Shown: positions 1 through 64,000 of the stretch, piece after piece | Position numbering within the stretch: the first letter of the stretch is position 1 | Layout: each line of letters opens with the position of its first letter | NCBI GenBank assembly: GCA_020850595.1 | Contig: JADZEK010000147.1 | Coordinates: 124,001-188,000, forward strand | Source of the DNA: Anaerolineales bacterium | GTDB taxonomy: Bacteria > Chloroflexota > Anaerolineae > Anaerolineales > UBA6663 | DNA: 64,000 bases | Reading direction: 5' to 3' | Position numbers and translations under genes: made by a program | The notes under the pieces: generated by a model | Database searches by the model: none | The model's input: only the letters and a program-made list of their open reading frames with translations | What the model was told of the DNA's origin: nothing

Positions 1-261
1 GTCGGCGTCCTCGTACATGGCGTCGGGGGCGAAGCGGGCCGGCACGAACAGCAGCGCGGTGTTGGCGCCGGTGGAGTCAACGGCGGCTTTGACGGTATCG
101 AAAACCGGCACACCTTCCACCCATTCGCCGCCCTTGCCAGGGGTGACGCCGGCGACTACCTTGGTGCCGTAGGCGATCATTTGCTTGGTGTGGAACAGGC
201 CTTCGCGGCCGGTCATGCCCTGCACCAGCAGGCGCGTGTCTTTGTTGACCAGGATACTCAT
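1..261 (-). CDS. sucD: succinate-CoA ligase subunit alpha, partial at window edge
   Basis: Reverse-strand translation starts [45 protein letters not shown]..., typical SucD N-terminus; adjacent to sucC. Confidence 0.9.
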
Positions 262-288
262 TAGTTTTGGCTCTCGATTGGCGGCGGG

Positions 289-1425
289 CTAGACGGTGCG
301 CGCGGCGGCGACGGCCTTCTGGGCGGCATCGGCCAGCGAGGTGGCGGTGAGCATCTGGGCATCGGCCAGGATGCGCCGGCCTTCGGCTTCGTTGGTGCCG
401 ACCAGGCGGACGACGAAGGGCACGCGGCGGTGCTGCGTCTCCAGCGCGGCGATGATGCCATGGGCGACTTCGTCGCAGCGGGTGATGCCGCCGAAGATGT
501 TGATAAGGACGGTCTTAACTTTGCGGTCAGAGAGGATGATGCGCAAAGCCGCGGCCACCTTGTCGGCCTGGGCGCCGCCGCCGATGTCGAGGAAGTTGGC
601 CGGTGAGCCGCCGAAGAGTTGGACGATGTCCATGGTGCCCATGGCTAACCCGGCGCCATTGACCATGCAGCCGATCTCACCGTCGAGCTTGACGTAGGAG
701 AGGCCGTATTTGCGCGCTTCGGTCTCCTGGCTGGTTTCCTCGTCCAGGTCGCGCATCTCGGCCAGGTCGGGGTGGCGGTAGAGGGCGTTGTCGTCGAGCA
801 CGATCTTGCCGTCGAGGGCCAGCAGGCGGTTGTCGCCGAGGATGACGAGCGGGTTGATCTCGGCCAAAGTGGCGTCGGTATTCTTGTAGACCTGGTAGAG
901 GCCCTGCGCGATTTGCTCGAAGGCGCGCCAATGCTCACGCGGCAACTCAATGGACAGGGCGATGTTGCGAATCTGGTAGTCGCGCAGCCCAAGCATGGGG
1001 TCTACGTATTCGCGGATGATCTTATCGGGGTCGGTGCGGGCGACTTCTTCGATCTCCACACCGCCGGCGGCCGAGGCGATCATGACTGGGCGGCGCGAGG
1101 CGCGGTCGTTGGTGAGGCCGAAGTAGATTTCTTTCTTGATGTCGGCGGCCTCGTCCACCAGCACCTTGCGCACCGGCAGGCCCTTGATGGTCATGGCGAG
1201 GATTTTGGCCGCGAGGTCTTCGGCTTCACCAGCGGTCTTGGCGACCTTGATGCCGCCGGCCTTGCCGCGCCCGCCGACCAGCACCTGGCTCTTGACGACC
1301 ACGCGCCCGCCCAGCTCGGTGGCGATGTCGCGCGCTTCGCTGGCCGAGGCGGCAATCTTCCCTTTGGGGATGGGGATGCCATGCCGGGCAAAGATGAGTT
1401 TCGATTGATACTCGTGCAGTTTCAA
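289..1425 (-). CDS. sucC: succinate-CoA ligase (ADP-forming) subunit beta
   Basis: [24 protein letters not shown]...[13 protein letters not shown]..., ATP-grasp SucC; TTG start at 1425 chosen over upstream ORF extension. Confidence 0.92.
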
Positions 1426-1692
1426 ATCAGCCTCCGGCCAATCGGCAGGGTAAGAGACGCGATAAACCGCGAGCCCCGGCGACGCCAATGAGCATTGTAG
1501 CGCACTTTCGGGCCGCCGCCGGTCGGGCTGGGGCGGTGAGCCGTTGCCAAATTGAATGAGGCTGCTTTGGGGGCCGCGGGCGCGGGGCGTAGCACGCTAC
1601 TCCCCGACACAAGGCGGCGCTGGGCGGGCGTAGAGCGAGGCGGCCGGGCCGCGCCCAACCGCCTCGCCTTAGAACGCCCGGAGCGCCCTGCC

Positions 1693-4600
1693 CTATGGCG
1701 CGATGGTCAGCGGCGCGAATTTCATCAAGCGCTGGTTGCCGGGGTCGGCGACGTAGATGTCGCCGGCCGAGTCGAGGGCCAGGCCGCCCACCAGGGCGAA
1801 GCGTCCCGGCTCAACGCCGTAGTCACCCCAGGTAGTCAGGAACTTGCCGAACTGGTCGAAGACCAGCACGCGGTAGCCTTCGGGATCGGCGACGTAGACG
1901 CGCTTCTGACCATCCACCGCCAGGAACGGTTTGTTGTCGAGCGATTGGCCGTACCAGCCAACGACGGGCCACTCGCGCACGTAGAGGTAGGTGGCGTTGG
2001 CGGAGTCCCATTGGAAGACCTGCACGCGCTGGTTCCAAGTATCGGCCACGAAAACCGTGCCGTCAGCGGTCACAGCCACGCCCACCGGTTCGTCAAACTG
2101 GCCGGGGTCGCTGCCACCACCGCCAATGGTGTTCAGGCTGACACCGTTGGAGTCGAAGACGACGATGCGCTTGTTGCCGGTGTCGGCCACATAGACGCGG
2201 CCTTGTCCGTCCACGGCGATGCCGCGCGGCCCCCAGAAGGCGGCAGCGGTTTCACCTTGGCCGAACGTGCCCCACATGGTGAGGAAGTTGCCGTCGGCGT
2301 CGAACTTTTGCACGCGGTGGTTCCAGGTGTCGGTGACGTACAGCGAGCCATCCGGCCCGACGGCAACGCCCCACGGCTCGTTGAAGGCGCCGGGAGCGGC
2401 GGTGCCGGCGTCGAGGCTGCCGAACGCGCCCCAGGTGAGTAGCAGGTTGCCCTGGCTGTCGAACTTCTGGATGCGGTTGTTGCGCGAGTCGGCCACGTAC
2501 ACGGAGCCATCGGCCGCCACGGCCACGCCGCGCGGCGCGTTGAACTGGGCCTGACCGACGCCTTCGCTGCCCCAGAGCGTGATGGCCGCCAGGTCTTGCC
2601 GGGCGCCGATGTATGGGTCTTCGGGCGCGGCGTTACCTTCGAGCACGGTCGGGCCGACGCCGTAGGACCAGATTTGGCTGGCGACGTCCTTGCGGACGTA
2701 CAGGCGCATGCGCTCCGACACGGGCCACTCCGAGAGGTCGAAGTTGGTGGGCGGGTCGGTCAACTCGCCGTAGAGTTTGTAGTCGCGGTTGAACCAGATA
2801 TTCCACAGGGCCTGCCGCCACTGGGCGTTGCCGAGGGCGTAGCTGACGCGAGGCCAATCCAGGCTGAAGTAGCCCTGGTAGGGCCAGACCATGCGGATGT
2901 ACTCAAACATGTAGTAGCGGTCGCCCAGCAGCGCCTCGACCTTGCTCCAGTGCTTGGGGCCGGCGATGACGACGGGCGCGTCTACGCTCTCGCGCGTGGG
3001 CTGGTCGCCATAATAAGACTGGTTGATGAAGTCGCGGAAGTACCAGGTCATGGGCCAGGCGACATCGGAGTCGTAGGCGACCTTCAGGCCCAGGCCGTCC
3101 TCAATGCGGTAAGAGAGGTCTTCGATCTGGGTCATGACGGTCTTGACGCCGCGCGAAGCGTGGGCGTAGACCAGGAACTCGTTGGCGTAGTCGTAGTTGA
3201 TATAGGCGGCGATGAAGGCGGCGCGGGCGGTGAGCAGCGCCAGCAGCCCGAAAACCGACAGGCCGGCCAGCCGGAGCACATGGTGGAAGCCAAGCTGCAG
3301 CCCCAGGCCGTAGAGCGCCACCAGGCCGATGCCGGCCACGAGCGCCGAGGAGATGAACAGACCGGTAGCTTGCAGCTGGGCCAGATCGCTGCCCTGGAAG
3401 GGCGGGGTCTGTCCGAGCAGCGCCCCCAGGGCGGCGGCGAGGGCCACCACGGTGAGCGGGAGCAGCAGGGCCACCAGCCAGGCGCGGCGCTCGCGGAAGG
3501 CCGGCCAGTTGGCACCGTCTATTAGCTTGCCGATGGACCAGCCGGAGGCCAGGATGAGCGGCAGCGTGATGTGGGTGGTCAGCCAGGGCATCTTCTCGCC
3601 GGCGATACTGAAGGCGACCAGGGCGGCGACGGCCCAGAAGCCAAAGTAGCCGATGACGGGGAAGCGCAGCGGCTTCTCGGCGGGCGGCTCGACATCCGCC
3701 GTGTCATCTGCCGGGTCGCTGACGCGCAGCCACTGGCGCAGGCCGTAGTAGGCGGCCAGCAGCGCGCCGATGGCGGGCAGGAACTCGTAGAGGGGGATGT
3801 TGATGGCGGCGTAGTAGTACCAGGGCTGGTTGCCGCGCTGCACGCCGTGCTGCTCGAGCCAGTAGGCCAACGAGCCGATGAGACCCGTGGCGAGGCCGGC
3901 GCCGTTGGTAAAGAAGGTGGTGAAGAGCGTGACAAAGAGGCTGTAGAAGATGGCGGCGCAGATCAGGAACGTGCGCGTGTCCCACAGCAGGCCCAGCGCC
4001 AAGGTGAGGCCGAGGAGCACGAGGCAGGTGAAGATCGTAAAACCCGCGTCGGTGTAGAACAGGAACTGAAACAGGCCGACACCGCTGGGGAGGGTGTAGC
4101 TAAGACCGGTGAAGTTCTGACCAATCAGCCGGCCCCACAAGCGCACTGGAAACGCGGTGAGCTGCGGCAGGACGAACAGGCCGAAGATCATGAGCACGTC
4201 GAAGGCGGCGAAGCGGCGCAGGCCGCCCCGGAACTCGGCCAGGGCGAAGCCGCAGACGCCCAGGAGCGCGACGGCCCCGATCCCCAGCGCCAGGCGCACG
4301 CCCTGCTGACCGGGCGTCAGCGGCGCAGGCGCGGCGGTGGTCGCCGCGGCCTCGGGGTCGGCAGGCACGGCCGTGGCGGTGCCGGTGGCGGCAGGTTTCT
4401 CGAAGGCTTGCAGGCCGGCGGCGGCCACGCCCGCCAGCAGCAGCAGCATGAGCGCGAACAGAAAGCCGCGGCGGAAATCGGCGCGTTGCCAGCGCACGGC
4501 GAGCAACTCGCGCACGAGGTGCAGGCCGAGGAACAGCATGGAAATGGCCACGTAAATGAACGAGGCTTCCATGGTGGCATACAGCAGGGCTGTGACGGCC

Positions 4601-5142
4601 GTCAGCCAATAGAGATACTTGGCGGCGCGGGTTTCCAAGTAGCGCAGCACGCAGAGCGCGATGAGCAGGCCCCAGACGACCATGTACGGCTCGTCGCGGA
4701 TGTAGCGCGAGTAGTAGAGCATGTAGGGCGAGATGAGCATCAGCCCCGCCGCAACCAGCGCACCGGCGCGGCCGAGCCACTGGCGGAAGAAGTAGAGGAG
4801 CGCGATGGCGACCACGCCCAGGAGCGAGGTGGCGATGCGGGCGGTGAAGTCGTTGTCGCCGAACAGCCAGTAGGTGAAGGCGGTGACCTCGAAGCGCAGC
4901 ACGCCGTGCATCAGCGGTGAGTGCTGAAAGCCGCGGCCTTGAAAGAGGTACCAGGCGTACTCGGTGTGCAGGCTTTCGTCGTGGCTCATGGCCCGCGCGC
5001 CGAGGTCGTAGAAGCGGGTGATGAACCCGGCCACGATCAGCAGCGCGTAGAGCACCTTCTCCCACGTCAGCGCCAGAGCGGCCGCCAGCGGGCGGTCGAG
5101 CAGCGAGGGGGCGGGCGGGCTTTCCAGGGTGGTGGTCGCCAT
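1693..5142 (-). CDS. Agl23/TIGR03663-like membrane glycosyltransferase (GT39-type) with C-terminal NHL-repeat beta-propeller
   Basis: N-term MATTTLES...DLGARAMSHDESLHTEYAWYLFQGRGFQHSPLMHGVLRF plus many TM helices; C-term repeated NHL blades (GSVYVADSRNNRIQKFDSQG.., GSLYVTDTWNHRVQKFD..). Confidence 0.85.
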   Translation of the reverse strand: MATTTLESPPAPSLLDRPLAAALALTWEKVLYALLIVAGFITRFYDLGARAMSHDESLHTEYAWYLFQGRGFQHSPLMHGVLRFEVTAFTYWLFGDNDFTARIATSLLGVVAIALLYFFRQWLGRAGALVAAGLMLISPYMLYYSRYIRDEPYMVVWGLLIALCVLRYLETRAAKYLYWLTAVTALLYATMEASFIYVAISMLFLGLHLVRELLAVRWQRADFRRGFLFALMLLLLAGVAAAGLQAFEKPAATGTATAVPADPEAAATTAAPAPLTPGQQGVRLALGIGAVALLGVCGFALAEFRGGLRRFAAFDVLMIFGLFVLPQLTAFPVRLWGRLIGQNFTGLSYTLPSGVGLFQFLFYTDAGFTIFTCLVLLGLTLALGLLWDTRTFLICAAIFYSLFVTLFTTFFTNGAGLATGLIGSLAYWLEQHGVQRGNQPWYYYAAINIPLYEFLPAIGALLAAYYGLRQWLRVSDPADDTADVEPPAEKPLRFPVIGYFGFWAVAALVAFSIAGEKMPWLTTHITLPLILASGWSIGKLIDGANWPAFRERRAWLVALLLPLTVVALAAALGALLGQTPPFQGSDLAQLQATGLFISSALVAGIGLVALYGLGLQLGFHHVLRLAGLSVFGLLALLTARAAFIAAYINYDYANEFLVYAHASRGVKTVMTQIEDLSYRIEDGLGLKVAYDSDVAWPMTWYFRDFINQSYYGDQPTRESVDAPVVIAGPKHWSKVEALLGDRYYMFEYIRMVWPYQGYFSLDWPRVSYALGNAQWRQALWNIWFNRDYKLYGELTDPPTNFDLSEWPVSERMRLYVRKDVASQIWSYGVGPTVLEGNAAPEDPYIGARQDLAAITLWGSEGVGQAQFNAPRGVAVAADGSVYVADSRNNRIQKFDSQGNLLLTWGAFGSLDAGTAAPGAFNEPWGVAVGPDGSLYVTDTWNHRVQKFDADGNFLTMWGTFGQGETAAAFWGPRGIAVDGQGRVYVADTGNKRIVVFDSNGVSLNTIGGGGSDPGQFDEPVGVAVTADGTVFVADTWNQRVQVFQWDSANATYLYVREWPVVGWYGQSLDNKPFLAVDGQKRVYVADPEGYRVLVFDQFGKFLTTWGDYGVEPGRFALVGGLALDSAGDIYVADPGNQRLMKFAPLTIAP

Positions 5143-5164
5143 AGTGGTGTCGGGTTCCTCAGAG

Positions 5165-5953
5165 CTATCTGTTACGACTGGGGCGAGGGCGGCCGGCGGG
5201 GCGCGGCGGGCGGCGGGTGGCGCGGGCCGGGGCAGGCACGGCTTTGGCCGGAGCGCGCAGGAGTTTGACCTCTTCGGGGCGCAGTTCGCGCCACTGGCCG
5301 AGCGCCAGGTCGCCGAGGGCCAGGCCGCCCATGCGCACGCGAATGAGGCGCTGCACGGGTAGGCCCAGCAGGCGGCCGATGTCGCGGATTTGGTGCTTGC
5401 GGCCCTCGTGCATGACGAGGCGCAGCCAGGCGCTGCCGTGGGCGCGGCCTTCGCGCTGCACCAGGGCCGGGGCGGTGCGACTGCCCTCGAGCATGACACC
5501 GCGCCGCCACGTTTCTAACTGGTCGGCGCGTGGCTCGCCGCGCACGAGCACGCGATATTCTTTCTCCGACTCGTAGCGGGGGTGCGTCAGGCGGTCGGTC
5601 AGCGCGCCATCGTTGGTCAGCAGGATCAAGCCTTCGCTGTCTATATCCAACCGGCCCACGGGGTAGAGGCGGCCGGGGAACGGCACCAGGTCGCGCACGG
5701 TCTGGCGGTCACCCTGCGCGGAGAGCGATGAAACTACGCCACGCGGCTTGTGCAGAAGGATGTAGATGAAGCGCTCAGGCGATTCCAGCGGTTCGCCGTC
5801 CACGGCGATGTGGTCACGACTGGGGTCGGCCTTCTGGCCGAGCGCAGCGCGCTTGCCGTTGACGGTGACGCGGCCTTGCTCGATGAGGTCTTCGCAACTG
5901 CGCCGCGAGCCAAGCCCGGCGCGGGCCATGAGTTTCTGGAGACGCTCTTCCAT
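5165..5953 (-). CDS. RluB/RsuA-family 23S/16S rRNA pseudouridine synthase
   Basis: MEERLQKLMARAGLGSRRSCEDLIEQGRVTVNGKRA (S4 domain), PVGRLDIDSEGLILLTNDGAL catalytic motif. Confidence 0.92.
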   Translation of the reverse strand: MEERLQKLMARAGLGSRRSCEDLIEQGRVTVNGKRAALGQKADPSRDHIAVDGEPLESPERFIYILLHKPRGVVSSLSAQGDRQTVRDLVPFPGRLYPVGRLDIDSEGLILLTNDGALTDRLTHPRYESEKEYRVLVRGEPRADQLETWRRGVMLEGSRTAPALVQREGRAHGSAWLRLVMHEGRKHQIRDIGRLLGLPVQRLIRVRMGGLALGDLALGQWRELRPEEVKLLRAPAKAVPAPARATRRPPRPAGRPRPSRNR

Positions 5954-5961
5954 GCGGCGGC

Positions 5962-6510
5962 CTAGGGCTTGGGCGTGGGGGCCGGGGCGGGGCCAAAGGG
6001 CGTGGCGACCGGGCCGGCGGCGAAGGCGGTCGTGGCAAGCGGCGCGGCGACCGAGGCATGGTGCGCGACGGCGGCAGCCTCCAGTTGGGGATCAGCCGCG
6101 CGCGGGGTGAGCGCCAGGCCGGCGGGCGTTTCGACCACGCCGGCCGTGACGGCCGGGCGCAGGCCAAATGACCCAGGCACGAGCGTGGCGGCGGTGAAGG
6201 CCACGGCCAGGAGGCTGACATAGAAGCTCAGGCGCGGCAGCGCGCGCGGCCAGGCCGGGCGCGGGGCGGCGGGGCGGACCGCGGTGACGCGCGCCCACAG
6301 GACGGGCCAGTCATGAGCAGGGTGACGCTCCAGAGGGCGCAGGGCGGCCGGCAGGGCGCGCAGGTTGTCGTGCAGTGTGGCGAGGTCGGCCGCAGCGGCA
6401 CGGCACGCGGGGCAAGCGGCCAGGTGCGCCTCGAGCGGCGCGGCGCGGTGCGCGCTGAGGCGGCCTTCGGCATAGGCCAAGAGATCGGGCTGGACGTGCC
6501 AGTTGGTCAC
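5962..6510 (-). CDS. anti-sigma factor, zf-HC2-like
   Basis: VTNWHVQPDLLAYAEGRLSAHRAAPLEAHLAACPACRAAAADL (HxxxCxxC) plus TM; GTG start overlaps sigma-factor stop (GTGA). Confidence 0.75.
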   Translation of the reverse strand: MTNWHVQPDLLAYAEGRLSAHRAAPLEAHLAACPACRAAAADLATLHDNLRALPAALRPLERHPAHDWPVLWARVTAVRPAAPRPAWPRALPRLSFYVSLLAVAFTAATLVPGSFGLRPAVTAGVVETPAGLALTPRAADPQLEAAAVAHHASVAAPLATTAFAAGPVATPFGPAPAPTPKP

Positions 6511-7109
6511 ACCCACTGCTCCGTCAGTTCGGATTCCGGCTCTACCCCCAGAGCGCGCAAGTGCACCCGCAGGGCCTGCAAGCCCTGGCGTGTGCGCGAC
6601 TCGGCGGTTTTGGGGTTGCAACCGAGGGTCGCGCCGATTTCTTTGTAGCGCAGTTCGAGCAGGTAGCGCAGGGCCACCGGCTCGCGCAGGCGGGGCGGCA
6701 GGGCTTGCAGGGCTTGCCACACCTGGGCACGGACGCCGCGGCGCTCGAGCACGCTCTCGATCAGGTGATCGGGCTGGCGGCGGCGATCATTGGCGGCGCG
6801 CTCGAGCGGCAGCAGGGCCAGCCACTTGCGGCGGCGCTTGTTGCGGCAGCGGCTGAGGGTGATGGTGTACAACCAGGTGGAAAAAGCGGAGCGAGCCGGG
6901 TCGTAGCGGCCGAGGTTGCGCAGCGCGTACACAAAGGCGTCCTGCGCCACTTCTTCGGCATCCTGGAGGTCGCTCAGCAGACCGAGCGCCAGGCGCAACA
7001 CGGCCGGGCTGAACTGGGCGTAGAGGGCGGCGCAGGCGGCTTCGTCGCCGGCGGCCCCCCGCGCCAGCCAGTCGGCCAGGTGCGCGGCGGGAGGAGAAGG
7101 GTCGGCCAT
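6507..7109 (-). CDS. RNA polymerase sigma-70 factor, ECF subfamily
   Basis: DLQDAEEVAQDAFVYALRNLGRYDPARSAFSTWLYTITLSRCRNKRRR; region 4 LRYLLELRYKEIGATLGCNPKTAESRTRQGLQALR. Confidence 0.9.
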   Translation of the reverse strand: MADPSPPAAHLADWLARGAAGDEAACAALYAQFSPAVLRLALGLLSDLQDAEEVAQDAFVYALRNLGRYDPARSAFSTWLYTITLSRCRNKRRRKWLALLPLERAANDRRRQPDHLIESVLERRGVRAQVWQALQALPPRLREPVALRYLLELRYKEIGATLGCNPKTAESRTRQGLQALRVHLRALGVEPESELTEQWV

Positions 7110-7216
7110 CAGGATGCGGTTTCCAGGGCGTTATACACCCAATGGGCACGAAAGGCGCGGACAGTCCTGCCAGTATCGCACAGTCAGCTTACGGCAGGCT
7201 TAAGGCGGCCACGGCG

Positions 7217-8614
7217 CTAACCCTTGAGCAGGCTGTCAGCGGTCGGCGCGGCCAGACCCGGCTCTGGCAGGCTGAGCGGCGGCAGGTCAGACAGCGAGGC
7301 GAGGCCAAAGTGCTGCATGAACTCGGGCGTCGTGGAGTAAAGCACGGGGCGGCCCGGCCCTTCGGCACGGCCGCCTTCTTCGACCAGGCCCTTGCTCAGC
7401 AAGTTCTTGATGACGCTATCCGAGTTTACGCCGCGCACGGCCTCGATTTGCGGCCGCGTGACGGGCTGCTGGTAGGCAATGATCGCCAACGTTTCCAGGG
7501 CGGCGCGGCTGAGGGGCGTGGCGGCGGCCAGGCCAAGGAAGCGCTCCACGCGGCCCGCGGCGGAGGGCGCGGTGGTGAGCTGCACTTTGTCGCGGAAGCG
7601 CTGCAAGCTCAGGCCGCGCGAGCGGTAACTTTCGGTCAGCGCGACCAAGGCGGCTTCGACTTCGCGCGGGTTGACCTCCAGGGCTTCGGCTAGCCGGGCA
7701 ACCGGGGTCGCGCCATCGGCGACGAACAGCAGCGCTTCCAACTGCGCTTCCAGGCTCAGCGGCACGACCTGGGTGAGGGCGGCCTCGTCCACCATTTGGA
7801 ACAAGGAGGGGAGGGCAACCGGGATGTCAGGGCCGGCCGCCGGCGCTGCTTCGGCCGACGGCTCTGGCGCGGGGACTGCTGTTTCGGGCGCCTGACCGCG
7901 CCGGGCGCGCTTACGGCCCTGGGCGGGGGCAGCGGCGGGCGGAGACGGCAAGCTGACGGGCGCGGCGGAGACGGCGCCTTCCGGCGCGGCGATCAGCACG
8001 TCTTCGGGCGCGCTTGCGACTACTGACGCCTCGGCCGTGGGTAAGGTTCCATCGGCCAGGGCTTGCAGCTCGGCGGCGGCCTCCTGGGCTAACTCAGGCG
8101 GTTCGACTTCAGGAGCGACGGCGGGGGTCTCCGGGCCGATGGCCTCGGCCAGGACAGCGGCGTCGGCATCGTCGCCGAACACGTCCACGACCTCCACGGT
8201 TGCGCCCGCGCCGCTCAAAAGCTCCAGCAGCGCGTCGGGGTCAGCGGATGGTTCGGCCTCCAGGAGGACAACGACGTCGCCTACTGTGCTATCGGCCTCG
8301 GGTTCGTGCGGGTCTTCGTCGTCATCATCGTCGTCGTCTGCTTCTTCATCTTCATCGTCGTCGTCATCATCAGCATCGTCGTCGTCGTCGTCATCATCAT
8401 CGACATCGTCATCGCCAAGGTCATCGGCGGCGCTGACAGCGAGTGCGGCGGGCGCAACCGGCGGCTCAGGCAAGGCTTCTGGCTCCGGGGCGGCGGGTTC
8501 AGGCTGAGGCTCGGCGGCAGGCGGCTCCGGCGCGGCGGGCGTGGCAGCAGGTTCAGGCGGCAGATCGCCGGGCAGCCAGGCGGGCATCCCTTCGGGTTGG
8601 GTCGAAGTGGGCAT
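7217..8614 (-). CDS. scpB: SMC-ScpA-ScpB complex subunit ScpB with ~280 aa acidic/Pro-Ala-rich N-terminal extension
   Basis: C-terminal core LSLEAQLEALLFVADGATPVARLAEALEVN...TLAIIAYQQPVTRPQIEAVRGVNSDSVIKNLLSKGLVEE typical ScpB; N-term contains DDDVDDDDDDDDDADDDDDDEDEEADDDDDDDEDP. Confidence 0.88.
   Translation of the reverse strand: MPTSTQPEGMPAWLPGDLPPEPAATPAAPEPPAAEPQPEPAAPEPEALPEPPVAPAALAVSAADDLGDDDVDDDDDDDDDADDDDDDEDEEADDDDDDDEDPHEPEADSTVGDVVVLLEAEPSADPDALLELLSGAGATVEVVDVFGDDADAAVLAEAIGPETPAVAPEVEPPELAQEAAAELQALADGTLPTAEASVVASAPEDVLIAAPEGAVSAAPVSLPSPPAAAPAQGRKRARRGQAPETAVPAPEPSAEAAPAAGPDIPVALPSLFQMVDEAALTQVVPLSLEAQLEALLFVADGATPVARLAEALEVNPREVEAALVALTESYRSRGLSLQRFRDKVQLTTAPSAAGRVERFLGLAAATPLSRAALETLAIIAYQQPVTRPQIEAVRGVNSDSVIKNLLSKGLVEEGGRAEGPGRPVLYSTTPEFMQHFGLASLSDLPPLSLPEPGLAAPTADSLLKG
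8313..8418. repeat. imperfect GTC/ATC trinucleotide repeat encoding the Asp/Glu tract of ScpB
   Basis: Run of gtcgtcatcatcgtcgtcg... between ~8313 and 8418. Confidence 0.85.
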
Positions 8615-8725
8615 GTTATAATTTTCGCGACGTAGGTCTCGTGAAGTAGATGATCGGTGGAAGGATGGGCGGGGCGGCTTTAGGCCTGCCAACGCCCAAC
8701 AGTTAGTGAGTGTGGAGGGTAAACA

Positions 8726-9307
8726 ATGAACCTTTCAATCCGCGCGCGGCTGCTGGCCGTCGCAACCGTTCTGAGTTTGGCCGGGCTGGCCTGCGGCTCG
8801 GGCCTTGGTGTCGGGGCGCCCACGGCCCCGGCTTCGCCCATCCCGATTTCGACCGAGGCCGCCGGGGAGTTCGAGAACCTGTGGGAGAATGCCCTGAAAA
8901 ACGCCGGCCCAAATGGCGAGGTGACCGTCGTCATGACCGAAGAGCAGGTGACGTCTTTTGTCGCCCTCAAGCTGGCAGAAGAGGCGGATAATCCCCTCAC
9001 GAACATCCAGATTTATCTCCGCGACGGCAAGATGACGCTCACCGGCGACGCCAAGCTGGGCGCGATCTCGGCTCCGGCCACGATTGCGATCAGCGTCACG
9101 GTAGATGCGACGGGCGACCTGGTGGCTGAGATCGAGGACGCCGATTTCGGACCGGTGCCGGTACCGCAGTCGGTGCTCGATCAACTCAATGAGAGCATCG
9201 CCCAATCTATCACCAACGAACTCTCGTTTGACGAGACGCAGGTGACGATCCAAAGTATCGCCATCGCGGACGGCAAGATGTCGTTCAGCGGCATCGTGAA
9301 CCAATAG
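8726..9307 (+). CDS. hypothetical lipoprotein
   Basis: MNLSIRARLLAVATVLSLAGLACGSG lipobox; RBS-like ggagg upstream. Confidence 0.75.
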   Translation: MNLSIRARLLAVATVLSLAGLACGSGLGVGAPTAPASPIPISTEAAGEFENLWENALKNAGPNGEVTVVMTEEQVTSFVALKLAEEADNPLTNIQIYLRDGKMTLTGDAKLGAISAPATIAISVTVDATGDLVAEIEDADFGPVPVPQSVLDQLNESIAQSITNELSFDETQVTIQSIAIADGKMSFSGIVNQ

Positions 9308-9352
9308 CCGGCGGCGCCCGACATTATACCATCGGCCTCCGGCCGGTCTGGC

Positions 9353-11056
9353 ATGCCGCGCGTCCGTCTCTGGTTTGACCTACGCCTGATCGCACGGCTG
9401 GCGGGCCGGCTGGTAGGCTATCTGACAATGGCGGCGCTGCTGGTCACGGGCTGTCGGCCCGTGATCAGCGCGCCGCCGACTGCGCCAAGCGCCATCCATC
9501 TGACGATTTTGGTGGACGGCGACGTGCAGACCTACAGTTTTGAGGCGGGGCTGACGGTCCGGGAGGCCGTCGCGACCGCCGGGATCACCCTGGGCGAGCT
9601 GGATCAGGTTTCGCCGGCGCCCTTCACCGTCATCAGCAACGGGCTGGCCATCGTCATTACGCGCGTCAGCGAACGGTTTGAGACCGAGACGGTGCAGATT
9701 CCATTCGCATCGGAGATCGTGCACAACGAGGGGCTGCCGGCGGGCGAGCGGCGCTTGCTGCAAGTGGGCCAGGTCGGCACCGAAGAGCTGACCTACCGCA
9801 CGGTGTTCGAGGACGGCGTGCAGGTGTCGCGCAGCGTGGTGCGGCGGGTGACGCTCACCAGCCCGGTGAGTGAGATCATCATGGTGGGGCAGCAGGGGTC
9901 GTTCACGCTGGTGCCCATCAGCGGCACGCTGGCCTACATCAACGGGCGCAACGCCTGGGTGATGCGCGGCAACTCAGGCCAGCGGCTGCCGCTGACGACC
10001 AGCGGCGACCTGGACGGGAAGGTGTTTGAGCTGTCGCCCGACGGCCGGTGGCTGCTGTTCTCGCGCGAGGTGACGGCCAGCAACGCCGGCAACTTCAACA
10101 CGCTCTGGATCGTCGCGACGACGCCGGTAACGACCACGCGCCCGACCACGACCACCACGCCGGCGCTGCCGTTTACGCTGCCGGTGTCGAACGCACTTTA
10201 CGCCGAGTGGTCGCCGATTGATGCGCGCACACTGATTTACAGCACGGCCGAGCGCATCAGCCGCGCACCGGGTTGGCAGGCCAACAACGATCTGTGGCTG
10301 CTGCGCTGGGCGCCGCGCGCCGGGAACCGGCAGACCTTTACGACCACGCAAATCCTCGACAGTTCGGCGGGCGGGCTGTATGGCTGGTGGGGCACGGGCT
10401 TTGCCTTCGCGCCCGACGGCCGCTCGCTGGCTTACAGCCGGGCCGACTCCATCGGCCTGCTGAGCTTCAGCTTCCGCAGCGCGCGCGCCATCACCGCCAC
10501 GGTGGTGATCTCGGAGTTGGTGCAGTTCACAGCCTATAACACGCACAGCGATTGGGCCTGGTACCCGCCGATGCGCTGGGCGCCGAACGGCACGGCGCTC
10601 TACACCATCACGCACGGCGGGCCGATTGGGCTGGAGGCGCCGGAGGACTCGCCGGCCTTCGACCTGGGCGCGGTGAGCGTGCCCAGCGGGCGGCAATACA
10701 CCCTCATTCCGCGCGCGGGAATGTTCGCCAACCCACAGCCATCACCGGAACGGGTGCTGCCCAGCGGCGAGGTGAGCTACCGCATCGCCTTCCTGCAAGC
10801 CACGGACCCGAACAACTCACCCTTCAGCAACTACCGGCTGGGGCTGATGGACCGCGACGGCAGCAACACGCGGTTTGTGTTTCCGCCCGAGGGCCAAAGC
10901 GGTCTAAGCCCGAACGAACAGATCGCCTGGTCGCCCAGCGGCGACCGGCTGGCCCTGATCTACCAGGGCAACGTGTGGGTGATTGACCCAGACACGGGCC
11001 TGAACCAACAACTGACCGGCGACGGGCTGAGCGCCGAGCCGCGCTGGTCGCAGTAA
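9353..11056 (+). CDS. DUF348/G5-domain lipoprotein with C-terminal TolB/PD40-like beta-propeller
   Basis: HLTILVDGDVQTYSFEAGLTVREAVATAGITLGELDQVSP (DUF348-like), LLQVGQVGTEELTYRTVFEDGVQVSRSVV (G5-like), then WSPSGDRLALIYQGNVWVID repeats. Confidence 0.7.
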   Translation: MPRVRLWFDLRLIARLAGRLVGYLTMAALLVTGCRPVISAPPTAPSAIHLTILVDGDVQTYSFEAGLTVREAVATAGITLGELDQVSPAPFTVISNGLAIVITRVSERFETETVQIPFASEIVHNEGLPAGERRLLQVGQVGTEELTYRTVFEDGVQVSRSVVRRVTLTSPVSEIIMVGQQGSFTLVPISGTLAYINGRNAWVMRGNSGQRLPLTTSGDLDGKVFELSPDGRWLLFSREVTASNAGNFNTLWIVATTPVTTTRPTTTTTPALPFTLPVSNALYAEWSPIDARTLIYSTAERISRAPGWQANNDLWLLRWAPRAGNRQTFTTTQILDSSAGGLYGWWGTGFAFAPDGRSLAYSRADSIGLLSFSFRSARAITATVVISELVQFTAYNTHSDWAWYPPMRWAPNGTALYTITHGGPIGLEAPEDSPAFDLGAVSVPSGRQYTLIPRAGMFANPQPSPERVLPSGEVSYRIAFLQATDPNNSPFSNYRLGLMDRDGSNTRFVFPPEGQSGLSPNEQIAWSPSGDRLALIYQGNVWVIDPDTGLNQQLTGDGLSAEPRWSQ

Positions 11057-11068
11057 AGGCCGAGCAGC

Positions 11069-14000
11069 ATGCGCCGAATTTACTTCTTAGGCTGCCTGGC
11101 GCTGTGCGCGGCGGCGCTGGCCGGGCTGGCCGCCGCCAGCCACGCGCACGCCGCGCAGACCTTCGGCACCACTGTGGGCCTGCCCGACCCGGCATTGGCC
11201 GTGCGCCCAGCGAGCATCCGCGGCGTGAACGTGGCGCTGGAGCAGTATGGCGACCCCGCGGCGGTGGTGGCGCAACTGACCGGTCTGCCGTGGCTGCGGC
11301 AGACCTTCGCCTGGGACGAGATTGAGCCACAGCGCGGGGGGTATGCGTGGACGACGTGGGACCGCGTGGTCGGCGCGGCCACCAGCGGCGATCACCAACT
11401 GATTGCCGTCCTCAACTACTCGCCCGAGTGGGCGCGGCCGGCCGGGCGGCCCCGCAGCGCGCCCCCGCTCGCGGTGGAAGACTTCGCGGCCTTCGCCGGG
11501 GCGTTCGCGGAGCGCTACGGCGAGGCGGTGAGCGTCTACCAGATTTGGGACGAGCCGAACCTGGCCTCGGGCTGGGGAGACCAGCCGCCCTCGGCCGGCG
11601 ACTACGCCGCGCTGCTCGAGGCCGCGTATGGCGCCATCCACGCGGCCGACCCGTCGGCCACAGTGCTGGCGGGCGCGCTGGCTCCCACACTGGAGACCGG
11701 CCCCGACAACTTGAGCGACCTGCTCTACTTGCAGCAATTGTATGACCAGGGGGCGGGCAGCGCGTTCGACGGAGCGGCCGGCAAGCCGTTTGGGTTCTAC
11801 ACCGGGCCGAACGACCGGCAGGCGGACGCGGCGCGGCTGAATTTCTCACGCTTTGCCCTGCTGCGCGAGGTGATAGAACGGAACGGCGACAGCGCCAAGC
11901 TGTTGTGGGGTGGCAACTTCGGCTGGAACACGCTGGACTCGCCGTGGGGCAAGGCCACGCCGGAAGAACAGGTGGACCATACACTGGCGGCGTTCGCGCG
12001 GGCCGAGAGCGAGTGGCCGTGGGCAGGTGTGCTGGCGCTGGAGACGCTGCAGCCGCCGCTGCCGCCCGGTGACCCGCACTGGGGCTTCGCGCTGCTCGAC
12101 CCCAACGGTTTACCCACGCCGCTGCTGGCCGCGCTGACCCCCGCGCAAGCCGGGCCGCCGACGGCCGCGCCCGGCAACTACAGCGCGTTCTACCCCGGCC
12201 TGCGCTACGCGGGTGACTGGCAGTTGGGCGAACTGGGCGCAGACATCCCAGAAGACTACGCGGGCGCGTCGGTGACGCTGCAATTTGAGGGCACCGACCT
12301 GGCGCTGAAGGTGCGGCGCGCCGACTACCGCGGCTATCTGTACGTGACGATTGACGGCCAACCCGCCAATGGTTTGCCGCAGGACGAGCGCGGGGCGTAC
12401 CTGGTGCTGACTGCGCCCGAGGCGGGCGCGCCGCAGGTGACAACTATTGCGGTGGCGACCGGGCTGGCGCCGGGCCGCACGCACACCGCGGTGCTTGTGC
12501 CCGAGCGCGGCTGGGGGCAATGGGCGTTCGTGGGCTTCTCGGTCGGTCTGACCTTACCCGATGCCGGCTATGCGCAGATTTGGGCACTGCTGGCCGCCGT
12601 GGCGCTGGCGAGCGCGGGCTGCGGCTACCACTTAGGGCGCGGGCTGGCCTGGGGTGAGGCGGGCAAGGCGGCGCGGCGGCAATGGGAGCGGCTGGGCGGC
12701 TTGGGCCAGGTTGCGCTGACGGGCGCGGCCGGCGGGCTGCTCTACCTGAGCGCTTTCCTTACCTGGGGCAACGAGGCCACGGCCGTCTCGCGCCGCTTTG
12801 GCGACGCCGCGCCGATTGCGCTGACGGCGCTGACGGCTGGGCTGCTGTACTTCTCGCCGTCGCTGTGGCTGGCGCTGGCAGCGCTGGCAGTGTTGTTCGG
12901 ATGCATCTATTTGCGGCTGGAGCTGGGCCTGTGGTTCACGGCGCTGTTCGTGCCGTTCTATTTGCAGTATCGCCTGCTGTGGCAGCGCGGCTTCGCGATG
13001 GTGGAAATTTGCGTGCTGCTGACGCTGGCGGCGTGGCTGCTGCACAACGCGCGGCCACTGCTGGTGCGCCTGGCGCGACGCGGCAGCGGGCCGCCGCTGC
13101 GCCTCTCGGGACTGGATTGGGCGGTCGGCGCGTATTTCATCGTTGCTACACTGAGCACGTTGAACGCCGGGCTGCTGGGCGTGGCCTTGCGCGAATGGCG
13201 GCTGGTGATGCTGGAGCCAGTAGTCTATTATTGCCTGCTGCGCGCCACGCCGCTCGACCGGCGCGGCCTGTGGCGGCTGGTGGATTTCTTTATGCTGGGC
13301 GCGGTGGCGGTGGCGCTGGTGGGCGTGTATCAGCACATGACGGGCACGGGCCTGATTACGGCCGAGGAGGGGCTGGCCCGCATCCGCAGTGTGTATGGGT
13401 CGCCCAACAACCTGGCGCTCTACCTGGGGCGGGCGCTGCCGGTGGCCGTGGCGGTGCTGGTGTTGGGGCGCGAACGCGGGCGGCGCGCGCTGTACGGGCT
13501 GGCGGCGGCGCTGCTGGCCGTGACCCTGGTACTGACGTTCTCGAAGGGCGCGCTGCTGCTGGGCGCGCCCGCCGCGCTGGCCGTGGTGCTGATCGCGTGG
13601 CTGGGGCGGCGCGGCTGGTGGCTGGTGGGCGGCGGCGCGGCGGCCGGGCTGGCGGCGCTGCCACTGTTGGCGCGGACGCCGCGCTTCGCCGGGCTGTTCG
13701 ACTTCAGCGGCGGCACGTCTTTCTTCCGCGTGCGGCTGTGGGTGTCGGCGTGGCGCATGTTCCTGGATCACCCACTGCTGGGCGTGGGGCCGGACAACTT
13801 CCTGGCGCTATATCGGAGCCGCTACATCCTGCCGGAGGCGTGGCAGGAGCCGAACCTGTCGCACCCGCACAACATCTTGCTCGACTTCTTGAGCCGGCTG
13901 GGCGTGCCGGGCTTCGCGGCGGGCGTATGGCTCATCGGCGGCTTCTGGGTCACGGCGCTGAGGGCTTACCGGCGGCTGGCGGCGGCCGCGGACGCCGAAC

Positions 14001-14227
14001 ATCGGGCGATGCTGCCGCTGGCGGTGGGGCTGATGGGGCTGGTGGCCGACATGCTGGCGCACGGGCTAGTGGACCACAGCTTTTTCCTGGTAGACCTGGC
14101 ATACGTGTTCTTCCTGGCGCTGGCGGCGGTGCAGCACCTGGCCCGGCTGGCCGAACCGGCAGCGTCGCGAGGCCCGGAGGCCGCTGTGTTACAATCGCGC
14201 GGATTTGCCGGCACTCAGCGCCGCTGA
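11069..14227 (+). CDS. fusion: N-terminal clan GH-A-like glycoside hydrolase plus sugar-binding-like domain plus C-terminal O-antigen ligase (Wzy_C/WaaL)
   Basis: N-term [47 protein letters not shown]...YQIWDEPN; C-term polytopic with [10 protein letters not shown]...[20 protein letters not shown]...[17 protein letters not shown]. Confidence 0.8.
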
Positions 14228-14283
14228 TTCCACACGCGGCACCCGACACGGCCAATGACAAGGGACTCGCAAAGGACGGTCGC

Positions 14284-15237
14284 ATGCGTATTTTGATTAC
14301 GGGGGGGGCCGGATTTATCGGATCACATCTCTGCGACGCTTACCTGGCACAGGGCCACGGCGTGATCGCGGTGGACAACCTGCTCACGGGCAGCGCGCGC
14401 AACATCGAGCACCTGCGCGGTCACGCAGGTTTTGAGTTTCGCCAGCAGGATGTGACTACGCCGCTCAACGTGGACGGGCCGCTGGAGGCGGTACTGCACT
14501 TCGCCTCGCCCGCCAGCCCATCGCTGACGGCGCCGACCAGCTATATGCAACTGCCGATTGAGACGCTGCGGGTCGGTTCACTGGGCACGTTCAACGCACT
14601 AGACCTGGCGAAAGCCAAGGGGGCGCGCTTGTTGATGGCCTCGACCTCGGAGGTCTACGGCGACCCGCTGGAGCACCCGCAAAAAGAAACGTATTGGGGC
14701 CACGTGGACTCGATTGGGCCGCGCTCGGTTTACGATGAGGCCAAACGCTTCAGCGAAGCGTTGACCATGGCCTACCACCGCAAGCACGGCGTGGCGACGC
14801 GGATCGTGCGCATCTTTAACACTTACGGCCCGCGGATGCAGTTGGACGACGGGCGCGTGGTGCCGAACTTCGTGGGCCAGGCGCTGCGCGGGCAGCCGCT
14901 GACCGTGTACGGCGACGGCAGCCAGACGCGCAGCTTTTGTTACGTGGCCGATTTGGTGGAGGGGTTACAGAAGCTGCTGGCCAGCGACGAGCCGACGCCG
15001 GTGAACTTGGGCAACCCGCGCGAGGTAACTATTCGCGAATTCGCGGAGGTGATCAACGGGCTGACGGGCAACCAGGGCGGAATCGTCGTCATGCCCGCCA
15101 GCCGCACGCAGGGCGACCCACAGCGCCGCCAGCCGGACATCAGCAAGGCCAAGCGCGTGTTGGGCTGGGAGCCGCGCACGCCACTGGAAGCGGGCCTGCG
15201 CCGCACGATTGAGTATTTTCGGGGCGTGATCGCCTAG
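14284..15237 (+). CDS. NAD-dependent epimerase/dehydratase, UDP-glucuronate decarboxylase-like
   Basis: [44 protein letters not shown]...[20 protein letters not shown]. Confidence 0.9.
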
Positions 15238-15254
15238 CCGGGGGGCTGTCGCTC

Positions 15255-16808
15255 GTGGTGCGCGCCGCCCTACCTCCGCTACCCCGACTAAGCGCGCCCA
15301 CCCTGGCGCTGGGTTGGGCGGCACTGGCCGCGGCGGTGGGCCTAATGCTGGCCCGCCTGCCGCTGCTAACCGGGGCAGCGGTGCTGGCTGGCGCGGCAGC
15401 GTTGTTCTTCGCCGCCTGGGAGCCGGCGATTGGGCTGGGGCTGGCGGTGCTGCTCGGCCCGGCGCGCGCCTACCTGGCGATTGCAGCGCCGGACGTGCCG
15501 GACCCGGGCCAGTTGTTCTTTGGGCTGGCAGCGGCGGGCTGGCTGGCGCGCGGACTGCTGAGGCGCGACCTGCGCCTGCCGCGCAGCCCGCTGCTGGGGC
15601 TGCTGGCGATCTACCTGGGCGTGGGGCTGGTGTCACAACTCAACGGGACCGCGCTGGAGGAGGGGCTGAAAGAACTCATTAAGTGGGCCGAGATCGCGCT
15701 GGGATTGGTGATCGGGGCGGACGAGGCGCGGCGCGGCCGGGCGCGCGGGCTGGTGGCGGCGCTGGTGTTGGCCGGGCTGGCACAGGGCGGGCTGGCAGTG
15801 TATCAGTCGCAACTGCGCGGGACCGGGCCGGAGCACTTTCGGCTGGGCGACGGCAGTTACCGCGCTTACGGCTCGTTCGAGCAGCCCAACCCGCTGGGTG
15901 GCTTCTTGGGGCTGTTGTGGCCGGTGGCGGCCGGGCTGGCCTGGGCGGCGCTGGAGCCGCTGGTATGGGCGAGGTGGGGGCAGGTGCGCGCCCAAGTGCG
16001 CGCGTGGCTGCGGCTGGACTGGGAGCGGACGCCACCGCCCGCCCGCCCGCCCGCCTGGCGACGCTATGCGTTGGGCGTGAGCCTGGGCGGCGCGGCGCTG
16101 GTGATGCTCGGCGGGCTGTTCTTCTCATATTCGCGGGGGGCGTGGCTGGGTGCGGCGGCGGCGGGGGTGGCGCTGGTGGCGGCGCTGCCGCGGCGCTGGT
16201 GGGCGGGGCTGGCGCTGGTGACGGCGGGGGGCGCGCTGGCGCTGGGGCTGCGGCAAGCAGGGTTGCTGCCGGCGGGCATCGCCAACCGGCTGGCCGATGT
16301 GGCGGACTTCACCAGCGTGACGGACGTGCGCGGGGTGAACATCAACGACGCGAACTTCGCCATCGTGGAGCGGCTGGCGCACTGGCAGGCGGCGGAGGGC
16401 ATGGCACGCGACTACCCCTGGCTGGGCGTGGGGCTGGGCAATTATGGCGCGGCCTACCCGCGCTATGCGCTGCTGAACTGGCCCAACGCGCTGGGCCACG
16501 CGCACATGATCTATCTAAACGTTCTGGCGGAAACGGGGGTGGTCGGTCTGGCGGCCTATGTTCTGCTGTGGGGGTTGGTGTTCGCGCAGACGCTGCGCCT
16601 GATCGGCCGGAGCCGTGGCTGGGAGCGCGGGCTGGCGCTGGGCCTGCTGGGCGCGTGGGTGCACTTGAGCGCGCATCAGGTGGTGGACAACCTGTACGTC
16701 AACAACATTCATTTCACGCTGGCCGTGCTGCTAGGCTTGCTGGCCGCGCCGGCGGCTTTCGGCCCCACGCCAGACCGCAAGGAAACTGTGACCGCATGTC
16801 TCGTCTAA
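15255..16808 (+). CDS. O-antigen ligase family protein
   Basis: Polytopic; GSFEQPNPLGGFLGLLWPVAAG, FSYSRGAWLGAAAAG, YPWLGVGLGNYGAAYPRY...GHAHMIYLNVLAETGVVG. Confidence 0.85.
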   Translation: MVRAALPPLPRLSAPTLALGWAALAAAVGLMLARLPLLTGAAVLAGAAALFFAAWEPAIGLGLAVLLGPARAYLAIAAPDVPDPGQLFFGLAAAGWLARGLLRRDLRLPRSPLLGLLAIYLGVGLVSQLNGTALEEGLKELIKWAEIALGLVIGADEARRGRARGLVAALVLAGLAQGGLAVYQSQLRGTGPEHFRLGDGSYRAYGSFEQPNPLGGFLGLLWPVAAGLAWAALEPLVWARWGQVRAQVRAWLRLDWERTPPPARPPAWRRYALGVSLGGAALVMLGGLFFSYSRGAWLGAAAAGVALVAALPRRWWAGLALVTAGGALALGLRQAGLLPAGIANRLADVADFTSVTDVRGVNINDANFAIVERLAHWQAAEGMARDYPWLGVGLGNYGAAYPRYALLNWPNALGHAHMIYLNVLAETGVVGLAAYVLLWGLVFAQTLRLIGRSRGWERGLALGLLGAWVHLSAHQVVDNLYVNNIHFTLAVLLGLLAAPAAFGPTPDRKETVTACLV

Positions 16809-17272
16809 TGACCGCGGCGCCCGCCGCCCGCAAAGAAGCCGGGCGCTTCGCCAAGTTCCTGGTCGTGGGGGCCATCGGGTTTGTGGTGGATGCGACGGTC
16901 TTCAACCTGCTGGTGCACGTTATCAACCTGCCCGTCATCATCGCGCAGGCATTTTCGTTCTGCGCGGCGCTGATCAGCAACTTCACGCTCAATCGCTACT
17001 GGACCTACCCCGACAGCCGCAGCAAGCGGATTCGGCATCAACTGCTGCAATTCGCCCTCATCAACGTGATTGGGTTGGGCATCCGCACCGGCGTGATCGT
17101 GCTTATCAACCAGCCGTATCACTTGCTGGTGGCCAACCAGCCCTTCGTAACGCTGAGCACCGACGGCGTGGAGTTCTTCGCGGGCAACATGATCCTGGCC
17201 ACGGCCGTGCTGGTGGTGCTGCTGTGGAACTTCTTTGTCAACCGGTATTGGACTTATAACGACGTCAGTTGA
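16796..17272 (+). CDS. GtrA family membrane protein
   Basis: RFAKFLVVGAIGFVVDATVFNLLVHV...SNFTLNRYWTYPDSR...NFFVNRYWTYND. Confidence 0.9.
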   Translation: MSRLMTAAPAARKEAGRFAKFLVVGAIGFVVDATVFNLLVHVINLPVIIAQAFSFCAALISNFTLNRYWTYPDSRSKRIRHQLLQFALINVIGLGIRTGVIVLINQPYHLLVANQPFVTLSTDGVEFFAGNMILATAVLVVLLWNFFVNRYWTYNDVS

Positions 17273-17277
17273 CGCCG

Positions 17278-18414
17278 ATGCGTATCGGCTTTGACGCCAC
17301 TTCCGCGGTGCGGCAAGGGGCCGGCATCGGGCGCATCACCCGCGAGCTGCTGCGGGCGCTGGCCCAGCGCGACGCGGCCCACAGCTACCGCCTGATCTAT
17401 GCCGCACCGCCCGGGGCGGCGGCCCAACCGCTGCCGCCCCTGGGCCGCAATTTTCATGTCCGCCGGCTGCCGTTCGACGACCTGTGGCTGGCCCGCGTGT
17501 GGCACCGCGCGCGGCTGCCGCTGCCGGTGAACCTGGTGACGGGCGGCATTGACCTGTTCCACGCGCCCGACTTCACGCTGCCGCCGGTACTCCCCGGCAC
17601 GCGCACGGTGCTGACGGTGCACGATCTGTCGTTCGTGCGCGACCCCGAGTCGGCCCTGCCGGTGCTGCGCCGATACCTCAACCAGGTGGTGCCCCGCTCG
17701 GTGCGGCGCGCCACGCACGTGCTGGCGGACTCGGAGGCCACGCGCAACGACCTAGCGGCGCTGTACGGCACGCCGCGCGAGAAGATCACGGTGCTGTACA
17801 GCGGCGTAAACGCAATGTTCCAGCCGGTGCGCGACGCCGACCGGCTGGCCGCGGTGCGGTTGCGCTACGGCATCGGCGCGGCCCCGTACGTGCTGGCGGT
17901 GAGCACGCTGCAACCGCGCAAGAACTACCCGCGTCTGATCCAGGCCCTCGCCCGCCAGCCAGACCCAAGCCTGCGGCTGGTGATCGTGGGCGGCAAAGGC
18001 TGGCTGTACGACGCGATCTTTGCCGAGGTGGGCCGCAGCGGGCTGGAGGGCCGGGTGATCTTCGCGGGCTTTGCCGCCGACGAGGACTTGCCGGCGCTGT
18101 ACTCCGGCGCACGCGTGGTGGCCTATCCCTCCACCTATGAGGGCTTCGGCCTACCCATCCTGGAAGGCTACGCCTGCGGCACGCCGGTGGTGACCTCGAC
18201 GGCCGCGTGCCTGCCGGAAGTGGCGGGCGGCGCGGCGCTGCTGGTGGATCCGCTGGACGTGGACGCTATCGCTACCGCGCTGCACCAGGCCGCCAGCGAC
18301 GAGACCTTGCGCGCCAGCCTGATCGCGCGCGGCTTCGAGCGCGTGCGCCCCTTCACCTGGGACAACGCGGCCAAGCAATTGTTGGAGGTGTACGGGGCCG
18401 TCGGAGGCAAGTGA
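17278..18414 (+). CDS. glycosyltransferase family 4 (group 1)
   Basis: MRIGFDATSAVRQGAGIGRITRELL...LPALYSGARVVAYPSTYEGFGLPILEGYACGTPVVTS. Confidence 0.93.
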   Translation: MRIGFDATSAVRQGAGIGRITRELLRALAQRDAAHSYRLIYAAPPGAAAQPLPPLGRNFHVRRLPFDDLWLARVWHRARLPLPVNLVTGGIDLFHAPDFTLPPVLPGTRTVLTVHDLSFVRDPESALPVLRRYLNQVVPRSVRRATHVLADSEATRNDLAALYGTPREKITVLYSGVNAMFQPVRDADRLAAVRLRYGIGAAPYVLAVSTLQPRKNYPRLIQALARQPDPSLRLVIVGGKGWLYDAIFAEVGRSGLEGRVIFAGFAADEDLPALYSGARVVAYPSTYEGFGLPILEGYACGTPVVTSTAACLPEVAGGAALLVDPLDVDAIATALHQAASDETLRASLIARGFERVRPFTWDNAAKQLLEVYGAVGGK

Positions 18415-18424
18415 TTTCTGATTG
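18325..18424 (+). repeat. direct repeat copy 1 (3' end of GT4 gene plus downstream gatttctgattg)
   Basis: 100 bp matching 22157-22256 with 4 mismatches. Confidence 0.95.
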
Positions 18425-18800
18425 GGGGAGAGCCATGTTCGACATTGCGCATGTCAGCGAAGCAGGATCGGTGAACACCGCGCCAACGCCCATAAGCAAT
18501 GGTCAAACAACCCCTACCAATCCATAGAGGTGATCACCAGATTAGGCACGCTGTGAGCGAGTTCGTGTTGATATACGTGGTAATCTCAAGTGACGTAAAC
18601 AGATAAGGTTAGGGATGATTTAGGTATTAATGACTACTGGTTTGGGATTGACTGTAGTGCAGGTCAATACTATTCTCATTGTAGCTCTTTGTAGCGCCCC
18701 ATGGGGGGGCCTCCACAATGCACATTCAATTAAGGACCGGGACAAGGCTTAGCTTGCGGAGTTAGTAGGCTTCGGCTGTCACTTCTGGGATTCAAAGTGA

Positions 18801-19376
18801 ATGGACACGCTAGCGGACTCCATTGCCGATACATCGGTCACTGTCATCCGATTCATTATAGGCTTTGTGCTCCTGGTATCTGGCCTGCTAAAACTTCGTG
18901 ACAAAAATCAGTTTCTATTCGCTGTATTGGGCTATGCGTTTTTGCCCCGAAAGCTTGGGGGAGTGATAGCTATGTGCCTCCCCTTTGTCGAACTAGGTGA
19001 AGGCGTCTTGCTCTTGAGCGGTTGGCAGATCCAAGTCTCTACTACTTGTGCTTTCGTTCTTCTGCTGCTTTTCTCGTGGGCGATGTCTATCAGTTTGGTA
19101 CAGGGTCGAAACCATTCGTGTGGCTGCTTTCACGCCCTTACGCCCATTAGGTGGCGATTGGTCTATAGAAATATAGCCATCATGGGCCTGCTTTTGATCG
19201 TACTCATGCACGGTGAACTCGGAGGAAGTAGACTAATAATCCCCAGCAACTCGCAAGACAGTCTGTCGTCACTATCAGTATTCAGCTACATCCTTGCGTT
19301 AACATGGCTCATAGCTATCCTAACAACGATCATCTTCCACAAAACCCTTAAGGTTGGAAAACCAACTGGCAATTGA
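18801..19376 (+). CDS. MauE/DoxX-like redox-associated membrane protein
   Basis: TM protein with IRFIIGFVLLVSGLLKLRD and QGRNHSCGCFHALTPIRWRLVYRN (CGCF...RN signature of MauE-type proteins). Confidence 0.75.
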   Translation: MDTLADSIADTSVTVIRFIIGFVLLVSGLLKLRDKNQFLFAVLGYAFLPRKLGGVIAMCLPFVELGEGVLLLSGWQIQVSTTCAFVLLLLFSWAMSISLVQGRNHSCGCFHALTPIRWRLVYRNIAIMGLLLIVLMHGELGGSRLIIPSNSQDSLSSLSVFSYILALTWLIAILTTIIFHKTLKVGKPTGN

Positions 19377-19628
19377 GCCAGTTTCGGGCCAAGCAATGAA
19401 AGGGGATATACGTCATGTCGAACAAGCACCTATCGCGCCGCGTATTCTTGGGTAGTTTCGCCAGAGCTACCGCTGCGGCCGTTCTGGCGAGTTTCGCAAG
19501 GCTATTTCCAGAGGCCGATGTCGCTCTCGCTGTCAAGGGGAGCATGGCCAAGCCCGTATCGGGTCAGGGACCCACTCCAATGGACCCCGGAGATCCTCGA
19601 GCCGTTGCCTTGAAATCTCTAGCGGAAG

Positions 19629-19636
19629 CACAATTG
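19629..19636. repeat. 8 bp target site duplication (left) cacaattg
   Basis: Identical to 20909-20916, directly abutting IS inverted repeats. Confidence 0.9.
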
Positions 19637-20908
19637 GGTAGTGTCCCTGTAACGTGGGAACACTGATTACCAAAGCGACTTGGGCGGCACGCGAAAGCTG
19701 AGCAGTTCGTCCATGGTCCACACATGATCCGTGAGTCCCGCCGCCATGGCCGGGGTGACCAGTTTCCATTTCTTGTACGATCCGGTGCGGCCTTTGGTTG
19801 GAAGGGCGCGCGGCAAACGTTGGCGCAGGCCGCGATGCGGAACGACGAAATGGTAGTAAGCAAACGCCAGGGTCAATTGGTGCTCCAAGTAGTCCGGGTC
19901 TTTCGAGAAGGCATTCACCTTGCGGCTCATTCGGCGCGAATGCTGACGCACCGTCAGGTTGTTGCGTTCCACCCCGTACGTATTGATGATCCGGCTGACG
20001 GGCGAGGCTTGCAGCGCGGCCTCAACCTGCTCGGTCGAGCCATACACAATCCGGGTGGTGACTTCCACGACCCGCCCGTTCTCGCGCTCCTTAACGACCA
20101 CGGCATAGCACAAGTCCGGCGGCGGGATGCGGCGCGGTTTAGGAAAACGGCCTCGGGCCCCATGGCGCGCGGGCTGCACCCACTGCCCATAGACCTCCAG
20201 CAGGGCGTCGGCATAGTGCGGCAACTCATCGCTGGTGAAGAACGGGATCTGCCCATCCGTAGCCGATTTCAGCCGAAAAACGAGCCGCCGGGCATGGGCC
20301 AGGGTGCGTTTGCCTATCACCCAGGCCGGCACCAGTTTGCACACCGGGCTGAAAGCAATCCACACCCAGGCATCGCCATAGACTTCGGCCAACTGCTCCA
20401 ACGGCGTCAGGTGCGCTTCCTTCTTGTAAATGAACGTCCACAACTCATCCAACTGGCACTCGGTCAAATGCAGATTACGAAAAAAGTAGCTCATCACGGC
20501 CTGGCCGTGTTGACCCAAGATCGGCAGCCAACGCTGGACCGTGTCTTTGTCGACTTCGATCAACCGGCCCGTGGCGCGAATACTGACGCCTTCTGCCAGC
20601 GCCTTCGCCCCACGACGATAGATGTTCAAATCGGTACGCACGCCCGCATAAGCGGTGCCAGTACTGGCCGAGATGACGACCCGACAGGCCTGGCATTGAA
20701 ACCGCGGCCCGGCCCGTTGCCAATCGTACCGCTTCAGCCGCGCGGCCGATCCGACTTTGCCGAACAAGACGCACCGGGGGTTCAGACAGCAGCATGTCGT
20801 GTAGTCCATCCAGTAGCTCCTCGACCCATTGCCTCGGGTCGAGGATACTGGCTGTCAGCACCACCGGGCGCCTAATTCTGCGCCATTCCACGTTACAGGG
20901 ACACTACC
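19637..20908 (-). mobile_element. IS1-family-like insertion sequence, ~1272 bp
   Basis: 21 bp perfect terminal inverted repeats GGTAGTGTCCCTGTAACGTGG (19637-19657 / 20888-20908), 8 bp TSD, single transposase ORF. Confidence 0.9.
19667..20809 (-). CDS. IS1-family-like transposase
   Basis: N-term Cys motif RFQCQACR, HTH-like IRATGRLIEVDKDTVQRWLPILG, DDE-like DELWTFIYKKE...; QHSRRMSRKVNAFSK...AFAYYHFVVPHRGLRQ. Confidence 0.85.
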   Translation of the reverse strand: MDYTTCCCLNPRCVLFGKVGSAARLKRYDWQRAGPRFQCQACRVVISASTGTAYAGVRTDLNIYRRGAKALAEGVSIRATGRLIEVDKDTVQRWLPILGQHGQAVMSYFFRNLHLTECQLDELWTFIYKKEAHLTPLEQLAEVYGDAWVWIAFSPVCKLVPAWVIGKRTLAHARRLVFRLKSATDGQIPFFTSDELPHYADALLEVYGQWVQPARHGARGRFPKPRRIPPPDLCYAVVVKERENGRVVEVTTRIVYGSTEQVEAALQASPVSRIINTYGVERNNLTVRQHSRRMSRKVNAFSKDPDYLEHQLTLAFAYYHFVVPHRGLRQRLPRALPTKGRTGSYKKWKLVTPAMAAGLTDHVWTMDELLSFRVPPKSLW

Positions 20909-20916
20909 CACAATTG
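20909..20916. repeat. 8 bp target site duplication (right) cacaattg
   Basis: Identical to 19629-19636. Confidence 0.9.
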
Positions 20917-21444
20917 GGGGTAGATTTCTTCGGTACGGACATCGATTGGGAACATCCATACTACCAAGGGGCAGTTTCGAGCGTCCACGGATCTCAGGAG
21001 GCCGTTGGTTTTGCATTTCGTACCTCAGCCACCGGACAAGCGCAGGTCCTCAGTGCGTCCCTCTTGAACAATCAACCTTCGCGGGCTGTGGTGGTCGCGT
21101 TTGACCCTGCTGGCCTGGTGCCAGGCCAAAAGTACACTGGGGAAATCACAGTGTATCGGCTGAATGGGAGCGTGATTCAGGTCATTGCAGCCAAGCATGG
21201 GGAGGTTGCGGCGCGTGCTAACCCGATCAAAGCTCCCGGTTTGGCGCGTCCCAACGCCTATTGTTATCCAGGGATTGACAGTTGCATCCAGGGTTGGTAT
21301 TCATCCTGTGCTCCGTACCTCCTACTCGGTACGACGCTCTACCTGATGTGTGTATCACTCGGTGTTGGGGCGTGCTATGCGCAGTACTGTTACTGAGTAC
21401 AAAGTCTCAGCCACGGGCGATTAATGCTGTTGCCCCCTTACGTA

Positions 21445-21486
21445 GACTGGACAGATGCCCAGCATTCACCGGGCATCTGTCCAGTC
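21445..21486. terminator. strong hairpin, 16 bp perfect stem, 10 nt loop
   Basis: gactggacagatgccc-agcattcacc-gggcatctgtccagtc downstream of the Tat gene; no clear T-tract. Confidence 0.55.
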
Positions 21487-21593
21487 GTGTCTATCGGCTC
21501 GCTGATTGCTCACACATGCCGCCCATGGCAAGACATTCCGGAACTTGAAATTCGCGGGGTGCTATCGTAAGAAAACGACTGAGGTTTTCATCA

Positions 21594-22046
21594 GTGAACA
21601 TCGGAGGCAAGATGAGGGCGAGTAAATCCAGCAAGTTTATCTTCAAGGATGAGTCAGCAGCGAGCCGCGTAATAGTAGAGTTGCTGACTAGATTGTCCAA
21701 GTTTCCGGATCCCCGCCCCTGGGGATGGGCTATCGTCCTGCTAGTGTTTATTTTTGCTCTTCGTTCTGCATTATCGGGCCAATACTCGGCAGAAGATTCA
21801 CTAAAACAAGTTTCCTTACTATGCTACGCGTTGGCGATTGCAAGCACAGAGCCGAGATTTCGATGGCCTTACATACTTGCAAGACCATTAGCAGTCGTCA
21901 TGTTGGTGATTGGTTTCATCTTCATGATTCTCTGGATCGTGTCAACCCCCTTGAACCCTTCATTCGATTTCCTCTCATTGAGCTTAGTGTTTATCCTGAC
22001 TCTGCGGGATGTCAGCCGCACTTTCATGTTCCGGCATACGCCTTAA
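21594..22046 (+). CDS. hypothetical small multi-TM membrane protein
   Basis: 150 aa ORF with hydrophobic segments AIVLLVFIFALRSAL, PLAVVMLVIGFIFMILWIV, FLSLSLVFILTL; in lower-GC island; GTG or internal ATG start. Confidence 0.5.
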   Translation: MNIGGKMRASKSSKFIFKDESAASRVIVELLTRLSKFPDPRPWGWAIVLLVFIFALRSALSGQYSAEDSLKQVSLLCYALAIASTEPRFRWPYILARPLAVVMLVIGFIFMILWIVSTPLNPSFDFLSLSLVFILTLRDVSRTFMFRHTP

Positions 22047-22156
22047 GGTGGCTTGGTCTAAGTAGCTGATCTGTGTGAGCCCACCCTAGTTGCAGTCTAG
22101 AGCTATAGCATACCCCGCTCCAGCTATTACAGCCTGCCTCGATCACTCAAAAGGAT

Positions 22157-22256
22157 GCGCGCGGCTTCGAGCGCGTGCGCCCGTTCACGTGGGACAACGC
22201 CGCCAAGCAATTGTTGGAGGTGTACGAGGCCGTCGGAGGCAAGTGATTTCTGATTG
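22157..22256 (+). repeat. direct repeat copy 2 (relic of GT4 3' end)
   Basis: gcgcgcggcttcgagcgcgtgcgcccgttcacg...gtcggaggcaagtgatttctgattg, 96/100 identical to 18325-18424. Confidence 0.95.
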
Positions 22257-22278
22257 TTGATTGCTGATTGTTGATTGG
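22252..22278. repeat. heptanucleotide tandem repeat (GATTGYT)n
   Basis: gattgtt gattgct gattgtt gattggg. Confidence 0.8.
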
Positions 22279-22406
22279 GGTTTGGCGACCTACTGAATCA
22301 AGTCACGCTGACTTCAACAATTACGCCGACCTGGTGCTTTTCAAATCAGCAATCAGAAATCTACAATCACAAATCGTCACTCAAAAATCTCTCCGCCCTT
22401 CTGCTA

Positions 22407-22412
22407 TATAAT
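22407..22412 (+). promoter_or_regulatory. candidate -10 element TATAAT, 8 nt before ATG
   Basis: ctgctaTATAATcctcgctcATG. Confidence 0.5.
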
Positions 22413-22420
22413 CCTCGCTC

Positions 22421-22789
22421 ATGTCCACCACACAATTCCCCATCTACACCTCGGCCGGCGATTGGGTGGCGATGCTCATTGGCCGCTACCTGTACAATAC
22501 GAGCGGCGAGTGGATCGGCTGGATTGACGCCGAGGGCCTGATCTTCAACACTCGTGGCGAATACGCCGGGTGGCTGGCGCGCGACTTTCGGGTGCTGCGC
22601 AAGCGCGAGGGCGGCAGCCAGCACCCTCGCCGCGACCCGCCCGCCAAGCCCCCGCGTGTGAAGCTGCCCATGTCGGTCAAGCTGCCGCCCATGATGAGCA
22701 GCGTGCCCTACGACACGATGGACGTATTTGAGGAAGCTCCCTACCGCCTGGACCCGATGGACATGGACCAGGTGCAGGACATTGACTGA
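22421..22789 (+). CDS. conserved hypothetical protein with short YxxxGEWIGW repeats (possible 4-fold beta-flower type)
   Basis: MSTTQFPIYTSAGDWVAMLIGRYLYNTSGEWIGWIDAEGLIFNTRGEYAGWLARD. Confidence 0.6.
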   Translation: MSTTQFPIYTSAGDWVAMLIGRYLYNTSGEWIGWIDAEGLIFNTRGEYAGWLARDFRVLRKREGGSQHPRRDPPAKPPRVKLPMSVKLPPMMSSVPYDTMDVFEEAPYRLDPMDMDQVQDID

Positions 22790-22790
22790 C

Positions 22791-23297
22791 ATGAACGACA
22801 CCCCGGCCCGATCGGACGCCGCCCGGCACGTGGGAGAGTCGCGGGTGACGCTCTCGATGCTGATGGGCCCCACCGAGGCCAACCTCAACGGCAACGTCCA
22901 CGGCGGCTACATCATGCGCTTGATGGATGAGGCGGGGGCCTCGGCTGCCATGCGCCACGCCCGCCGCCAGGTGGTCACGGTGGCGGTGGATCAGGTGTTG
23001 TTCCGCGAGCCGATCCACCTGGGCGATTTGGTGACGTTCACCGCCGAGCTGACCTACGTGGGCCGCACCTCGATGGAGACGCGCATTGAGGTCCTCGCGC
23101 AGAACCTATTCACCAGCGCCACCACGCACACCAACACCGCCTATTTCGTTTACGTGGCGCTCGACCCAAACGGCAAGCCGGCGCCCGTGCCGCCACTGGA
23201 ACTGACGACGCCCGAGGAGCAGGCGCAGTGGGAGGCGGCCAAGGCGCGGCAGGCTTATCGGCTGGCCCAGCGCCGGACACCGGCCTCGCGGGCATGA
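22791..23297 (+). CDS. acyl-CoA thioesterase, hotdog fold
   Basis: GPTEANLNGNVHGGYIMRLMDEAGASAAMRHARRQVVTVAVDQVLFREPIHLGD. Confidence 0.88.
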   Translation: MNDTPARSDAARHVGESRVTLSMLMGPTEANLNGNVHGGYIMRLMDEAGASAAMRHARRQVVTVAVDQVLFREPIHLGDLVTFTAELTYVGRTSMETRIEVLAQNLFTSATTHTNTAYFVYVALDPNGKPAPVPPLELTTPEEQAQWEAAKARQAYRLAQRRTPASRA

Positions 23298-24460
23298 CCG
23301 AGCCTGTCCCTGCGTCGCTCAAAGCGCTGATCGAGCAGGCCTCGGCCGCGCGCTACCTGCGCGCCGAGTCGCCCGAGCCGCGCAGCCTGAGCGAACCCAC
23401 GCCCTACCCGTTCCTGGCGCTGGTCGGCCAGCGCGAGATGAAACTGGCGCTGCTGCTGACGCTCATCAACCCGGGCCTGAGCGGCGTGCTGCTGGTGGGG
23501 CCGCGCGGCACCGGCAAGACCACGGCGGTGCGCAGCCTGAGCGACTTGCTGCCCATCGTGGCCCGCTCGGCCTGCCCGTACGGCTGCCTGCCGGAGGATG
23601 TGGAGACGGGCGGCATGGAGGCGGTTTGCCCGGACTGCGCCAAGAAGTATGGCGAGGGTGAATCGCTGACTTATCCCGACCCGGTGCGGCTGGTGGAACT
23701 GCCGCTGCATAGCCGGCTGGAGGACGTGGTGGGCGGGCTGGAGGCGCGCGCCGCGCAGCTCAACCGCATGGCGCTCCAGCGCGGCATCCTCAGCCACGCC
23801 GACCAGAACCTGCTCTACATTGACGAAGTGAATCTGCTGCCGAACGAGATCGTGGACGCCATCCTGGATGCCTCGGCGCAGGGCGTGTACACCGTGCGGC
23901 GGGGGCCGCTGGCCGCCACCTATCGGTCACGTTTCGTCTTGATTGGTTCGCTGAACCCGGAGGAAGGCCGTCTGCGCCCGCAGATCCTGGACCGTTTCGG
24001 GCTGCGGCTGATCGTCCACGGCCTGAGCGATCCGGCCGACCGGCTGGAAGCCTACCATCGCGTGCGGGCGTACACGGCCAGCCCACAGGCCACGATTGCG
24101 GCTTACGCCGACCAGACCCTGGCGGCCAGGGCGGAAATTCAGGCGGCGCGCCAGCGGCTGCCGGGAGTGCGGCTGACGTCTGCGGCCGAACAAGCCGGGC
24201 TGGACCTGGTGCGGCGGCTGGAGATTGACTCGCTGCGAGCGGAGTTGACGCTGTTTGAGGCCGCCCGCGCGGTGGCCGCCGCCGACGACCGCGACACCGC
24301 CACCCCCGCCGACGTGCGGGAGGCAGCCCCCATGGCGCTGAGGCTGCGGCGCTCGCCGTTCATGCAGGAATACTTCAACGCCCAGCAGCAGGAGGAGCAC
24401 CAAATCGGCGCACTGCTGGATGAAGTAATCCCCCCGACCCCGGGCGCGGAGGCGGCATGA
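23294..24460 (+). CDS. magnesium chelatase subunit I-like AAA+ ATPase
   Basis: PFLALVGQREMKLALLLTLINPGLSGVLLVGPRGTGKTTAVRSLSDLLP, Walker B LLYIDEVNLLPNEIVDAILDASAQGVYTVRRGP. Confidence 0.88.
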   Translation: MTEPVPASLKALIEQASAARYLRAESPEPRSLSEPTPYPFLALVGQREMKLALLLTLINPGLSGVLLVGPRGTGKTTAVRSLSDLLPIVARSACPYGCLPEDVETGGMEAVCPDCAKKYGEGESLTYPDPVRLVELPLHSRLEDVVGGLEARAAQLNRMALQRGILSHADQNLLYIDEVNLLPNEIVDAILDASAQGVYTVRRGPLAATYRSRFVLIGSLNPEEGRLRPQILDRFGLRLIVHGLSDPADRLEAYHRVRAYTASPQATIAAYADQTLAARAEIQAARQRLPGVRLTSAAEQAGLDLVRRLEIDSLRAELTLFEAARAVAAADDRDTATPADVREAAPMALRLRRSPFMQEYFNAQQQEEHQIGALLDEVIPPTPGAEAA

Positions 24461-25149
24461 GCCGCGCGCGCCCGGCGGCGCTGCTGCTGGCGCTGGCGGG
24501 CTACTGGCTGCCATGGCTGACGCACCCAGCAGCGGCCTTGCGCCTCAACGGGTATGAACTATCGGAGTGGGTGACGTTCCTGCCCGCCGTGCGCGACGGC
24601 AGCAGCTCCCTGACGCGGCTGGCCTTTCTGCTGCCACTGGCGGCGCTGGCGCTGCTGTGCGCTCTGGCCGCCGCGCGCCCCGCCTCCACGCTCAACCTGC
24701 CGCCGTTGGGCGAAGGCGCGGCGCGACGCCCGGCACCCGCCACCCGCGCCAGGCTGTGGGGGCTGCTGCCGAATATGGCCGGACCGCTGGGCTGGCTGTT
24801 CCTGGCCCTGGGGCTGCTGTGCGCGTTGATTGTCTTCCCGCCGTACCCCTATCTACTGACCGCCTACGCCGACCCGGAGTATCAGCCGCAGTTGCTCGCT
24901 GCTGCGCTGACGCTGATTGGGGTGATGGTCGTGGTGTTCCTGCCCGCCGACCTGGGCGCGGCGCTGCAAACGCTACTGGCGCTGGGCGCACTGGCGCTGG
25001 GCGCGTGGGCGTTGGCGGCGGTGCAGCCCTCGGCCTCCGATCTGTTGGGCGCGCCGTGGGCAGTTGGCCTGGGTTGGTGGGCCATGCTGTTGGGCTTGGG
25101 CTGGCTGGCGCTGTTGGGGCTGCGGCGGCTGTTTGGCCCGCGCGTGTAA
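24457..25149 (+). CDS. hypothetical multi-TM membrane protein
   Basis: ATGA overlap with upstream gene; hydrophobic helices throughout. Confidence 0.6.
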   Translation: MSRARPAALLLALAGYWLPWLTHPAAALRLNGYELSEWVTFLPAVRDGSSSLTRLAFLLPLAALALLCALAAARPASTLNLPPLGEGAARRPAPATRARLWGLLPNMAGPLGWLFLALGLLCALIVFPPYPYLLTAYADPEYQPQLLAAALTLIGVMVVVFLPADLGAALQTLLALGALALGAWALAAVQPSASDLLGAPWAVGLGWWAMLLGLGWLALLGLRRLFGPRV

Positions 25150-25206
25150 GCCGCGGCCACGGCGACTGCAACTTTAGCGCGGCCGCGCCTGTAGTGCTGG
25201 TAGGAG

Positions 25207-25776
25207 ATGGCCGGATTAGGTGAGGCGGGCGACGCGAACGACGGGGAGTTGGCGCAGCGCGCCCACGCGGGCGACGCGGCCGCTTATGGGGCGCTGGTCG
25301 AGCGCTACCAGGGGGCGGTGTTCAACGTTTGCTACCGGATGCTGCACGAGCGCGCGGCCGCCGAGGACCTGGCGCAAGAGGCTTTCCTGAGGGCGCACGC
25401 CCGGCTAGAGTTGTATGACACGGCACGGCCGTTTGGGCCGTGGATCAAGCGCGTGGCGGCTAACCTGTGCCTGAACCATTTGGAGGGGCAGCGACCCAGC
25501 CTGCCGCTAGACGAAGAACGCGACGCGCCCGACCCGGACCCGCTGGGGCAGGACCCGGCGGCCGTGCAGGAAGCGGCCGAAGCGGCGGCGGCGGTGCGGG
25601 CGGCCATTGCCGGGCTGCCGCCGCATTACCGAGTGGTGATTGAGCTGCGACACTTTCAAGACCTGAGCTACAGCGAGATCGCCGCCGCGCTGGGCAAGCC
25701 GGTGAGCGATGTGAAGAGCCATTTGTTTCGGGCGCGCAAGCTGCTGGCCGATGCGCTCGCCCAGCAGCGGGGATAG
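25207..25776 (+). CDS. RNA polymerase sigma-70 factor, ECF subfamily
   Basis: AYGALVERYQGAVFNVCYRMLHERAAAEDLAQEAFLRAHARL...LSYSEIAAALGKPVSDVKSHLFRARKLL. Confidence 0.93.
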   Translation: MAGLGEAGDANDGELAQRAHAGDAAAYGALVERYQGAVFNVCYRMLHERAAAEDLAQEAFLRAHARLELYDTARPFGPWIKRVAANLCLNHLEGQRPSLPLDEERDAPDPDPLGQDPAAVQEAAEAAAAVRAAIAGLPPHYRVVIELRHFQDLSYSEIAAALGKPVSDVKSHLFRARKLLADALAQQRG

Positions 25777-25778
25777 CC

Positions 25779-26366
25779 ATGCACCCCCACCTGACCGACG
25801 AGACCCTGAACGAATACCTGGACGAGGCGCTGCCCGCCGCCCAAGCGGCCGGGGTGGCCGCTCATGTCAGCGCCTGCGTGACCTGTGCGGCGCGGCTGAG
25901 GGCGCGGCGGGCGCTCTTTGCCGAGCTAGACGGGCTGCCAGAAGCGCCAATAGCGCATAGCCTCACGCCGGGCGTGTTGGCCGCCTTGCCGAGGCAGGCG
26001 GCTATGCGCAATTCGGCCCACGGTAGGCGACCCGCGCTGCGCTGGCTGGCTCTGGCCGAGGTCGCAGCCGCGCTGGCGCTGTTGGCGCTGGCCTGGCCCA
26101 TCATCGGGGCGTTGCTGGCTGAGGCACCGACGCTGGCCGCCGAGTGGCTGGCCCGCCTGCCCACGCTGACGACGATTGATTGGCTGGCGGCGGCGCAAGG
26201 CTGGCTTGCCGCCCTCAAGCCACCGGCCCCGAGCAACTGGCTGCCCATTGGTCTTGGCCCGCTGACGCTTGGGTTGGCGGTAGCAGCGGCGGCCGCGGTG
26301 TGGCTGGTGGGCAACGCCGTCATGCTGCGCCGGTCAGTCAGCCTGCGCCCCCGGAGAAATGTATGA
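25779..26366 (+). CDS. anti-sigma factor, zf-HC2-like
   Basis: MHPHLTDETLNEYLDEALPAAQAAGVAAHVSACVTCAARL plus TM; downstream of ECF sigma. Confidence 0.78.
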   Translation: MHPHLTDETLNEYLDEALPAAQAAGVAAHVSACVTCAARLRARRALFAELDGLPEAPIAHSLTPGVLAALPRQAAMRNSAHGRRPALRWLALAEVAAALALLALAWPIIGALLAEAPTLAAEWLARLPTLTTIDWLAAAQGWLAALKPPAPSNWLPIGLGPLTLGLAVAAAAAVWLVGNAVMLRRSVSLRPRRNV

Positions 26367-26851
26367 ATGAACTGTTCAGCGGCGCGGTCGTAATTTGTCT
26401 GGCGGCGCTGGCGCTGGCCGCCTTCTTCGTGGTACTGGGCGCGCTCTTCCCCGACCGGCTGGCCCGAACGCGCGCCATCGCCGCCCGCGCCCCGGGCCGC
26501 GCCTTTGTCATTGGGCTGATCAACGCTTTCTTCGCGGGTGTGGTCGTGCTGGCGCTGCTGGCCGTGGCGAGTTGGACCACCATCCAGCTAATCGCCGTGC
26601 CGGCGCTGGTACTGTTGAGCCTGCTGGCGCTGGGCCTGGCGTTCGGGCTGGGCGGGGTAGTCGCGCTGCTGGGCGAACGGCTGCTGCCCGAGCGCGGCGT
26701 GATCGTGCGCCACGGCGCGACAGCCATCTTGCTGGCGCTGGCCTGCGCCCTGCCCTACGCGGGCTGGTTCCTGCTCGGCCCATATGTTGCGCTGCTGGGG
26801 CTGGGCGCATTCCTGCTGACGTTCTTCGAGCCGGGCACGCCCGCCGTCTGA
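26363..26851 (+). CDS. hypothetical membrane protein
   Basis: MNELFSGAVVICLAALALAAFFVVLGALFPDRLAR; 4-5 TM; ATGA overlap. Confidence 0.6.
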   Translation: MNELFSGAVVICLAALALAAFFVVLGALFPDRLARTRAIAARAPGRAFVIGLINAFFAGVVVLALLAVASWTTIQLIAVPALVLLSLLALGLAFGLGGVVALLGERLLPERGVIVRHGATAILLALACALPYAGWFLLGPYVALLGLGAFLLTFFEPGTPAV

Positions 26852-26882
26852 GCGCAACACCGCCGCGCCAACTCGGCATCGC

Positions 26883-27701
26883 ATGTTCTGGAAACGCAAG
26901 CCCAAGGCTCCGCCACCGCCAGCCGACCCCGAGCTGGCGCGCCTTCAGGCGGACCTGGCCGCACGCCAAGAGGCTGTGGCCGAGCTGGAGCTCGACCTGC
27001 TCAATTCGCAGCTTGATCTGCAGACTTTCAACGCCGAAATCGAGCGCCGCCTGGGGCCGCTGCAGCGCCGCATCGCGCAGCTAGAAGCCGAATTGGCCGA
27101 GGCCCGTACCGGGGCCGCGCGCCGGATGCTGTACGGCGACCGAGCCGCCGCGGCCGACCTGCCTGACGATGTGCTGACACAGTATCGGCGCGCCTGGGGC
27201 ACCGGCCCGCAGCCAGACCCGCCGCCACACCCACCGCCCGCGCCAGCGCCACCCGACACCGCCACCGAAGCGGAACTCAAGCGGCTCTATCGTTTGCTCG
27301 CCAAGCGCTACCATCCGGACCTGACGACCGCCCCGGCCGAGAAGGAGTGGCGCGCGGCGCGCATGGCCGAGGTTAACGCGGCCTACGCCGCGCGCGACCT
27401 GACCGCCCTGCGCCGGCTGAAGGCGCAGCCGAGCGCACCGCCCGGCCCGCCTCCGCCGCCGGCCCCACCTAGCCGAGAGCAGTTGCTCAGCGACCTACGG
27501 GCCGAGATCAGCCGCCTGGAGGCGCTGGGGGCACGGCTGGAGCAGGAGTTGGACGCGCTGGCGGCTTCTCCGGCTGTGCAGCTTAAGCTGGAGGCCACGT
27601 TCGCGCGGCGCGCCGGGCGCGACCTGCTGGGTGAGATGGCCGCCGACCTGCAAGCCGAGGCCGCCAAACTTGAGGGCGAGCTAGCGGCGCTGCGGCGCTG
27701 A
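26883..27701 (+). CDS. J-domain-containing protein with coiled coils
   Basis: ELKRLYRLLAKRYHPDLTTAPAEKEWRAARMAEVNAAYAARD (HPD motif) flanked by Glu/Ala-rich helices. Confidence 0.82.
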   Translation: MFWKRKPKAPPPPADPELARLQADLAARQEAVAELELDLLNSQLDLQTFNAEIERRLGPLQRRIAQLEAELAEARTGAARRMLYGDRAAAADLPDDVLTQYRRAWGTGPQPDPPPHPPPAPAPPDTATEAELKRLYRLLAKRYHPDLTTAPAEKEWRAARMAEVNAAYAARDLTALRRLKAQPSAPPGPPPPPAPPSREQLLSDLRAEISRLEALGARLEQELDALAASPAVQLKLEATFARRAGRDLLGEMAADLQAEAAKLEGELAALRR

Positions 27702-27869
27702 CACGATCACTGCCGCCCCACCTCGCTCAACGCCATCGGCCCCCTGACATCAGCCCGGTCACAATCACATACCCGGCCCAGCCCGTCACCGCAACATTCG
27801 CGCCGCCACGCCTGTATCTCTGGCTAGAAGGACAGAGAACGGTTCGCACGCGAAAGGAGCGGTGCAGGC

Positions 27870-28391
27870 ATGGCAGACGTATCGGCGATTTTCGGCATTT
27901 TGTTGGCGCTGGGGTTGGTGTTCCCAGGCTTGCTCACGGCCTGGTGGCTGCTCTTCCCAGCCACGGTGGAGCGCGCCCGGCTGAGGCTGGAAGTCAGCCC
28001 GTGGCCGTGTTTCTGGCTGGGCGGCGTGGTCACGGCGGCGCTCGTCATCCCCATTGTGATCTTGCTGGCGCTGCCCATTGGCCCGGCCAAGCTGGCAGGC
28101 TGGGTGCTCATGGGCGGCGCGCTGGCCGTCGCCAGCCTGGGCGCGGCCGGGCTGGCGGCTAAGATGGCCGGGCGGCTGGAGCGCTTGGGCGGGACGGCTT
28201 CGCCGCTAGGCGCCTTCGTGCGCGCCGCCGTTGCGTTGGAACTGGCGGCGGCCTTCCCCATCATCGGCTGGCTGGTAGTGATCCCATTCGCCACGGTCAC
28301 GGCGCTGGGCGCAACTGTGTTCGCATTGCTGCGCTGGACGCCTCGCACGGCAAGCGCGCCGGTCGTGCCCGCGGCCGCGAACGCCGTCTAA
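27870..28391 (+). CDS. hypothetical membrane protein
   Basis: aaaggagcgg RBS; multiple TM helices. Confidence 0.6.
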   Translation: MADVSAIFGILLALGLVFPGLLTAWWLLFPATVERARLRLEVSPWPCFWLGGVVTAALVIPIVILLALPIGPAKLAGWVLMGGALAVASLGAAGLAAKMAGRLERLGGTASPLGAFVRAAVALELAAAFPIIGWLVVIPFATVTALGATVFALLRWTPRTASAPVVPAAANAV

Positions 28392-28394
28392 GCC

Positions 28395-29912
28395 ATGACC
28401 GCTTCACGCCCTGTGTCCCGCCTATCGCGCCGTGACTTTCTGCGGCTGGCCGGACTGGTGAGCGCCAGCGCGGCGGTGAGCACGGCGGCGGCCTGCGCCC
28501 CGGTCTACGCACGGATCGGCGGACCGGCAGAACCGGAGGCCGCCGGCCCCGCGCTCGACCTGGCCCCCGCCGATGAGCGGGCGCTAAACCGCCTGACCTT
28601 TGGCCCGCGCCAGGCCGAACGGGCGCGGGTGGCCGAGATCGGCGCAGTGGCGTGGGTCGAGGAACAGCTCGCCCCGGCTGCGCTCGACGACGGCCCGGCC
28701 GATTGGCGGCTGCGGCGCTTTGAGACGTTGGGAATGAAGGCGCAAGACCTGGCCGACCTGGGCGACCAGCTTTTTGACGACGTGGACATGCTGAGCGTGC
28801 CGGACGAATTGCGGCAGGCCACGCTCTTACGCCAGGTATACAGCCGGCGGCAGTTGTACGAGGTGATGGTCGAGTTCTGGAGCGACCACTTTCATCTAAG
28901 CACGGCTAAAGGCGACTGCTGGTTCCTCAAGACGGTGGACGACCGCGAGGTCGTTCGGCCGCACGCGCTGGGCCGGTTCCGCGACCTGCTGTGGGCCTCG
29001 GCGCACTCGCCCGCCATGCTGACGTACCTGGATAACCAGGTCAATGTGGCAGGCGCACCCAACGAAAACTATGCTCGCGAGCTGCTGGAGCTGCATACGC
29101 TGGGCGTGGACGGCGGCTATAGCCAGGCCGACGTGATGGACCTGGCGCGCGCCCTGACCGGCTGGACGGTCAAGCAGCGCTTCTGGCGCGGCCAGTTCAC
29201 GTTCAACCCGGACGTGCACGACCAGGGCGAGAAGCGCGTGCTGGGGTTGCGCCTGGTGCCGGCGGGCCAGGCCGAGGCCGAGCAGGTGGTCGAGCGGCTG
29301 GCGACGCACCCGGCCACGGCCCGCTTCATCAGCACCAAGCTGGCGCGGCGCTTGCTGGCGGACGAGCCGTCGCCGGGGCTGGTGGCGCGCGCCACCGCCG
29401 CCTTCTTGAGCACACGCGGCGACATCCTGGCCGTGCTGCGCGTGCTGCTGCTCGACGGCCTGCTGGCCGCCGACAGCCCAGCCGCGCCCAAGTTCAAGCG
29501 GCCGGTCAACTTCGTGGCAGCGGCGCTGCGACAACTTAACGCGGAGACGGACGCCGGCCCGGCGCTGCGCGAGTACCTGGTGCGCATGGGGCAACCGTAT
29601 TTCCTGTGGCCCACGCCCGATGGCTACCCCGACCGCACGGCGCCGTGGGCCGGCAATCTGCTGCCGCGCTGGCAGTTTGCGCTGGCGCTGGTGCGCGGCG
29701 AGATCGCGGGGACACGGGTGGAGCTGAACGCAGGGCCAGACCCTGCTGCCACCGCCGACGACGTGGCCCGGCGCTTGTTGGGCCGGCCGCTGGCAACCGC
29801 CGGCCGCAATTCACTGCTGGCGGCGCTGACCGCCGGCGGCGCTAACGACGAGGAACTGCCCGCGCTGCTGGCGGCGGGCTGCCTGGCCGCGCCCGCTTTT
29901 CAGTGGCGCTGA
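28395..29912 (+). CDS. DUF1800 domain-containing protein, Tat signal
   Basis: SRRDFLRLAGLVSASAAVSTAAACAP; LNRLTFGPRQAERARVAEIG; YEVMVEFWSDHFHL; NENYARELLELHTLGVDGGYSQADVMDLARALTGW. Confidence 0.92.
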   Translation: MTASRPVSRLSRRDFLRLAGLVSASAAVSTAAACAPVYARIGGPAEPEAAGPALDLAPADERALNRLTFGPRQAERARVAEIGAVAWVEEQLAPAALDDGPADWRLRRFETLGMKAQDLADLGDQLFDDVDMLSVPDELRQATLLRQVYSRRQLYEVMVEFWSDHFHLSTAKGDCWFLKTVDDREVVRPHALGRFRDLLWASAHSPAMLTYLDNQVNVAGAPNENYARELLELHTLGVDGGYSQADVMDLARALTGWTVKQRFWRGQFTFNPDVHDQGEKRVLGLRLVPAGQAEAEQVVERLATHPATARFISTKLARRLLADEPSPGLVARATAAFLSTRGDILAVLRVLLLDGLLAADSPAAPKFKRPVNFVAAALRQLNAETDAGPALREYLVRMGQPYFLWPTPDGYPDRTAPWAGNLLPRWQFALALVRGEIAGTRVELNAGPDPAATADDVARRLLGRPLATAGRNSLLAALTAGGANDEELPALLAAGCLAAPAFQWR

Positions 29913-29915
29913 CAA

Positions 29916-31544
29916 ATGTTATCTAGTCGGCCCCGAATCGTGGTCATTGGCGCGCTGGCGGCGGCGACGCTGGCCTGCGGGCAACCGGTGGTCAGGGCCG
30001 GCGTGACAGCAACCGCCCCAGCCGCCCCCAGCGCGACGGCGACGGTGCGGCTGCCCCTTGCCACCGTTGGCCGGCCCGCGGATTTCACCCTGGCGGTGGA
30101 GTATGGCGTGCCGGGCCTGGCCGCGCTCTACGCCGGCACAGGGGTCCAGAGCGTCAAGCCCCAGATTGAATTTGGCGTGTGGGGCAACCTGGAACCAACG
30201 CCGGGCGAATACAACTGGCAGGCGCTCGACCAACTGGTGGCCGAGTACCAGGCTCAGGGATTCACGCACCAGCAACTGTTGATCTCGGCCGATTCGCCCT
30301 GGGCGGCGATTGACCCGCGCAAAAACCCGATGCCGCGCCCCGAGTACCTGGATGAGTATGCGGCTTTTGTGGGCCGGGTGGTCGAGCGCTACGACGGCGA
30401 TGGCAACGCCGATGCGCCCGGCCTGCTGACGGGGATACACGACTACGGCATCGAGCGCGAGTTTACCGGCTTCTTCGGAGGCAGTGCCGCCGAGTACACG
30501 CAACTGCTGCGGACGGCCTACCCGGTCATTCACGCCGCCGACCCGCAGGCGCGGGTGCTGCTGGTGGGCCTGATGATGGTGGACGTATTCGACGGCGCGC
30601 CCGACCCGGCCGAAGTTGAGCGGCGGCTGGCCACCACGCCCAGCTATCGCAAGAGCGCGGCGGACATCCGCAGCATCCTGGCGGCCTGCGACGCTTATGA
30701 CCTGGTGGACCTTCACAGCCTGGGCCATTACACCGAGATCTCGCCGACGACGGCATGGTTGCAAGCCGAGTTGGCCGCCGCGGGGTGTGACCGCCCGATC
30801 TGGATCGGGGACAGTTTCAGCATGTCACTGTTGCTCGGGTTCGACCAGCATGTGTTTGCGCCGGCCACGGCCGCGGACCGGGAGGCCGTGAGCGCCGTGC
30901 TGCAGGCCGCGGCCGACCCCGGCTCGCCGGATCACGCGACGGCGTTGGCCTGGCAGCAGGCCGAAGAAGCGCGTGGCCTCGTCCAGAAGGCGGTCGTGGC
31001 CGCCGGGGCAGGGTTGCGCGGAATCAACCTGGGCAACCTGGAGGATTGGGCCACCCACGTTCCGGCCTTCGACAAACTGCTGGTCTTGGGCATGGGCACG
31101 GCGGTCAACATGGGCATGGCCGCCAGCGAGGTCACTTTGGAGCGCTACGGCCGCCTGCCCTACGAAGGCGATGCGTTTGCGCGGGTGCGGCTGCCCGCCG
31201 CTGTCCGCCCGGCGTATTCGGCGCTGAGCCTGGTCAACGAGCAGATCGGCGCGCACTCGGCAGTGCGCGCTCTTGACCTCGGCCAGGGGGTGTGGGCCTA
31301 CGTTTTCGAGACCCCCGCCGGGCCGGTGTGGGTGCTGTGGTACGACGACGGGCATCTGTATCTGCCGGGCCAGCCGCGCCCGACCACAACGGTGGTGCTG
31401 GAGGTGGGCGGGGATCAGGCGCGTGTGACGCGGACGCCCACCGTAACCAGCAGCAGCCCGCCGCTGGGTGAGATGATGGCCGCGCCCGGCGGGACATTGA
31501 ACCTCACACTCGACTCGACCCCGGTGTTCGTCTCCCGTCCTTAG
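29916..31544 (+). CDS. lipoprotein with glycoside-hydrolase-like TIM-barrel domain
   Basis: GALAAATLACGQP lipobox; FGVWGNLEPTPGEYNWQALDQLVAEYQAQGFTHQQLLISADSPWAA. Confidence 0.65.
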   Translation: MLSSRPRIVVIGALAAATLACGQPVVRAGVTATAPAAPSATATVRLPLATVGRPADFTLAVEYGVPGLAALYAGTGVQSVKPQIEFGVWGNLEPTPGEYNWQALDQLVAEYQAQGFTHQQLLISADSPWAAIDPRKNPMPRPEYLDEYAAFVGRVVERYDGDGNADAPGLLTGIHDYGIEREFTGFFGGSAAEYTQLLRTAYPVIHAADPQARVLLVGLMMVDVFDGAPDPAEVERRLATTPSYRKSAADIRSILAACDAYDLVDLHSLGHYTEISPTTAWLQAELAAAGCDRPIWIGDSFSMSLLLGFDQHVFAPATAADREAVSAVLQAAADPGSPDHATALAWQQAEEARGLVQKAVVAAGAGLRGINLGNLEDWATHVPAFDKLLVLGMGTAVNMGMAASEVTLERYGRLPYEGDAFARVRLPAAVRPAYSALSLVNEQIGAHSAVRALDLGQGVWAYVFETPAGPVWVLWYDDGHLYLPGQPRPTTTVVLEVGGDQARVTRTPTVTSSSPPLGEMMAAPGGTLNLTLDSTPVFVSRP

Positions 31545-31552
31545 GAGCTGCT

Positions 31553-32812
31553 ATGTCTCTCACGCATACCCGCCGCCGTTTCCTGGAGACTGCCGCTGTG
31601 CTGGGCGGGGCCGTCGCCTGGCCGGCCTGGCTGCCGCGCCTGGCCTTTGCGCCGGAACGAACGGCTCCACGCGGCGACACGCTCGTCGTCGTCTTCCTGC
31701 GGGGCGCGGCGGATGCGCTAAACATCGTCGTGCCGCACGGCGAGGCCGCCTACTATGCGCGCCGCCCTACGCTCGGCATCCCCCGGCCGGACGACAGCCG
31801 CGCCGCACCCGGCACGCGCACGGTAGACCTGGACGGTTTCTTTGGCCTGCACCCGGCGCTGCGGCCGCTGCTGCCCGCCTGGCAGGCGGGCCACCTGGCG
31901 GCGGTGCACGCGTGCGGGGCGCCCGACGAGAGCCGCAGCCACTTTCGGGCGATGGAGTTGATGGAGCGCGGGGTGGATGACGAGCGCGGCCCGGCCTCGG
32001 GCTGGATTGGGCGGCACCTGGCGACGCTGAACACGGGCAACGCCTCGCCTCTGCGCGCAATTGGACTGGGAGCCATGCCGCAGCGGAGCTTGAGCGGCGC
32101 GGCGCCGGTGAGCGCGCTGCGCTCAATCACTGAGTTTCACCTGGGCGGCGACGCGCGGGCGGCGGCGCAGTTTCAAGCGGGACTGGCAACGCTGTATGCG
32201 GGGCCGGCCGCGCTTGACGCCACCGGCCGCGAGACGCTCGGCATCCTGAACACGCTGCAAACGCTCGATCCGACGGCCTACGTGCCTGCCGGAGGCGCGC
32301 GCTACCCGGACAGCGAGTTCGGCCTCGGCCTGAGCCAGATTGCGATGCTGATGAAGGCGAAGGTAGGGTTGGAGGTGGCGGCGATTGACGTGGGCGGGTG
32401 GGACACGCACTTTGCGCAGGGCGGCAGCGAGGGACTGATGGCAGGCCTGCTGGCCGACCTGGGCGCGGGCCTGGCGGCTTTCCACGCCGATACCGAGGCG
32501 CAAGCGAGCCGGCTGACGGTCGTGGTGCTGTCGGAGTTTGGGCGGCGCGTGCAGGAGAACGGCAGCCTGGGCACCGACCACGGCCACGGAAGCGCCATGC
32601 TGTTGTTAGGTGGGCACGTGGCGGGGGGCCGGGTGCACGGCCGGTGGCCGGGGCTGAGGCCGGAGGCCCTCATCGGCCCTGGCGACCTGGCAGTGACCAC
32701 CGACTACCGCGACGTGCTGGCGGAGGTGATCGCGGCCCGCCTCAACAACGCCGCGCTAGCCGAGGTCTTCCCTGGTTACGCGCCGCGGCCGGTGGGCGTG
32801 GTGGCAGCGTGA
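31553..32812 (+). CDS. DUF1501 domain-containing protein, Tat signal-like
   Basis: TRRRFLETAAVLGGAVAWPAWLPRL; VVVFLRGAADALNIVVPHGEAAYYARRPTLGIP; DVGGWDTHFAQG; LSEFGRRVQENGSLGTDHGHGSAMLLLGGHVAGG. Confidence 0.92.
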   Translation: MSLTHTRRRFLETAAVLGGAVAWPAWLPRLAFAPERTAPRGDTLVVVFLRGAADALNIVVPHGEAAYYARRPTLGIPRPDDSRAAPGTRTVDLDGFFGLHPALRPLLPAWQAGHLAAVHACGAPDESRSHFRAMELMERGVDDERGPASGWIGRHLATLNTGNASPLRAIGLGAMPQRSLSGAAPVSALRSITEFHLGGDARAAAQFQAGLATLYAGPAALDATGRETLGILNTLQTLDPTAYVPAGGARYPDSEFGLGLSQIAMLMKAKVGLEVAAIDVGGWDTHFAQGGSEGLMAGLLADLGAGLAAFHADTEAQASRLTVVVLSEFGRRVQENGSLGTDHGHGSAMLLLGGHVAGGRVHGRWPGLRPEALIGPGDLAVTTDYRDVLAEVIAARLNNAALAEVFPGYAPRPVGVVAA

Positions 32813-32920
32813 GGGGCAGATAGGGAGGCTGGGGGCGTGTCAGGATAGTCGCTGCGTAGGGGGCGGCGGCCGCCGGCGTTTGGCCGGGCGAGGCGCGCTG
32901 CTTGGGTGGCAGAATCAAAA

Positions 32921-32947
32921 AATGGGCGAGCCAAACGCTCGCCCATT
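32921..32947. terminator. bidirectional intrinsic terminator between convergent genes
   Basis: aatgggcgagc-caaac-gctcgcccatt, 11 bp perfect stem, A-run before and T after. Confidence 0.75.
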
Positions 32948-32972
32948 GTATTGCGGGTGGCGTCCAGCGCAG

Positions 32973-33218
32973 CTAGGCGGCCTTGTTGAGCTTGCCGTCG
33001 AGATAGGTCACGGCCTCGCCGACGGTCGTGATCTTCTGGGCATCTTCGTCCGAAATCTCGCCGCCGAACTTCTCTTCAAAGGCCATGATCAGTTCTACGA
33101 GGTCGAGCGAGTCGGCCTCGAGGTCTTCGCGGAAGCGGGCTTCCGGCACGACCTTCGCGGGGTCGGCGCCGAGCAGTTCGACGATGATGACTTTCACTTC
33201 TCCGAGCGTATCAGCCAT
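32973..33218 (-). CDS. acpP: acyl carrier protein
   Basis: [48 protein letters not shown]. Confidence 0.96.
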
Positions 33219-33373
33219 GGTCGGTCTCCTTCACGAGTTGTTTGCCTGGGTAAAGTTCGGTTCATTGTATGGTTTGGAGGATGGTTGTCAAGGCAACCGC
33301 CCGATTCACTGACTGACGGTCATTTTATTTGACAGGCATCCTCCCGGCTGGTAAGATACTGGCCGCACCCCAC

Positions 33374-33379
33374 TATAAC
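33374..33379 (+). promoter_or_regulatory. candidate -10 element TATAAC, 8 nt before ATG
   Basis: cacTATAACcccggatcATG. Confidence 0.4.
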
Positions 33380-33387
33380 CCCGGATC

Positions 33388-34419
33388 ATGACAGAAGTTA
33401 CGGGCACCGCCTCGCGCAAGGCCGATCACATCCGTATCAACCTGGAGGAAGACGTGCGTTCGGGCCTGACGACGGGCCTGGAGCGCTATCGTTTCGTTCA
33501 CCAGGCGGCGCCGGAACTGGACCTGGCGGCGGTGGACAGCGGGGTGACGGTGTTTGGCAAGCGCCTGAACGCGCCGGTGCTGATCTCGAGCATGACGGGC
33601 GGGACGGCCGAGGCGCAGCGGATTAACCGGACGCTGGCCGAGGCCGCGCAGGGGGCCGGCATCGCCATGGGGTTAGGATCGCAGCGCGCCGCGGTGGAGG
33701 ACCCAACGCTGGCGGCCACCTTCCAGGTGCGCTCGGCCGCGCCCGACATCCTGCTGTTCGCCAACCTGGGCGCGGTGCAGCTGAACTATGGCTACGGGGT
33801 CGAGCAGTGCCGCCGCGCGGTGGAGATGATCGAGGCCGACGCGCTGATATTGCACCTCAACGCGCTGCAAGAGGCGGTGCAGCCCGAAGGCGACGGCAAC
33901 TTCGCGGGGCTGCTGGGCCGGATCGAGGCCGTCTGCCGGGCGCTGCCCGTGCCGGTGGTCGCCAAGGAAGTGGGGTGGGGGTTCTCAGAACAGGCGGCGC
34001 GCCGGTTAGCAGAAGCCGGGGTGGCGGCCATAGACGTGGCGGGCGCAGGCGGCACGTCCTGGTCGCAGGTGGAGATGCACCGCGCCCAGAGCGCCAGCCA
34101 GCGCCGGGTTGCCGCAGCGTTTATTGATTGGGGCATCCCGACGGCGGAGGCGATTGGCAATGTGCGCCGGGCCGCGCCACAACTGCCGGTGTTTGCCTCC
34201 GGCGGCCTGCGCGACGGAATTGACATTGCAAAGTGCGTGGCCCTGGGCGCGACACTGGGCGGGCTGGCCGGCCCGTTCCTCAAGGCGGCGGCGGTCTCGG
34301 TGGAGGCCGTGGCCGAGACGATTGGCGAGATCGGCCGCGAATTACGGATTGCCATGTTCGCGGCGGGCGCGGGCAGCATCGCGGCCCTGCGGACCACGCC
34401 GCTTCAGCACACACCCTAG
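33388..34419 (+). CDS. fni: type 2 isopentenyl-diphosphate delta-isomerase
   Basis: [15 protein letters not shown]...[42 protein letters not shown]...[14 protein letters not shown]. Confidence 0.94.
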
Positions 34420-34458
34420 CGGCGCGCCGGCTGCGCGCCGGCCGCCTGGGCAGCAACC

Positions 34459-35508
34459 ATGTCGCTCGCCGAACTCGCGCCCACCTACCTTGCCGCGCTG
34501 GAAAGCGAACTGCGCCAGGCCATTGGTTCGGAGGCGCAGCACCGCCAACCCCATCGCGGGGCCGAAGCTCCCGCGCCCGCCTCGGCCTACCTGGACGAGT
34601 ATTACGCCATGCTGGCGTATCACCTGGGCTGGACGGACGGCGGCAAGGGCGGCAAGCGCATCCGCCCGCTGCTGTGCCTGCTGACCTGTACGGCAGCCGG
34701 GGGCGATTGGCGGCAGGCCCTCCCCATCGCCGCGGCGGTGGAGCTGATCCACAACTTCTCACTGCTGCACGACGATATTCAAGACAACAGCCCGCTACGC
34801 CACGGACGCCCGACGGTGTGGACGCGCTGGGGGGCGGCCCAGGCGATCAACGCCGGCGATGCGATGTTCACGCTGGCCTACTTGGCGCCGCATCGCCTGC
34901 GCGCGGCGGGCGTCAGCGCGGAGGTCGCGCTCGACTGCCTGGCCGACCTCACGCAAACTTGCCTGTTCCTGACGCAAGGGCAGTACCTGGACATGGCGTA
35001 TGAGCAGCGCGCCCAGATCAGTGTGGCTGAATACCTGACGATGATCGAAAAGAAGACGGCGGTGCTGATTGCCGCGGCGGCCCGCCTGGGGGCGCGCGTG
35101 GCGGGCGCGGCGCCGGCGCGGCTGGAGGCGTTCTACCACTTCGGGTGGAACCTGGGCATGGCTTTCCAATTGCAGGACGATCTGTTAGGGATTTGGGGCG
35201 ACCCGGCCGTCACGGGCAAGAGCGCCGCCAGCGACCTGGAGAAGCGCAAGAAGAGCCTGCCGGTAGTATTTGGGCTGGAGCGCTCGCCCGGCTTCGCGGC
35301 GGCCTACGCCGCGCCCCACCCGGCCGGCGCACCCGTGGCGGCGCTGGCCGCTGAACTCGCCGCGCTAGGCGCGCGCGAAGAGGTCGAGCGGCGCGCCCAG
35401 GCCACCACGACCGCCGCCATGGAAGCGCTGGAAGTCTGCGACGCGGCCGAGCCGGCGGCGCGGGCGTTGAGCGACCTGGCCAGCCAACTGCTGCGTCGCA
35501 ACCAATAG
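34459..35508 (+). CDS. polyprenyl synthetase (geranylgeranyl diphosphate synthase-like)
   Basis: GGKRIRPLLCLLTC, LLHDDIQDNSPLRHGRPTVWTRWG, AFQLQDDLLGIWGD. Confidence 0.93.
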   Translation: MSLAELAPTYLAALESELRQAIGSEAQHRQPHRGAEAPAPASAYLDEYYAMLAYHLGWTDGGKGGKRIRPLLCLLTCTAAGGDWRQALPIAAAVELIHNFSLLHDDIQDNSPLRHGRPTVWTRWGAAQAINAGDAMFTLAYLAPHRLRAAGVSAEVALDCLADLTQTCLFLTQGQYLDMAYEQRAQISVAEYLTMIEKKTAVLIAAAARLGARVAGAAPARLEAFYHFGWNLGMAFQLQDDLLGIWGDPAVTGKSAASDLEKRKKSLPVVFGLERSPGFAAAYAAPHPAGAPVAALAAELAALGAREEVERRAQATTTAAMEALEVCDAAEPAARALSDLASQLLRRNQ

Positions 35509-35512
35509 ACGC

Positions 35513-36001
35513 CTAGATTTGCACAAGCGAGGTGGGCCGCACGCCCAGCGCCTGACGAATGGCGGCGGCTTTGGCTTGCAGTTGAGACCGGTCGGACGTG
35601 GCCCCGTAGTCAATGCGCACACGCTCGCCATCGCGCAGGGTGAAAGCCAGTGAGAACGTGCGAGTGCCGGTTGACATCAGCCCCACGTCGGCGATGTCGG
35701 CGACGGGGTACTCCGCGACCTTCCGGCTCAGGGGCCGCACGTACTCCACGGTGACCATGCGCCGCGCCTGGTCGTAGCGGGTGATGATGGCGGGCACGAT
35801 CAGCCAGAGCGCCAAGGCCCCCAGCGGCAGGCCGAGACCCAGCAGCATGCCCAACCCGGTTGAGAGCCACATGCCAAAGTCCATCTCCGGCTGAAGCAGG
35901 AGGGGCAGACCCACCCCGATGACCACCAGTGCACAGCCCAAGACGGCGAACAGCAGCATCAGCCAGATGAGGAAGTTGGTCTTGTAGTGGTGGAGGAGCA
36001 T
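35513..36001 (-). CDS. hypothetical membrane protein (PH-domain-like)
   Basis: Two N-terminal TM regions, C-term beta-rich YVRPLSRKVAEYPVADIADVGLM. Confidence 0.55.
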   Translation of the reverse strand: MLLHHYKTNFLIWLMLLFAVLGCALVVIGVGLPLLLQPEMDFGMWLSTGLGMLLGLGLPLGALALWLIVPAIITRYDQARRMVTVEYVRPLSRKVAEYPVADIADVGLMSTGTRTFSLAFTLRDGERVRIDYGATSDRSQLQAKAAAIRQALGVRPTSLVQI

Positions 36002-36007
36002 GGCGAC

Positions 36008-37252
36008 CTACACGAACTCCTGAAAGGCGCGGTTGCCCAGCAGGCGCCCGCCGGGGGTCAGGCGCGCGCCCTCACTATCCCACGCCAGCAGGCCCAGCGC
36101 CATCAGACGGCGCAGTTGGCGGCCAAAGGCGGCGCGCAGATTCAGGCCGTAGCGCGCCGCGAAGTCGGCCTCACGCACGCCTTCCGCCGTTAGCCGCAGG
36201 CCGAGCAGCATGGTCTCGTTCATGGCTTCTGCGTGCGTCTGCGCGTGGCGTTCGACCGCAACGGCCGAGAAGGGATAAGGCCGGACCTCGCCCCCAGCCA
36301 GGCGGTTGATGTAGGCCGCCGGGGCAAGCACGTTGGAATAGCGCCAGCCCGCCGCGCAGCCGTGCGCACCCGCGCCCAGGCCAAGGTAGGGCCAGTTGCG
36401 CCAGTATTGCAGGTTGTGACGGCACTGAAAGTAGCCGGGCGAGTGGCCGTCGGAGCGCGCCCAGTTGGAGATTTCGTACTGGGCATAGCCCGCCTGCGCC
36501 AGCGCCTCGGCCGCGAAGTGGTACATGTCGGCGGCCAGGTCGGGGTCGGGGAGCGGCAGCAGGCCCTGGTACACCCAGGCCCGCAGGGGCGTGCCGTTTT
36601 CGAGCGATAAGGCGTAGAGCGAGAGGTGTTCGGGCCGCAGGGCCAGCACGCGCCGCAGCGTGGACTGCCAATCGGCCAGCGTCTGATGCGGGAGGCCAAA
36701 GATCAGGTCGAGATTGAGGCCATAGGCCGTGGCGTCGAAGCCGGCCGCGCGGGCCCAGGCCACGGCGTTGAGCACATCCTCGAAGGTGTGCAGCCGGTCG
36801 AGCAGCTTTAGCTCAGCTGGATGGGCCGACTGCACGCCGAAAGACAGCCGGTTGACGCCCAGCGCCCGCAGCCCGGCCAGGTAGACGGCGTCTACGGTGC
36901 CGGGGTTGGCCTCCAGGGTGATTTCGCAGCCGGGCGTGAGGTCAAAGCTCTGGCGCAGCGCGGCGAAGAGCGCGGAGTAGTGCTCCAGCGGCACGAGCGA
37001 GGGCGTGCCCCCGCCGAAGAAAATGGTGTGCACCGGGAGCTTGGCCCCGGCGGCTTGCCCGACGGCGCGGATTTCCTGCTCCAGCGCGGCGGCGTAGGCG
37101 GGGATGAGGTCGTTCAGGCCGGCGTAGGTGTTGAAGTCGCAGTAGGCGCAGCGCACCTGACAAAAGGGAAGGTGCAGGTACAGGCTAAGCGGCGGCGCGA
37201 CCCACCCGGCGACGGCGGGTGGGCAGCCGGGGGCGCTGAGAGGAGTATCCAC
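36008..37252 (-). CDS. hemW: HemW-like radical SAM protein (coproporphyrinogen III oxidase-like)
   Basis: SLYLHLPFCQVRCAYCDFNTYAG (CxxxCxxC), TIFFGGGTPSLVP, NRLSFGVQSAHPAELKLLDRLH; GTG start. Confidence 0.92.
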   Translation of the reverse strand: MDTPLSAPGCPPAVAGWVAPPLSLYLHLPFCQVRCAYCDFNTYAGLNDLIPAYAAALEQEIRAVGQAAGAKLPVHTIFFGGGTPSLVPLEHYSALFAALRQSFDLTPGCEITLEANPGTVDAVYLAGLRALGVNRLSFGVQSAHPAELKLLDRLHTFEDVLNAVAWARAAGFDATAYGLNLDLIFGLPHQTLADWQSTLRRVLALRPEHLSLYALSLENGTPLRAWVYQGLLPLPDPDLAADMYHFAAEALAQAGYAQYEISNWARSDGHSPGYFQCRHNLQYWRNWPYLGLGAGAHGCAAGWRYSNVLAPAAYINRLAGGEVRPYPFSAVAVERHAQTHAEAMNETMLLGLRLTAEGVREADFAARYGLNLRAAFGRQLRRLMALGLLAWDSEGARLTPGGRLLGNRAFQEFV

Positions 37253-37308
37253 AGGGGGATTCTACAGTATCATTGCGCGCAAGTCCGATTTAGCCAGGAG
37301 AGTCTTGC

Positions 37309-38847
37309 ATGACCGCGACTGCCTCCACCGCCCAGGCGGTGTTCAATGTGCGCGCCTTTGGCGCGACGGGCCGGAAGGCCGATAGCGCCCAGACCGCCAG
37401 CCAGGCCGCGATTGACGCGGCGGCCGCGGCCGGCGGCGGCACGGTCTATTTTCCGCCCGGCGATTACACCACCGGCACGCTGCGGCTGAAGAGTCACGTG
37501 CGCATCTTCCTCGAGGCGGGCGCGACCATTTGGTCAAGCAAGAACCCGGCGGATTTCGATAAGGCGCTGTTCTTCGCCGACGGCCAGCACCACATCGGCC
37601 TGGACGGCTTCGGCACCATTGACGGCCAGGCTGAATATGCGTGGCGGCTGAAGGACGAGTGGACTGACTACAATATCTACGCCAACCAGTTGATCGCGGA
37701 GGAGGTGGGCATCCCGCTGACGCGCTCATTCCCCACGCCGGACAGCGTGGGGCACCTGGTGCTCTTCCTGCACTGCGCGGATGTGCGCATCGAACGGCTG
37801 CGGTTCCTGCACTCGCCCTCGTGGAGCATGCACCTGTACGACTGTGAGCGGGTGGTGATTGACGGCGTGTACATTTACACCAGCCAGCGCGACGGCGTGT
37901 GGGCCGACGGCATTGACCCGGACGGCTGCCGCGACGTGCATATTAACAACTGCACCATCGAGACCGGCGACGACGCCATTGTGTTCTACTCGTACACCAT
38001 CTACGGCCCGGCGCTGCCGTGCGAGAACATCACCATCACCAACTGCCGGCTGTCATCGTCATCCAGCGCGATTAAGTTCTGTGACTGCAACTTCAACGCC
38101 ATCCGTAACGTGGTGATTAAGGACTGCGTGATCACCAACTCCAACCGCGGCATCGCCTTCATGGTCTTCGACGGCGGCGTGGTCGAGAACGTCACGATCA
38201 GCAACGTCACCATCCAGACCAGGCGCTTCGACTGGTTCTGGTGGGGCGACGCCGACCCGCTGCACTTCAACCTGATTCAGCGCAGCGAGATGCATCTGAA
38301 CTGGGACAAAGACAAGGATAGGCCCGTCGGCGCAATCCGAAACGTGACGCTCGCCAACCTCATCGCCGCCGGGCCGGGGCCGAGCCTGATCCACGGCAGC
38401 CGCCAGTCGCCGCTGGAGAACATCACGTTTGACAACGTGCGCCTGACGGTGGACGCCGACCCGGACTCGCCGTGGCAGAAAGCACCCGTGGCGCTGACCG
38501 TGGAGAACGCGCGCAATTTCACGCTTAGGGACTTTGAGATCGGCTGGACGACACCCAGCCAGCCGCACCTGACGAGCGCCCTACTGATAGAAAACGCGCA
38601 GGGCCTGACGCTCGAGGGCGTGAGCGCGGGGCCGGCCCCGGCTAACCTGGGCGCGCCGGCCATTGTGCTGCGCGACGTGGCGGGGGCGGTGGTGGCAGAC
38701 TGTCGGGCCAACCCGAGCAGCGGCGCGTTCCTGCACCTGGAAGGCAGCACGCAGAACGTCTTGCTGCGCGGCAACGATACGCGCAAGGCGGCTCAAGCCG
38801 TGACCCGTGCGTCGGGGGTGGCAGAAACAGCTGTGCGCGGGGTGTAG
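37309..38847 (+). CDS. glycoside hydrolase family 28-like (polygalacturonase)
   Basis: FNVRAFGATGRKADSAQTASQAAIDAAAAAGGGTVYFPPGDYTTGTLRLKSHVRIFLEAGA; ADGIDPDGCRDVHINNCTIETGDDAIVF. Confidence 0.92.
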   Translation: MTATASTAQAVFNVRAFGATGRKADSAQTASQAAIDAAAAAGGGTVYFPPGDYTTGTLRLKSHVRIFLEAGATIWSSKNPADFDKALFFADGQHHIGLDGFGTIDGQAEYAWRLKDEWTDYNIYANQLIAEEVGIPLTRSFPTPDSVGHLVLFLHCADVRIERLRFLHSPSWSMHLYDCERVVIDGVYIYTSQRDGVWADGIDPDGCRDVHINNCTIETGDDAIVFYSYTIYGPALPCENITITNCRLSSSSSAIKFCDCNFNAIRNVVIKDCVITNSNRGIAFMVFDGGVVENVTISNVTIQTRRFDWFWWGDADPLHFNLIQRSEMHLNWDKDKDRPVGAIRNVTLANLIAAGPGPSLIHGSRQSPLENITFDNVRLTVDADPDSPWQKAPVALTVENARNFTLRDFEIGWTTPSQPHLTSALLIENAQGLTLEGVSAGPAPANLGAPAIVLRDVAGAVVADCRANPSSGAFLHLEGSTQNVLLRGNDTRKAAQAVTRASGVAETAVRGV

Positions 38848-38858
38848 CACGAGAAACG

Positions 38859-38896
38859 ACAGCGGCGGCGCTCCCAATGGGAAGCGCCGTCGCTGT
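38859..38896. terminator. terminator hairpin between convergent genes
   Basis: acagcggcggcgctccc-aat-gggaagcgccgtcgctgt, near-perfect stem, followed by gttt. Confidence 0.7.
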
Positions 38897-38919
38897 GTTT
38901 ATGCTCAGGCAATGACGGG

Positions 38920-40563
38920 TCAGGCTTCGAGGACCAACAGCCAGTCGGTCAGTGTGGGCGGCAGCGGAATGAGCCACTGGCCGTGGGCGTCGGCCGTGGT
39001 CGTGCCCGCAGGCAGTTCCTCGCCCGTGCGCGGGTCCCACCAGAAGGCGCGGTAGCTAACGCCCGGCTCTAGCTGCAACAGCGCCAGTTTGGTACCGCCC
39101 CAGATGGGGCCATACAGGTAGATCAGCCGCAGCTTGCCCGGGATACCGGCCGCGAACGGCAGGTCAAGGCGCTCGGGCGAGCCGGCCGGGTCCAGCCAAT
39201 CCTGATGCGGGGCGAAGCGCCACCACTCATAGCGCTCCAACAGGCGTTTGCCCAGAGCCTGGTGCGCCGAGCCGGGCAGGCACATGGCCTCATCCCAGGG
39301 CAGGTTCCCCCAGGTGGCGCCGTGCGGCGACGCGCCATAAGGCTCCTCGCGTGTGTTTATCTGCCAGAGGCCGTTGGCGCCGTAGGTATGGCCCGCCGCG
39401 CCGCTCAAGATGGCGGTCCAGAAGACAAAACGCTGCACCTCCGCGCCGGAGTAGTGCAGGATACCCTCATAGCTCACTTCGTCAATGAGCGCGGGCATAA
39501 TCGGCTGGTGCTGGTACTCGCGCTGGATCTGAGTGACGGAGGCCACCAGCGTCTCGGGGCCGCCGTGGGCGGGCTGGATCAGGTTCACATCCAGCAAGCC
39601 TTCCGCCTGCACCAGATCGCAAATCTCCTGCGCCGAGTGCAGCGTCAGCGGGCGGTGGTAGGGGTCGAGCGCCTTGACGTAGCGGCCCACCTCGATCCAG
39701 CCGTGAATCTGCTGCTGCGTGTCGCCGGGCTTGTCTTCCGAGTTGTACCAGGGCATGGCGGCTTCGCCGGCCAGGCACCACATGACCGGGTAGGCGCCCC
39801 AGCGGGCGATCAGGTTGCGCCAGTGCTGCTTGATCTTGTGCGCGCCCATGATCGGCAGGTAGTAGCCCCAACTGCCCACGAGCACCGGCACGAGGCCGCT
39901 GCGCACCACCCAATTGATGCGCAAATCGGCCTGATCGAAGTAGGCTGGGTTGAGGCGGGCGTAGTCCGCCTCCCAAGGGAAGCCCGCTTCATTCATGCCA
40001 CGCGGGTCAAACCCGGGCATGTCGGGATACAGGCCGGCGACGATCTGCACCAGGGTGAAGCCTTTGCGCACCCGGTCGGCCGTCAACTGCTGAAAACCCT
40101 CTGGCCACTTCAGGCGGCGGCAGAGAGCCATCCACCAGGTGTCGCCGAACCAAAAGAACGGCGTGCCGTCAGCATGTTCGAGCGTGCGGCGCGAGGCAGC
40201 GACGCGCAGCGGGCCGTGCAACAGCAGGGGGTTGCGGCCGGTGTAGGGCCGGGCCACCAGCGTGGCCGCCTGGCCGTGCAAGTCGGGGTTGGCCGGGTCG
40301 GTCGCCTCGGTCGTGATGGCATACGTGCCCGGCGCGGGCGGGGCGAAGCGCACGCGCCATTCGCCGCCGCCCGCCCAATAGGCGGGCACGCGCCAGGTCT
40401 GGCCGGTTGGTCCGGTCACGAGCGCGTCAAGCTCGACCTGGTTGAATGGATCGGCATAGGGCCGCAGGGTGGCATAGGCCCACTCGCTGACCTCGTGCTG
40501 GACGCCGTAGAGTTGCAGGGCCACAGACCTAACCTCCAGCGGCCGGCACGGGGCGGGCCGCAA
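38920..40563 (-). CDS. DUF5060/DUF4038 domain-containing glycoside hydrolase (apiosidase-like, GH140-type)
   Basis: NQVELDALVTGPTGQTWRVPAYWAGGGEWRVRFAPPAPGTYAITT (DUF5060-like); PFFWFGDTWWMALCRRLKWPEGFQQLTADRVRKGFTLVQIVAGLYPDMP (DUF4038-like). Confidence 0.82.
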   Translation of the reverse strand: MRPAPCRPLEVRSVALQLYGVQHEVSEWAYATLRPYADPFNQVELDALVTGPTGQTWRVPAYWAGGGEWRVRFAPPAPGTYAITTEATDPANPDLHGQAATLVARPYTGRNPLLLHGPLRVAASRRTLEHADGTPFFWFGDTWWMALCRRLKWPEGFQQLTADRVRKGFTLVQIVAGLYPDMPGFDPRGMNEAGFPWEADYARLNPAYFDQADLRINWVVRSGLVPVLVGSWGYYLPIMGAHKIKQHWRNLIARWGAYPVMWCLAGEAAMPWYNSEDKPGDTQQQIHGWIEVGRYVKALDPYHRPLTLHSAQEICDLVQAEGLLDVNLIQPAHGGPETLVASVTQIQREYQHQPIMPALIDEVSYEGILHYSGAEVQRFVFWTAILSGAAGHTYGANGLWQINTREEPYGASPHGATWGNLPWDEAMCLPGSAHQALGKRLLERYEWWRFAPHQDWLDPAGSPERLDLPFAAGIPGKLRLIYLYGPIWGGTKLALLQLEPGVSYRAFWWDPRTGEELPAGTTTADAHGQWLIPLPPTLTDWLLVLEA

Positions 40564-40589
40564 TGCGAGTGAGAGGGCAACCGGGCCGC

Positions 40590-41672
40590 TCAGCCCAGGT
40601 CGGCGACGTTGATGGGTTGGCCGTTCTGCGCCGTCGAGCGATAGGCCGCGTCGAGCAGTTCGACGACGCGCTGTGCGATGGAGCCGGGCGAGCCGTTGGG
40701 CGCGCGGCCCAGCGCCACGTCTACCAGGTTGGCGGAGGTGGCGAACTTGGGATAGCGGTCATCGGGCGGCAGCGGCCCGTAGTTTTCCTCAGTGCCGTCT
40801 TCCAGCCGGACGTACAGCGTGCCGGCGCCCTGGTCGAGCAGCAGATAGCCTTTCTCGCCGTAGATGGACAGGAGCAACTGCCCGCCGTCGCCCTGGCCGA
40901 GGTTGCCGGTGCTGCTGAGCGTGCCGATGGCGGCGCGGCCGTTGGCCGGCTTGAAGCGCACGCTGACGGCGTCAATCACGTCTACCGCCACGTCGTAGTT
41001 GTCCATAAAGCTGGAGACGCGCTCGGCCTGCAAGCCGGTGATGAAGAACAGCGCCCCGGCGGAGTGCGTCATTTGCAGGTGCCCCTGGCCGCCGCCCGCC
41101 AGCTTGGGGTCGCTGTAGGCCTGGCCGGGGCCGGTGACGGGATAGCCGAACACGGGCGCGTAAGCCTGGTCGTTGCCCCGGTAGAACTCGATGACCATCG
41201 AGGCGAAGTGGACGTTGACGAGTTGCAACGCGCCCAGCCGGCCGGAGGCCACCACGTCGCGCGCCCGGCGGGTGACGGCGGTGTAGTTCCAGGGGTAGCC
41301 CACGATGAGTTCGCGGCCCTTTTCAGCCGCGAGGCGCACCAGGTCGTGGGCGTGAGCAGCCTCCAGCACCATGGGCTTTTCAAGGAGCACGTGCACCCCG
41401 GCCTCGAGACAGGCCTTGGCAACCGCGTAGTGCGAGGTATGGTTGGTGGCAACGATCACGCCGTCCAGCCGCTCGGCGGCCAGCATGGCGTGATAGTCGG
41501 TGTAGGTTTTTCGCGGGCCAAAGACGGCGGTGGCCCGCGCCAGGGCCGCTTCGGAGCGGTCGGATAGGGCGGCCAGTTCCGCCGCCGGGTTCGCCAGCAG
41601 GCCAGGGATGTGGGCGGTGGTAGACCACCAGCCGGTGCCGATGATGCCGATACGGGCTTTGGGATCAGACAT
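40590..41672 (-). CDS. Gfo/Idh/MocA family oxidoreductase
   Basis: RIGIIGTGWWSTTAHIPGLLANPAAELAALSDRSE; GVHVLLEKPMVLEAAHAHDLVRLA. Confidence 0.94.
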   Translation of the reverse strand: MSDPKARIGIIGTGWWSTTAHIPGLLANPAAELAALSDRSEAALARATAVFGPRKTYTDYHAMLAAERLDGVIVATNHTSHYAVAKACLEAGVHVLLEKPMVLEAAHAHDLVRLAAEKGRELIVGYPWNYTAVTRRARDVVASGRLGALQLVNVHFASMVIEFYRGNDQAYAPVFGYPVTGPGQAYSDPKLAGGGQGHLQMTHSAGALFFITGLQAERVSSFMDNYDVAVDVIDAVSVRFKPANGRAAIGTLSSTGNLGQGDGGQLLLSIYGEKGYLLLDQGAGTLYVRLEDGTEENYGPLPPDDRYPKFATSANLVDVALGRAPNGSPGSIAQRVVELLDAAYRSTAQNGQPINVADLG

Positions 41673-41703
41673 GGTGACCTCGCGGTTAGGGTCGGGTTAG
41701 CGC

Positions 41704-42837
41704 TTATACCACGTGATCGAACAGGTACTTGTGAACGGCTTCTTCGCGAATCTCGATGCCCAGGCCGGGGCCGTTGAGCACCGGCACCCACCCACCCTCT
41801 TGCGTGATGGGCATGACCACCAACTCGTTTTGGAGCGGGCTGGGCAAGGGCTTAAGCTCGAAGACGATATAGTTGGGCGCCGTGGCGGTCAGGTGCACCG
41901 CGGCGGCGGTGTTGATAGCGCTGCTCCAGGTGTGGGCGTTGTAGAACAGGTGCGCCGCCGCCGTCATCTCGATGACTTCCTTGACAGCGGTGATGCCGCC
42001 GATGCGGCCGGGGTCGGCCAGGTAGATATCGGCCACGCCCAACTCGATCAGGCGCTTGTAGGCGGCCGGGGTCCACTCGCGCTCGCCCGCCGCCACCTGC
42101 GTTTGGATGGACCGGCGCAGGTGTTGGTAAGCCTCGATGTTGGTCGGCTGAAAGGGGTCTTCGATCCAGCGCAGGCCGTATTGCTCAAACTCGCGCGACA
42201 TGCGCACGCCCATGGCATAGTCCCAGCGCGTCTTCTTGCCCAGGTCTACCATGAAGTCCACGTTGGGGCCGATGGCCTCGCGCACGGCGCGCACGTAGGC
42301 GATGTCGCGCTTCTCGTCGGTGCCCAGGTTGGCTTCGCCCATCTTGCCGAAGCCAACCTTCACGGCGGTGTAGCCGTTCTGGGCGTGATCGGCCAGCTCC
42401 TGGGCCAGGTCGTCCAGGCCGGCCTTGCTGGGGTGCGTGCTGGCGCAGGCGCGCAGCCGGTCGTGCAGCTTGCCGCCCAGCAGGTTGTGGATCGGCAGGC
42501 CGAGCGCCTTGCCCTTCAGGTCCCACAGGGCAATGTCAATGGCGCTGACGGCGAAGGTCGCCATGCCGGTATCGCCGTACCACCAGCAGTGGTCTTTAAT
42601 GAGGCGATAGAGGGCGTGGTTTTCGGTGGGGTCGCGGCCGATTAGCAGGGGCGCGAAGCCCTGCTCGATGAGGGTCTTGACCGCCAGCGCGGCCTCCGGC
42701 CACTGCGAGATGCACTCGCCCCAGCCGACGAGGCCGTTGTCGGTCTCGATCTTGGCAAGCGTGACGTGCCGCATGACCATGCGGTCGTTGGGTTCGGGGT
42801 AGCGCAGCGGGTAAGCCGTAACTTTCCTGATGTGCAT
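41704..42837 (-). CDS. mandelate racemase/muconate lactonizing enzyme family (sugar-acid dehydratase-like)
   Basis: KIETDNGLVGWGECISQWPEAALAVKTLIEQGFAPLLIGRDP; SAIDIALWDLKGKALGLPIHNLLGGKLHDRL. Confidence 0.92.
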   Translation of the reverse strand: MHIRKVTAYPLRYPEPNDRMVMRHVTLAKIETDNGLVGWGECISQWPEAALAVKTLIEQGFAPLLIGRDPTENHALYRLIKDHCWWYGDTGMATFAVSAIDIALWDLKGKALGLPIHNLLGGKLHDRLRACASTHPSKAGLDDLAQELADHAQNGYTAVKVGFGKMGEANLGTDEKRDIAYVRAVREAIGPNVDFMVDLGKKTRWDYAMGVRMSREFEQYGLRWIEDPFQPTNIEAYQHLRRSIQTQVAAGEREWTPAAYKRLIELGVADIYLADPGRIGGITAVKEVIEMTAAAHLFYNAHTWSSAINTAAAVHLTATAPNYIVFELKPLPSPLQNELVVMPITQEGGWVPVLNGPGLGIEIREEAVHKYLFDHVV

Positions 42838-42873
42838 GCGAGCGCCTTTGCGAGAGTTGGTTGAGACTAGCGG

Positions 42874-43629
42874 TTAGGGCATCACCGCCCCGCCGTTGAC
42901 ATCCAGGATGGCGCCGGTCATATACGAGGCCAGGTCGGAGGCGAGGAAGACGATCACCTTGGCGATCTCGGACGGCTCGGCCAGGCGCTTGAGCGGCACC
43001 TGGCTCACGGCGGCGTCGAGCGAGGCCTGCGGCAGGTTGGACATGAGGCGGGTGTTGACCGTGCCGGGGGCGATGCAGTTGACGATGATGTTGTCGGGCG
43101 CGAAGTGGCGGGCAAAGGCCTTGGTCATGGACATGATGCCGGCCTTGGAGGCGCTGTAGACGGTGGCGTTGAAGATGCCGCCGGTGCGCCCGCCGGTGGA
43201 GCTGACGTTGATGATGCGCCCCCAGCCGGTGGGTTTCATAGCGTTGCCGGCCTCGCGCGAGAGGAAGAACACCGACCGCAGGTTGGTGTTCATGATGCGG
43301 TCGTAGCTCTCCTCCGTCATGCCTTCGATGGAGATGCGCGGGCAGATGCCGGCGTTGTTGACCAGAATATCCAGCCGGCCGTAATGCGCCAGCGTCCCCG
43401 CCACCAGCCGCTTGATCTCGGCCAGCGAGGTGATGTCGTGGGCGAGCGCCAGGGCCGAGCCGCCGTTGGCCCGGATACGCGCGGCCTGATCCTCGACCTC
43501 GGCCTGGTCTATGTCGCAGAGCACCACGCTCGCGCCGACCTCGGCCAGGGCCACCGCCGCCGCCGCGCCCAGGCCGCGCGCCGCGCCGGTGACCAGGGCG
43601 ACGCGCCCGGTGGCGCTGACGCCGCTCAT
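42874..43629 (-). CDS. SDR family NAD(P)-dependent oxidoreductase
   Basis: GRVALVTGAARGLGAAAAVALAEVGASVVLCDID; ILVNNAGI; YSASKAGIMSMTKAFARHFAPDNI. Confidence 0.95.
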   Translation of the reverse strand: MSGVSATGRVALVTGAARGLGAAAAVALAEVGASVVLCDIDQAEVEDQAARIRANGGSALALAHDITSLAEIKRLVAGTLAHYGRLDILVNNAGICPRISIEGMTEESYDRIMNTNLRSVFFLSREAGNAMKPTGWGRIINVSSTGGRTGGIFNATVYSASKAGIMSMTKAFARHFAPDNIIVNCIAPGTVNTRLMSNLPQASLDAAVSQVPLKRLAEPSEIAKVIVFLASDLASYMTGAILDVNGGAVMP

Positions 43630-44477
43630 GCCGCCACCCCGTTCGGGGCGTTGGCGCGCAGCAGGTCACGCAGCATGATGGTCTCGGAGAGGTTGTCAAC
43701 CTCTTTCAGGTTAATCCAATCTTGCCACACGTATTCGACCCCCACATAGCCGGAATAACCCGTCCGCTCCATAGCGCGGAGCACGCGCGGATAGTCAATG
43801 GTGTTGCGCGTCGAAAGCGACTGCAGCGTGCCCTTGTGGGCGCAGCGGGCATGAAAGTGGCTGGCGTGCGGGATGAGCTTTTCGCACTCGTCATCGCTGA
43901 TACCGAGGTAAGTGAAGTGCGTGTAGTCCACCGTCAGAGTCAGGCCAGGAGCCAGGCTGACCAGTTTCAGGGCCTCCTCCGGGGTGGGCGCGATAGACCC
44001 AAGATGCGCTTCCACCGAGTAGACGATGCCCGCCTGTTTGGCGTGCTCGGCCCGCCAGGCCAGCTCCTCGGCGCTGCGCTGCAGCGAGGTCTCATGGGGC
44101 ACACCGTCCCACTCCACCCCCGGCAGCGCAGTCATGTGTACCGCGTTGCAGCGCAGGGCAAATTCCAGCATCCGCCGAAACAACTCGCGGCCCTTGGCGC
44201 GCTCGGCCTCGTCGGGGTGATTCGCCGCCACCACCGGAAATTCGCTGGCCTGATAGAAGATGTCGGCAATCTGGAGGCCACACTCTTCCACGAGGGCAGA
44301 TAACTCCGCGGCGGCCTGCGGCAGGCGCCCAAGCACGTGGGAGGGCTGCACGTGGCTGCGATCCTGAAAAATGCCCAGGTCCACGCCCTCGAAGCCCAGC
44401 ATGGCGATGAGCTTGAGGGCGTCGCGATGCGACAGCAACGGAAATGAGAAATCAGCGCTGGCGAGACGTAGGTTCAT
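43626..44477 (-). CDS. sugar phosphate isomerase/epimerase (xylose isomerase-like TIM barrel)
   Basis: GFEGVDLGIFQDRSHVQPSHV...YSVEAHLGSIAPTPEEALKLVSLAPGLTLTVDYTHF; 4 bp overlap with SDR gene. Confidence 0.9.
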   Translation of the reverse strand: MNLRLASADFSFPLLSHRDALKLIAMLGFEGVDLGIFQDRSHVQPSHVLGRLPQAAAELSALVEECGLQIADIFYQASEFPVVAANHPDEAERAKGRELFRRMLEFALRCNAVHMTALPGVEWDGVPHETSLQRSAEELAWRAEHAKQAGIVYSVEAHLGSIAPTPEEALKLVSLAPGLTLTVDYTHFTYLGISDDECEKLIPHASHFHARCAHKGTLQSLSTRNTIDYPRVLRAMERTGYSGYVGVEYVWQDWINLKEVDNLSETIMLRDLLRANAPNGVAA

Positions 44478-44492
44478 GATTTTCCTCCGTAA

Positions 44493-45338
44493 TCAAATCA
44501 CGATCTCCATGTGGCGCTGCAAGTGACAATCCAGGTTAATCGCCAGCGGCACGGCGGCGATGTGCGTAGGGTAAGTTTCAATGCGCACGTCGAGCGCGGT
44601 GTTCACCCCGCCCCAGCCCTGCGGCCCAATGCCGGTGCGGTTGACGAGGTCGAGCAGTTCCAGCTCGAAGGCGGCGTAGCGCGGGTCGGGGTGGCGCTCA
44701 CCGACTTCGCGCATCAGGGCGCGCTTGGCGAGCAGCGCGGCCATCTCCAGCGTGCCGCCCAGGCCCACGCCGACCACAATCGGCGGGCAGGCGTTCGGGC
44801 CGGCATCCTGCACCACACTGAGCACCTCGCGCTTCACGTTCTCCAGCCGGTTGGCGGGGGTGAGCACCTTCACGCGGCTCATGTTCTCGGCCCCGAAGCC
44901 CTTGGCCGCGACCGTCAGGCGTAACTGATCACCGGGCACGAGGTCGAAGTGAATGACGGGCGGCGTGTTGTCGCCCGTGTTGCGGCGGTCGAAGAGCGGC
45001 TCGGCCACGACGCTCTTGCGCAGGTAGCCTTCCTGGTAGCCCTGCCGCACGCCGGCCGCGATGGCGGCACGCAGGTCGCCGCCTTCGAGATGCACATCCT
45101 GGCCGAGGCGGACGAAGACGACGGCCATGCCGGTATCCTGGCACATGGGCACCTGGCGCTCGGTGGCGACTTGCCGGTTCTCCACGATGTCTTGCAGGGC
45201 GAGCTTGCCCGCGGGCGAGGGCTCCAAGGCCCACACGTCTTTGAGCTGCGCCAGCACCGGCGCGGGCGTGTGGAAGTTGATGGCCTGCACGGCGCGCGCG
45301 ACGGCCGCGGTGACCTCCGCCACGTTGATCGTCCTCAT
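44493..45338 (-). CDS. class I Fe-S hydro-lyase alpha subunit (fumarate hydratase / L(+)-tartrate dehydratase TtdA-like)
   Basis: QVPMCQDTGMAVVFVRLGQDV; PPVIHFDLVPGDQLRLTVAAKGFGAENMSRVKVLTP; NACPPIVVGVGLGGTLEMAALLAKRAL. Confidence 0.92.
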   Translation of the reverse strand: MRTINVAEVTAAVARAVQAINFHTPAPVLAQLKDVWALEPSPAGKLALQDIVENRQVATERQVPMCQDTGMAVVFVRLGQDVHLEGGDLRAAIAAGVRQGYQEGYLRKSVVAEPLFDRRNTGDNTPPVIHFDLVPGDQLRLTVAAKGFGAENMSRVKVLTPANRLENVKREVLSVVQDAGPNACPPIVVGVGLGGTLEMAALLAKRALMREVGERHPDPRYAAFELELLDLVNRTGIGPQGWGGVNTALDVRIETYPTHIAAVPLAINLDCHLQRHMEIVI

Positions 45339-45919
45339 CGCGCCTCCGCGCCGGGGAGCGGGCGCTGGTAGGCGGCCTGACCTTGCTCATACAGGTCGCC
45401 GCCGATTGCGTCGTTGGCGACCACCATCGGCAGGCCCTCGACCTCGTAGCGAGCGATGGCCTCGGTGCCCAGGTCGGCGTAGGCAACGGTGGTGACGGAG
45501 CGGATGTGCTCAGAGATGAGGGCGGCCGCGCCGCCGACCATGACGAAGTAGACGGCGCCGTGCGCCACGATGGCGGCGCGCACGGCGGGGCTGCGCTTGC
45601 CCTTGCCCACCATGCCCTTGAGGCCCTGGGCCAGCAGCGCGGGTGTGTAGAGGTCCACCCGGCCGGCGGTGGTTGGGCCGGCGGGGCCAATAATGGCGCC
45701 GGGTTTGGCCGGGGCCGGGCCGACGTAGTAGATGATCTGGCCGGCTAGCGGGATGGGCAGCGTCTGCCCAGCCGCCAGCGCGTGAGCGAGGCGCTCGTGC
45801 GCGGCGTCGCGGGCGGTGTAGAGCGTGCCGGTGAGGGTCACGCGCTGCCCGACGCGCAGGCCGCGCGCGACATCGTCGGTGAGCGGCGTGGTGAGGGCCA
45901 GCACCGGCTCGGCGCTCAT
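45335..45919 (-). CDS. class I Fe-S hydro-lyase beta subunit (FumA C-terminal / TtdB-like)
   Basis: LTGTLYTARDAAHERLAHALAAG...IIYYVGPAPAKPGAIIGPAGPTTAGRVDLYTPALLAQGLKGMVGKGKRS. Confidence 0.92.
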   Translation of the reverse strand: MSAEPVLALTTPLTDDVARGLRVGQRVTLTGTLYTARDAAHERLAHALAAGQTLPIPLAGQIIYYVGPAPAKPGAIIGPAGPTTAGRVDLYTPALLAQGLKGMVGKGKRSPAVRAAIVAHGAVYFVMVGGAAALISEHIRSVTTVAYADLGTEAIARYEVEGLPMVVANDAIGGDLYEQGQAAYQRPLPGAEAR

Positions 45920-46569
45920 GCGGCGGCCTCGGCGCTGCGCTGGGCCAGGTAGACGTCCAGCGCGCGGGCGCTAAGCTCGATGTGCTCGCGCATCAGCCCA
46001 CCGGCGCGCTGGGCGTCGCCAGCTTCCAGGGCGGCCAGCAGGCGGGCGTGCTCGTCGGCGGACATGAAGGCGCGGTTGGGCAGCACGTGCAGCGTGTCCC
46101 AGGGGAACTTGGTCCACAGGTTGCGAATGAGCCTGAGCAGTTCAGGCATGGCGGCCGCCTGGTAGATGGTGAGGTGCAAGTCGTAGTTGAGGCGGCGCAG
46201 CTCTTTCAGTTCGTGGCGTTGGATGCAGGCGACGATTTGGGCTTGCAGGCGGCGCAGGTGGGCCAGGTCGGCGGAGGTCAGGCGCGGCACGGCGCAGCGC
46301 GTCGCCAGGGCTTCTAATTCGGCGCGGATCTGGTAGATCTCACGCACCGCGCTGAAGTTGACCTCGACCACGCGCACGCCGCGGTTGGGCGAGGATTGGA
46401 GGATACCCTCGCTTTCCAACTGGCGCAGGGCCTCGCGCACAGGCGTGGAGCTGACTTGCAGGCGCTCGGCCAGGTCTTCTTGCAGCAGGCGCGCGCCCGG
46501 CTCCAACTCGCCAGAGAGGATCGCCTCACGGATCACGTCCACCACTAGGTCTTTCTTGCTTTTGTACAT
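45916..46569 (-). CDS. GntR family transcriptional regulator (FadR/FCD type)
   Basis: DVIREAILSGELEPGARLLQEDLAERLQVSSTPVREALRQLESEGIL plus FCD-like C-term. Confidence 0.94.
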   Translation of the reverse strand: MYKSKKDLVVDVIREAILSGELEPGARLLQEDLAERLQVSSTPVREALRQLESEGILQSSPNRGVRVVEVNFSAVREIYQIRAELEALATRCAVPRLTSADLAHLRRLQAQIVACIQRHELKELRRLNYDLHLTIYQAAAMPELLRLIRNLWTKFPWDTLHVLPNRAFMSADEHARLLAALEAGDAQRAGGLMREHIELSARALDVYLAQRSAEAAA

Positions 46570-46602
46570 GGTGGTGTCAGTCGCCGGGTTGTGATCGGGC
46601 CG

Positions 46603-46839
46603 CTAGCCGCGCGCCACCAAGTTCTCGCCGCTGTAGCGCTTGTGGATAACGAGTGATCCAGCGGGCGCGGGCGCCAGACACAATTCGCAGAGTGTACACT
46701 CATCTTCATTGGCGGGCCGCACCACCAGGTGGCCGGCCTCGACCGCGAAGATATCCACCGGGCAGAGGCCCGCGAGCCGGCGGGCCGCCTCGAGCGGGAT
46801 CAGGTCGGCGTCAAGCGTGATCTCGATAAACTCGCCCAT
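46603..46839 (-). CDS. small ferredoxin-like protein with 4 Cys
   Basis: AGLCPVDIFAVEAGHLVVRPANEDECTLCELCLAPAP; between GntR and sucD-like genes. Confidence 0.65.
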   Translation of the reverse strand: MGEFIEITLDADLIPLEAARRLAGLCPVDIFAVEAGHLVVRPANEDECTLCELCLAPAPAGSLVIHKRYSGENLVARG

Positions 46840-46840
46840 C

Positions 46841-47776
46841 TCAGGCCTCCGGGCGGGCGACCGCCGGGCGGACGGCGGCCTTCAGCAGCGCCGCGCGCAG
46901 CAATTCGGGTATCTGCTGGAGCTTGTCGGCCACCAACACGCCCGCGGCCCGCAGCGCTTCGATCTTGCGGGCGGGGCTGCCGCTGGCTCCCTGCACCAAG
47001 GCCCCCGCGTGGCCGAAGCGCACGCCGGGGTTGCGGTCGGCGAAACGTCCGGCCACAAAGGCCACAATGGGCAGGCGGCTGGGCCGGCCAGTGAGGCGCT
47101 CGGCCAGGCGCTCTTCCATGCTGCCGCCCGGCTCGCAGAACAGCGCCAGCCCCTCGGTGGCCGGGTCAGCCTCATAGAGCGGCAGCAGGTCTTCAAAGCG
47201 CGTGCCGATGAACTGGTCGCCGCCGATGCTGACGCAGGTGCTCTGGCCGAAACCGCTTTGCGTGAGCAAATTGGCGATCTCGGTCATCATGCCGCCGCTG
47301 CGCGAGACCACGCCGATGCTGCCGGGCTGGTAGGCCAGGCGCACGCTGGCCGCGTCGCCGCCGGCCATGCCCACGCGCGTCTGCCCAGGCGTGATTATGC
47401 CCAGGCTGTTCGGCCCCACGAGCCGCGCCCCGGCCGCGCGGGCCCGCTCTAGCAGAGCCAACCCGTCGGCGCGGGCCAGCCGTTCGGTGACGACCACGAG
47501 GAGCTTGAGGCCGTTCGCCATGGCCTCGCCGGCGGCGTCGAGCACCATGGGCGCGGGCACGGAGATGAGGGCCGCGTCGCAGGGGTGCGCGGCCACGGCC
47601 GCGGCCACCGTGTCGAGGACGGGCACGCCATGCACTTGCTGGCCGCCCTTGCCGGGAGTGACGCCCGCCACCACCCGCGCGCCGTAGCGCAGCGACTCGA
47701 GCGTGAAGGTGGCGGCCTCGCGGCCGGTGATGCCCTGCACCAGGATGCGCGTGGACGCGTCGGCTAAGATCGCCAC
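46841..47776 (-). CDS. succinate-CoA ligase alpha-like subunit (second copy)
   Basis: [49 protein letters not shown]; active-site region GVRFGHAGALVQG. Confidence 0.92.
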   Translation of the reverse strand: MAILADASTRILVQGITGREAATFTLESLRYGARVVAGVTPGKGGQQVHGVPVLDTVAAAVAAHPCDAALISVPAPMVLDAAGEAMANGLKLLVVVTERLARADGLALLERARAAGARLVGPNSLGIITPGQTRVGMAGGDAASVRLAYQPGSIGVVSRSGGMMTEIANLLTQSGFGQSTCVSIGGDQFIGTRFEDLLPLYEADPATEGLALFCEPGGSMEERLAERLTGRPSRLPIVAFVAGRFADRNPGVRFGHAGALVQGASGSPARKIEALRAAGVLVADKLQQIPELLRAALLKAAVRPAVARPEA

Positions 47777-48936
47777 TCGATCGCCTCAACTACCTGATTG
47801 ATCGTCGTCGTGCGCCCAAACGATGGCACGCCGTAGTGGCGCAGCACCGCCTGGCCTTCGGTCTCCCACGAGCCAGGGATGCGGAAGGCCGCGATCACGT
47901 CGCGCGGCTGCTTGCCAAGTTCCAGAATGCCCTTGATCACGCCGCGCGCCACGAGGTCTACGCGGGTGTTGCTGACCACGTTCATGATGACGGCCAGCTT
48001 TTCGACGTTGGGCTGCGAGAGGATGAGCTTGGTCAGCTCCTTGATCTTCCACACGCTGGGGTTGCCGCCGATCTCGCAATAGTTGGCAGGCTCCAGGCCG
48101 GCGTCGAGCACGGCATCCATGATGGTCAGGCTCGCGCCGCCGCCGCCGATGAGCAGGCCCAGGTTGCCGCCGAAGGGCACCAGCCGCCCGGCCACGCCGC
48201 GATGGTCGGCGCTGTCAATCTCGGCGGCCTGGCGCTCGAACTCGGAACGCTGGTCGCGGTAGCGCTGGCTGGCGGGGAGGCGGGCCAGCAGCGCGCCCTG
48301 GCGGTAGGCGGCGTCGTCATCTAGTTCAAGATGGGCATCGGCCAGCCACCATTGCCCCTGCGGGTCGAGGAGGAGCGGGTTGATCTCCAGCAAGTTCGCG
48401 TCCCACAGGCGGAAGCAGCGGGCGAGGTTCGCCAACAGCCCGCCGAACTGCACCAGGGCGCGGCCGGCGAGGCCGAGCGAGGCCGCCACTTCGCGGCCCA
48501 CGTAGTCGCTGAGCGGGGCGCTGGGCGAGAACGGGCGGCGCATTACCTGGCCGTTGCTTTCCACCTCGATGCCGCCGGCGCGGCTGGCGAGGAGGACGGC
48601 TGCCTGCGCCTGGTTGTCGTAAGTGACGCCGACGTAGACCTCGGCCGCGACGGTCATCTGTTGCTCCACCAGCACCGAGTGCACGGTGAAACCTTTGAGC
48701 GGGTTGGCCAACAGCGCGGCGGCGGCTTGCCCGGCCTCGGCCGGCGTGGCCGCGAACTGTATGCCGCCGGCCTTCATGCGGCCGCTGGCGGGCACCTGCG
48801 CCTTGACGACCACGCGCCCGCCCAACTCGGCGGCGGCGGTTTCGGCCTCGGCGGCGGAGGCCACCAGGCGGCCCGCAGGCACCTTGAGGCCTTGTTCGGC
48901 CAGGAGCGCCTTGGCGTCAGCTTCGAGGACGTTCAT
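47764..48936 (-). CDS. succinate-CoA ligase beta-like ATP-grasp subunit (second copy)
   Basis: [58 protein letters not shown]; overlaps the alpha-like gene by 13 bp. Confidence 0.9.
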   Translation of the reverse strand: MNVLEADAKALLAEQGLKVPAGRLVASAAEAETAAAELGGRVVVKAQVPASGRMKAGGIQFAATPAEAGQAAAALLANPLKGFTVHSVLVEQQMTVAAEVYVGVTYDNQAQAAVLLASRAGGIEVESNGQVMRRPFSPSAPLSDYVGREVAASLGLAGRALVQFGGLLANLARCFRLWDANLLEINPLLLDPQGQWWLADAHLELDDDAAYRQGALLARLPASQRYRDQRSEFERQAAEIDSADHRGVAGRLVPFGGNLGLLIGGGGASLTIMDAVLDAGLEPANYCEIGGNPSVWKIKELTKLILSQPNVEKLAVIMNVVSNTRVDLVARGVIKGILELGKQPRDVIAAFRIPGSWETEGQAVLRHYGVPSFGRTTTINQVVEAIEWRS

Positions 48937-48948
48937 GCGGCGCGGGCG

Positions 48949-49311
48949 CTAGACCACGCCGGGCGAGTGGATGGCGAGCAACTCAACCGGCGCGCTGCTG
49001 ACGTTGCGGATGCCGTGCAGCGTGCCGGGATAGATCGAGACGCCGTTATCCACCTTGAGCAGCACGACCTGCTGAGCTTCGCCTTCGCCGTAGAGGAACT
49101 CGACCTCACCGCTGACGACGACGGCGGTCTCAGTCTCGATGGGGTGAATGTGCATGGCAATCGCGCCGCCCGCCTCCAGCTTAACCTTCATCAGGCTGAG
49201 GTGGGCGTGGGTGGCTTTGGTCTCGAGCACCTTGGTCTCCACCGTGGGGAAGCGGTTGTGCGGAACCCAGGCGGCAGAGTTGATGTCAAATAAATGGATC
49301 AAATTGCTCAT
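48949..49311 (-). CDS. cupin domain-containing protein
   Basis: KLEAGGAIAMHIHPIETETAVVVSGEVEFLYGEGEAQQVVLLKVDNGVSIYPGTLHGIRN. Confidence 0.88.
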   Translation of the reverse strand: MSNLIHLFDINSAAWVPHNRFPTVETKVLETKATHAHLSLMKVKLEAGGAIAMHIHPIETETAVVVSGEVEFLYGEGEAQQVVLLKVDNGVSIYPGTLHGIRNVSSAPVELLAIHSPGVV

Positions 49312-50480
49312 GCGAGGGCCTCCAGGGTGCGCTTCAGGTCTTCGAGGAACCGGGCGGATTGCCGCCCGTCCACGGCGCGGTGATCCGCGCCCAGGGTCAA
49401 GGTCGCGGCGGTGCGGGCCACAACCTGCCCTTCGATCACGAGCGGCATGGGTTGCACGCTGCCGACGGTGAGGAGGGCCACCTGCGGCGGGCTGATGATG
49501 GCCGTGAACGCATCTATGTGACCGGGGCCGACGTTAGAGAGGGTGAAGGTCGGGGCGGCCAGCGCGCTCGGGCTGAGCTTGCCCGCCCGCGCCTGGGCCA
49601 CCACCTGCGCGCGCTCGGCGGAAATGGCGGGCAGACCGCGGCCGCGCAGGTCGGCCAGGGCGGGGATCACCAGGCCGTGCTCAGCCTCGACCACGATCCC
49701 GAGGCGCACCTCGGCGGCGGCGGCAAAGGCGCGCGTGGCGCTGTTCCAATGGCCGTTGAGCGCCGGGTGCTGCGGCAGCACTTGCCCCAGCGCCAGCGCA
49801 AAGTAGTCGGTGAACGTCACGCCTTCCCCGGCCGCGGCCTTCAGCGCCGCCATGCGGGTCAGGTCTACCGTGACCGACATGTAGAAGTGCGGGATGGTCT
49901 GCCACGACTGGCTGACACGCTCGGCTTTGCCGTGGGCGGCGCGCGCGGCGGCGGACGCGGGCGCGGCGGCGGACGCGGGCGCGGCGGCGGGTGAAGCCGC
50001 CAGCACGGCTTCCACGTCTTCCTCCAGAATGCGACCGCCGGGGCCGCTGCCCGTGACCGTGCCGAGGTCCACGCCGCGCTCCTCGGCCAGCCGCCGCGCG
50101 CGGGGCGAGACAATGACCTTCTGGCCGGCGGCGCGCGCGGGAGTCGCTGCCTGCGGCAGCTTAGGCGGCTCGGGCATCTTCGGCGCGGCGGGGGCCACCT
50201 TGTCAACTTTGTAGAACGGGTCAATGTCTGGCAGCGCGTCGCCGGGGTCGCCGACGAGACCGACGACGGTCTTGGGCGGCACCTCGGTGCCGGCGGGCAC
50301 GAGGATCTTGCGCAGCAAACCGGCCGCGGGCGCGGGGATTTCCACCGTGGCTTTGTCGGTCTCGACCTCGCACACGGCTTCGCCCTCGGCGACGCGGTCG
50401 CCTTCGCGCTTGAGCCAGTGCGTCAGGTTCACCGTGACGGTCGTCTGGTCGGTTACCGGGAGGCTGATTTCGCTGACCAT
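49308..50480 (-). CDS. 2-oxoacid dehydrogenase E2, dihydrolipoamide acyltransferase
   Basis: Lipoyl domain EGEAVCEVETDKATVEIPAPAAG, E3-binding SPRARRLAEERGVDLGTVTGSGPGGRILEEDV, catalytic TLTLGADHRAVDGRQSARFLEDLK. Confidence 0.93.
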   Translation of the reverse strand: MVSEISLPVTDQTTVTVNLTHWLKREGDRVAEGEAVCEVETDKATVEIPAPAAGLLRKILVPAGTEVPPKTVVGLVGDPGDALPDIDPFYKVDKVAPAAPKMPEPPKLPQAATPARAAGQKVIVSPRARRLAEERGVDLGTVTGSGPGGRILEEDVEAVLAASPAAAPASAAAPASAAARAAHGKAERVSQSWQTIPHFYMSVTVDLTRMAALKAAAGEGVTFTDYFALALGQVLPQHPALNGHWNSATRAFAAAAEVRLGIVVEAEHGLVIPALADLRGRGLPAISAERAQVVAQARAGKLSPSALAAPTFTLSNVGPGHIDAFTAIISPPQVALLTVGSVQPMPLVIEGQVVARTAATLTLGADHRAVDGRQSARFLEDLKRTLEALA

Positions 50481-50497
50481 GGGTATGGCAGTTCCCG

Positions 50498-51637
50498 CTA
50501 GCTCGCCCGGTACCTGGCGATGATGTCTTCGTTGAGCGGCATCCCCAGCCCCGGCCCGCTCGGCAGTTCCATGTAGCCATTGCGGATGGTGGGCAACTGC
50601 GCCGGCAGCTCGAACCACATGGGGTCGCGCTTGCGGTTGGGGAAGATTTCGACGTACAGGCCATGCGGGATGGAGGCCAGCAGGTGCAGCGCCACCTGCG
50701 ACTCTTCATGGTGGGCCATCTTCACGTGGAAGTGGCTGGCCATGGCCGCGATACGGCGCCACTCGGTCACACCACCGGCGATGGTCACGTCCACGTTCAG
50801 GTAGTTCACGCGGCCTTGCACCACCAGATCGCGGCAGCCCCAGCGGCTGATCTCGCCCTGCCCGGCCGTCACCGGGATGGGCGCGTTGTCGCGCACGAGG
50901 CGCAGCCCTTCGTTCTGGTCCGACCACTGCACTGGCTCTTCGATCCAGCCGATGTTGAGGCCGGCGGCGGCGCGGCAGAACTGGATGGCCTGATCGGGCG
51001 TCCAGGCCTGGTTGGCATCGCAGACGATGATGAAGTCGTCGCCCACCAGCTCGCGCACGCGGGCCACGCGCTCCACGTCTTCCTTGACGCTCAGGCGGCC
51101 CACCTTGAACTTCACGCCGGCCATCTGCAATTCCTTGTAGTGCAGCATTTCCTCGTTCAGGGCATCCTGCGTTTTGCCGGCCTGGTAGTAACCGCCAATG
51201 GCGATCACCGGCACCTTGTCGCGGTAGCCGCCGAGGAGCTTGTAGAGCGGCACGTTCCAGTGCTTGCCCAGCGCGTCCCACAGGGCGTTGTCTACCGCGG
51301 CGATGGCCTGCATGAGGATGCCGCGATTGTTCAGGTCGAGCACGTGGATCGAGCGGTTGCCCAGGTCTATGTTGCTGTGGAACATCTTCTCCCACAGGCG
51401 CTCCACGTCGCGGGCGTCTTCGCCTACCAGCAGCGGCACAAAGTGGTCGCGGATCAGGTTGACCACCTGGTCCTGGCGCTGGTCTTCGTCGCCGCCAAAT
51501 GCCTCACCGACGATGCCGCTGTCGGTGTAGACGCGGGTGACGATGGTGTTGCGGTTGACGATCTTGTAGGTGCCGCCCTTGAACTCTTCCTCAAGCTTGC
51601 GGACCAGCGGAATGACTTCGATACGGGTGATTTTCAT
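50498..51637 (-). CDS. enolase superfamily enzyme (mandelate racemase-like)
   Basis: AVDNALWDALGKHWNVPLYKLLGGYRDKVPVIAIGGYY; GVKFKVGRLSVKEDVERVARVRELVGDDFIIVCDANQAW; WIEEPV. Confidence 0.92.
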   Translation of the reverse strand: MKITRIEVIPLVRKLEEEFKGGTYKIVNRNTIVTRVYTDSGIVGEAFGGDEDQRQDQVVNLIRDHFVPLLVGEDARDVERLWEKMFHSNIDLGNRSIHVLDLNNRGILMQAIAAVDNALWDALGKHWNVPLYKLLGGYRDKVPVIAIGGYYQAGKTQDALNEEMLHYKELQMAGVKFKVGRLSVKEDVERVARVRELVGDDFIIVCDANQAWTPDQAIQFCRAAAGLNIGWIEEPVQWSDQNEGLRLVRDNAPIPVTAGQGEISRWGCRDLVVQGRVNYLNVDVTIAGGVTEWRRIAAMASHFHVKMAHHEESQVALHLLASIPHGLYVEIFPNRKRDPMWFELPAQLPTIRNGYMELPSGPGLGMPLNEDIIARYRAS

Positions 51638-51648
51638 GCGGTACCGCC

Positions 51649-52605
51649 TCAGGCGTAAATGTCTTCGGTGAGCGCGCTCAGCTCGGGATACGGGCTGGCG
51701 AGCGCGAACTCCACCGCCCCTTCGATTTCCACGCGGGCCGCCTGCTCCAGTTCCACGGCTTCGGCCTCGTCGAGCACGCCCGCGGAGATCAGCTCGGCGC
51801 GGAAACGCGGGATGGGATCAGTTTCCTTCCAGCGGTCGGCGGCGGCCGAGCCGGCCCCGCCCGCCGCCACGGCGCTGTGGCGCGACCAGCGCACGGTCTT
51901 GGCCTCGATCAGCGTCGGGCCGTCGCCGCGGCGGGCGCGCTCAACAGCTTCGCTCGCCGTCTGGGCGACGGCGTCAAAATTACGGCCGTCAATCGTCACC
52001 CCCGGCAGGCCGAAGCCCTGAGCGCGCTGGCTGATGAACGGCACGCTGATGGACTGGGTGTAGTGTGTGGAGATGGCGTACTCGTTGTTCTCGACGACCA
52101 ACACCAGCGGCAGCTTCCACAACTGGGCCATGTTGAGCGTCTCGTAGAACACGCCCTCGCACGACGCGCCGTCGCCGAAGAAGCACACGGTGACCACGCC
52201 GTCGTTATCTAACTGGTGCGCGAGCGCCATGCCGCCCGCAATGCCGATGTGGCCGCTGACGATGGCGTTGCTGCCCACGAAGCCCAGGTCTACCTGGCTC
52301 ATGTGCATCGAGCCGCCCTTGCCGCCGCACAGGCCGGTGGCCTTGCCCAGCAGCTCGGCCATCATGCGGCGCGGATCAACGCCCTTGGCAATAGCCGCGC
52401 CGTGGCCGCGGTAAGTCGCCAGCACCAGGTCTTTGGGCTGGAGCACCGCGCACACGCCCAGCGCCGTGGCTTCCTGGGCAATGTAGGGGTGGGTCGAACC
52501 GCGATAGTGGCGCTCGCCGTACAACCGGATGGCCGCCTCCTCAAAGAAGCGGATCAGCCACATGCGCCGCAGCGCATCTATTTTTTTGTCCGCTGAGATA
52601 TCCAT
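51649..52605 (-). CDS. thiamine-pyrophosphate-dependent dehydrogenase E1 alpha subunit
   Basis: GKGGSMHMSQVDLGFVGSNAIVSGHIGIAGGMALAHQL...VTVCFFGDGASCEGVFYETLNMAQLWKLPLVLVVENN. Confidence 0.94.
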   Translation of the reverse strand: MDISADKKIDALRRMWLIRFFEEAAIRLYGERHYRGSTHPYIAQEATALGVCAVLQPKDLVLATYRGHGAAIAKGVDPRRMMAELLGKATGLCGGKGGSMHMSQVDLGFVGSNAIVSGHIGIAGGMALAHQLDNDGVVTVCFFGDGASCEGVFYETLNMAQLWKLPLVLVVENNEYAISTHYTQSISVPFISQRAQGFGLPGVTIDGRNFDAVAQTASEAVERARRGDGPTLIEAKTVRWSRHSAVAAGGAGSAAADRWKETDPIPRFRAELISAGVLDEAEAVELEQAARVEIEGAVEFALASPYPELSALTEDIYA

Positions 52606-52617
52606 GGCTGCCTCCTC

Positions 52618-53595
52618 CTAACGCCGCCGGAACGACTGGCAGGCGCGCACGATATCGGCCGCCTGGGGGAACACCGCGCTCTCCAGCGGGGCGCTGGCGG
52701 GCACCGGCACATCAGCCGCCGCCACGCGCACCACCGGCCCGTCGAGCGCGTCGAAGGCGCGCTCGGTGATCTGCTGGGCGATTTCGGCGCCGACGCCGCC
52801 GGTCTTGTGGGCCTGGTGGGCGACGACGACGCGGCCGGTCTTCTCGACCGAGGCAAGGATCGTCTCAAGGTCGAAGGGGGCCAGGGTGCGCGGGTCAATC
52901 ACCTCCACCGACAGGCCCTGCCCGGCCAACTCGTCGGCGGCCGTCAGCGCCTGAGGCACCATCGCCCCTAAGGCGACGACGGTCACGTCGTCGCCCGCGC
53001 GCCTGACCTCGGCCTGCCCAAACGGGACGAGGTACTCCTCGTCGGGCAGGTCGCCCTTGGTGGAATACAGGCTGATGTTATCGGCAAACAGCACCGGGTT
53101 GCGGTCGCGGATGGCGGTCTTCATCAGGCCCTTGGCATCGTAGGCCGTGGCGGGCATGGCGACCTTGAGGCCGGGGACGTGCATGAACCAGCTTTCGAGG
53201 CTTTGCGAGTGCTGCGTGCCGAAGCCCAGGCCCGAAGCGATGGGCGTGCGGATGACGAGGGGGACTTCGACCTGGCCGCCCCAGAAGAAGCGCAGCTTGG
53301 GCGCCTGGTTGGTGACGGCATCCATGCAGAAGGTGACGAAGTCCATGAACTCCAGCTCGGCCACGGCGGGCTTGCCGGCCAGCGCCAGGCCGATGCCGAA
53401 GCTGATGATGGCGGCTTCATTCAAGGGGCAGTCGCGCACGCGGGCCTCGCCGAATTCGTCATACAGCCCGCGGGTGACGCCGAACACGCCGCCGTACTTG
53501 CCCACGTCTTCGCCTAAGACCACGAGGTTGGGGTCGCGGCGCATCTCTTCTTTGAGCGCCTCGTTGATGGCTTGTGCGTAAGTCAGACTGTGCAT
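52618..53595 (-). CDS. 2-oxoacid dehydrogenase E1 beta subunit
   Basis: LTYAQAINEALKEEMRRDPNLVVLGEDVGKYGGVFGVTRGL...EVIDPRTLAPFDLETILASVEKTGRVVVAHQA. Confidence 0.95.
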   Translation of the reverse strand: MHSLTYAQAINEALKEEMRRDPNLVVLGEDVGKYGGVFGVTRGLYDEFGEARVRDCPLNEAAIISFGIGLALAGKPAVAELEFMDFVTFCMDAVTNQAPKLRFFWGGQVEVPLVIRTPIASGLGFGTQHSQSLESWFMHVPGLKVAMPATAYDAKGLMKTAIRDRNPVLFADNISLYSTKGDLPDEEYLVPFGQAEVRRAGDDVTVVALGAMVPQALTAADELAGQGLSVEVIDPRTLAPFDLETILASVEKTGRVVVAHQAHKTGGVGAEIAQQITERAFDALDGPVVRVAAADVPVPASAPLESAVFPQAADIVRACQSFRRR

Positions 53596-53647
53596 GTCTG
53601 GTCCTTCGGGAGCCGAGTAGGTGGGTATGGAAGCAATGGATGGCTGG

Positions 53648-53677
53648 ATTATATATAATGCACAATGCGACTGTCAA
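53648..53677 (-). promoter_or_regulatory. consensus sigma70-type promoter TTGACA-N18-TATAAT
   Basis: Reverse strand ttgaca gtcgcattgtgcattata tataat, ~50 bp upstream of the E1 beta start. Confidence 0.7.
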
Positions 53678-53749
53678 CAACGAAAGGATGCCGGCGGTGG
53701 GCGAACCCGCCGGCGTGTGAGAGGTAAACGCAGGGCGCAGCGGCTTAGA

Positions 53750-54907
53750 TCAGCCTGGCGGCGTGGGCGCGGCGGACTCAGCGAGCTGCGGCTGGGTGGC
53801 GGGTTGGCGCTTGAAGAGCAGCAGCGCCAACAGGAGGCCCACCCCGGTGAGAATGATGGCCTGAATGAGCATCGGCCGGAACACTTCGGCCGCCAAGCGC
53901 AGAATGGCGCGCGTGGCCTCAGTGCGCACCACCGGCGGCACTTCGCTCAACGGCCCCGCGGCCAGCAGCGACGTAATCAGCACGGCGTAGAGGACGGCCG
54001 GCAGCACGGCCAGCAGGCCGCCCAGCACCAATGGCACGCCGCCCCACCGGCCTAGTTGAGGGGCAGTGCGCACGCCCAAGGTCAGGATCAACAGCCAGAG
54101 CACCAGCGGCACCACCCACGCCCAAACGTAGAGCAGCCGGATGAGGCGCAGATACTGCTTGAGCACCTCCGGCCCCACGCCTTGGGTATCGTCGCCGCTC
54201 TGCTGCAATTCGCGCGTGAGGGCAAAGGTGGCCGGGATGTTGGCGACAACGTCTTCCAGCGCGTTCACGTAATCATTGAACTGGTCTTCTTCCCACGGCT
54301 TGGGGAAGTGACAGAGGTTGTAGAGCACTTCGGTGCCGGCCGGCACTGCCGCCTGGCGCGCCAGGAAGTCGTCAATCTCGGCCTGCTGGCAGGGCGGCAG
54401 GTTATCGTAGGCGATGACGATGGCGGCGACGCCATGCTCCGATAGGACGCGAGTCTTGAAGGGCTGGAGCGACCAGGTGATGGGCGGCACGCGGTCGCTG
54501 GTATCAATCCAGGCATAGGTGGCGTCCACGGTGTCAGTCACCCAACCGGCCAAAATCTCGGCGGTGAGCACTTCGGTTTTCACGTTGCGCCAGTCGGCAC
54601 GATCCATATACGACAACAGCAGCACGATGTCCGGCTCAGTAATGCCGGTGAGCGCCTCACCCATATCTACCCGTTCTTGGGCGCGCCGCTGTGAAAACCA
54701 CTCCAGCACAATCGGCAGCAGCTCCGAGTTGATGACCTCATCGGCCACGACGCGCTTGATCAAGGGCGGGCTGAACACCACCCGACCGACGTTGTAAGCC
54801 AGCAGGGCCAGCGGCAGCACCAGCACAAACAGGAACGCCAAAACGTAGAGCACGGACATGACACAACCGTTGCGCCTGGGGGGGGTGGTCTCTATGTGGT
54901 TTGGCAT
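53750..54907 (-). CDS. hypothetical membrane protein
   Basis: MPNHIETTPPRRNGCVMSVLYVLAFLFVLVLPLALLAYNVGRVVFSPPLIKRVVADEVINSELLP; C-terminal TM cluster. Confidence 0.7.
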   Translation of the reverse strand: MPNHIETTPPRRNGCVMSVLYVLAFLFVLVLPLALLAYNVGRVVFSPPLIKRVVADEVINSELLPIVLEWFSQRRAQERVDMGEALTGITEPDIVLLLSYMDRADWRNVKTEVLTAEILAGWVTDTVDATYAWIDTSDRVPPITWSLQPFKTRVLSEHGVAAIVIAYDNLPPCQQAEIDDFLARQAAVPAGTEVLYNLCHFPKPWEEDQFNDYVNALEDVVANIPATFALTRELQQSGDDTQGVGPEVLKQYLRLIRLLYVWAWVVPLVLWLLILTLGVRTAPQLGRWGGVPLVLGGLLAVLPAVLYAVLITSLLAAGPLSEVPPVVRTEATRAILRLAAEVFRPMLIQAIILTGVGLLLALLLFKRQPATQPQLAESAAPTPPG

Positions 54908-55089
54908 GGGGACTCCACTCAGGTGGATGCGGAAGCGCGGGAAGTATAGCTTTGCCCGGCTAGGGCGCAAGCGCGGCCGCCGGCGCGCCCAGGCAAACTT
55001 CCCAGCCCAAAAGGGGCCGCGCCCTCATGACAGCGGGGGCGACGGGCGCGTAGAGTAACGGCAATCGGCCTTACCCAACGGAGGCACAC

Positions 55090-55506
55090 ATGCCATTTCG
55101 ACGCTTACTGACCGCGGTGCTCGTCCCCGTCGCCTTGCTGCTCGCGGCCTGCGCCTCGGCCGCCGAGGCCGGGCCGCGCGTGTTCTTCATCAGCCCGGCC
55201 GATGGGGCCGAGGTGTCCAGCCCGGCGCATGTGACCCTGGGCGCTGAGAACTTCACCATTGAGCCGGCCGGCGAGGTGAAGGCCGGCGTGGGCCACCTAC
55301 ACATTATGTTGGACACGGCCTGCGTCACCGCGGGCGAGATCATCCCCAAGGACGCCACGCACCTGCACTACGGGCAGGGCCAACTGGAGGCTGACCTGGA
55401 GCTCGCCCCGGGGCCGCACACGCTCTGCCTGCAGGCCGCCGACGGGGCGCACACCGCGCTGGCAGGCGATGGCCTGACGCACCTCATAGCGGTCACGGTG
55501 AAGTGA
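55090..55506 (+). CDS. DUF4399 domain-containing lipoprotein
   Basis: VFFISPADGAEVSSPAHVTLGAENFTIEPAGEVKAGVGHLHIMLD...IPKDATHLHYGQGQLEADLEL; acggaggcac RBS. Confidence 0.88.
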   Translation: MPFRRLLTAVLVPVALLLAACASAAEAGPRVFFISPADGAEVSSPAHVTLGAENFTIEPAGEVKAGVGHLHIMLDTACVTAGEIIPKDATHLHYGQGQLEADLELAPGPHTLCLQAADGAHTALAGDGLTHLIAVTVK

Positions 55507-55510
55507 GGCC

Positions 55511-56125
55511 ATGGCTACGCGTGTTCTGGGTGTCGTGGGGTTCGTTGGAGCTGCAGCCTGGCTAGCGCTGAACACCGTGCTTTCGCCCGAGTGGGGGCCA
55601 CCGGGAAGCGGCAACTACCTCGGCTATGAGACTATCAACCGGCTGTGGGGGCCGTGTTTCGCGGCCATGCTGGCGGGTTACGTGGGCTTCTTCGCGCGCC
55701 GGCCGCTGCCCGGCCGTCTGGGCCGCGGCGCGCGATGGTTCGTGTTTGGCGGGCTAACCGCCATGATCTTTGGCAACGTGGCTGAGTTTTGGTTCTTTAC
55801 TGACCTGGCCCACGGCGAGTGGAACGCCCGCAGCCTGGCCTGGATGCTGGTGCTGGTGGGGATGCTGAGCCTGCTGATCGGCCTGGCGCTGGCCGCGTGG
55901 GCCGGGGCGCGCGAGCGGGTGTGGCCGCCGTGGGTGAGCGCGGCCTTTGCCCTGGCGCTCCCGGTGACGCTGGCGCTGGTCTTTACGGGGTCGGCCTATA
56001 TGTTCATTGTGCTGCCGCTGGTCAGCGGGTTGGCCGGGGCGCTGGCCGTTAGGCGGGCGGCGGCGCGGCCAACTGCTCGGCCAGCGCCGCCGGTTCGGTC
56101 ACCGGCAACCGGCAGGCAAAGTTGA
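55511..56125 (+). CDS. hypothetical multi-TM membrane protein
   Basis: Hydrophobic ORF immediately downstream of the DUF4399 gene; 3' end overlaps the convergent gene. Confidence 0.6.
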
Positions 56126-58103
56126 CACAGACGTAAGCGGCGGGCCGGCCGCCCACCAGCTCGCGCCCAGCCAGCAGCGGCACGGGCGAGGCGGCCTTGG
56201 ATGACTTGAGCGCCGTCACCTGGAACGGCCGGTAGGGGTGCGTCACCACGCCTAGCAGGGCGCGCGTGGCCGGGTCGGCCGGGTCGCCGACCAGCGCCAC
56301 TTCGCGCGGCCCGCCCAGCCGGAAGGTGAGCGCGATCAGCCATTGGGCGAAGCCGCTGGGGTACTGGCTCAGGACGGGTTGCACGCTCGTCAGGGCGGCG
56401 TCGGCGGCCTCGGCGAAGCGAGACGCGCCGCTGTAGGCAGCCAGCTTGAGCAGCGCCGTCACGGCCATGGCGCTACCGGAGGGGGTGGCGTTGTCTTGAA
56501 TATCCTTTGGGCGCGTCACCAGGGTTTCGTGGTCGTCGCTGGTGTCGAAGAACCCGCCACGCGGATCGGCAAAGTGGTCGAGCGCAGAAGCAAGGAGGGC
56601 TTCGACCGTGGTGTAGTAGGCCGGGTCGAAGGTCGTTTCGTAGAGGGCCAGCAGCCCTTCGGCCAGGTTGGCGTAGTCTTCCAGGTAGGCATTGAGCTTG
56701 GCCGCGCCGTTGCGCCACGAGCGATACAGACGGCCATCGGCCCGGCGCAGCACCGTGAGCGCGAAGTTGGCGTTTGCCACGGCTGCCTGCCGGTAGTCGG
56801 CGCGGTCGAGCACGCGCCCGGCTTCGGCCAGGGCGGCCAGCATTAGCCCATTCCAACCAGCCAGCACCTTGTCGTCGCGGCCGGGATGCACGCGCCGGGC
56901 GCGCAGGTCGAAAAGCACGGCCCGCGCCGCCGCCAGCCGCGCCGCGACCTCGGCCGCGGGCAGATCGAAACGCGCGGCCAGGTCGTCCACGTCCAGCGCC
57001 GCGAACAAGATATTCTGCCCCTCGAAGTTGCCCTGAGGCGTAACGCCATAGGCGGCCTTGAACAGCGCCGCGCCGGCCCCCAAGGCGGCGTCTAGCTCAG
57101 GTTCGCTCCAGGTGAAGAATCGGCCTTCGTGCCCGTCTGAGTCGGCGTCCTGCGAGGAATAGAAGCCGCCCGCCGGGTCGGTCATCTCACGCAGCACGTA
57201 GTCCAGTATTTCCTCGGTGACGCGCCGGTAGGCGGCCGTGCCAGTCAATTGGTAGGCATGGAGATAGACGCGGGCCAACTGCGCGTTGTCGTAGAGCATC
57301 TTCTCGAAGTGCGGCACCAGCCAGCGCGCGTCGGTGGCGTAGCGGTGAAAACCGCCGCCGAGCTGGTCGTACAGGCCGCCGCGCGCCATGCTGGTGAGGG
57401 TCTTGGTGGCAAGCTCCAGCGGCGTGGCCTCGCCGGTGAGTAGATGCGCCCTGAGCAGGAACTCCAGCGTCATCGGCTGGGGAAACTTGGGCGCCCCGCC
57501 CCAACCGTGGTCGTTCCAATCGAACGCGCGCCAAAGGCTCTGCACGGCGGCGCGCACGGTGTCGAGCGAGAGCGTGTCGGCGGCGGGCGGCAAGCCGAGC
57601 AGTTCGCCCTGGCGCACGTGGTTCAAAACCTCGGCCGCGCTCTTGAGCACCGTTTCGCGCCGGTCGCGCCAGGCGTCGGTCAGCCCTTGCAGCACCTGCC
57701 GGAAGGCCGGCATGCCTTGCACCGGGCGCGGGGGGTAATACGTGCCGCCATAGAACGGCGCGCCGGCGGGCGTGAGGAACACGCTCATCGGCCAGCCGCC
57801 GTGCCCAGTCAGCGCCACCACAGCCTGCATATAGATCGAGTCCAGGTCGGGGCGTTCCTCGCGGTCTACTTTGATGTTGATGAAGTGCTGGTTCATCAGC
57901 GCGGCGGTGGCCGGGTCTTCAAACGATTCGTGCGCCATGACGTGGCACCAGTGGCAGGCCGCGTAACCGATAGAGAGGAAGATTGGCTTGTCCTCAGCCT
58001 GCGCGCGCGCCAGGGCCTCCGGCCCCCAGGGGAACCAATCCACCGGGTTGTGTTGGTGCTGCAAGAGGTAGGGCGAGGTCTCAGCGGCGAGGCGATTGGG
58101 CAT
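56049..58103 (-). CDS. thioredoxin domain-containing protein (YyaL/DUF255 family)
   Basis: [61 protein letters not shown]. Confidence 0.95.
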
Positions 58104-58212
58104 GGGGCACCAGTCCTGTGTGGGGCTTCCCGTCCATGGCCATCTCAACGACGGCGGCGGGACAATAAGACGCGAGATGGCCAGGCACGGCGCAGCACGA
58201 ACCCGCGCCGAA

Positions 58213-59532
58213 CTACGGCGCCGCGGTGGGCTGAGGGTCGGGCGCAGCGGCCCGTGAGCGGCTGGGGTGCGGCAGGCTGAGCGCCAGCAGCGCCGCGCCA
58301 AGCGTACCCGCAATGGTGACGGCGAACAGCACCGGGTACGAGGTCTGCTCGAGCAAATAGCCGCCCACGATCGGCGCCACAATGGTAAGACCCGCGAGAG
58401 TATTGGTCAGCCCCATGTAGGTGGAGCGCTGGCCGGGGGCCGCGATGGCAAGGATGAAGGTGTTGAAGCCGAGCATGTAACTGCCCTCGAACAGACCGAG
58501 CAGCAGGTACAGCAGCGGATAAGCGACGCCAACGGCCGCGCCAAACACGCCGAAGTAGCACAACAGGGCGATGGCCGGGGCGGCGCAGGCGGCCCAGGTG
58601 ACGATCTGCACGACGCGCTGCGGCCCGAAGCGGTCGGCCACGGGGCCAAGCACCAGGCCCGCCAGCACGCTGCCGGCGGTGGCCGCCCCGGCAAACAGCC
58701 CAAGCGCCGCCGGGGGCAACCGCAGCACATCGGTGGCGTAGACGACGTAAAAGCTGGCGGCTAGCCCGCCCAACCCACTCAGGACACGCACGAGCGCGAT
58801 CTTCCGGTAGGACGAGTCGCTCCGCCACAGGCTCGCCAGCACCGGCACGAAAGCGCGCAGACTGGTGGTGGGCGCGGCCGCGGGCACGCCGTCCACCTCC
58901 GGCACTTCGACGAGCAGCAGGCAGCCGAGGGAAGAGATGGCGAAGCCCACGCAGGCCAGTCCGAAGATCGCCGCATAGTTGTACGGGAAGACCGGGCCGT
59001 TGGGGCCAAGCAGGGCTTGCAGGATGGGGGTCGCGGCGACAGCCGCTAGGCCGGTGAGCACCTGCCCCACGCCGAACAGCCGCCCGCGCCGGTGAACCGG
59101 CACGGCCTTGCCGAACAGATCCCAGTAGGCGAGCGCTACCAGCGCGTCGGTGAAGCGGAAGATGATGATCGCCAGCAAGAACAGCAGGAGGGTGAGGGAG
59201 GCGTAGCGTGTGCCGCCCAGGGCGATCCACAGTACGAACAACACAAACGCCGGCCGCCCGACCAACTGCCAGGTCATCATGATCGGATACTTGCGCGGCT
59301 TGTCGCTCAGGTAGTGGGCGGCAAAGAGCTGCGGCAGAAGCCAACCGCCCCCCCACAGCGACGAAATCGCGCCGATCAACACTTTATTGTCGGTCAACTG
59401 ATCGGCGAAGGCCGGCAGCGTGGTGGTCATGTTGGCGAAGATCAGGCCGATGCCAAAGCCGACGTAGTCGGCGAGAATCGCGAAGGTATTGCGGCGCAGA
59501 TGGCGCTGGCGGAGATGGTCGGAGGTGGACAT
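58213..59532 (-). CDS. MFS transporter
   Basis: ~12 TM helices; [58 protein letters not shown]. Confidence 0.85.
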
Positions 59533-59693
59533 GTGGCCCTCGGCTGGGGCGCGGACCAGCCGCGCTGCGGGCATTATAGCTGAGGCGGGGTGACGAGACG
59601 GGTGCGACTGGAGCAATCGGCCAAAGCGCTCCGGTGGCCCATGCGGCTAAAGGCGGCCCTGAGCTATACTGCGGGCCTCGCGAGCCTTAGCCC

Positions 59694-60101
59694 ATGCGCG
59701 CCCGGCCCCCCACCCTGCCACGAAGCTGTTCGCCCGGACTAGCCGCCCTGACCCTACTGCTGGCGGCCAGCCTGGCGTGCCAAACGCTGCGCCCCATGAG
59801 CGCGCAGGAGCAGTTCATTCAGGGCACCTGGGGCTGGGGGCAAGACTTCGGCGACGGCCACGGCAGCTACCTGACCTGGACTTTTGCGGCCGGCAGCTTC
59901 ACGGTGGAGGGCTACCCCCCGCTGCACCAAACCGGCCGCTATGCCGTCTCTGACAGCACGAACGACACGCTCACGCTGGCGCTGACCGATCAGTCGGGCG
60001 ATTGGGGCACGGCCGACAGGGCAGTGATCGTCGTCATTGACGAGGCGGCCGGCTCCCTCACGATTGAAAACAACGGGCCGTACAACCGCGTGACGCCATA
60101 G
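59694..60101 (+). CDS. hypothetical lipoprotein
   Basis: LAALTLLLAASLACQTLRPMS lipobox. Confidence 0.55.
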   Translation: MRARPPTLPRSCSPGLAALTLLLAASLACQTLRPMSAQEQFIQGTWGWGQDFGDGHGSYLTWTFAAGSFTVEGYPPLHQTGRYAVSDSTNDTLTLALTDQSGDWGTADRAVIVVIDEAAGSLTIENNGPYNRVTP

Positions 60102-60107
60102 CGCCGT

Positions 60108-61472
60108 CTACGGGCTGACATGCACCTTGAAGAACTCCTCGGTGCGGAAGGCCGCGGCGGCGATCACCTCGGCCACGGTGGCGCGGCCGTAGAAGGCCCG
60201 CTGCATCTCGTCGTCCATGACCTCTTCGATTTCGTTCCAATTGGGGTGAGGCGGCAGCGGCCAGGCGCTGGCGAGCGCATTCACGAATACCTGGGCGCTG
60301 GCGGGCCGCTGGATGGGGTCCAGGAAGGCTGGCGACTCGGCCACGCTGATGAGCGACGGCCCCACCCGGCCGGTGCGCGCCAGCAGGGTCTGCCCCGCGG
60401 CCGACGCGGCAAACTCAATGAAGCGCCAGGCGGCGGCCGGGTCGGGCGCGGCAGACGTGACACAGTAACCATCGCTGGTGAGCAGGTTGGTGTGGCGGCC
60501 CTTGTAGGAGGGGATGGGCGCTACGTCCCAATCGAGGGCGGCGGCGGCGCGGTAAGCGGCCACGCCGCGCCGGCTGTTGAGGTACAGGCCCAGCCGGCCG
60601 TTGATGAAGCGACTCTCACTGCTCTCAGCGGACTCGGCGGCGGCGTCCGGAGCGAGGTGGTGGGTTACTTGCAGGTCGGCCAGCCATTGCAGGGCCGCCG
60701 GACCCGGCGGCAAGTTCAACTCCAAGCGGCGCGGCAACAGCACGTTGTCCACAACAGTCACCTGGCGCTGCCACAGGTACGCGATGAGGCCCGCAAAGGT
60801 CACCTCCGTGCCGAAACCGTACACATCCGTCACGCCGTCACCGTCAGTGTCGCGGGTGAGCGCCTGCGCCGCGACCAGGAAGTCGTCCCAACTCCAGCGC
60901 GCCGTGGGGTAAGCCAGACCGGCCTGATCGAACAATGCCCGGTTGTAGTAGAGCACCTGGCCCGAGGCCGACTGCGGCAGGCAAACCAGCGTGCGGCCGT
61001 GGTAGTAGGGCGTGAGCGCGAGGCGGTAGAAGTCGGTGGTCGAGAGGACGGCGCTGGCTGCCAGGTAGGGGGCGAGGGGTGTGAGCAGGCCGCGGGACTC
61101 AAACTCATAGAAGCGCTTGTAGTTGACCAGCACTACGTCGGCGGGCGTGCCGGCGGTGAAGTCGGCGGTCAGGCGGCGCTCGTAGTCAAGTTGGGTGGCG
61201 ACCGGGATCAGCTCAACCTGGGCGGCCGGGTCGAGTTGGCGGTACGCGGCGACCAGGTCTTGATAGGCTTGCAGGTCGGCCGGATCGCCGTAGACCATGA
61301 ACGTGAGCGCCGGGCCGTGTGGGGCGGGGCTGCCTGGCGGGGCGGTGACACCGGGCGCGGTGGCGGAGGGAGCCGGGCCGCCGCAGGCCGCCAGCAGCGC
61401 CACGACCAGGAGCCAGGGCGCGCCGCGTTGGCCCAAGCATGGCCGCAGATGACCCAACCGAGTAGCACGCAC
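60108..61472 (-). CDS. ABC transporter sugar-type extracellular solute-binding protein
   Basis: LVVALLAACGGPAPS lipobox; FMVYGDPADLQAYQDLVAAYRQLDPAAQVELIPV...PADVVLVNYKRFYEFESRGLLTPLAPYL; GTG start at 61472 suggested, ORF extends to 61520. Confidence 0.87.
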   Translation of the reverse strand: MRATRLGHLRPCLGQRGAPWLLVVALLAACGGPAPSATAPGVTAPPGSPAPHGPALTFMVYGDPADLQAYQDLVAAYRQLDPAAQVELIPVATQLDYERRLTADFTAGTPADVVLVNYKRFYEFESRGLLTPLAPYLAASAVLSTTDFYRLALTPYYHGRTLVCLPQSASGQVLYYNRALFDQAGLAYPTARWSWDDFLVAAQALTRDTDGDGVTDVYGFGTEVTFAGLIAYLWQRQVTVVDNVLLPRRLELNLPPGPAALQWLADLQVTHHLAPDAAAESAESSESRFINGRLGLYLNSRRGVAAYRAAAALDWDVAPIPSYKGRHTNLLTSDGYCVTSAAPDPAAAWRFIEFAASAAGQTLLARTGRVGPSLISVAESPAFLDPIQRPASAQVFVNALASAWPLPPHPNWNEIEEVMDDEMQRAFYGRATVAEVIAAAAFRTEEFFKVHVSP

Positions 61473-61504
61473 CTCGGCATTATAACGCCCCCGATACGCC
61501 ATGC

Positions 61505-61510
61505 TATACT
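61505..61510 (+). promoter_or_regulatory. candidate -10 element TATACT, 8 nt before ATG
   Basis: atgcTATACTccgccgccATG. Confidence 0.4.
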
Positions 61511-61518
61511 CCGCCGCC

Positions 61519-62436
61519 ATGACTTCTAGGACACTACAAGCGTGGGGGGCGGGCTGTGGGTATCAACTGCTGCTGCGGCTGGGCATAGGGCTGCTGCTGG
61601 TGGTGGTGACGTTCGGCTGCGTGCTGATCGTTACGGTGCTGCCGCTGCCGGCAGGCGTGGAACGCGAAGCGGTGGCCGCCATCGCGTTGGTGCTCGGGGT
61701 GCTGTTTGTGGTGGCCCTGGCCCTGGCCGGGGCGGCAGGGCTGATCATCTGGCGGGCGCGCCAACTGGACGCGGCTTTTGCGCCGCTGGGGCTGGCGGGA
61801 CGCATGTTCTCGCTCAACGGGCGGCAGTATCACGGCGTGGTCGGCGGCCGGCAGGTGGATGTGTACTATTCGCGTGGGCCCACGCTGGATATTTACGTCG
61901 GCACGCCGCTGCTGACGCGCTTATCGGCGGCGCGGCGCGACCGGGTGGGCCAGGCGCTGGCGGGTCTGCTCAACCGCCAACCGCTGGCGCTCGACGACGC
62001 CCACATGAGCGAGGTGGCGCTGTACGCGACGGATGAGGCCTGGGCACGGCAGGCGCTGAACGACGCGCGCGTGCGCGACCAACTACTGCGCCTGACCGAC
62101 GATCAGGCCCCCGGCGTGGGCCGTTTCGAGATAAGGCAGGTGCTGCTCCAGCCGGAGGCGCTACTGTTCCGCGTCCATCATGTGCGCACGGCAGGGATCA
62201 CGGCAGAGGCGGTGCGCGAATGGCTCGACCGGCTGGCGGCGCTGCTGCGGCTACTGGAGGGGGCCGCGCCGCCAACGGTGACTGAGCCGGCCAGCGCCAT
62301 GGAGCGCACGCTGCGATCGGACCGCGGCGGCCTGTTTTCGCGCGGGCTGATCATCGGCCTGGCCGTGCTGGGCGTGTTCCTGGTGTGCCTGACAGGAGCA
62401 GCGATCGTTGGCGCGCTGACGGCCGGCGCGCCCTAG
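61519..62436 (+). CDS. hypothetical membrane protein
   Basis: Two N-terminal TM helices, soluble middle, C-terminal TM. Confidence 0.65.
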   Translation: MTSRTLQAWGAGCGYQLLLRLGIGLLLVVVTFGCVLIVTVLPLPAGVEREAVAAIALVLGVLFVVALALAGAAGLIIWRARQLDAAFAPLGLAGRMFSLNGRQYHGVVGGRQVDVYYSRGPTLDIYVGTPLLTRLSAARRDRVGQALAGLLNRQPLALDDAHMSEVALYATDEAWARQALNDARVRDQLLRLTDDQAPGVGRFEIRQVLLQPEALLFRVHHVRTAGITAEAVREWLDRLAALLRLLEGAAPPTVTEPASAMERTLRSDRGGLFSRGLIIGLAVLGVFLVCLTGAAIVGALTAGAP

Positions 62437-62446
62437 AACCACGACC

Positions 62447-63475
62447 ATGCAGCCCCCGCGCTCGGTCATTCGCGCGCCCGAACTGGCCCCGGGGGAGTGG
62501 CTGAACACGCCGCGCCCGCTGACGCTGGCCGAGCAGCGCGGCCGGGCAGTGCTGGCGCATATCTGGGACTACACCTGCATCAACTGCGTGCGAACACTGC
62601 CGTATGTCACGGCCTGGCAGCGGGCGTATGGGCAAGGCCCCGTAACGTTTATCGGCATTCACACGCCGGAGTTCGAGTTCGCCCGCGAGCGCCGCAAGGT
62701 GGCGGCGGCGCTGGCGCAATACGGCGTCACGTATCCCGTGCTGCTCGACAACGACCTGCGCAACTGGGAGGCTTTCGCCAACCGCTATTGGCCGACGACC
62801 TACTTGATTGACGCGGCCGGTTACATCCGCTACCAGCACGCGGGCGAGGGCCAGTACGCCGAAACCGAGGCGGCCCTGACGGCGCTGATGGCTGAGGCCG
62901 GAGACAAGCCGGAGGCCGCGCCCGTCGGGGTGCTGCGCGAGGAAGACCGGCCGGGGGCGGTGTGTTTCCGAGTCACGCCGGAACTTCAGGCTGGGTTTGC
63001 GCGCGGGGTGCTGGGCAACCGAGAAGGCTACGCGCCACGCCAACTGCCGGTCATTTATCGGCTACCCGCGGCGGCCGAGCAGCAAGACGGCTATTTCTAC
63101 GTGGAGGGCACATGGCAGGCGGGCCGCGAGTACCTGGCCCTAGCGGGCGAGCAGGGCGTGATTGAGCTGCCGTATCATGCCGCCGGCGCTAACGCAGTGC
63201 TGGCCCCGAGCGGCGACCCGGTGGAACTGCGACTCGACTTGAAAGCGCCGGTGAGTCTAGACGTGTACCAGGATGGCGCGCCGCTGGACGGACTGCACGC
63301 GGGGGCCGATATTGGGTGGAACGCGGACGGGCAAAGTGTGCTGGTGGTAGACCAGCCGCGCATGTACGCGCTCACCCGCAACCCCGATGCGCGACCCCAC
63401 CGGCTGCGACTGGAGGCGGCGGGGCGCGGGCTGGCGCTGTTCTCGTTTTCGTTTTCCACCTGCGTGAAGGCTTAG
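62447..63475 (+). CDS. redoxin/thioredoxin-like protein (DipZ/TlpA type)
   Basis: AVLAHIWDYTCINCVRTLPYVTAWQRAYG...FIGIHTPEFEFARE; WPTTYLIDAAGYIRYQHAGEGQY. Confidence 0.9.
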   Translation: MQPPRSVIRAPELAPGEWLNTPRPLTLAEQRGRAVLAHIWDYTCINCVRTLPYVTAWQRAYGQGPVTFIGIHTPEFEFARERRKVAAALAQYGVTYPVLLDNDLRNWEAFANRYWPTTYLIDAAGYIRYQHAGEGQYAETEAALTALMAEAGDKPEAAPVGVLREEDRPGAVCFRVTPELQAGFARGVLGNREGYAPRQLPVIYRLPAAAEQQDGYFYVEGTWQAGREYLALAGEQGVIELPYHAAGANAVLAPSGDPVELRLDLKAPVSLDVYQDGAPLDGLHAGADIGWNADGQSVLVVDQPRMYALTRNPDARPHRLRLEAAGRGLALFSFSFSTCVKA

Positions 63476-63480
63476 GACGA

Positions 63481-64000
63481 ATGCTGCGAACCCCCATTCT
63501 TTATCTTTCACAGGCGGGCTGGGCGCGGCGCATCGTGACCCGGGTGGGGCCGGCACGGCGCATGGCCAACCGCTTCGTGGCGGGCGAGACGGCCGCCGAA
63601 GCCGTGCGCACTATCCAGCAACTCAACGCCCTTAACATCAATGCCACGCTCGATCACCTGGGCGAGAGCGTGACCAGCGAGCGCGAGGCCGAGCGCGCCG
63701 CCGATGACTATGTGCATGTGCTGGAGCGCATCGGCGCGGCCGGGGCGCGCTCCAACGTCTCGCTGAAGCTGACGCAGTTCGGTTTGGATTTGAGCGAGGA
63801 TTTCTGCACGGCCAACACGCGCCGGGTGGTGGCAGCGGCGCAAGCGGGCGACAACTTTGTGCGGATTGACATGGAGGGCACGCCGCACACCGACCGCACC
63901 TTGCGCGTGCTGCGGGCGCTGCACGCCGAGTTTGAGAACGTGGGGCTGGTGGTGCAGGCGTACCTGTACCGCACGGCTACAGACGTGGAAGCGCTGATTG
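63481..64000 (+). CDS. proline dehydrogenase, partial at window edge
   Basis: INATLDHLGESVTSEREAERAADDYVHVLERI...NVSLKLTQFGLDLSEDF...FVRIDMEGTPHTDRTL. Confidence 0.9.
   Translation, partial: MLRTPILYLSQAGWARRIVTRVGPARRMANRFVAGETAAEAVRTIQQLNALNINATLDHLGESVTSEREAERAADDYVHVLERIGAAGARSNVSLKLTQFGLDLSEDFCTANTRRVVAAAQAGDNFVRIDMEGTPHTDRTLRVLRALHAEFENVGLVVQAYLYRTATDVEALI

Follow-up and report, generated by a model that had tools for sequence, protein, structure and literature searches.

An IS-interrupted gene for a Tat-exported precursor with a cysteine-rich tail, beside a MauE-family gene in a Chloroflexota genome

To our knowledge, MauE is known almost solely from methylamine dehydrogenase, the light chain of which is exported by the Tat route; the genes follow one another in the order mauE, mauD (a redoxin) and mauA (mauEDA). 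MauE has been proposed to form the disulfides of the Cys-rich light chain (restated in PMC7794033). A link between mauE and Cys-rich precursors was noted earlier in Streptomyces, where a survey in PLoS Biology in 2020 drew attention to candidate RiPP precursors, rich in Cys, that are encoded next to mauE (PMC7794033). A third system of relevance is halocin C8, which is made as a Tat-exported precursor of 283 residues that gives rise to an immunity part, HalI, and a peptide of 76 residues (PMC11509114).

Here we describe a locus within a window of 64,000 nucleotides (the whole stretch of DNA that was analysed) from an Anaerolineales bacterium of the phylum Chloroflexota. Akin to the Streptomyces candidates, it has a mauE homologue next to a Cys-rich precursor and no other mau genes. 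Those candidates, however, are actinobacterial and carry at least eight Cys, whereas the window precursor, from Chloroflexota, has a Tat signal, a middle domain of about 150 residues and six Cys, so that the combination used in that survey (mauE plus a precursor with at least eight Cys; PMC7794033) is present here in its first half only; related precursors described below do reach such numbers (12 in L175, L174 and L095; 20 in L080).

An interrupted precursor gene in a foreign-looking island

The precursor gene lies on the forward strand in two parts (19415..19636 and 20911..21396) that share one frame and are separated by an IS1-like element. Direct reading of the sequence gives 74 codons before the element and 159 after the second copy of its target-site duplication, and the claim of a first-pass annotation of this DNA, that excision of the element with one 8-bp duplication restores a single frame of 233 codons, agrees with our reading in both count and frame. 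The N-terminal part carries the Tat signal (MSNKHLSRRVFLGS..., with the motif SRRVFLG) and the start of the pro-region, and its ATG at 19415 is preceded by the Shine-Dalgarno-like AAGGGG; the C-terminal part comprises a beta-rich middle domain and finishes in the tail AYCYPGIDSCIQGWYSSCAPYLLLGTTLYLMCVSLGVGACYAQYCY (21256..21393, forward strand), which is mostly hydrophobic and contains six Cys. Both the Tat motif and the six Cys had been reported by that annotation and are indeed present, while the tail that it quoted is 46 residues long rather than 45.

The element itself (19637..20908; a single copy in the genome) has perfect inverted ends, GGTAGTGTCCCTGTAACGTGG and CCACGTTACAGGGACACTACC, and is flanked by the 8-bp duplication CACAATTG (19629..19636 and 20909..20916). 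It encodes on the reverse strand a transposase of 380 aa (19667..20809) that matches Pfam DDE_Tnp_IS1 over the cut-off (3.5e-9) and NCBIfam transpos_IS1 under that model's cut-off (5.7e-21). The element has the IS1 transposase domain, the inverted ends and a duplication within the 8-9 bp of the IS1 family, but departs from other members in the single-frame 380-aa transposase and in its score beneath the NCBIfam IS1 cut-off.

Upstream of the precursor by 38 bp, and on the same strand, is the gene for a MauE-family membrane protein of 191 aa with a CGCF motif (18801..19376; PF07291 E 1.8e-24, 86.9 bits against a cut-off of 27). The host genome has one further MauE match, which is weaker. The split precursor gene is more than a chance alignment of two open frames, as attested by the perfect inverted ends, the duplication, the transposase, the Shine-Dalgarno-like site and the same-strand MauE gene 38 bp upstream. 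The earlier proposal that an IS has inactivated a precursor exported by the Tat route, with a C-terminal peptide that is probably rich in disulfides, is supported. The first-pass annotation had not remarked on the adjoining MauE gene, nor on the low-GC island with the repeat that flanks it.

This foreign-looking island is a cassette (18425..22156) behind a glycosyltransferase gene (17269-18414), with a GC content of 0.511 (IS left out) versus 0.695 and 0.704 in the flanking 5-kb stretches. It is bounded by a 100-bp direct repeat: the left copy (18325..18424, forward strand) is the 3' end of the glycosyltransferase gene, and the right copy (22157..22256, forward strand) is 96% identical to it, three of the four differences being silent third-position changes, as if the second copy derived from another allele. 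The gap between the glycosyltransferase gene and the downstream gene is 88 bp in two relatives (G004 and G007) and 37 bp in a third (G008), versus about 4 kb here. The low GC, the bounding repeat and the empty site in relatives argue that the genes for MauE, the precursor and a membrane protein of 150 aa came in together as a cassette, which was probably acquired horizontally. This last gene (21594..22046, forward strand) specifies two strong hydrophobic stretches, has no significant match in Pfam or NCBIfam, and could possibly encode an immunity protein; within the cassette we found neither a transporter nor a protease gene, and no gene recognised as conferring immunity. That a low-GC cassette in which no recombinase gene is present should be framed by two copies of a glycosyltransferase 3' end would represent, in its own right, a mode of small-island insertion.

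MauE and Tat-exported Cys-rich proteins across the phylum

Homologues of the window MauE were found in 55 of 400 genomes of the phylum. We compared 60 MauE regions (866 kb) with 20 control regions of 20 kb (400 kb) from the same genome set. An ORF was scored if it combined a Tat motif anchored at the start with a hydrophobic stretch and had six or more Cys close to its C-terminus. Twenty-six such ORFs are spread over 22 of the 60 MauE regions versus none in the 20 controls (Fisher p 9e-4), and 23 of them lie no more than 2 kb from MauE although that distance takes in just 30% of the sequence (binomial p 1e-9), p values that are indicative since the loci are not fully independent (the L095 and L096 precursors are 96% identical, and those of L084 and L131 are near-identical too). 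All 26 share the strand of MauE.

With MauE next to the precursor, and with Tat-exported Cys-rich proteins tied to MauE across the phylum, disulfide formation in the window tail becomes much likelier than the first-pass annotation could know. Judged from gene context, MauE is the probable disulfide-forming partner of the precursor, and the precursor very probably a MauE-oxidised, disulfide-rich exported protein. The adjacency and the pattern across the phylum also weigh against the view that the Cys-rich C-terminus is a chance feature of an ordinary exported protein, which we consider very unlikely even though a tail under low constraint could yield six Cys in 46 residues and orthologues were not found.

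One of the clients, at L103, is a homologue of the methylamine dehydrogenase light chain (PF02975, 3.2e-9), which we take to be an experimentally known kind of MauE client; the remaining clients examined belong to no recognised family apart from their Tat signal. Where 0.6-1 kb separates MauE from the Cys-rich gene, a redoxin sits between them in most examined loci, and all eight intervening genes tested match AhpC/TSA, redoxin or thioredoxin, some of them weakly, in an order (MauE, redoxin, Cys-rich gene) that resembles mauEDA. Since MauE clients include an enzyme subunit, MauE by itself does not imply a bacteriocin. The mauEDA-like order and the PF02975 client are what would be expected if the window product had no antagonistic role and were a disulfide-rich subunit, oxidised by MauE, of an electron carrier or of an enzyme in the periplasm or at the cell surface. 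As in mauE-mauD-mauA, the MauE-family gene of the window does adjoin a same-strand gene for a Tat-exported disulfide-rich protein (the setting in which the true PF02975 homologue of L103 is also found), but the cassette contains neither a redoxin gene nor a dehydrogenase or other partner enzyme gene, PF02975 is matched by neither half of the window protein in Pfam, and the client, of 233 codons, is laid out in an unrelated way and ends in a mostly hydrophobic tail with six Cys. The patchy distribution and the great diversity of the tails are, in addition, better explained by antagonism, and we regard an enzyme subunit or electron carrier as unlikely.

At L103 (9218-9643) the PF02975 homologue lies by MauE and a redoxin, with a second MauE and another Tat Cys-rich gene about 7 kb off, and L130 (4068-12877) has three Tat Cys-rich genes (14-16 Cys) near two MauE homologues in one region. 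Outside the phylum, a small Cys-rich ORF is immediately ahead of the MauE gene in Embleya hyalina (L177:4488-4832), an arrangement that agrees with the Streptomyces candidates (PMC7794033).

Long precursors, the tail and halocin C8

Six loci, the window included, combine a Tat signal, a middle of about 150 residues and a Cys-rich tail beside MauE; the tail has 12 Cys at L076/L174, L077/L175, L095 and L096, 20 at L080 and six in the window. No redoxin lies between MauE and the precursor at these loci. Within the six-protein set, the Tat signal region of the window precursor resembles that of L080 (phmmer 5e-4 to 1e-3), and its middle domain is colinear with those of L077/L175 (E 6e-4) and L080 (1e-2); the similarity of the middle domains is weak (20-29% identity) and suggestive of homology. 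A profile built from the middle domain retrieved its own three members only. The tails themselves could not be aligned above shuffle level, the near-identical L095/L096 pair excepted, and a common tail family was dropped from consideration for this reason. The intact orthologues that the first-pass annotation had proposed to seek in related genomes were not recovered: with the two halves used separately for database searches, the C-terminal half had no close orthologue in 100 relatives, GTDB species genomes, viral contigs or plasmids, and its matches at the level of the phylum were weak, with E values at chance expectation.

The L095 locus (4265-9538) has the appearance of a bacteriocin-like operon with a Tat precursor: the precursor with its 12-Cys tail is followed by MauE, a membrane protein of 112 aa, an ABC ATPase (7.6e-31), a large membrane protein that is likely a permease, and a redoxin (1.9e-15). 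L096 also has an ABC ATPase, while a motif search revealed none near the window, L076, L077 or L080. The L174 gene (5594-6235) has an in-frame TAG directly after the Tat signal, reflecting a pseudogene, recoding or an assembly error. With the window and L174, two of the six long precursors appear inactive, which fits the expectation for dispensable, contested genes.

AlphaFold2 modelling from an alignment of three sequences gave low overall confidence (49), and the models are of low confidence everywhere but in the tail, where blocks reach a pLDDT of 72-86 and form two helices, which span residues 122-138 and 141-159 in the numbering of the C-terminal half. The six Cys are spaced 6-7-13-7-4, and in the predicted helical hairpin Cys 125/155 and Cys 133/147 lie opposite one another on the two sides of the turn, the residue numbers of each pair adding up to 280 (278 for Cys 118/160); Cys placed at random give an equally regular ladder in about 2-6% of cases. 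The hairpin model and the register of the Cys pairs suggest that the tail is probably stapled by nested disulfides (1-6, 2-5 and 3-4). The same hydrophobic hairpin could be taken for a membrane anchor that tethers the beta-rich middle domain, its Cys serving stability only. Yet related layouts have tails with 12-20 Cys instead of plain transmembrane hairpins, and the association with MauE predicts oxidised Cys outside the membrane, such that we consider an anchor improbable. A Foldseek search with the low-confidence model gave no significant match.

In light of its architecture, kinship of the precursor with halocin C8 had been suggested. The window precursor does have the Tat signal, pro-region (HalI in halocin C8) and hydrophobic C-terminal Cys-rich peptide of that system, and its spacing run 7-13-7 recurs in one of three halocin C8-like proteins, from Haloferax (shuffle p 0.0045, post hoc). 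Kinship is nonetheless supported neither by the profile nor by the tail. The C-terminal half does not match TIGR04449 at E up to 10, no match to this model was found in the host genome (G000), and a search for the halocin C8 domain across the phylum gave nothing over the cut-off. Compared with real halocin C8-like genes from haloarchaeal plasmids (three loci), the tail is no more similar than shuffled sequence (p 0.71-0.79) and has six Cys in 46 residues, where a halocin peptide of about 76 residues has ten, conserved in their spacing (2-7-3-7-12/13-7-8-8-6/7 in the halocin relatives); no MauE is annotated at the three loci. That the protein truly belongs to the halocin C8 family, as a bacterial member, is in our view extremely unlikely, while by analogy the precursor may work in a similar manner, through Tat export, a pro-region and a disulfide-locked hydrophobic peptide. 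The tail has no significant match in NCBIfam and Pfam, fulvocin C-related models included insofar as these libraries contain one.

A candidate secreted peptide and its proposed oxidant

Taken together, the data are best explained by a cassette that would have encoded a secreted, disulfide-locked peptide along with its oxidant. The precursor would be exported by the Tat route, MauE, as a relative of membrane thiol-oxidoreductases, would drive formation of the three disulfides of the tail, and the tail would adopt a short hydrophobic helical hairpin, probably with the nested pairing described above. Proteolysis would then release the tail from the pro-region, and the freed tail would act on the envelope of competing bacteria, the producer being shielded by the pro-region or by the downstream 150-aa membrane protein. 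Horizontal acquisition of the cassette would have come first and inactivation by the IS1-like element later. Whether the product is indeed an antagonistic, bacteriocin-like secreted peptide we judge to be evenly balanced. On the opposing side stand the failure to find an orthologue of the tail or a sequence common to the long-precursor tails, the absence from the cassette of transporter, protease and recognised immunity genes, the enzyme subunit among the MauE clients, the weak similarity of the middle domains and the low model confidence outside the tail.

Bacterial disulfide peptides are mostly regarded as being exported unfolded and then oxidised by Dsb-type systems. That MauE recurs beside Tat-exported peptides whose sequences differ widely points to a dedicated oxidation route. 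A literature search for the extent and the Tat dependence of the mauE link in this phylum, and for the long-precursor form, found no description. It is conceivable, and we put it forward tentatively, that the window precursor is one member of a large class, as yet undescribed, of disulfide peptides in Chloroflexota that depend on MauE and are exported by the Tat route, in which one oxidation module serves extremely diverse peptides that spread as small cassettes, some of them behind a pro-domain that inactivates the peptide or gives immunity. MauE would thereby gain a general role beyond methylamine dehydrogenase, and its pairing with such genes would offer a genomic handle on disulfide peptides that cannot be assigned to a family by sequence. 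Should the long precursors prove to be bacteriocins, they would constitute a Tat-exported, disulfide-locked group outside the haloarchaea with a defined oxidant.
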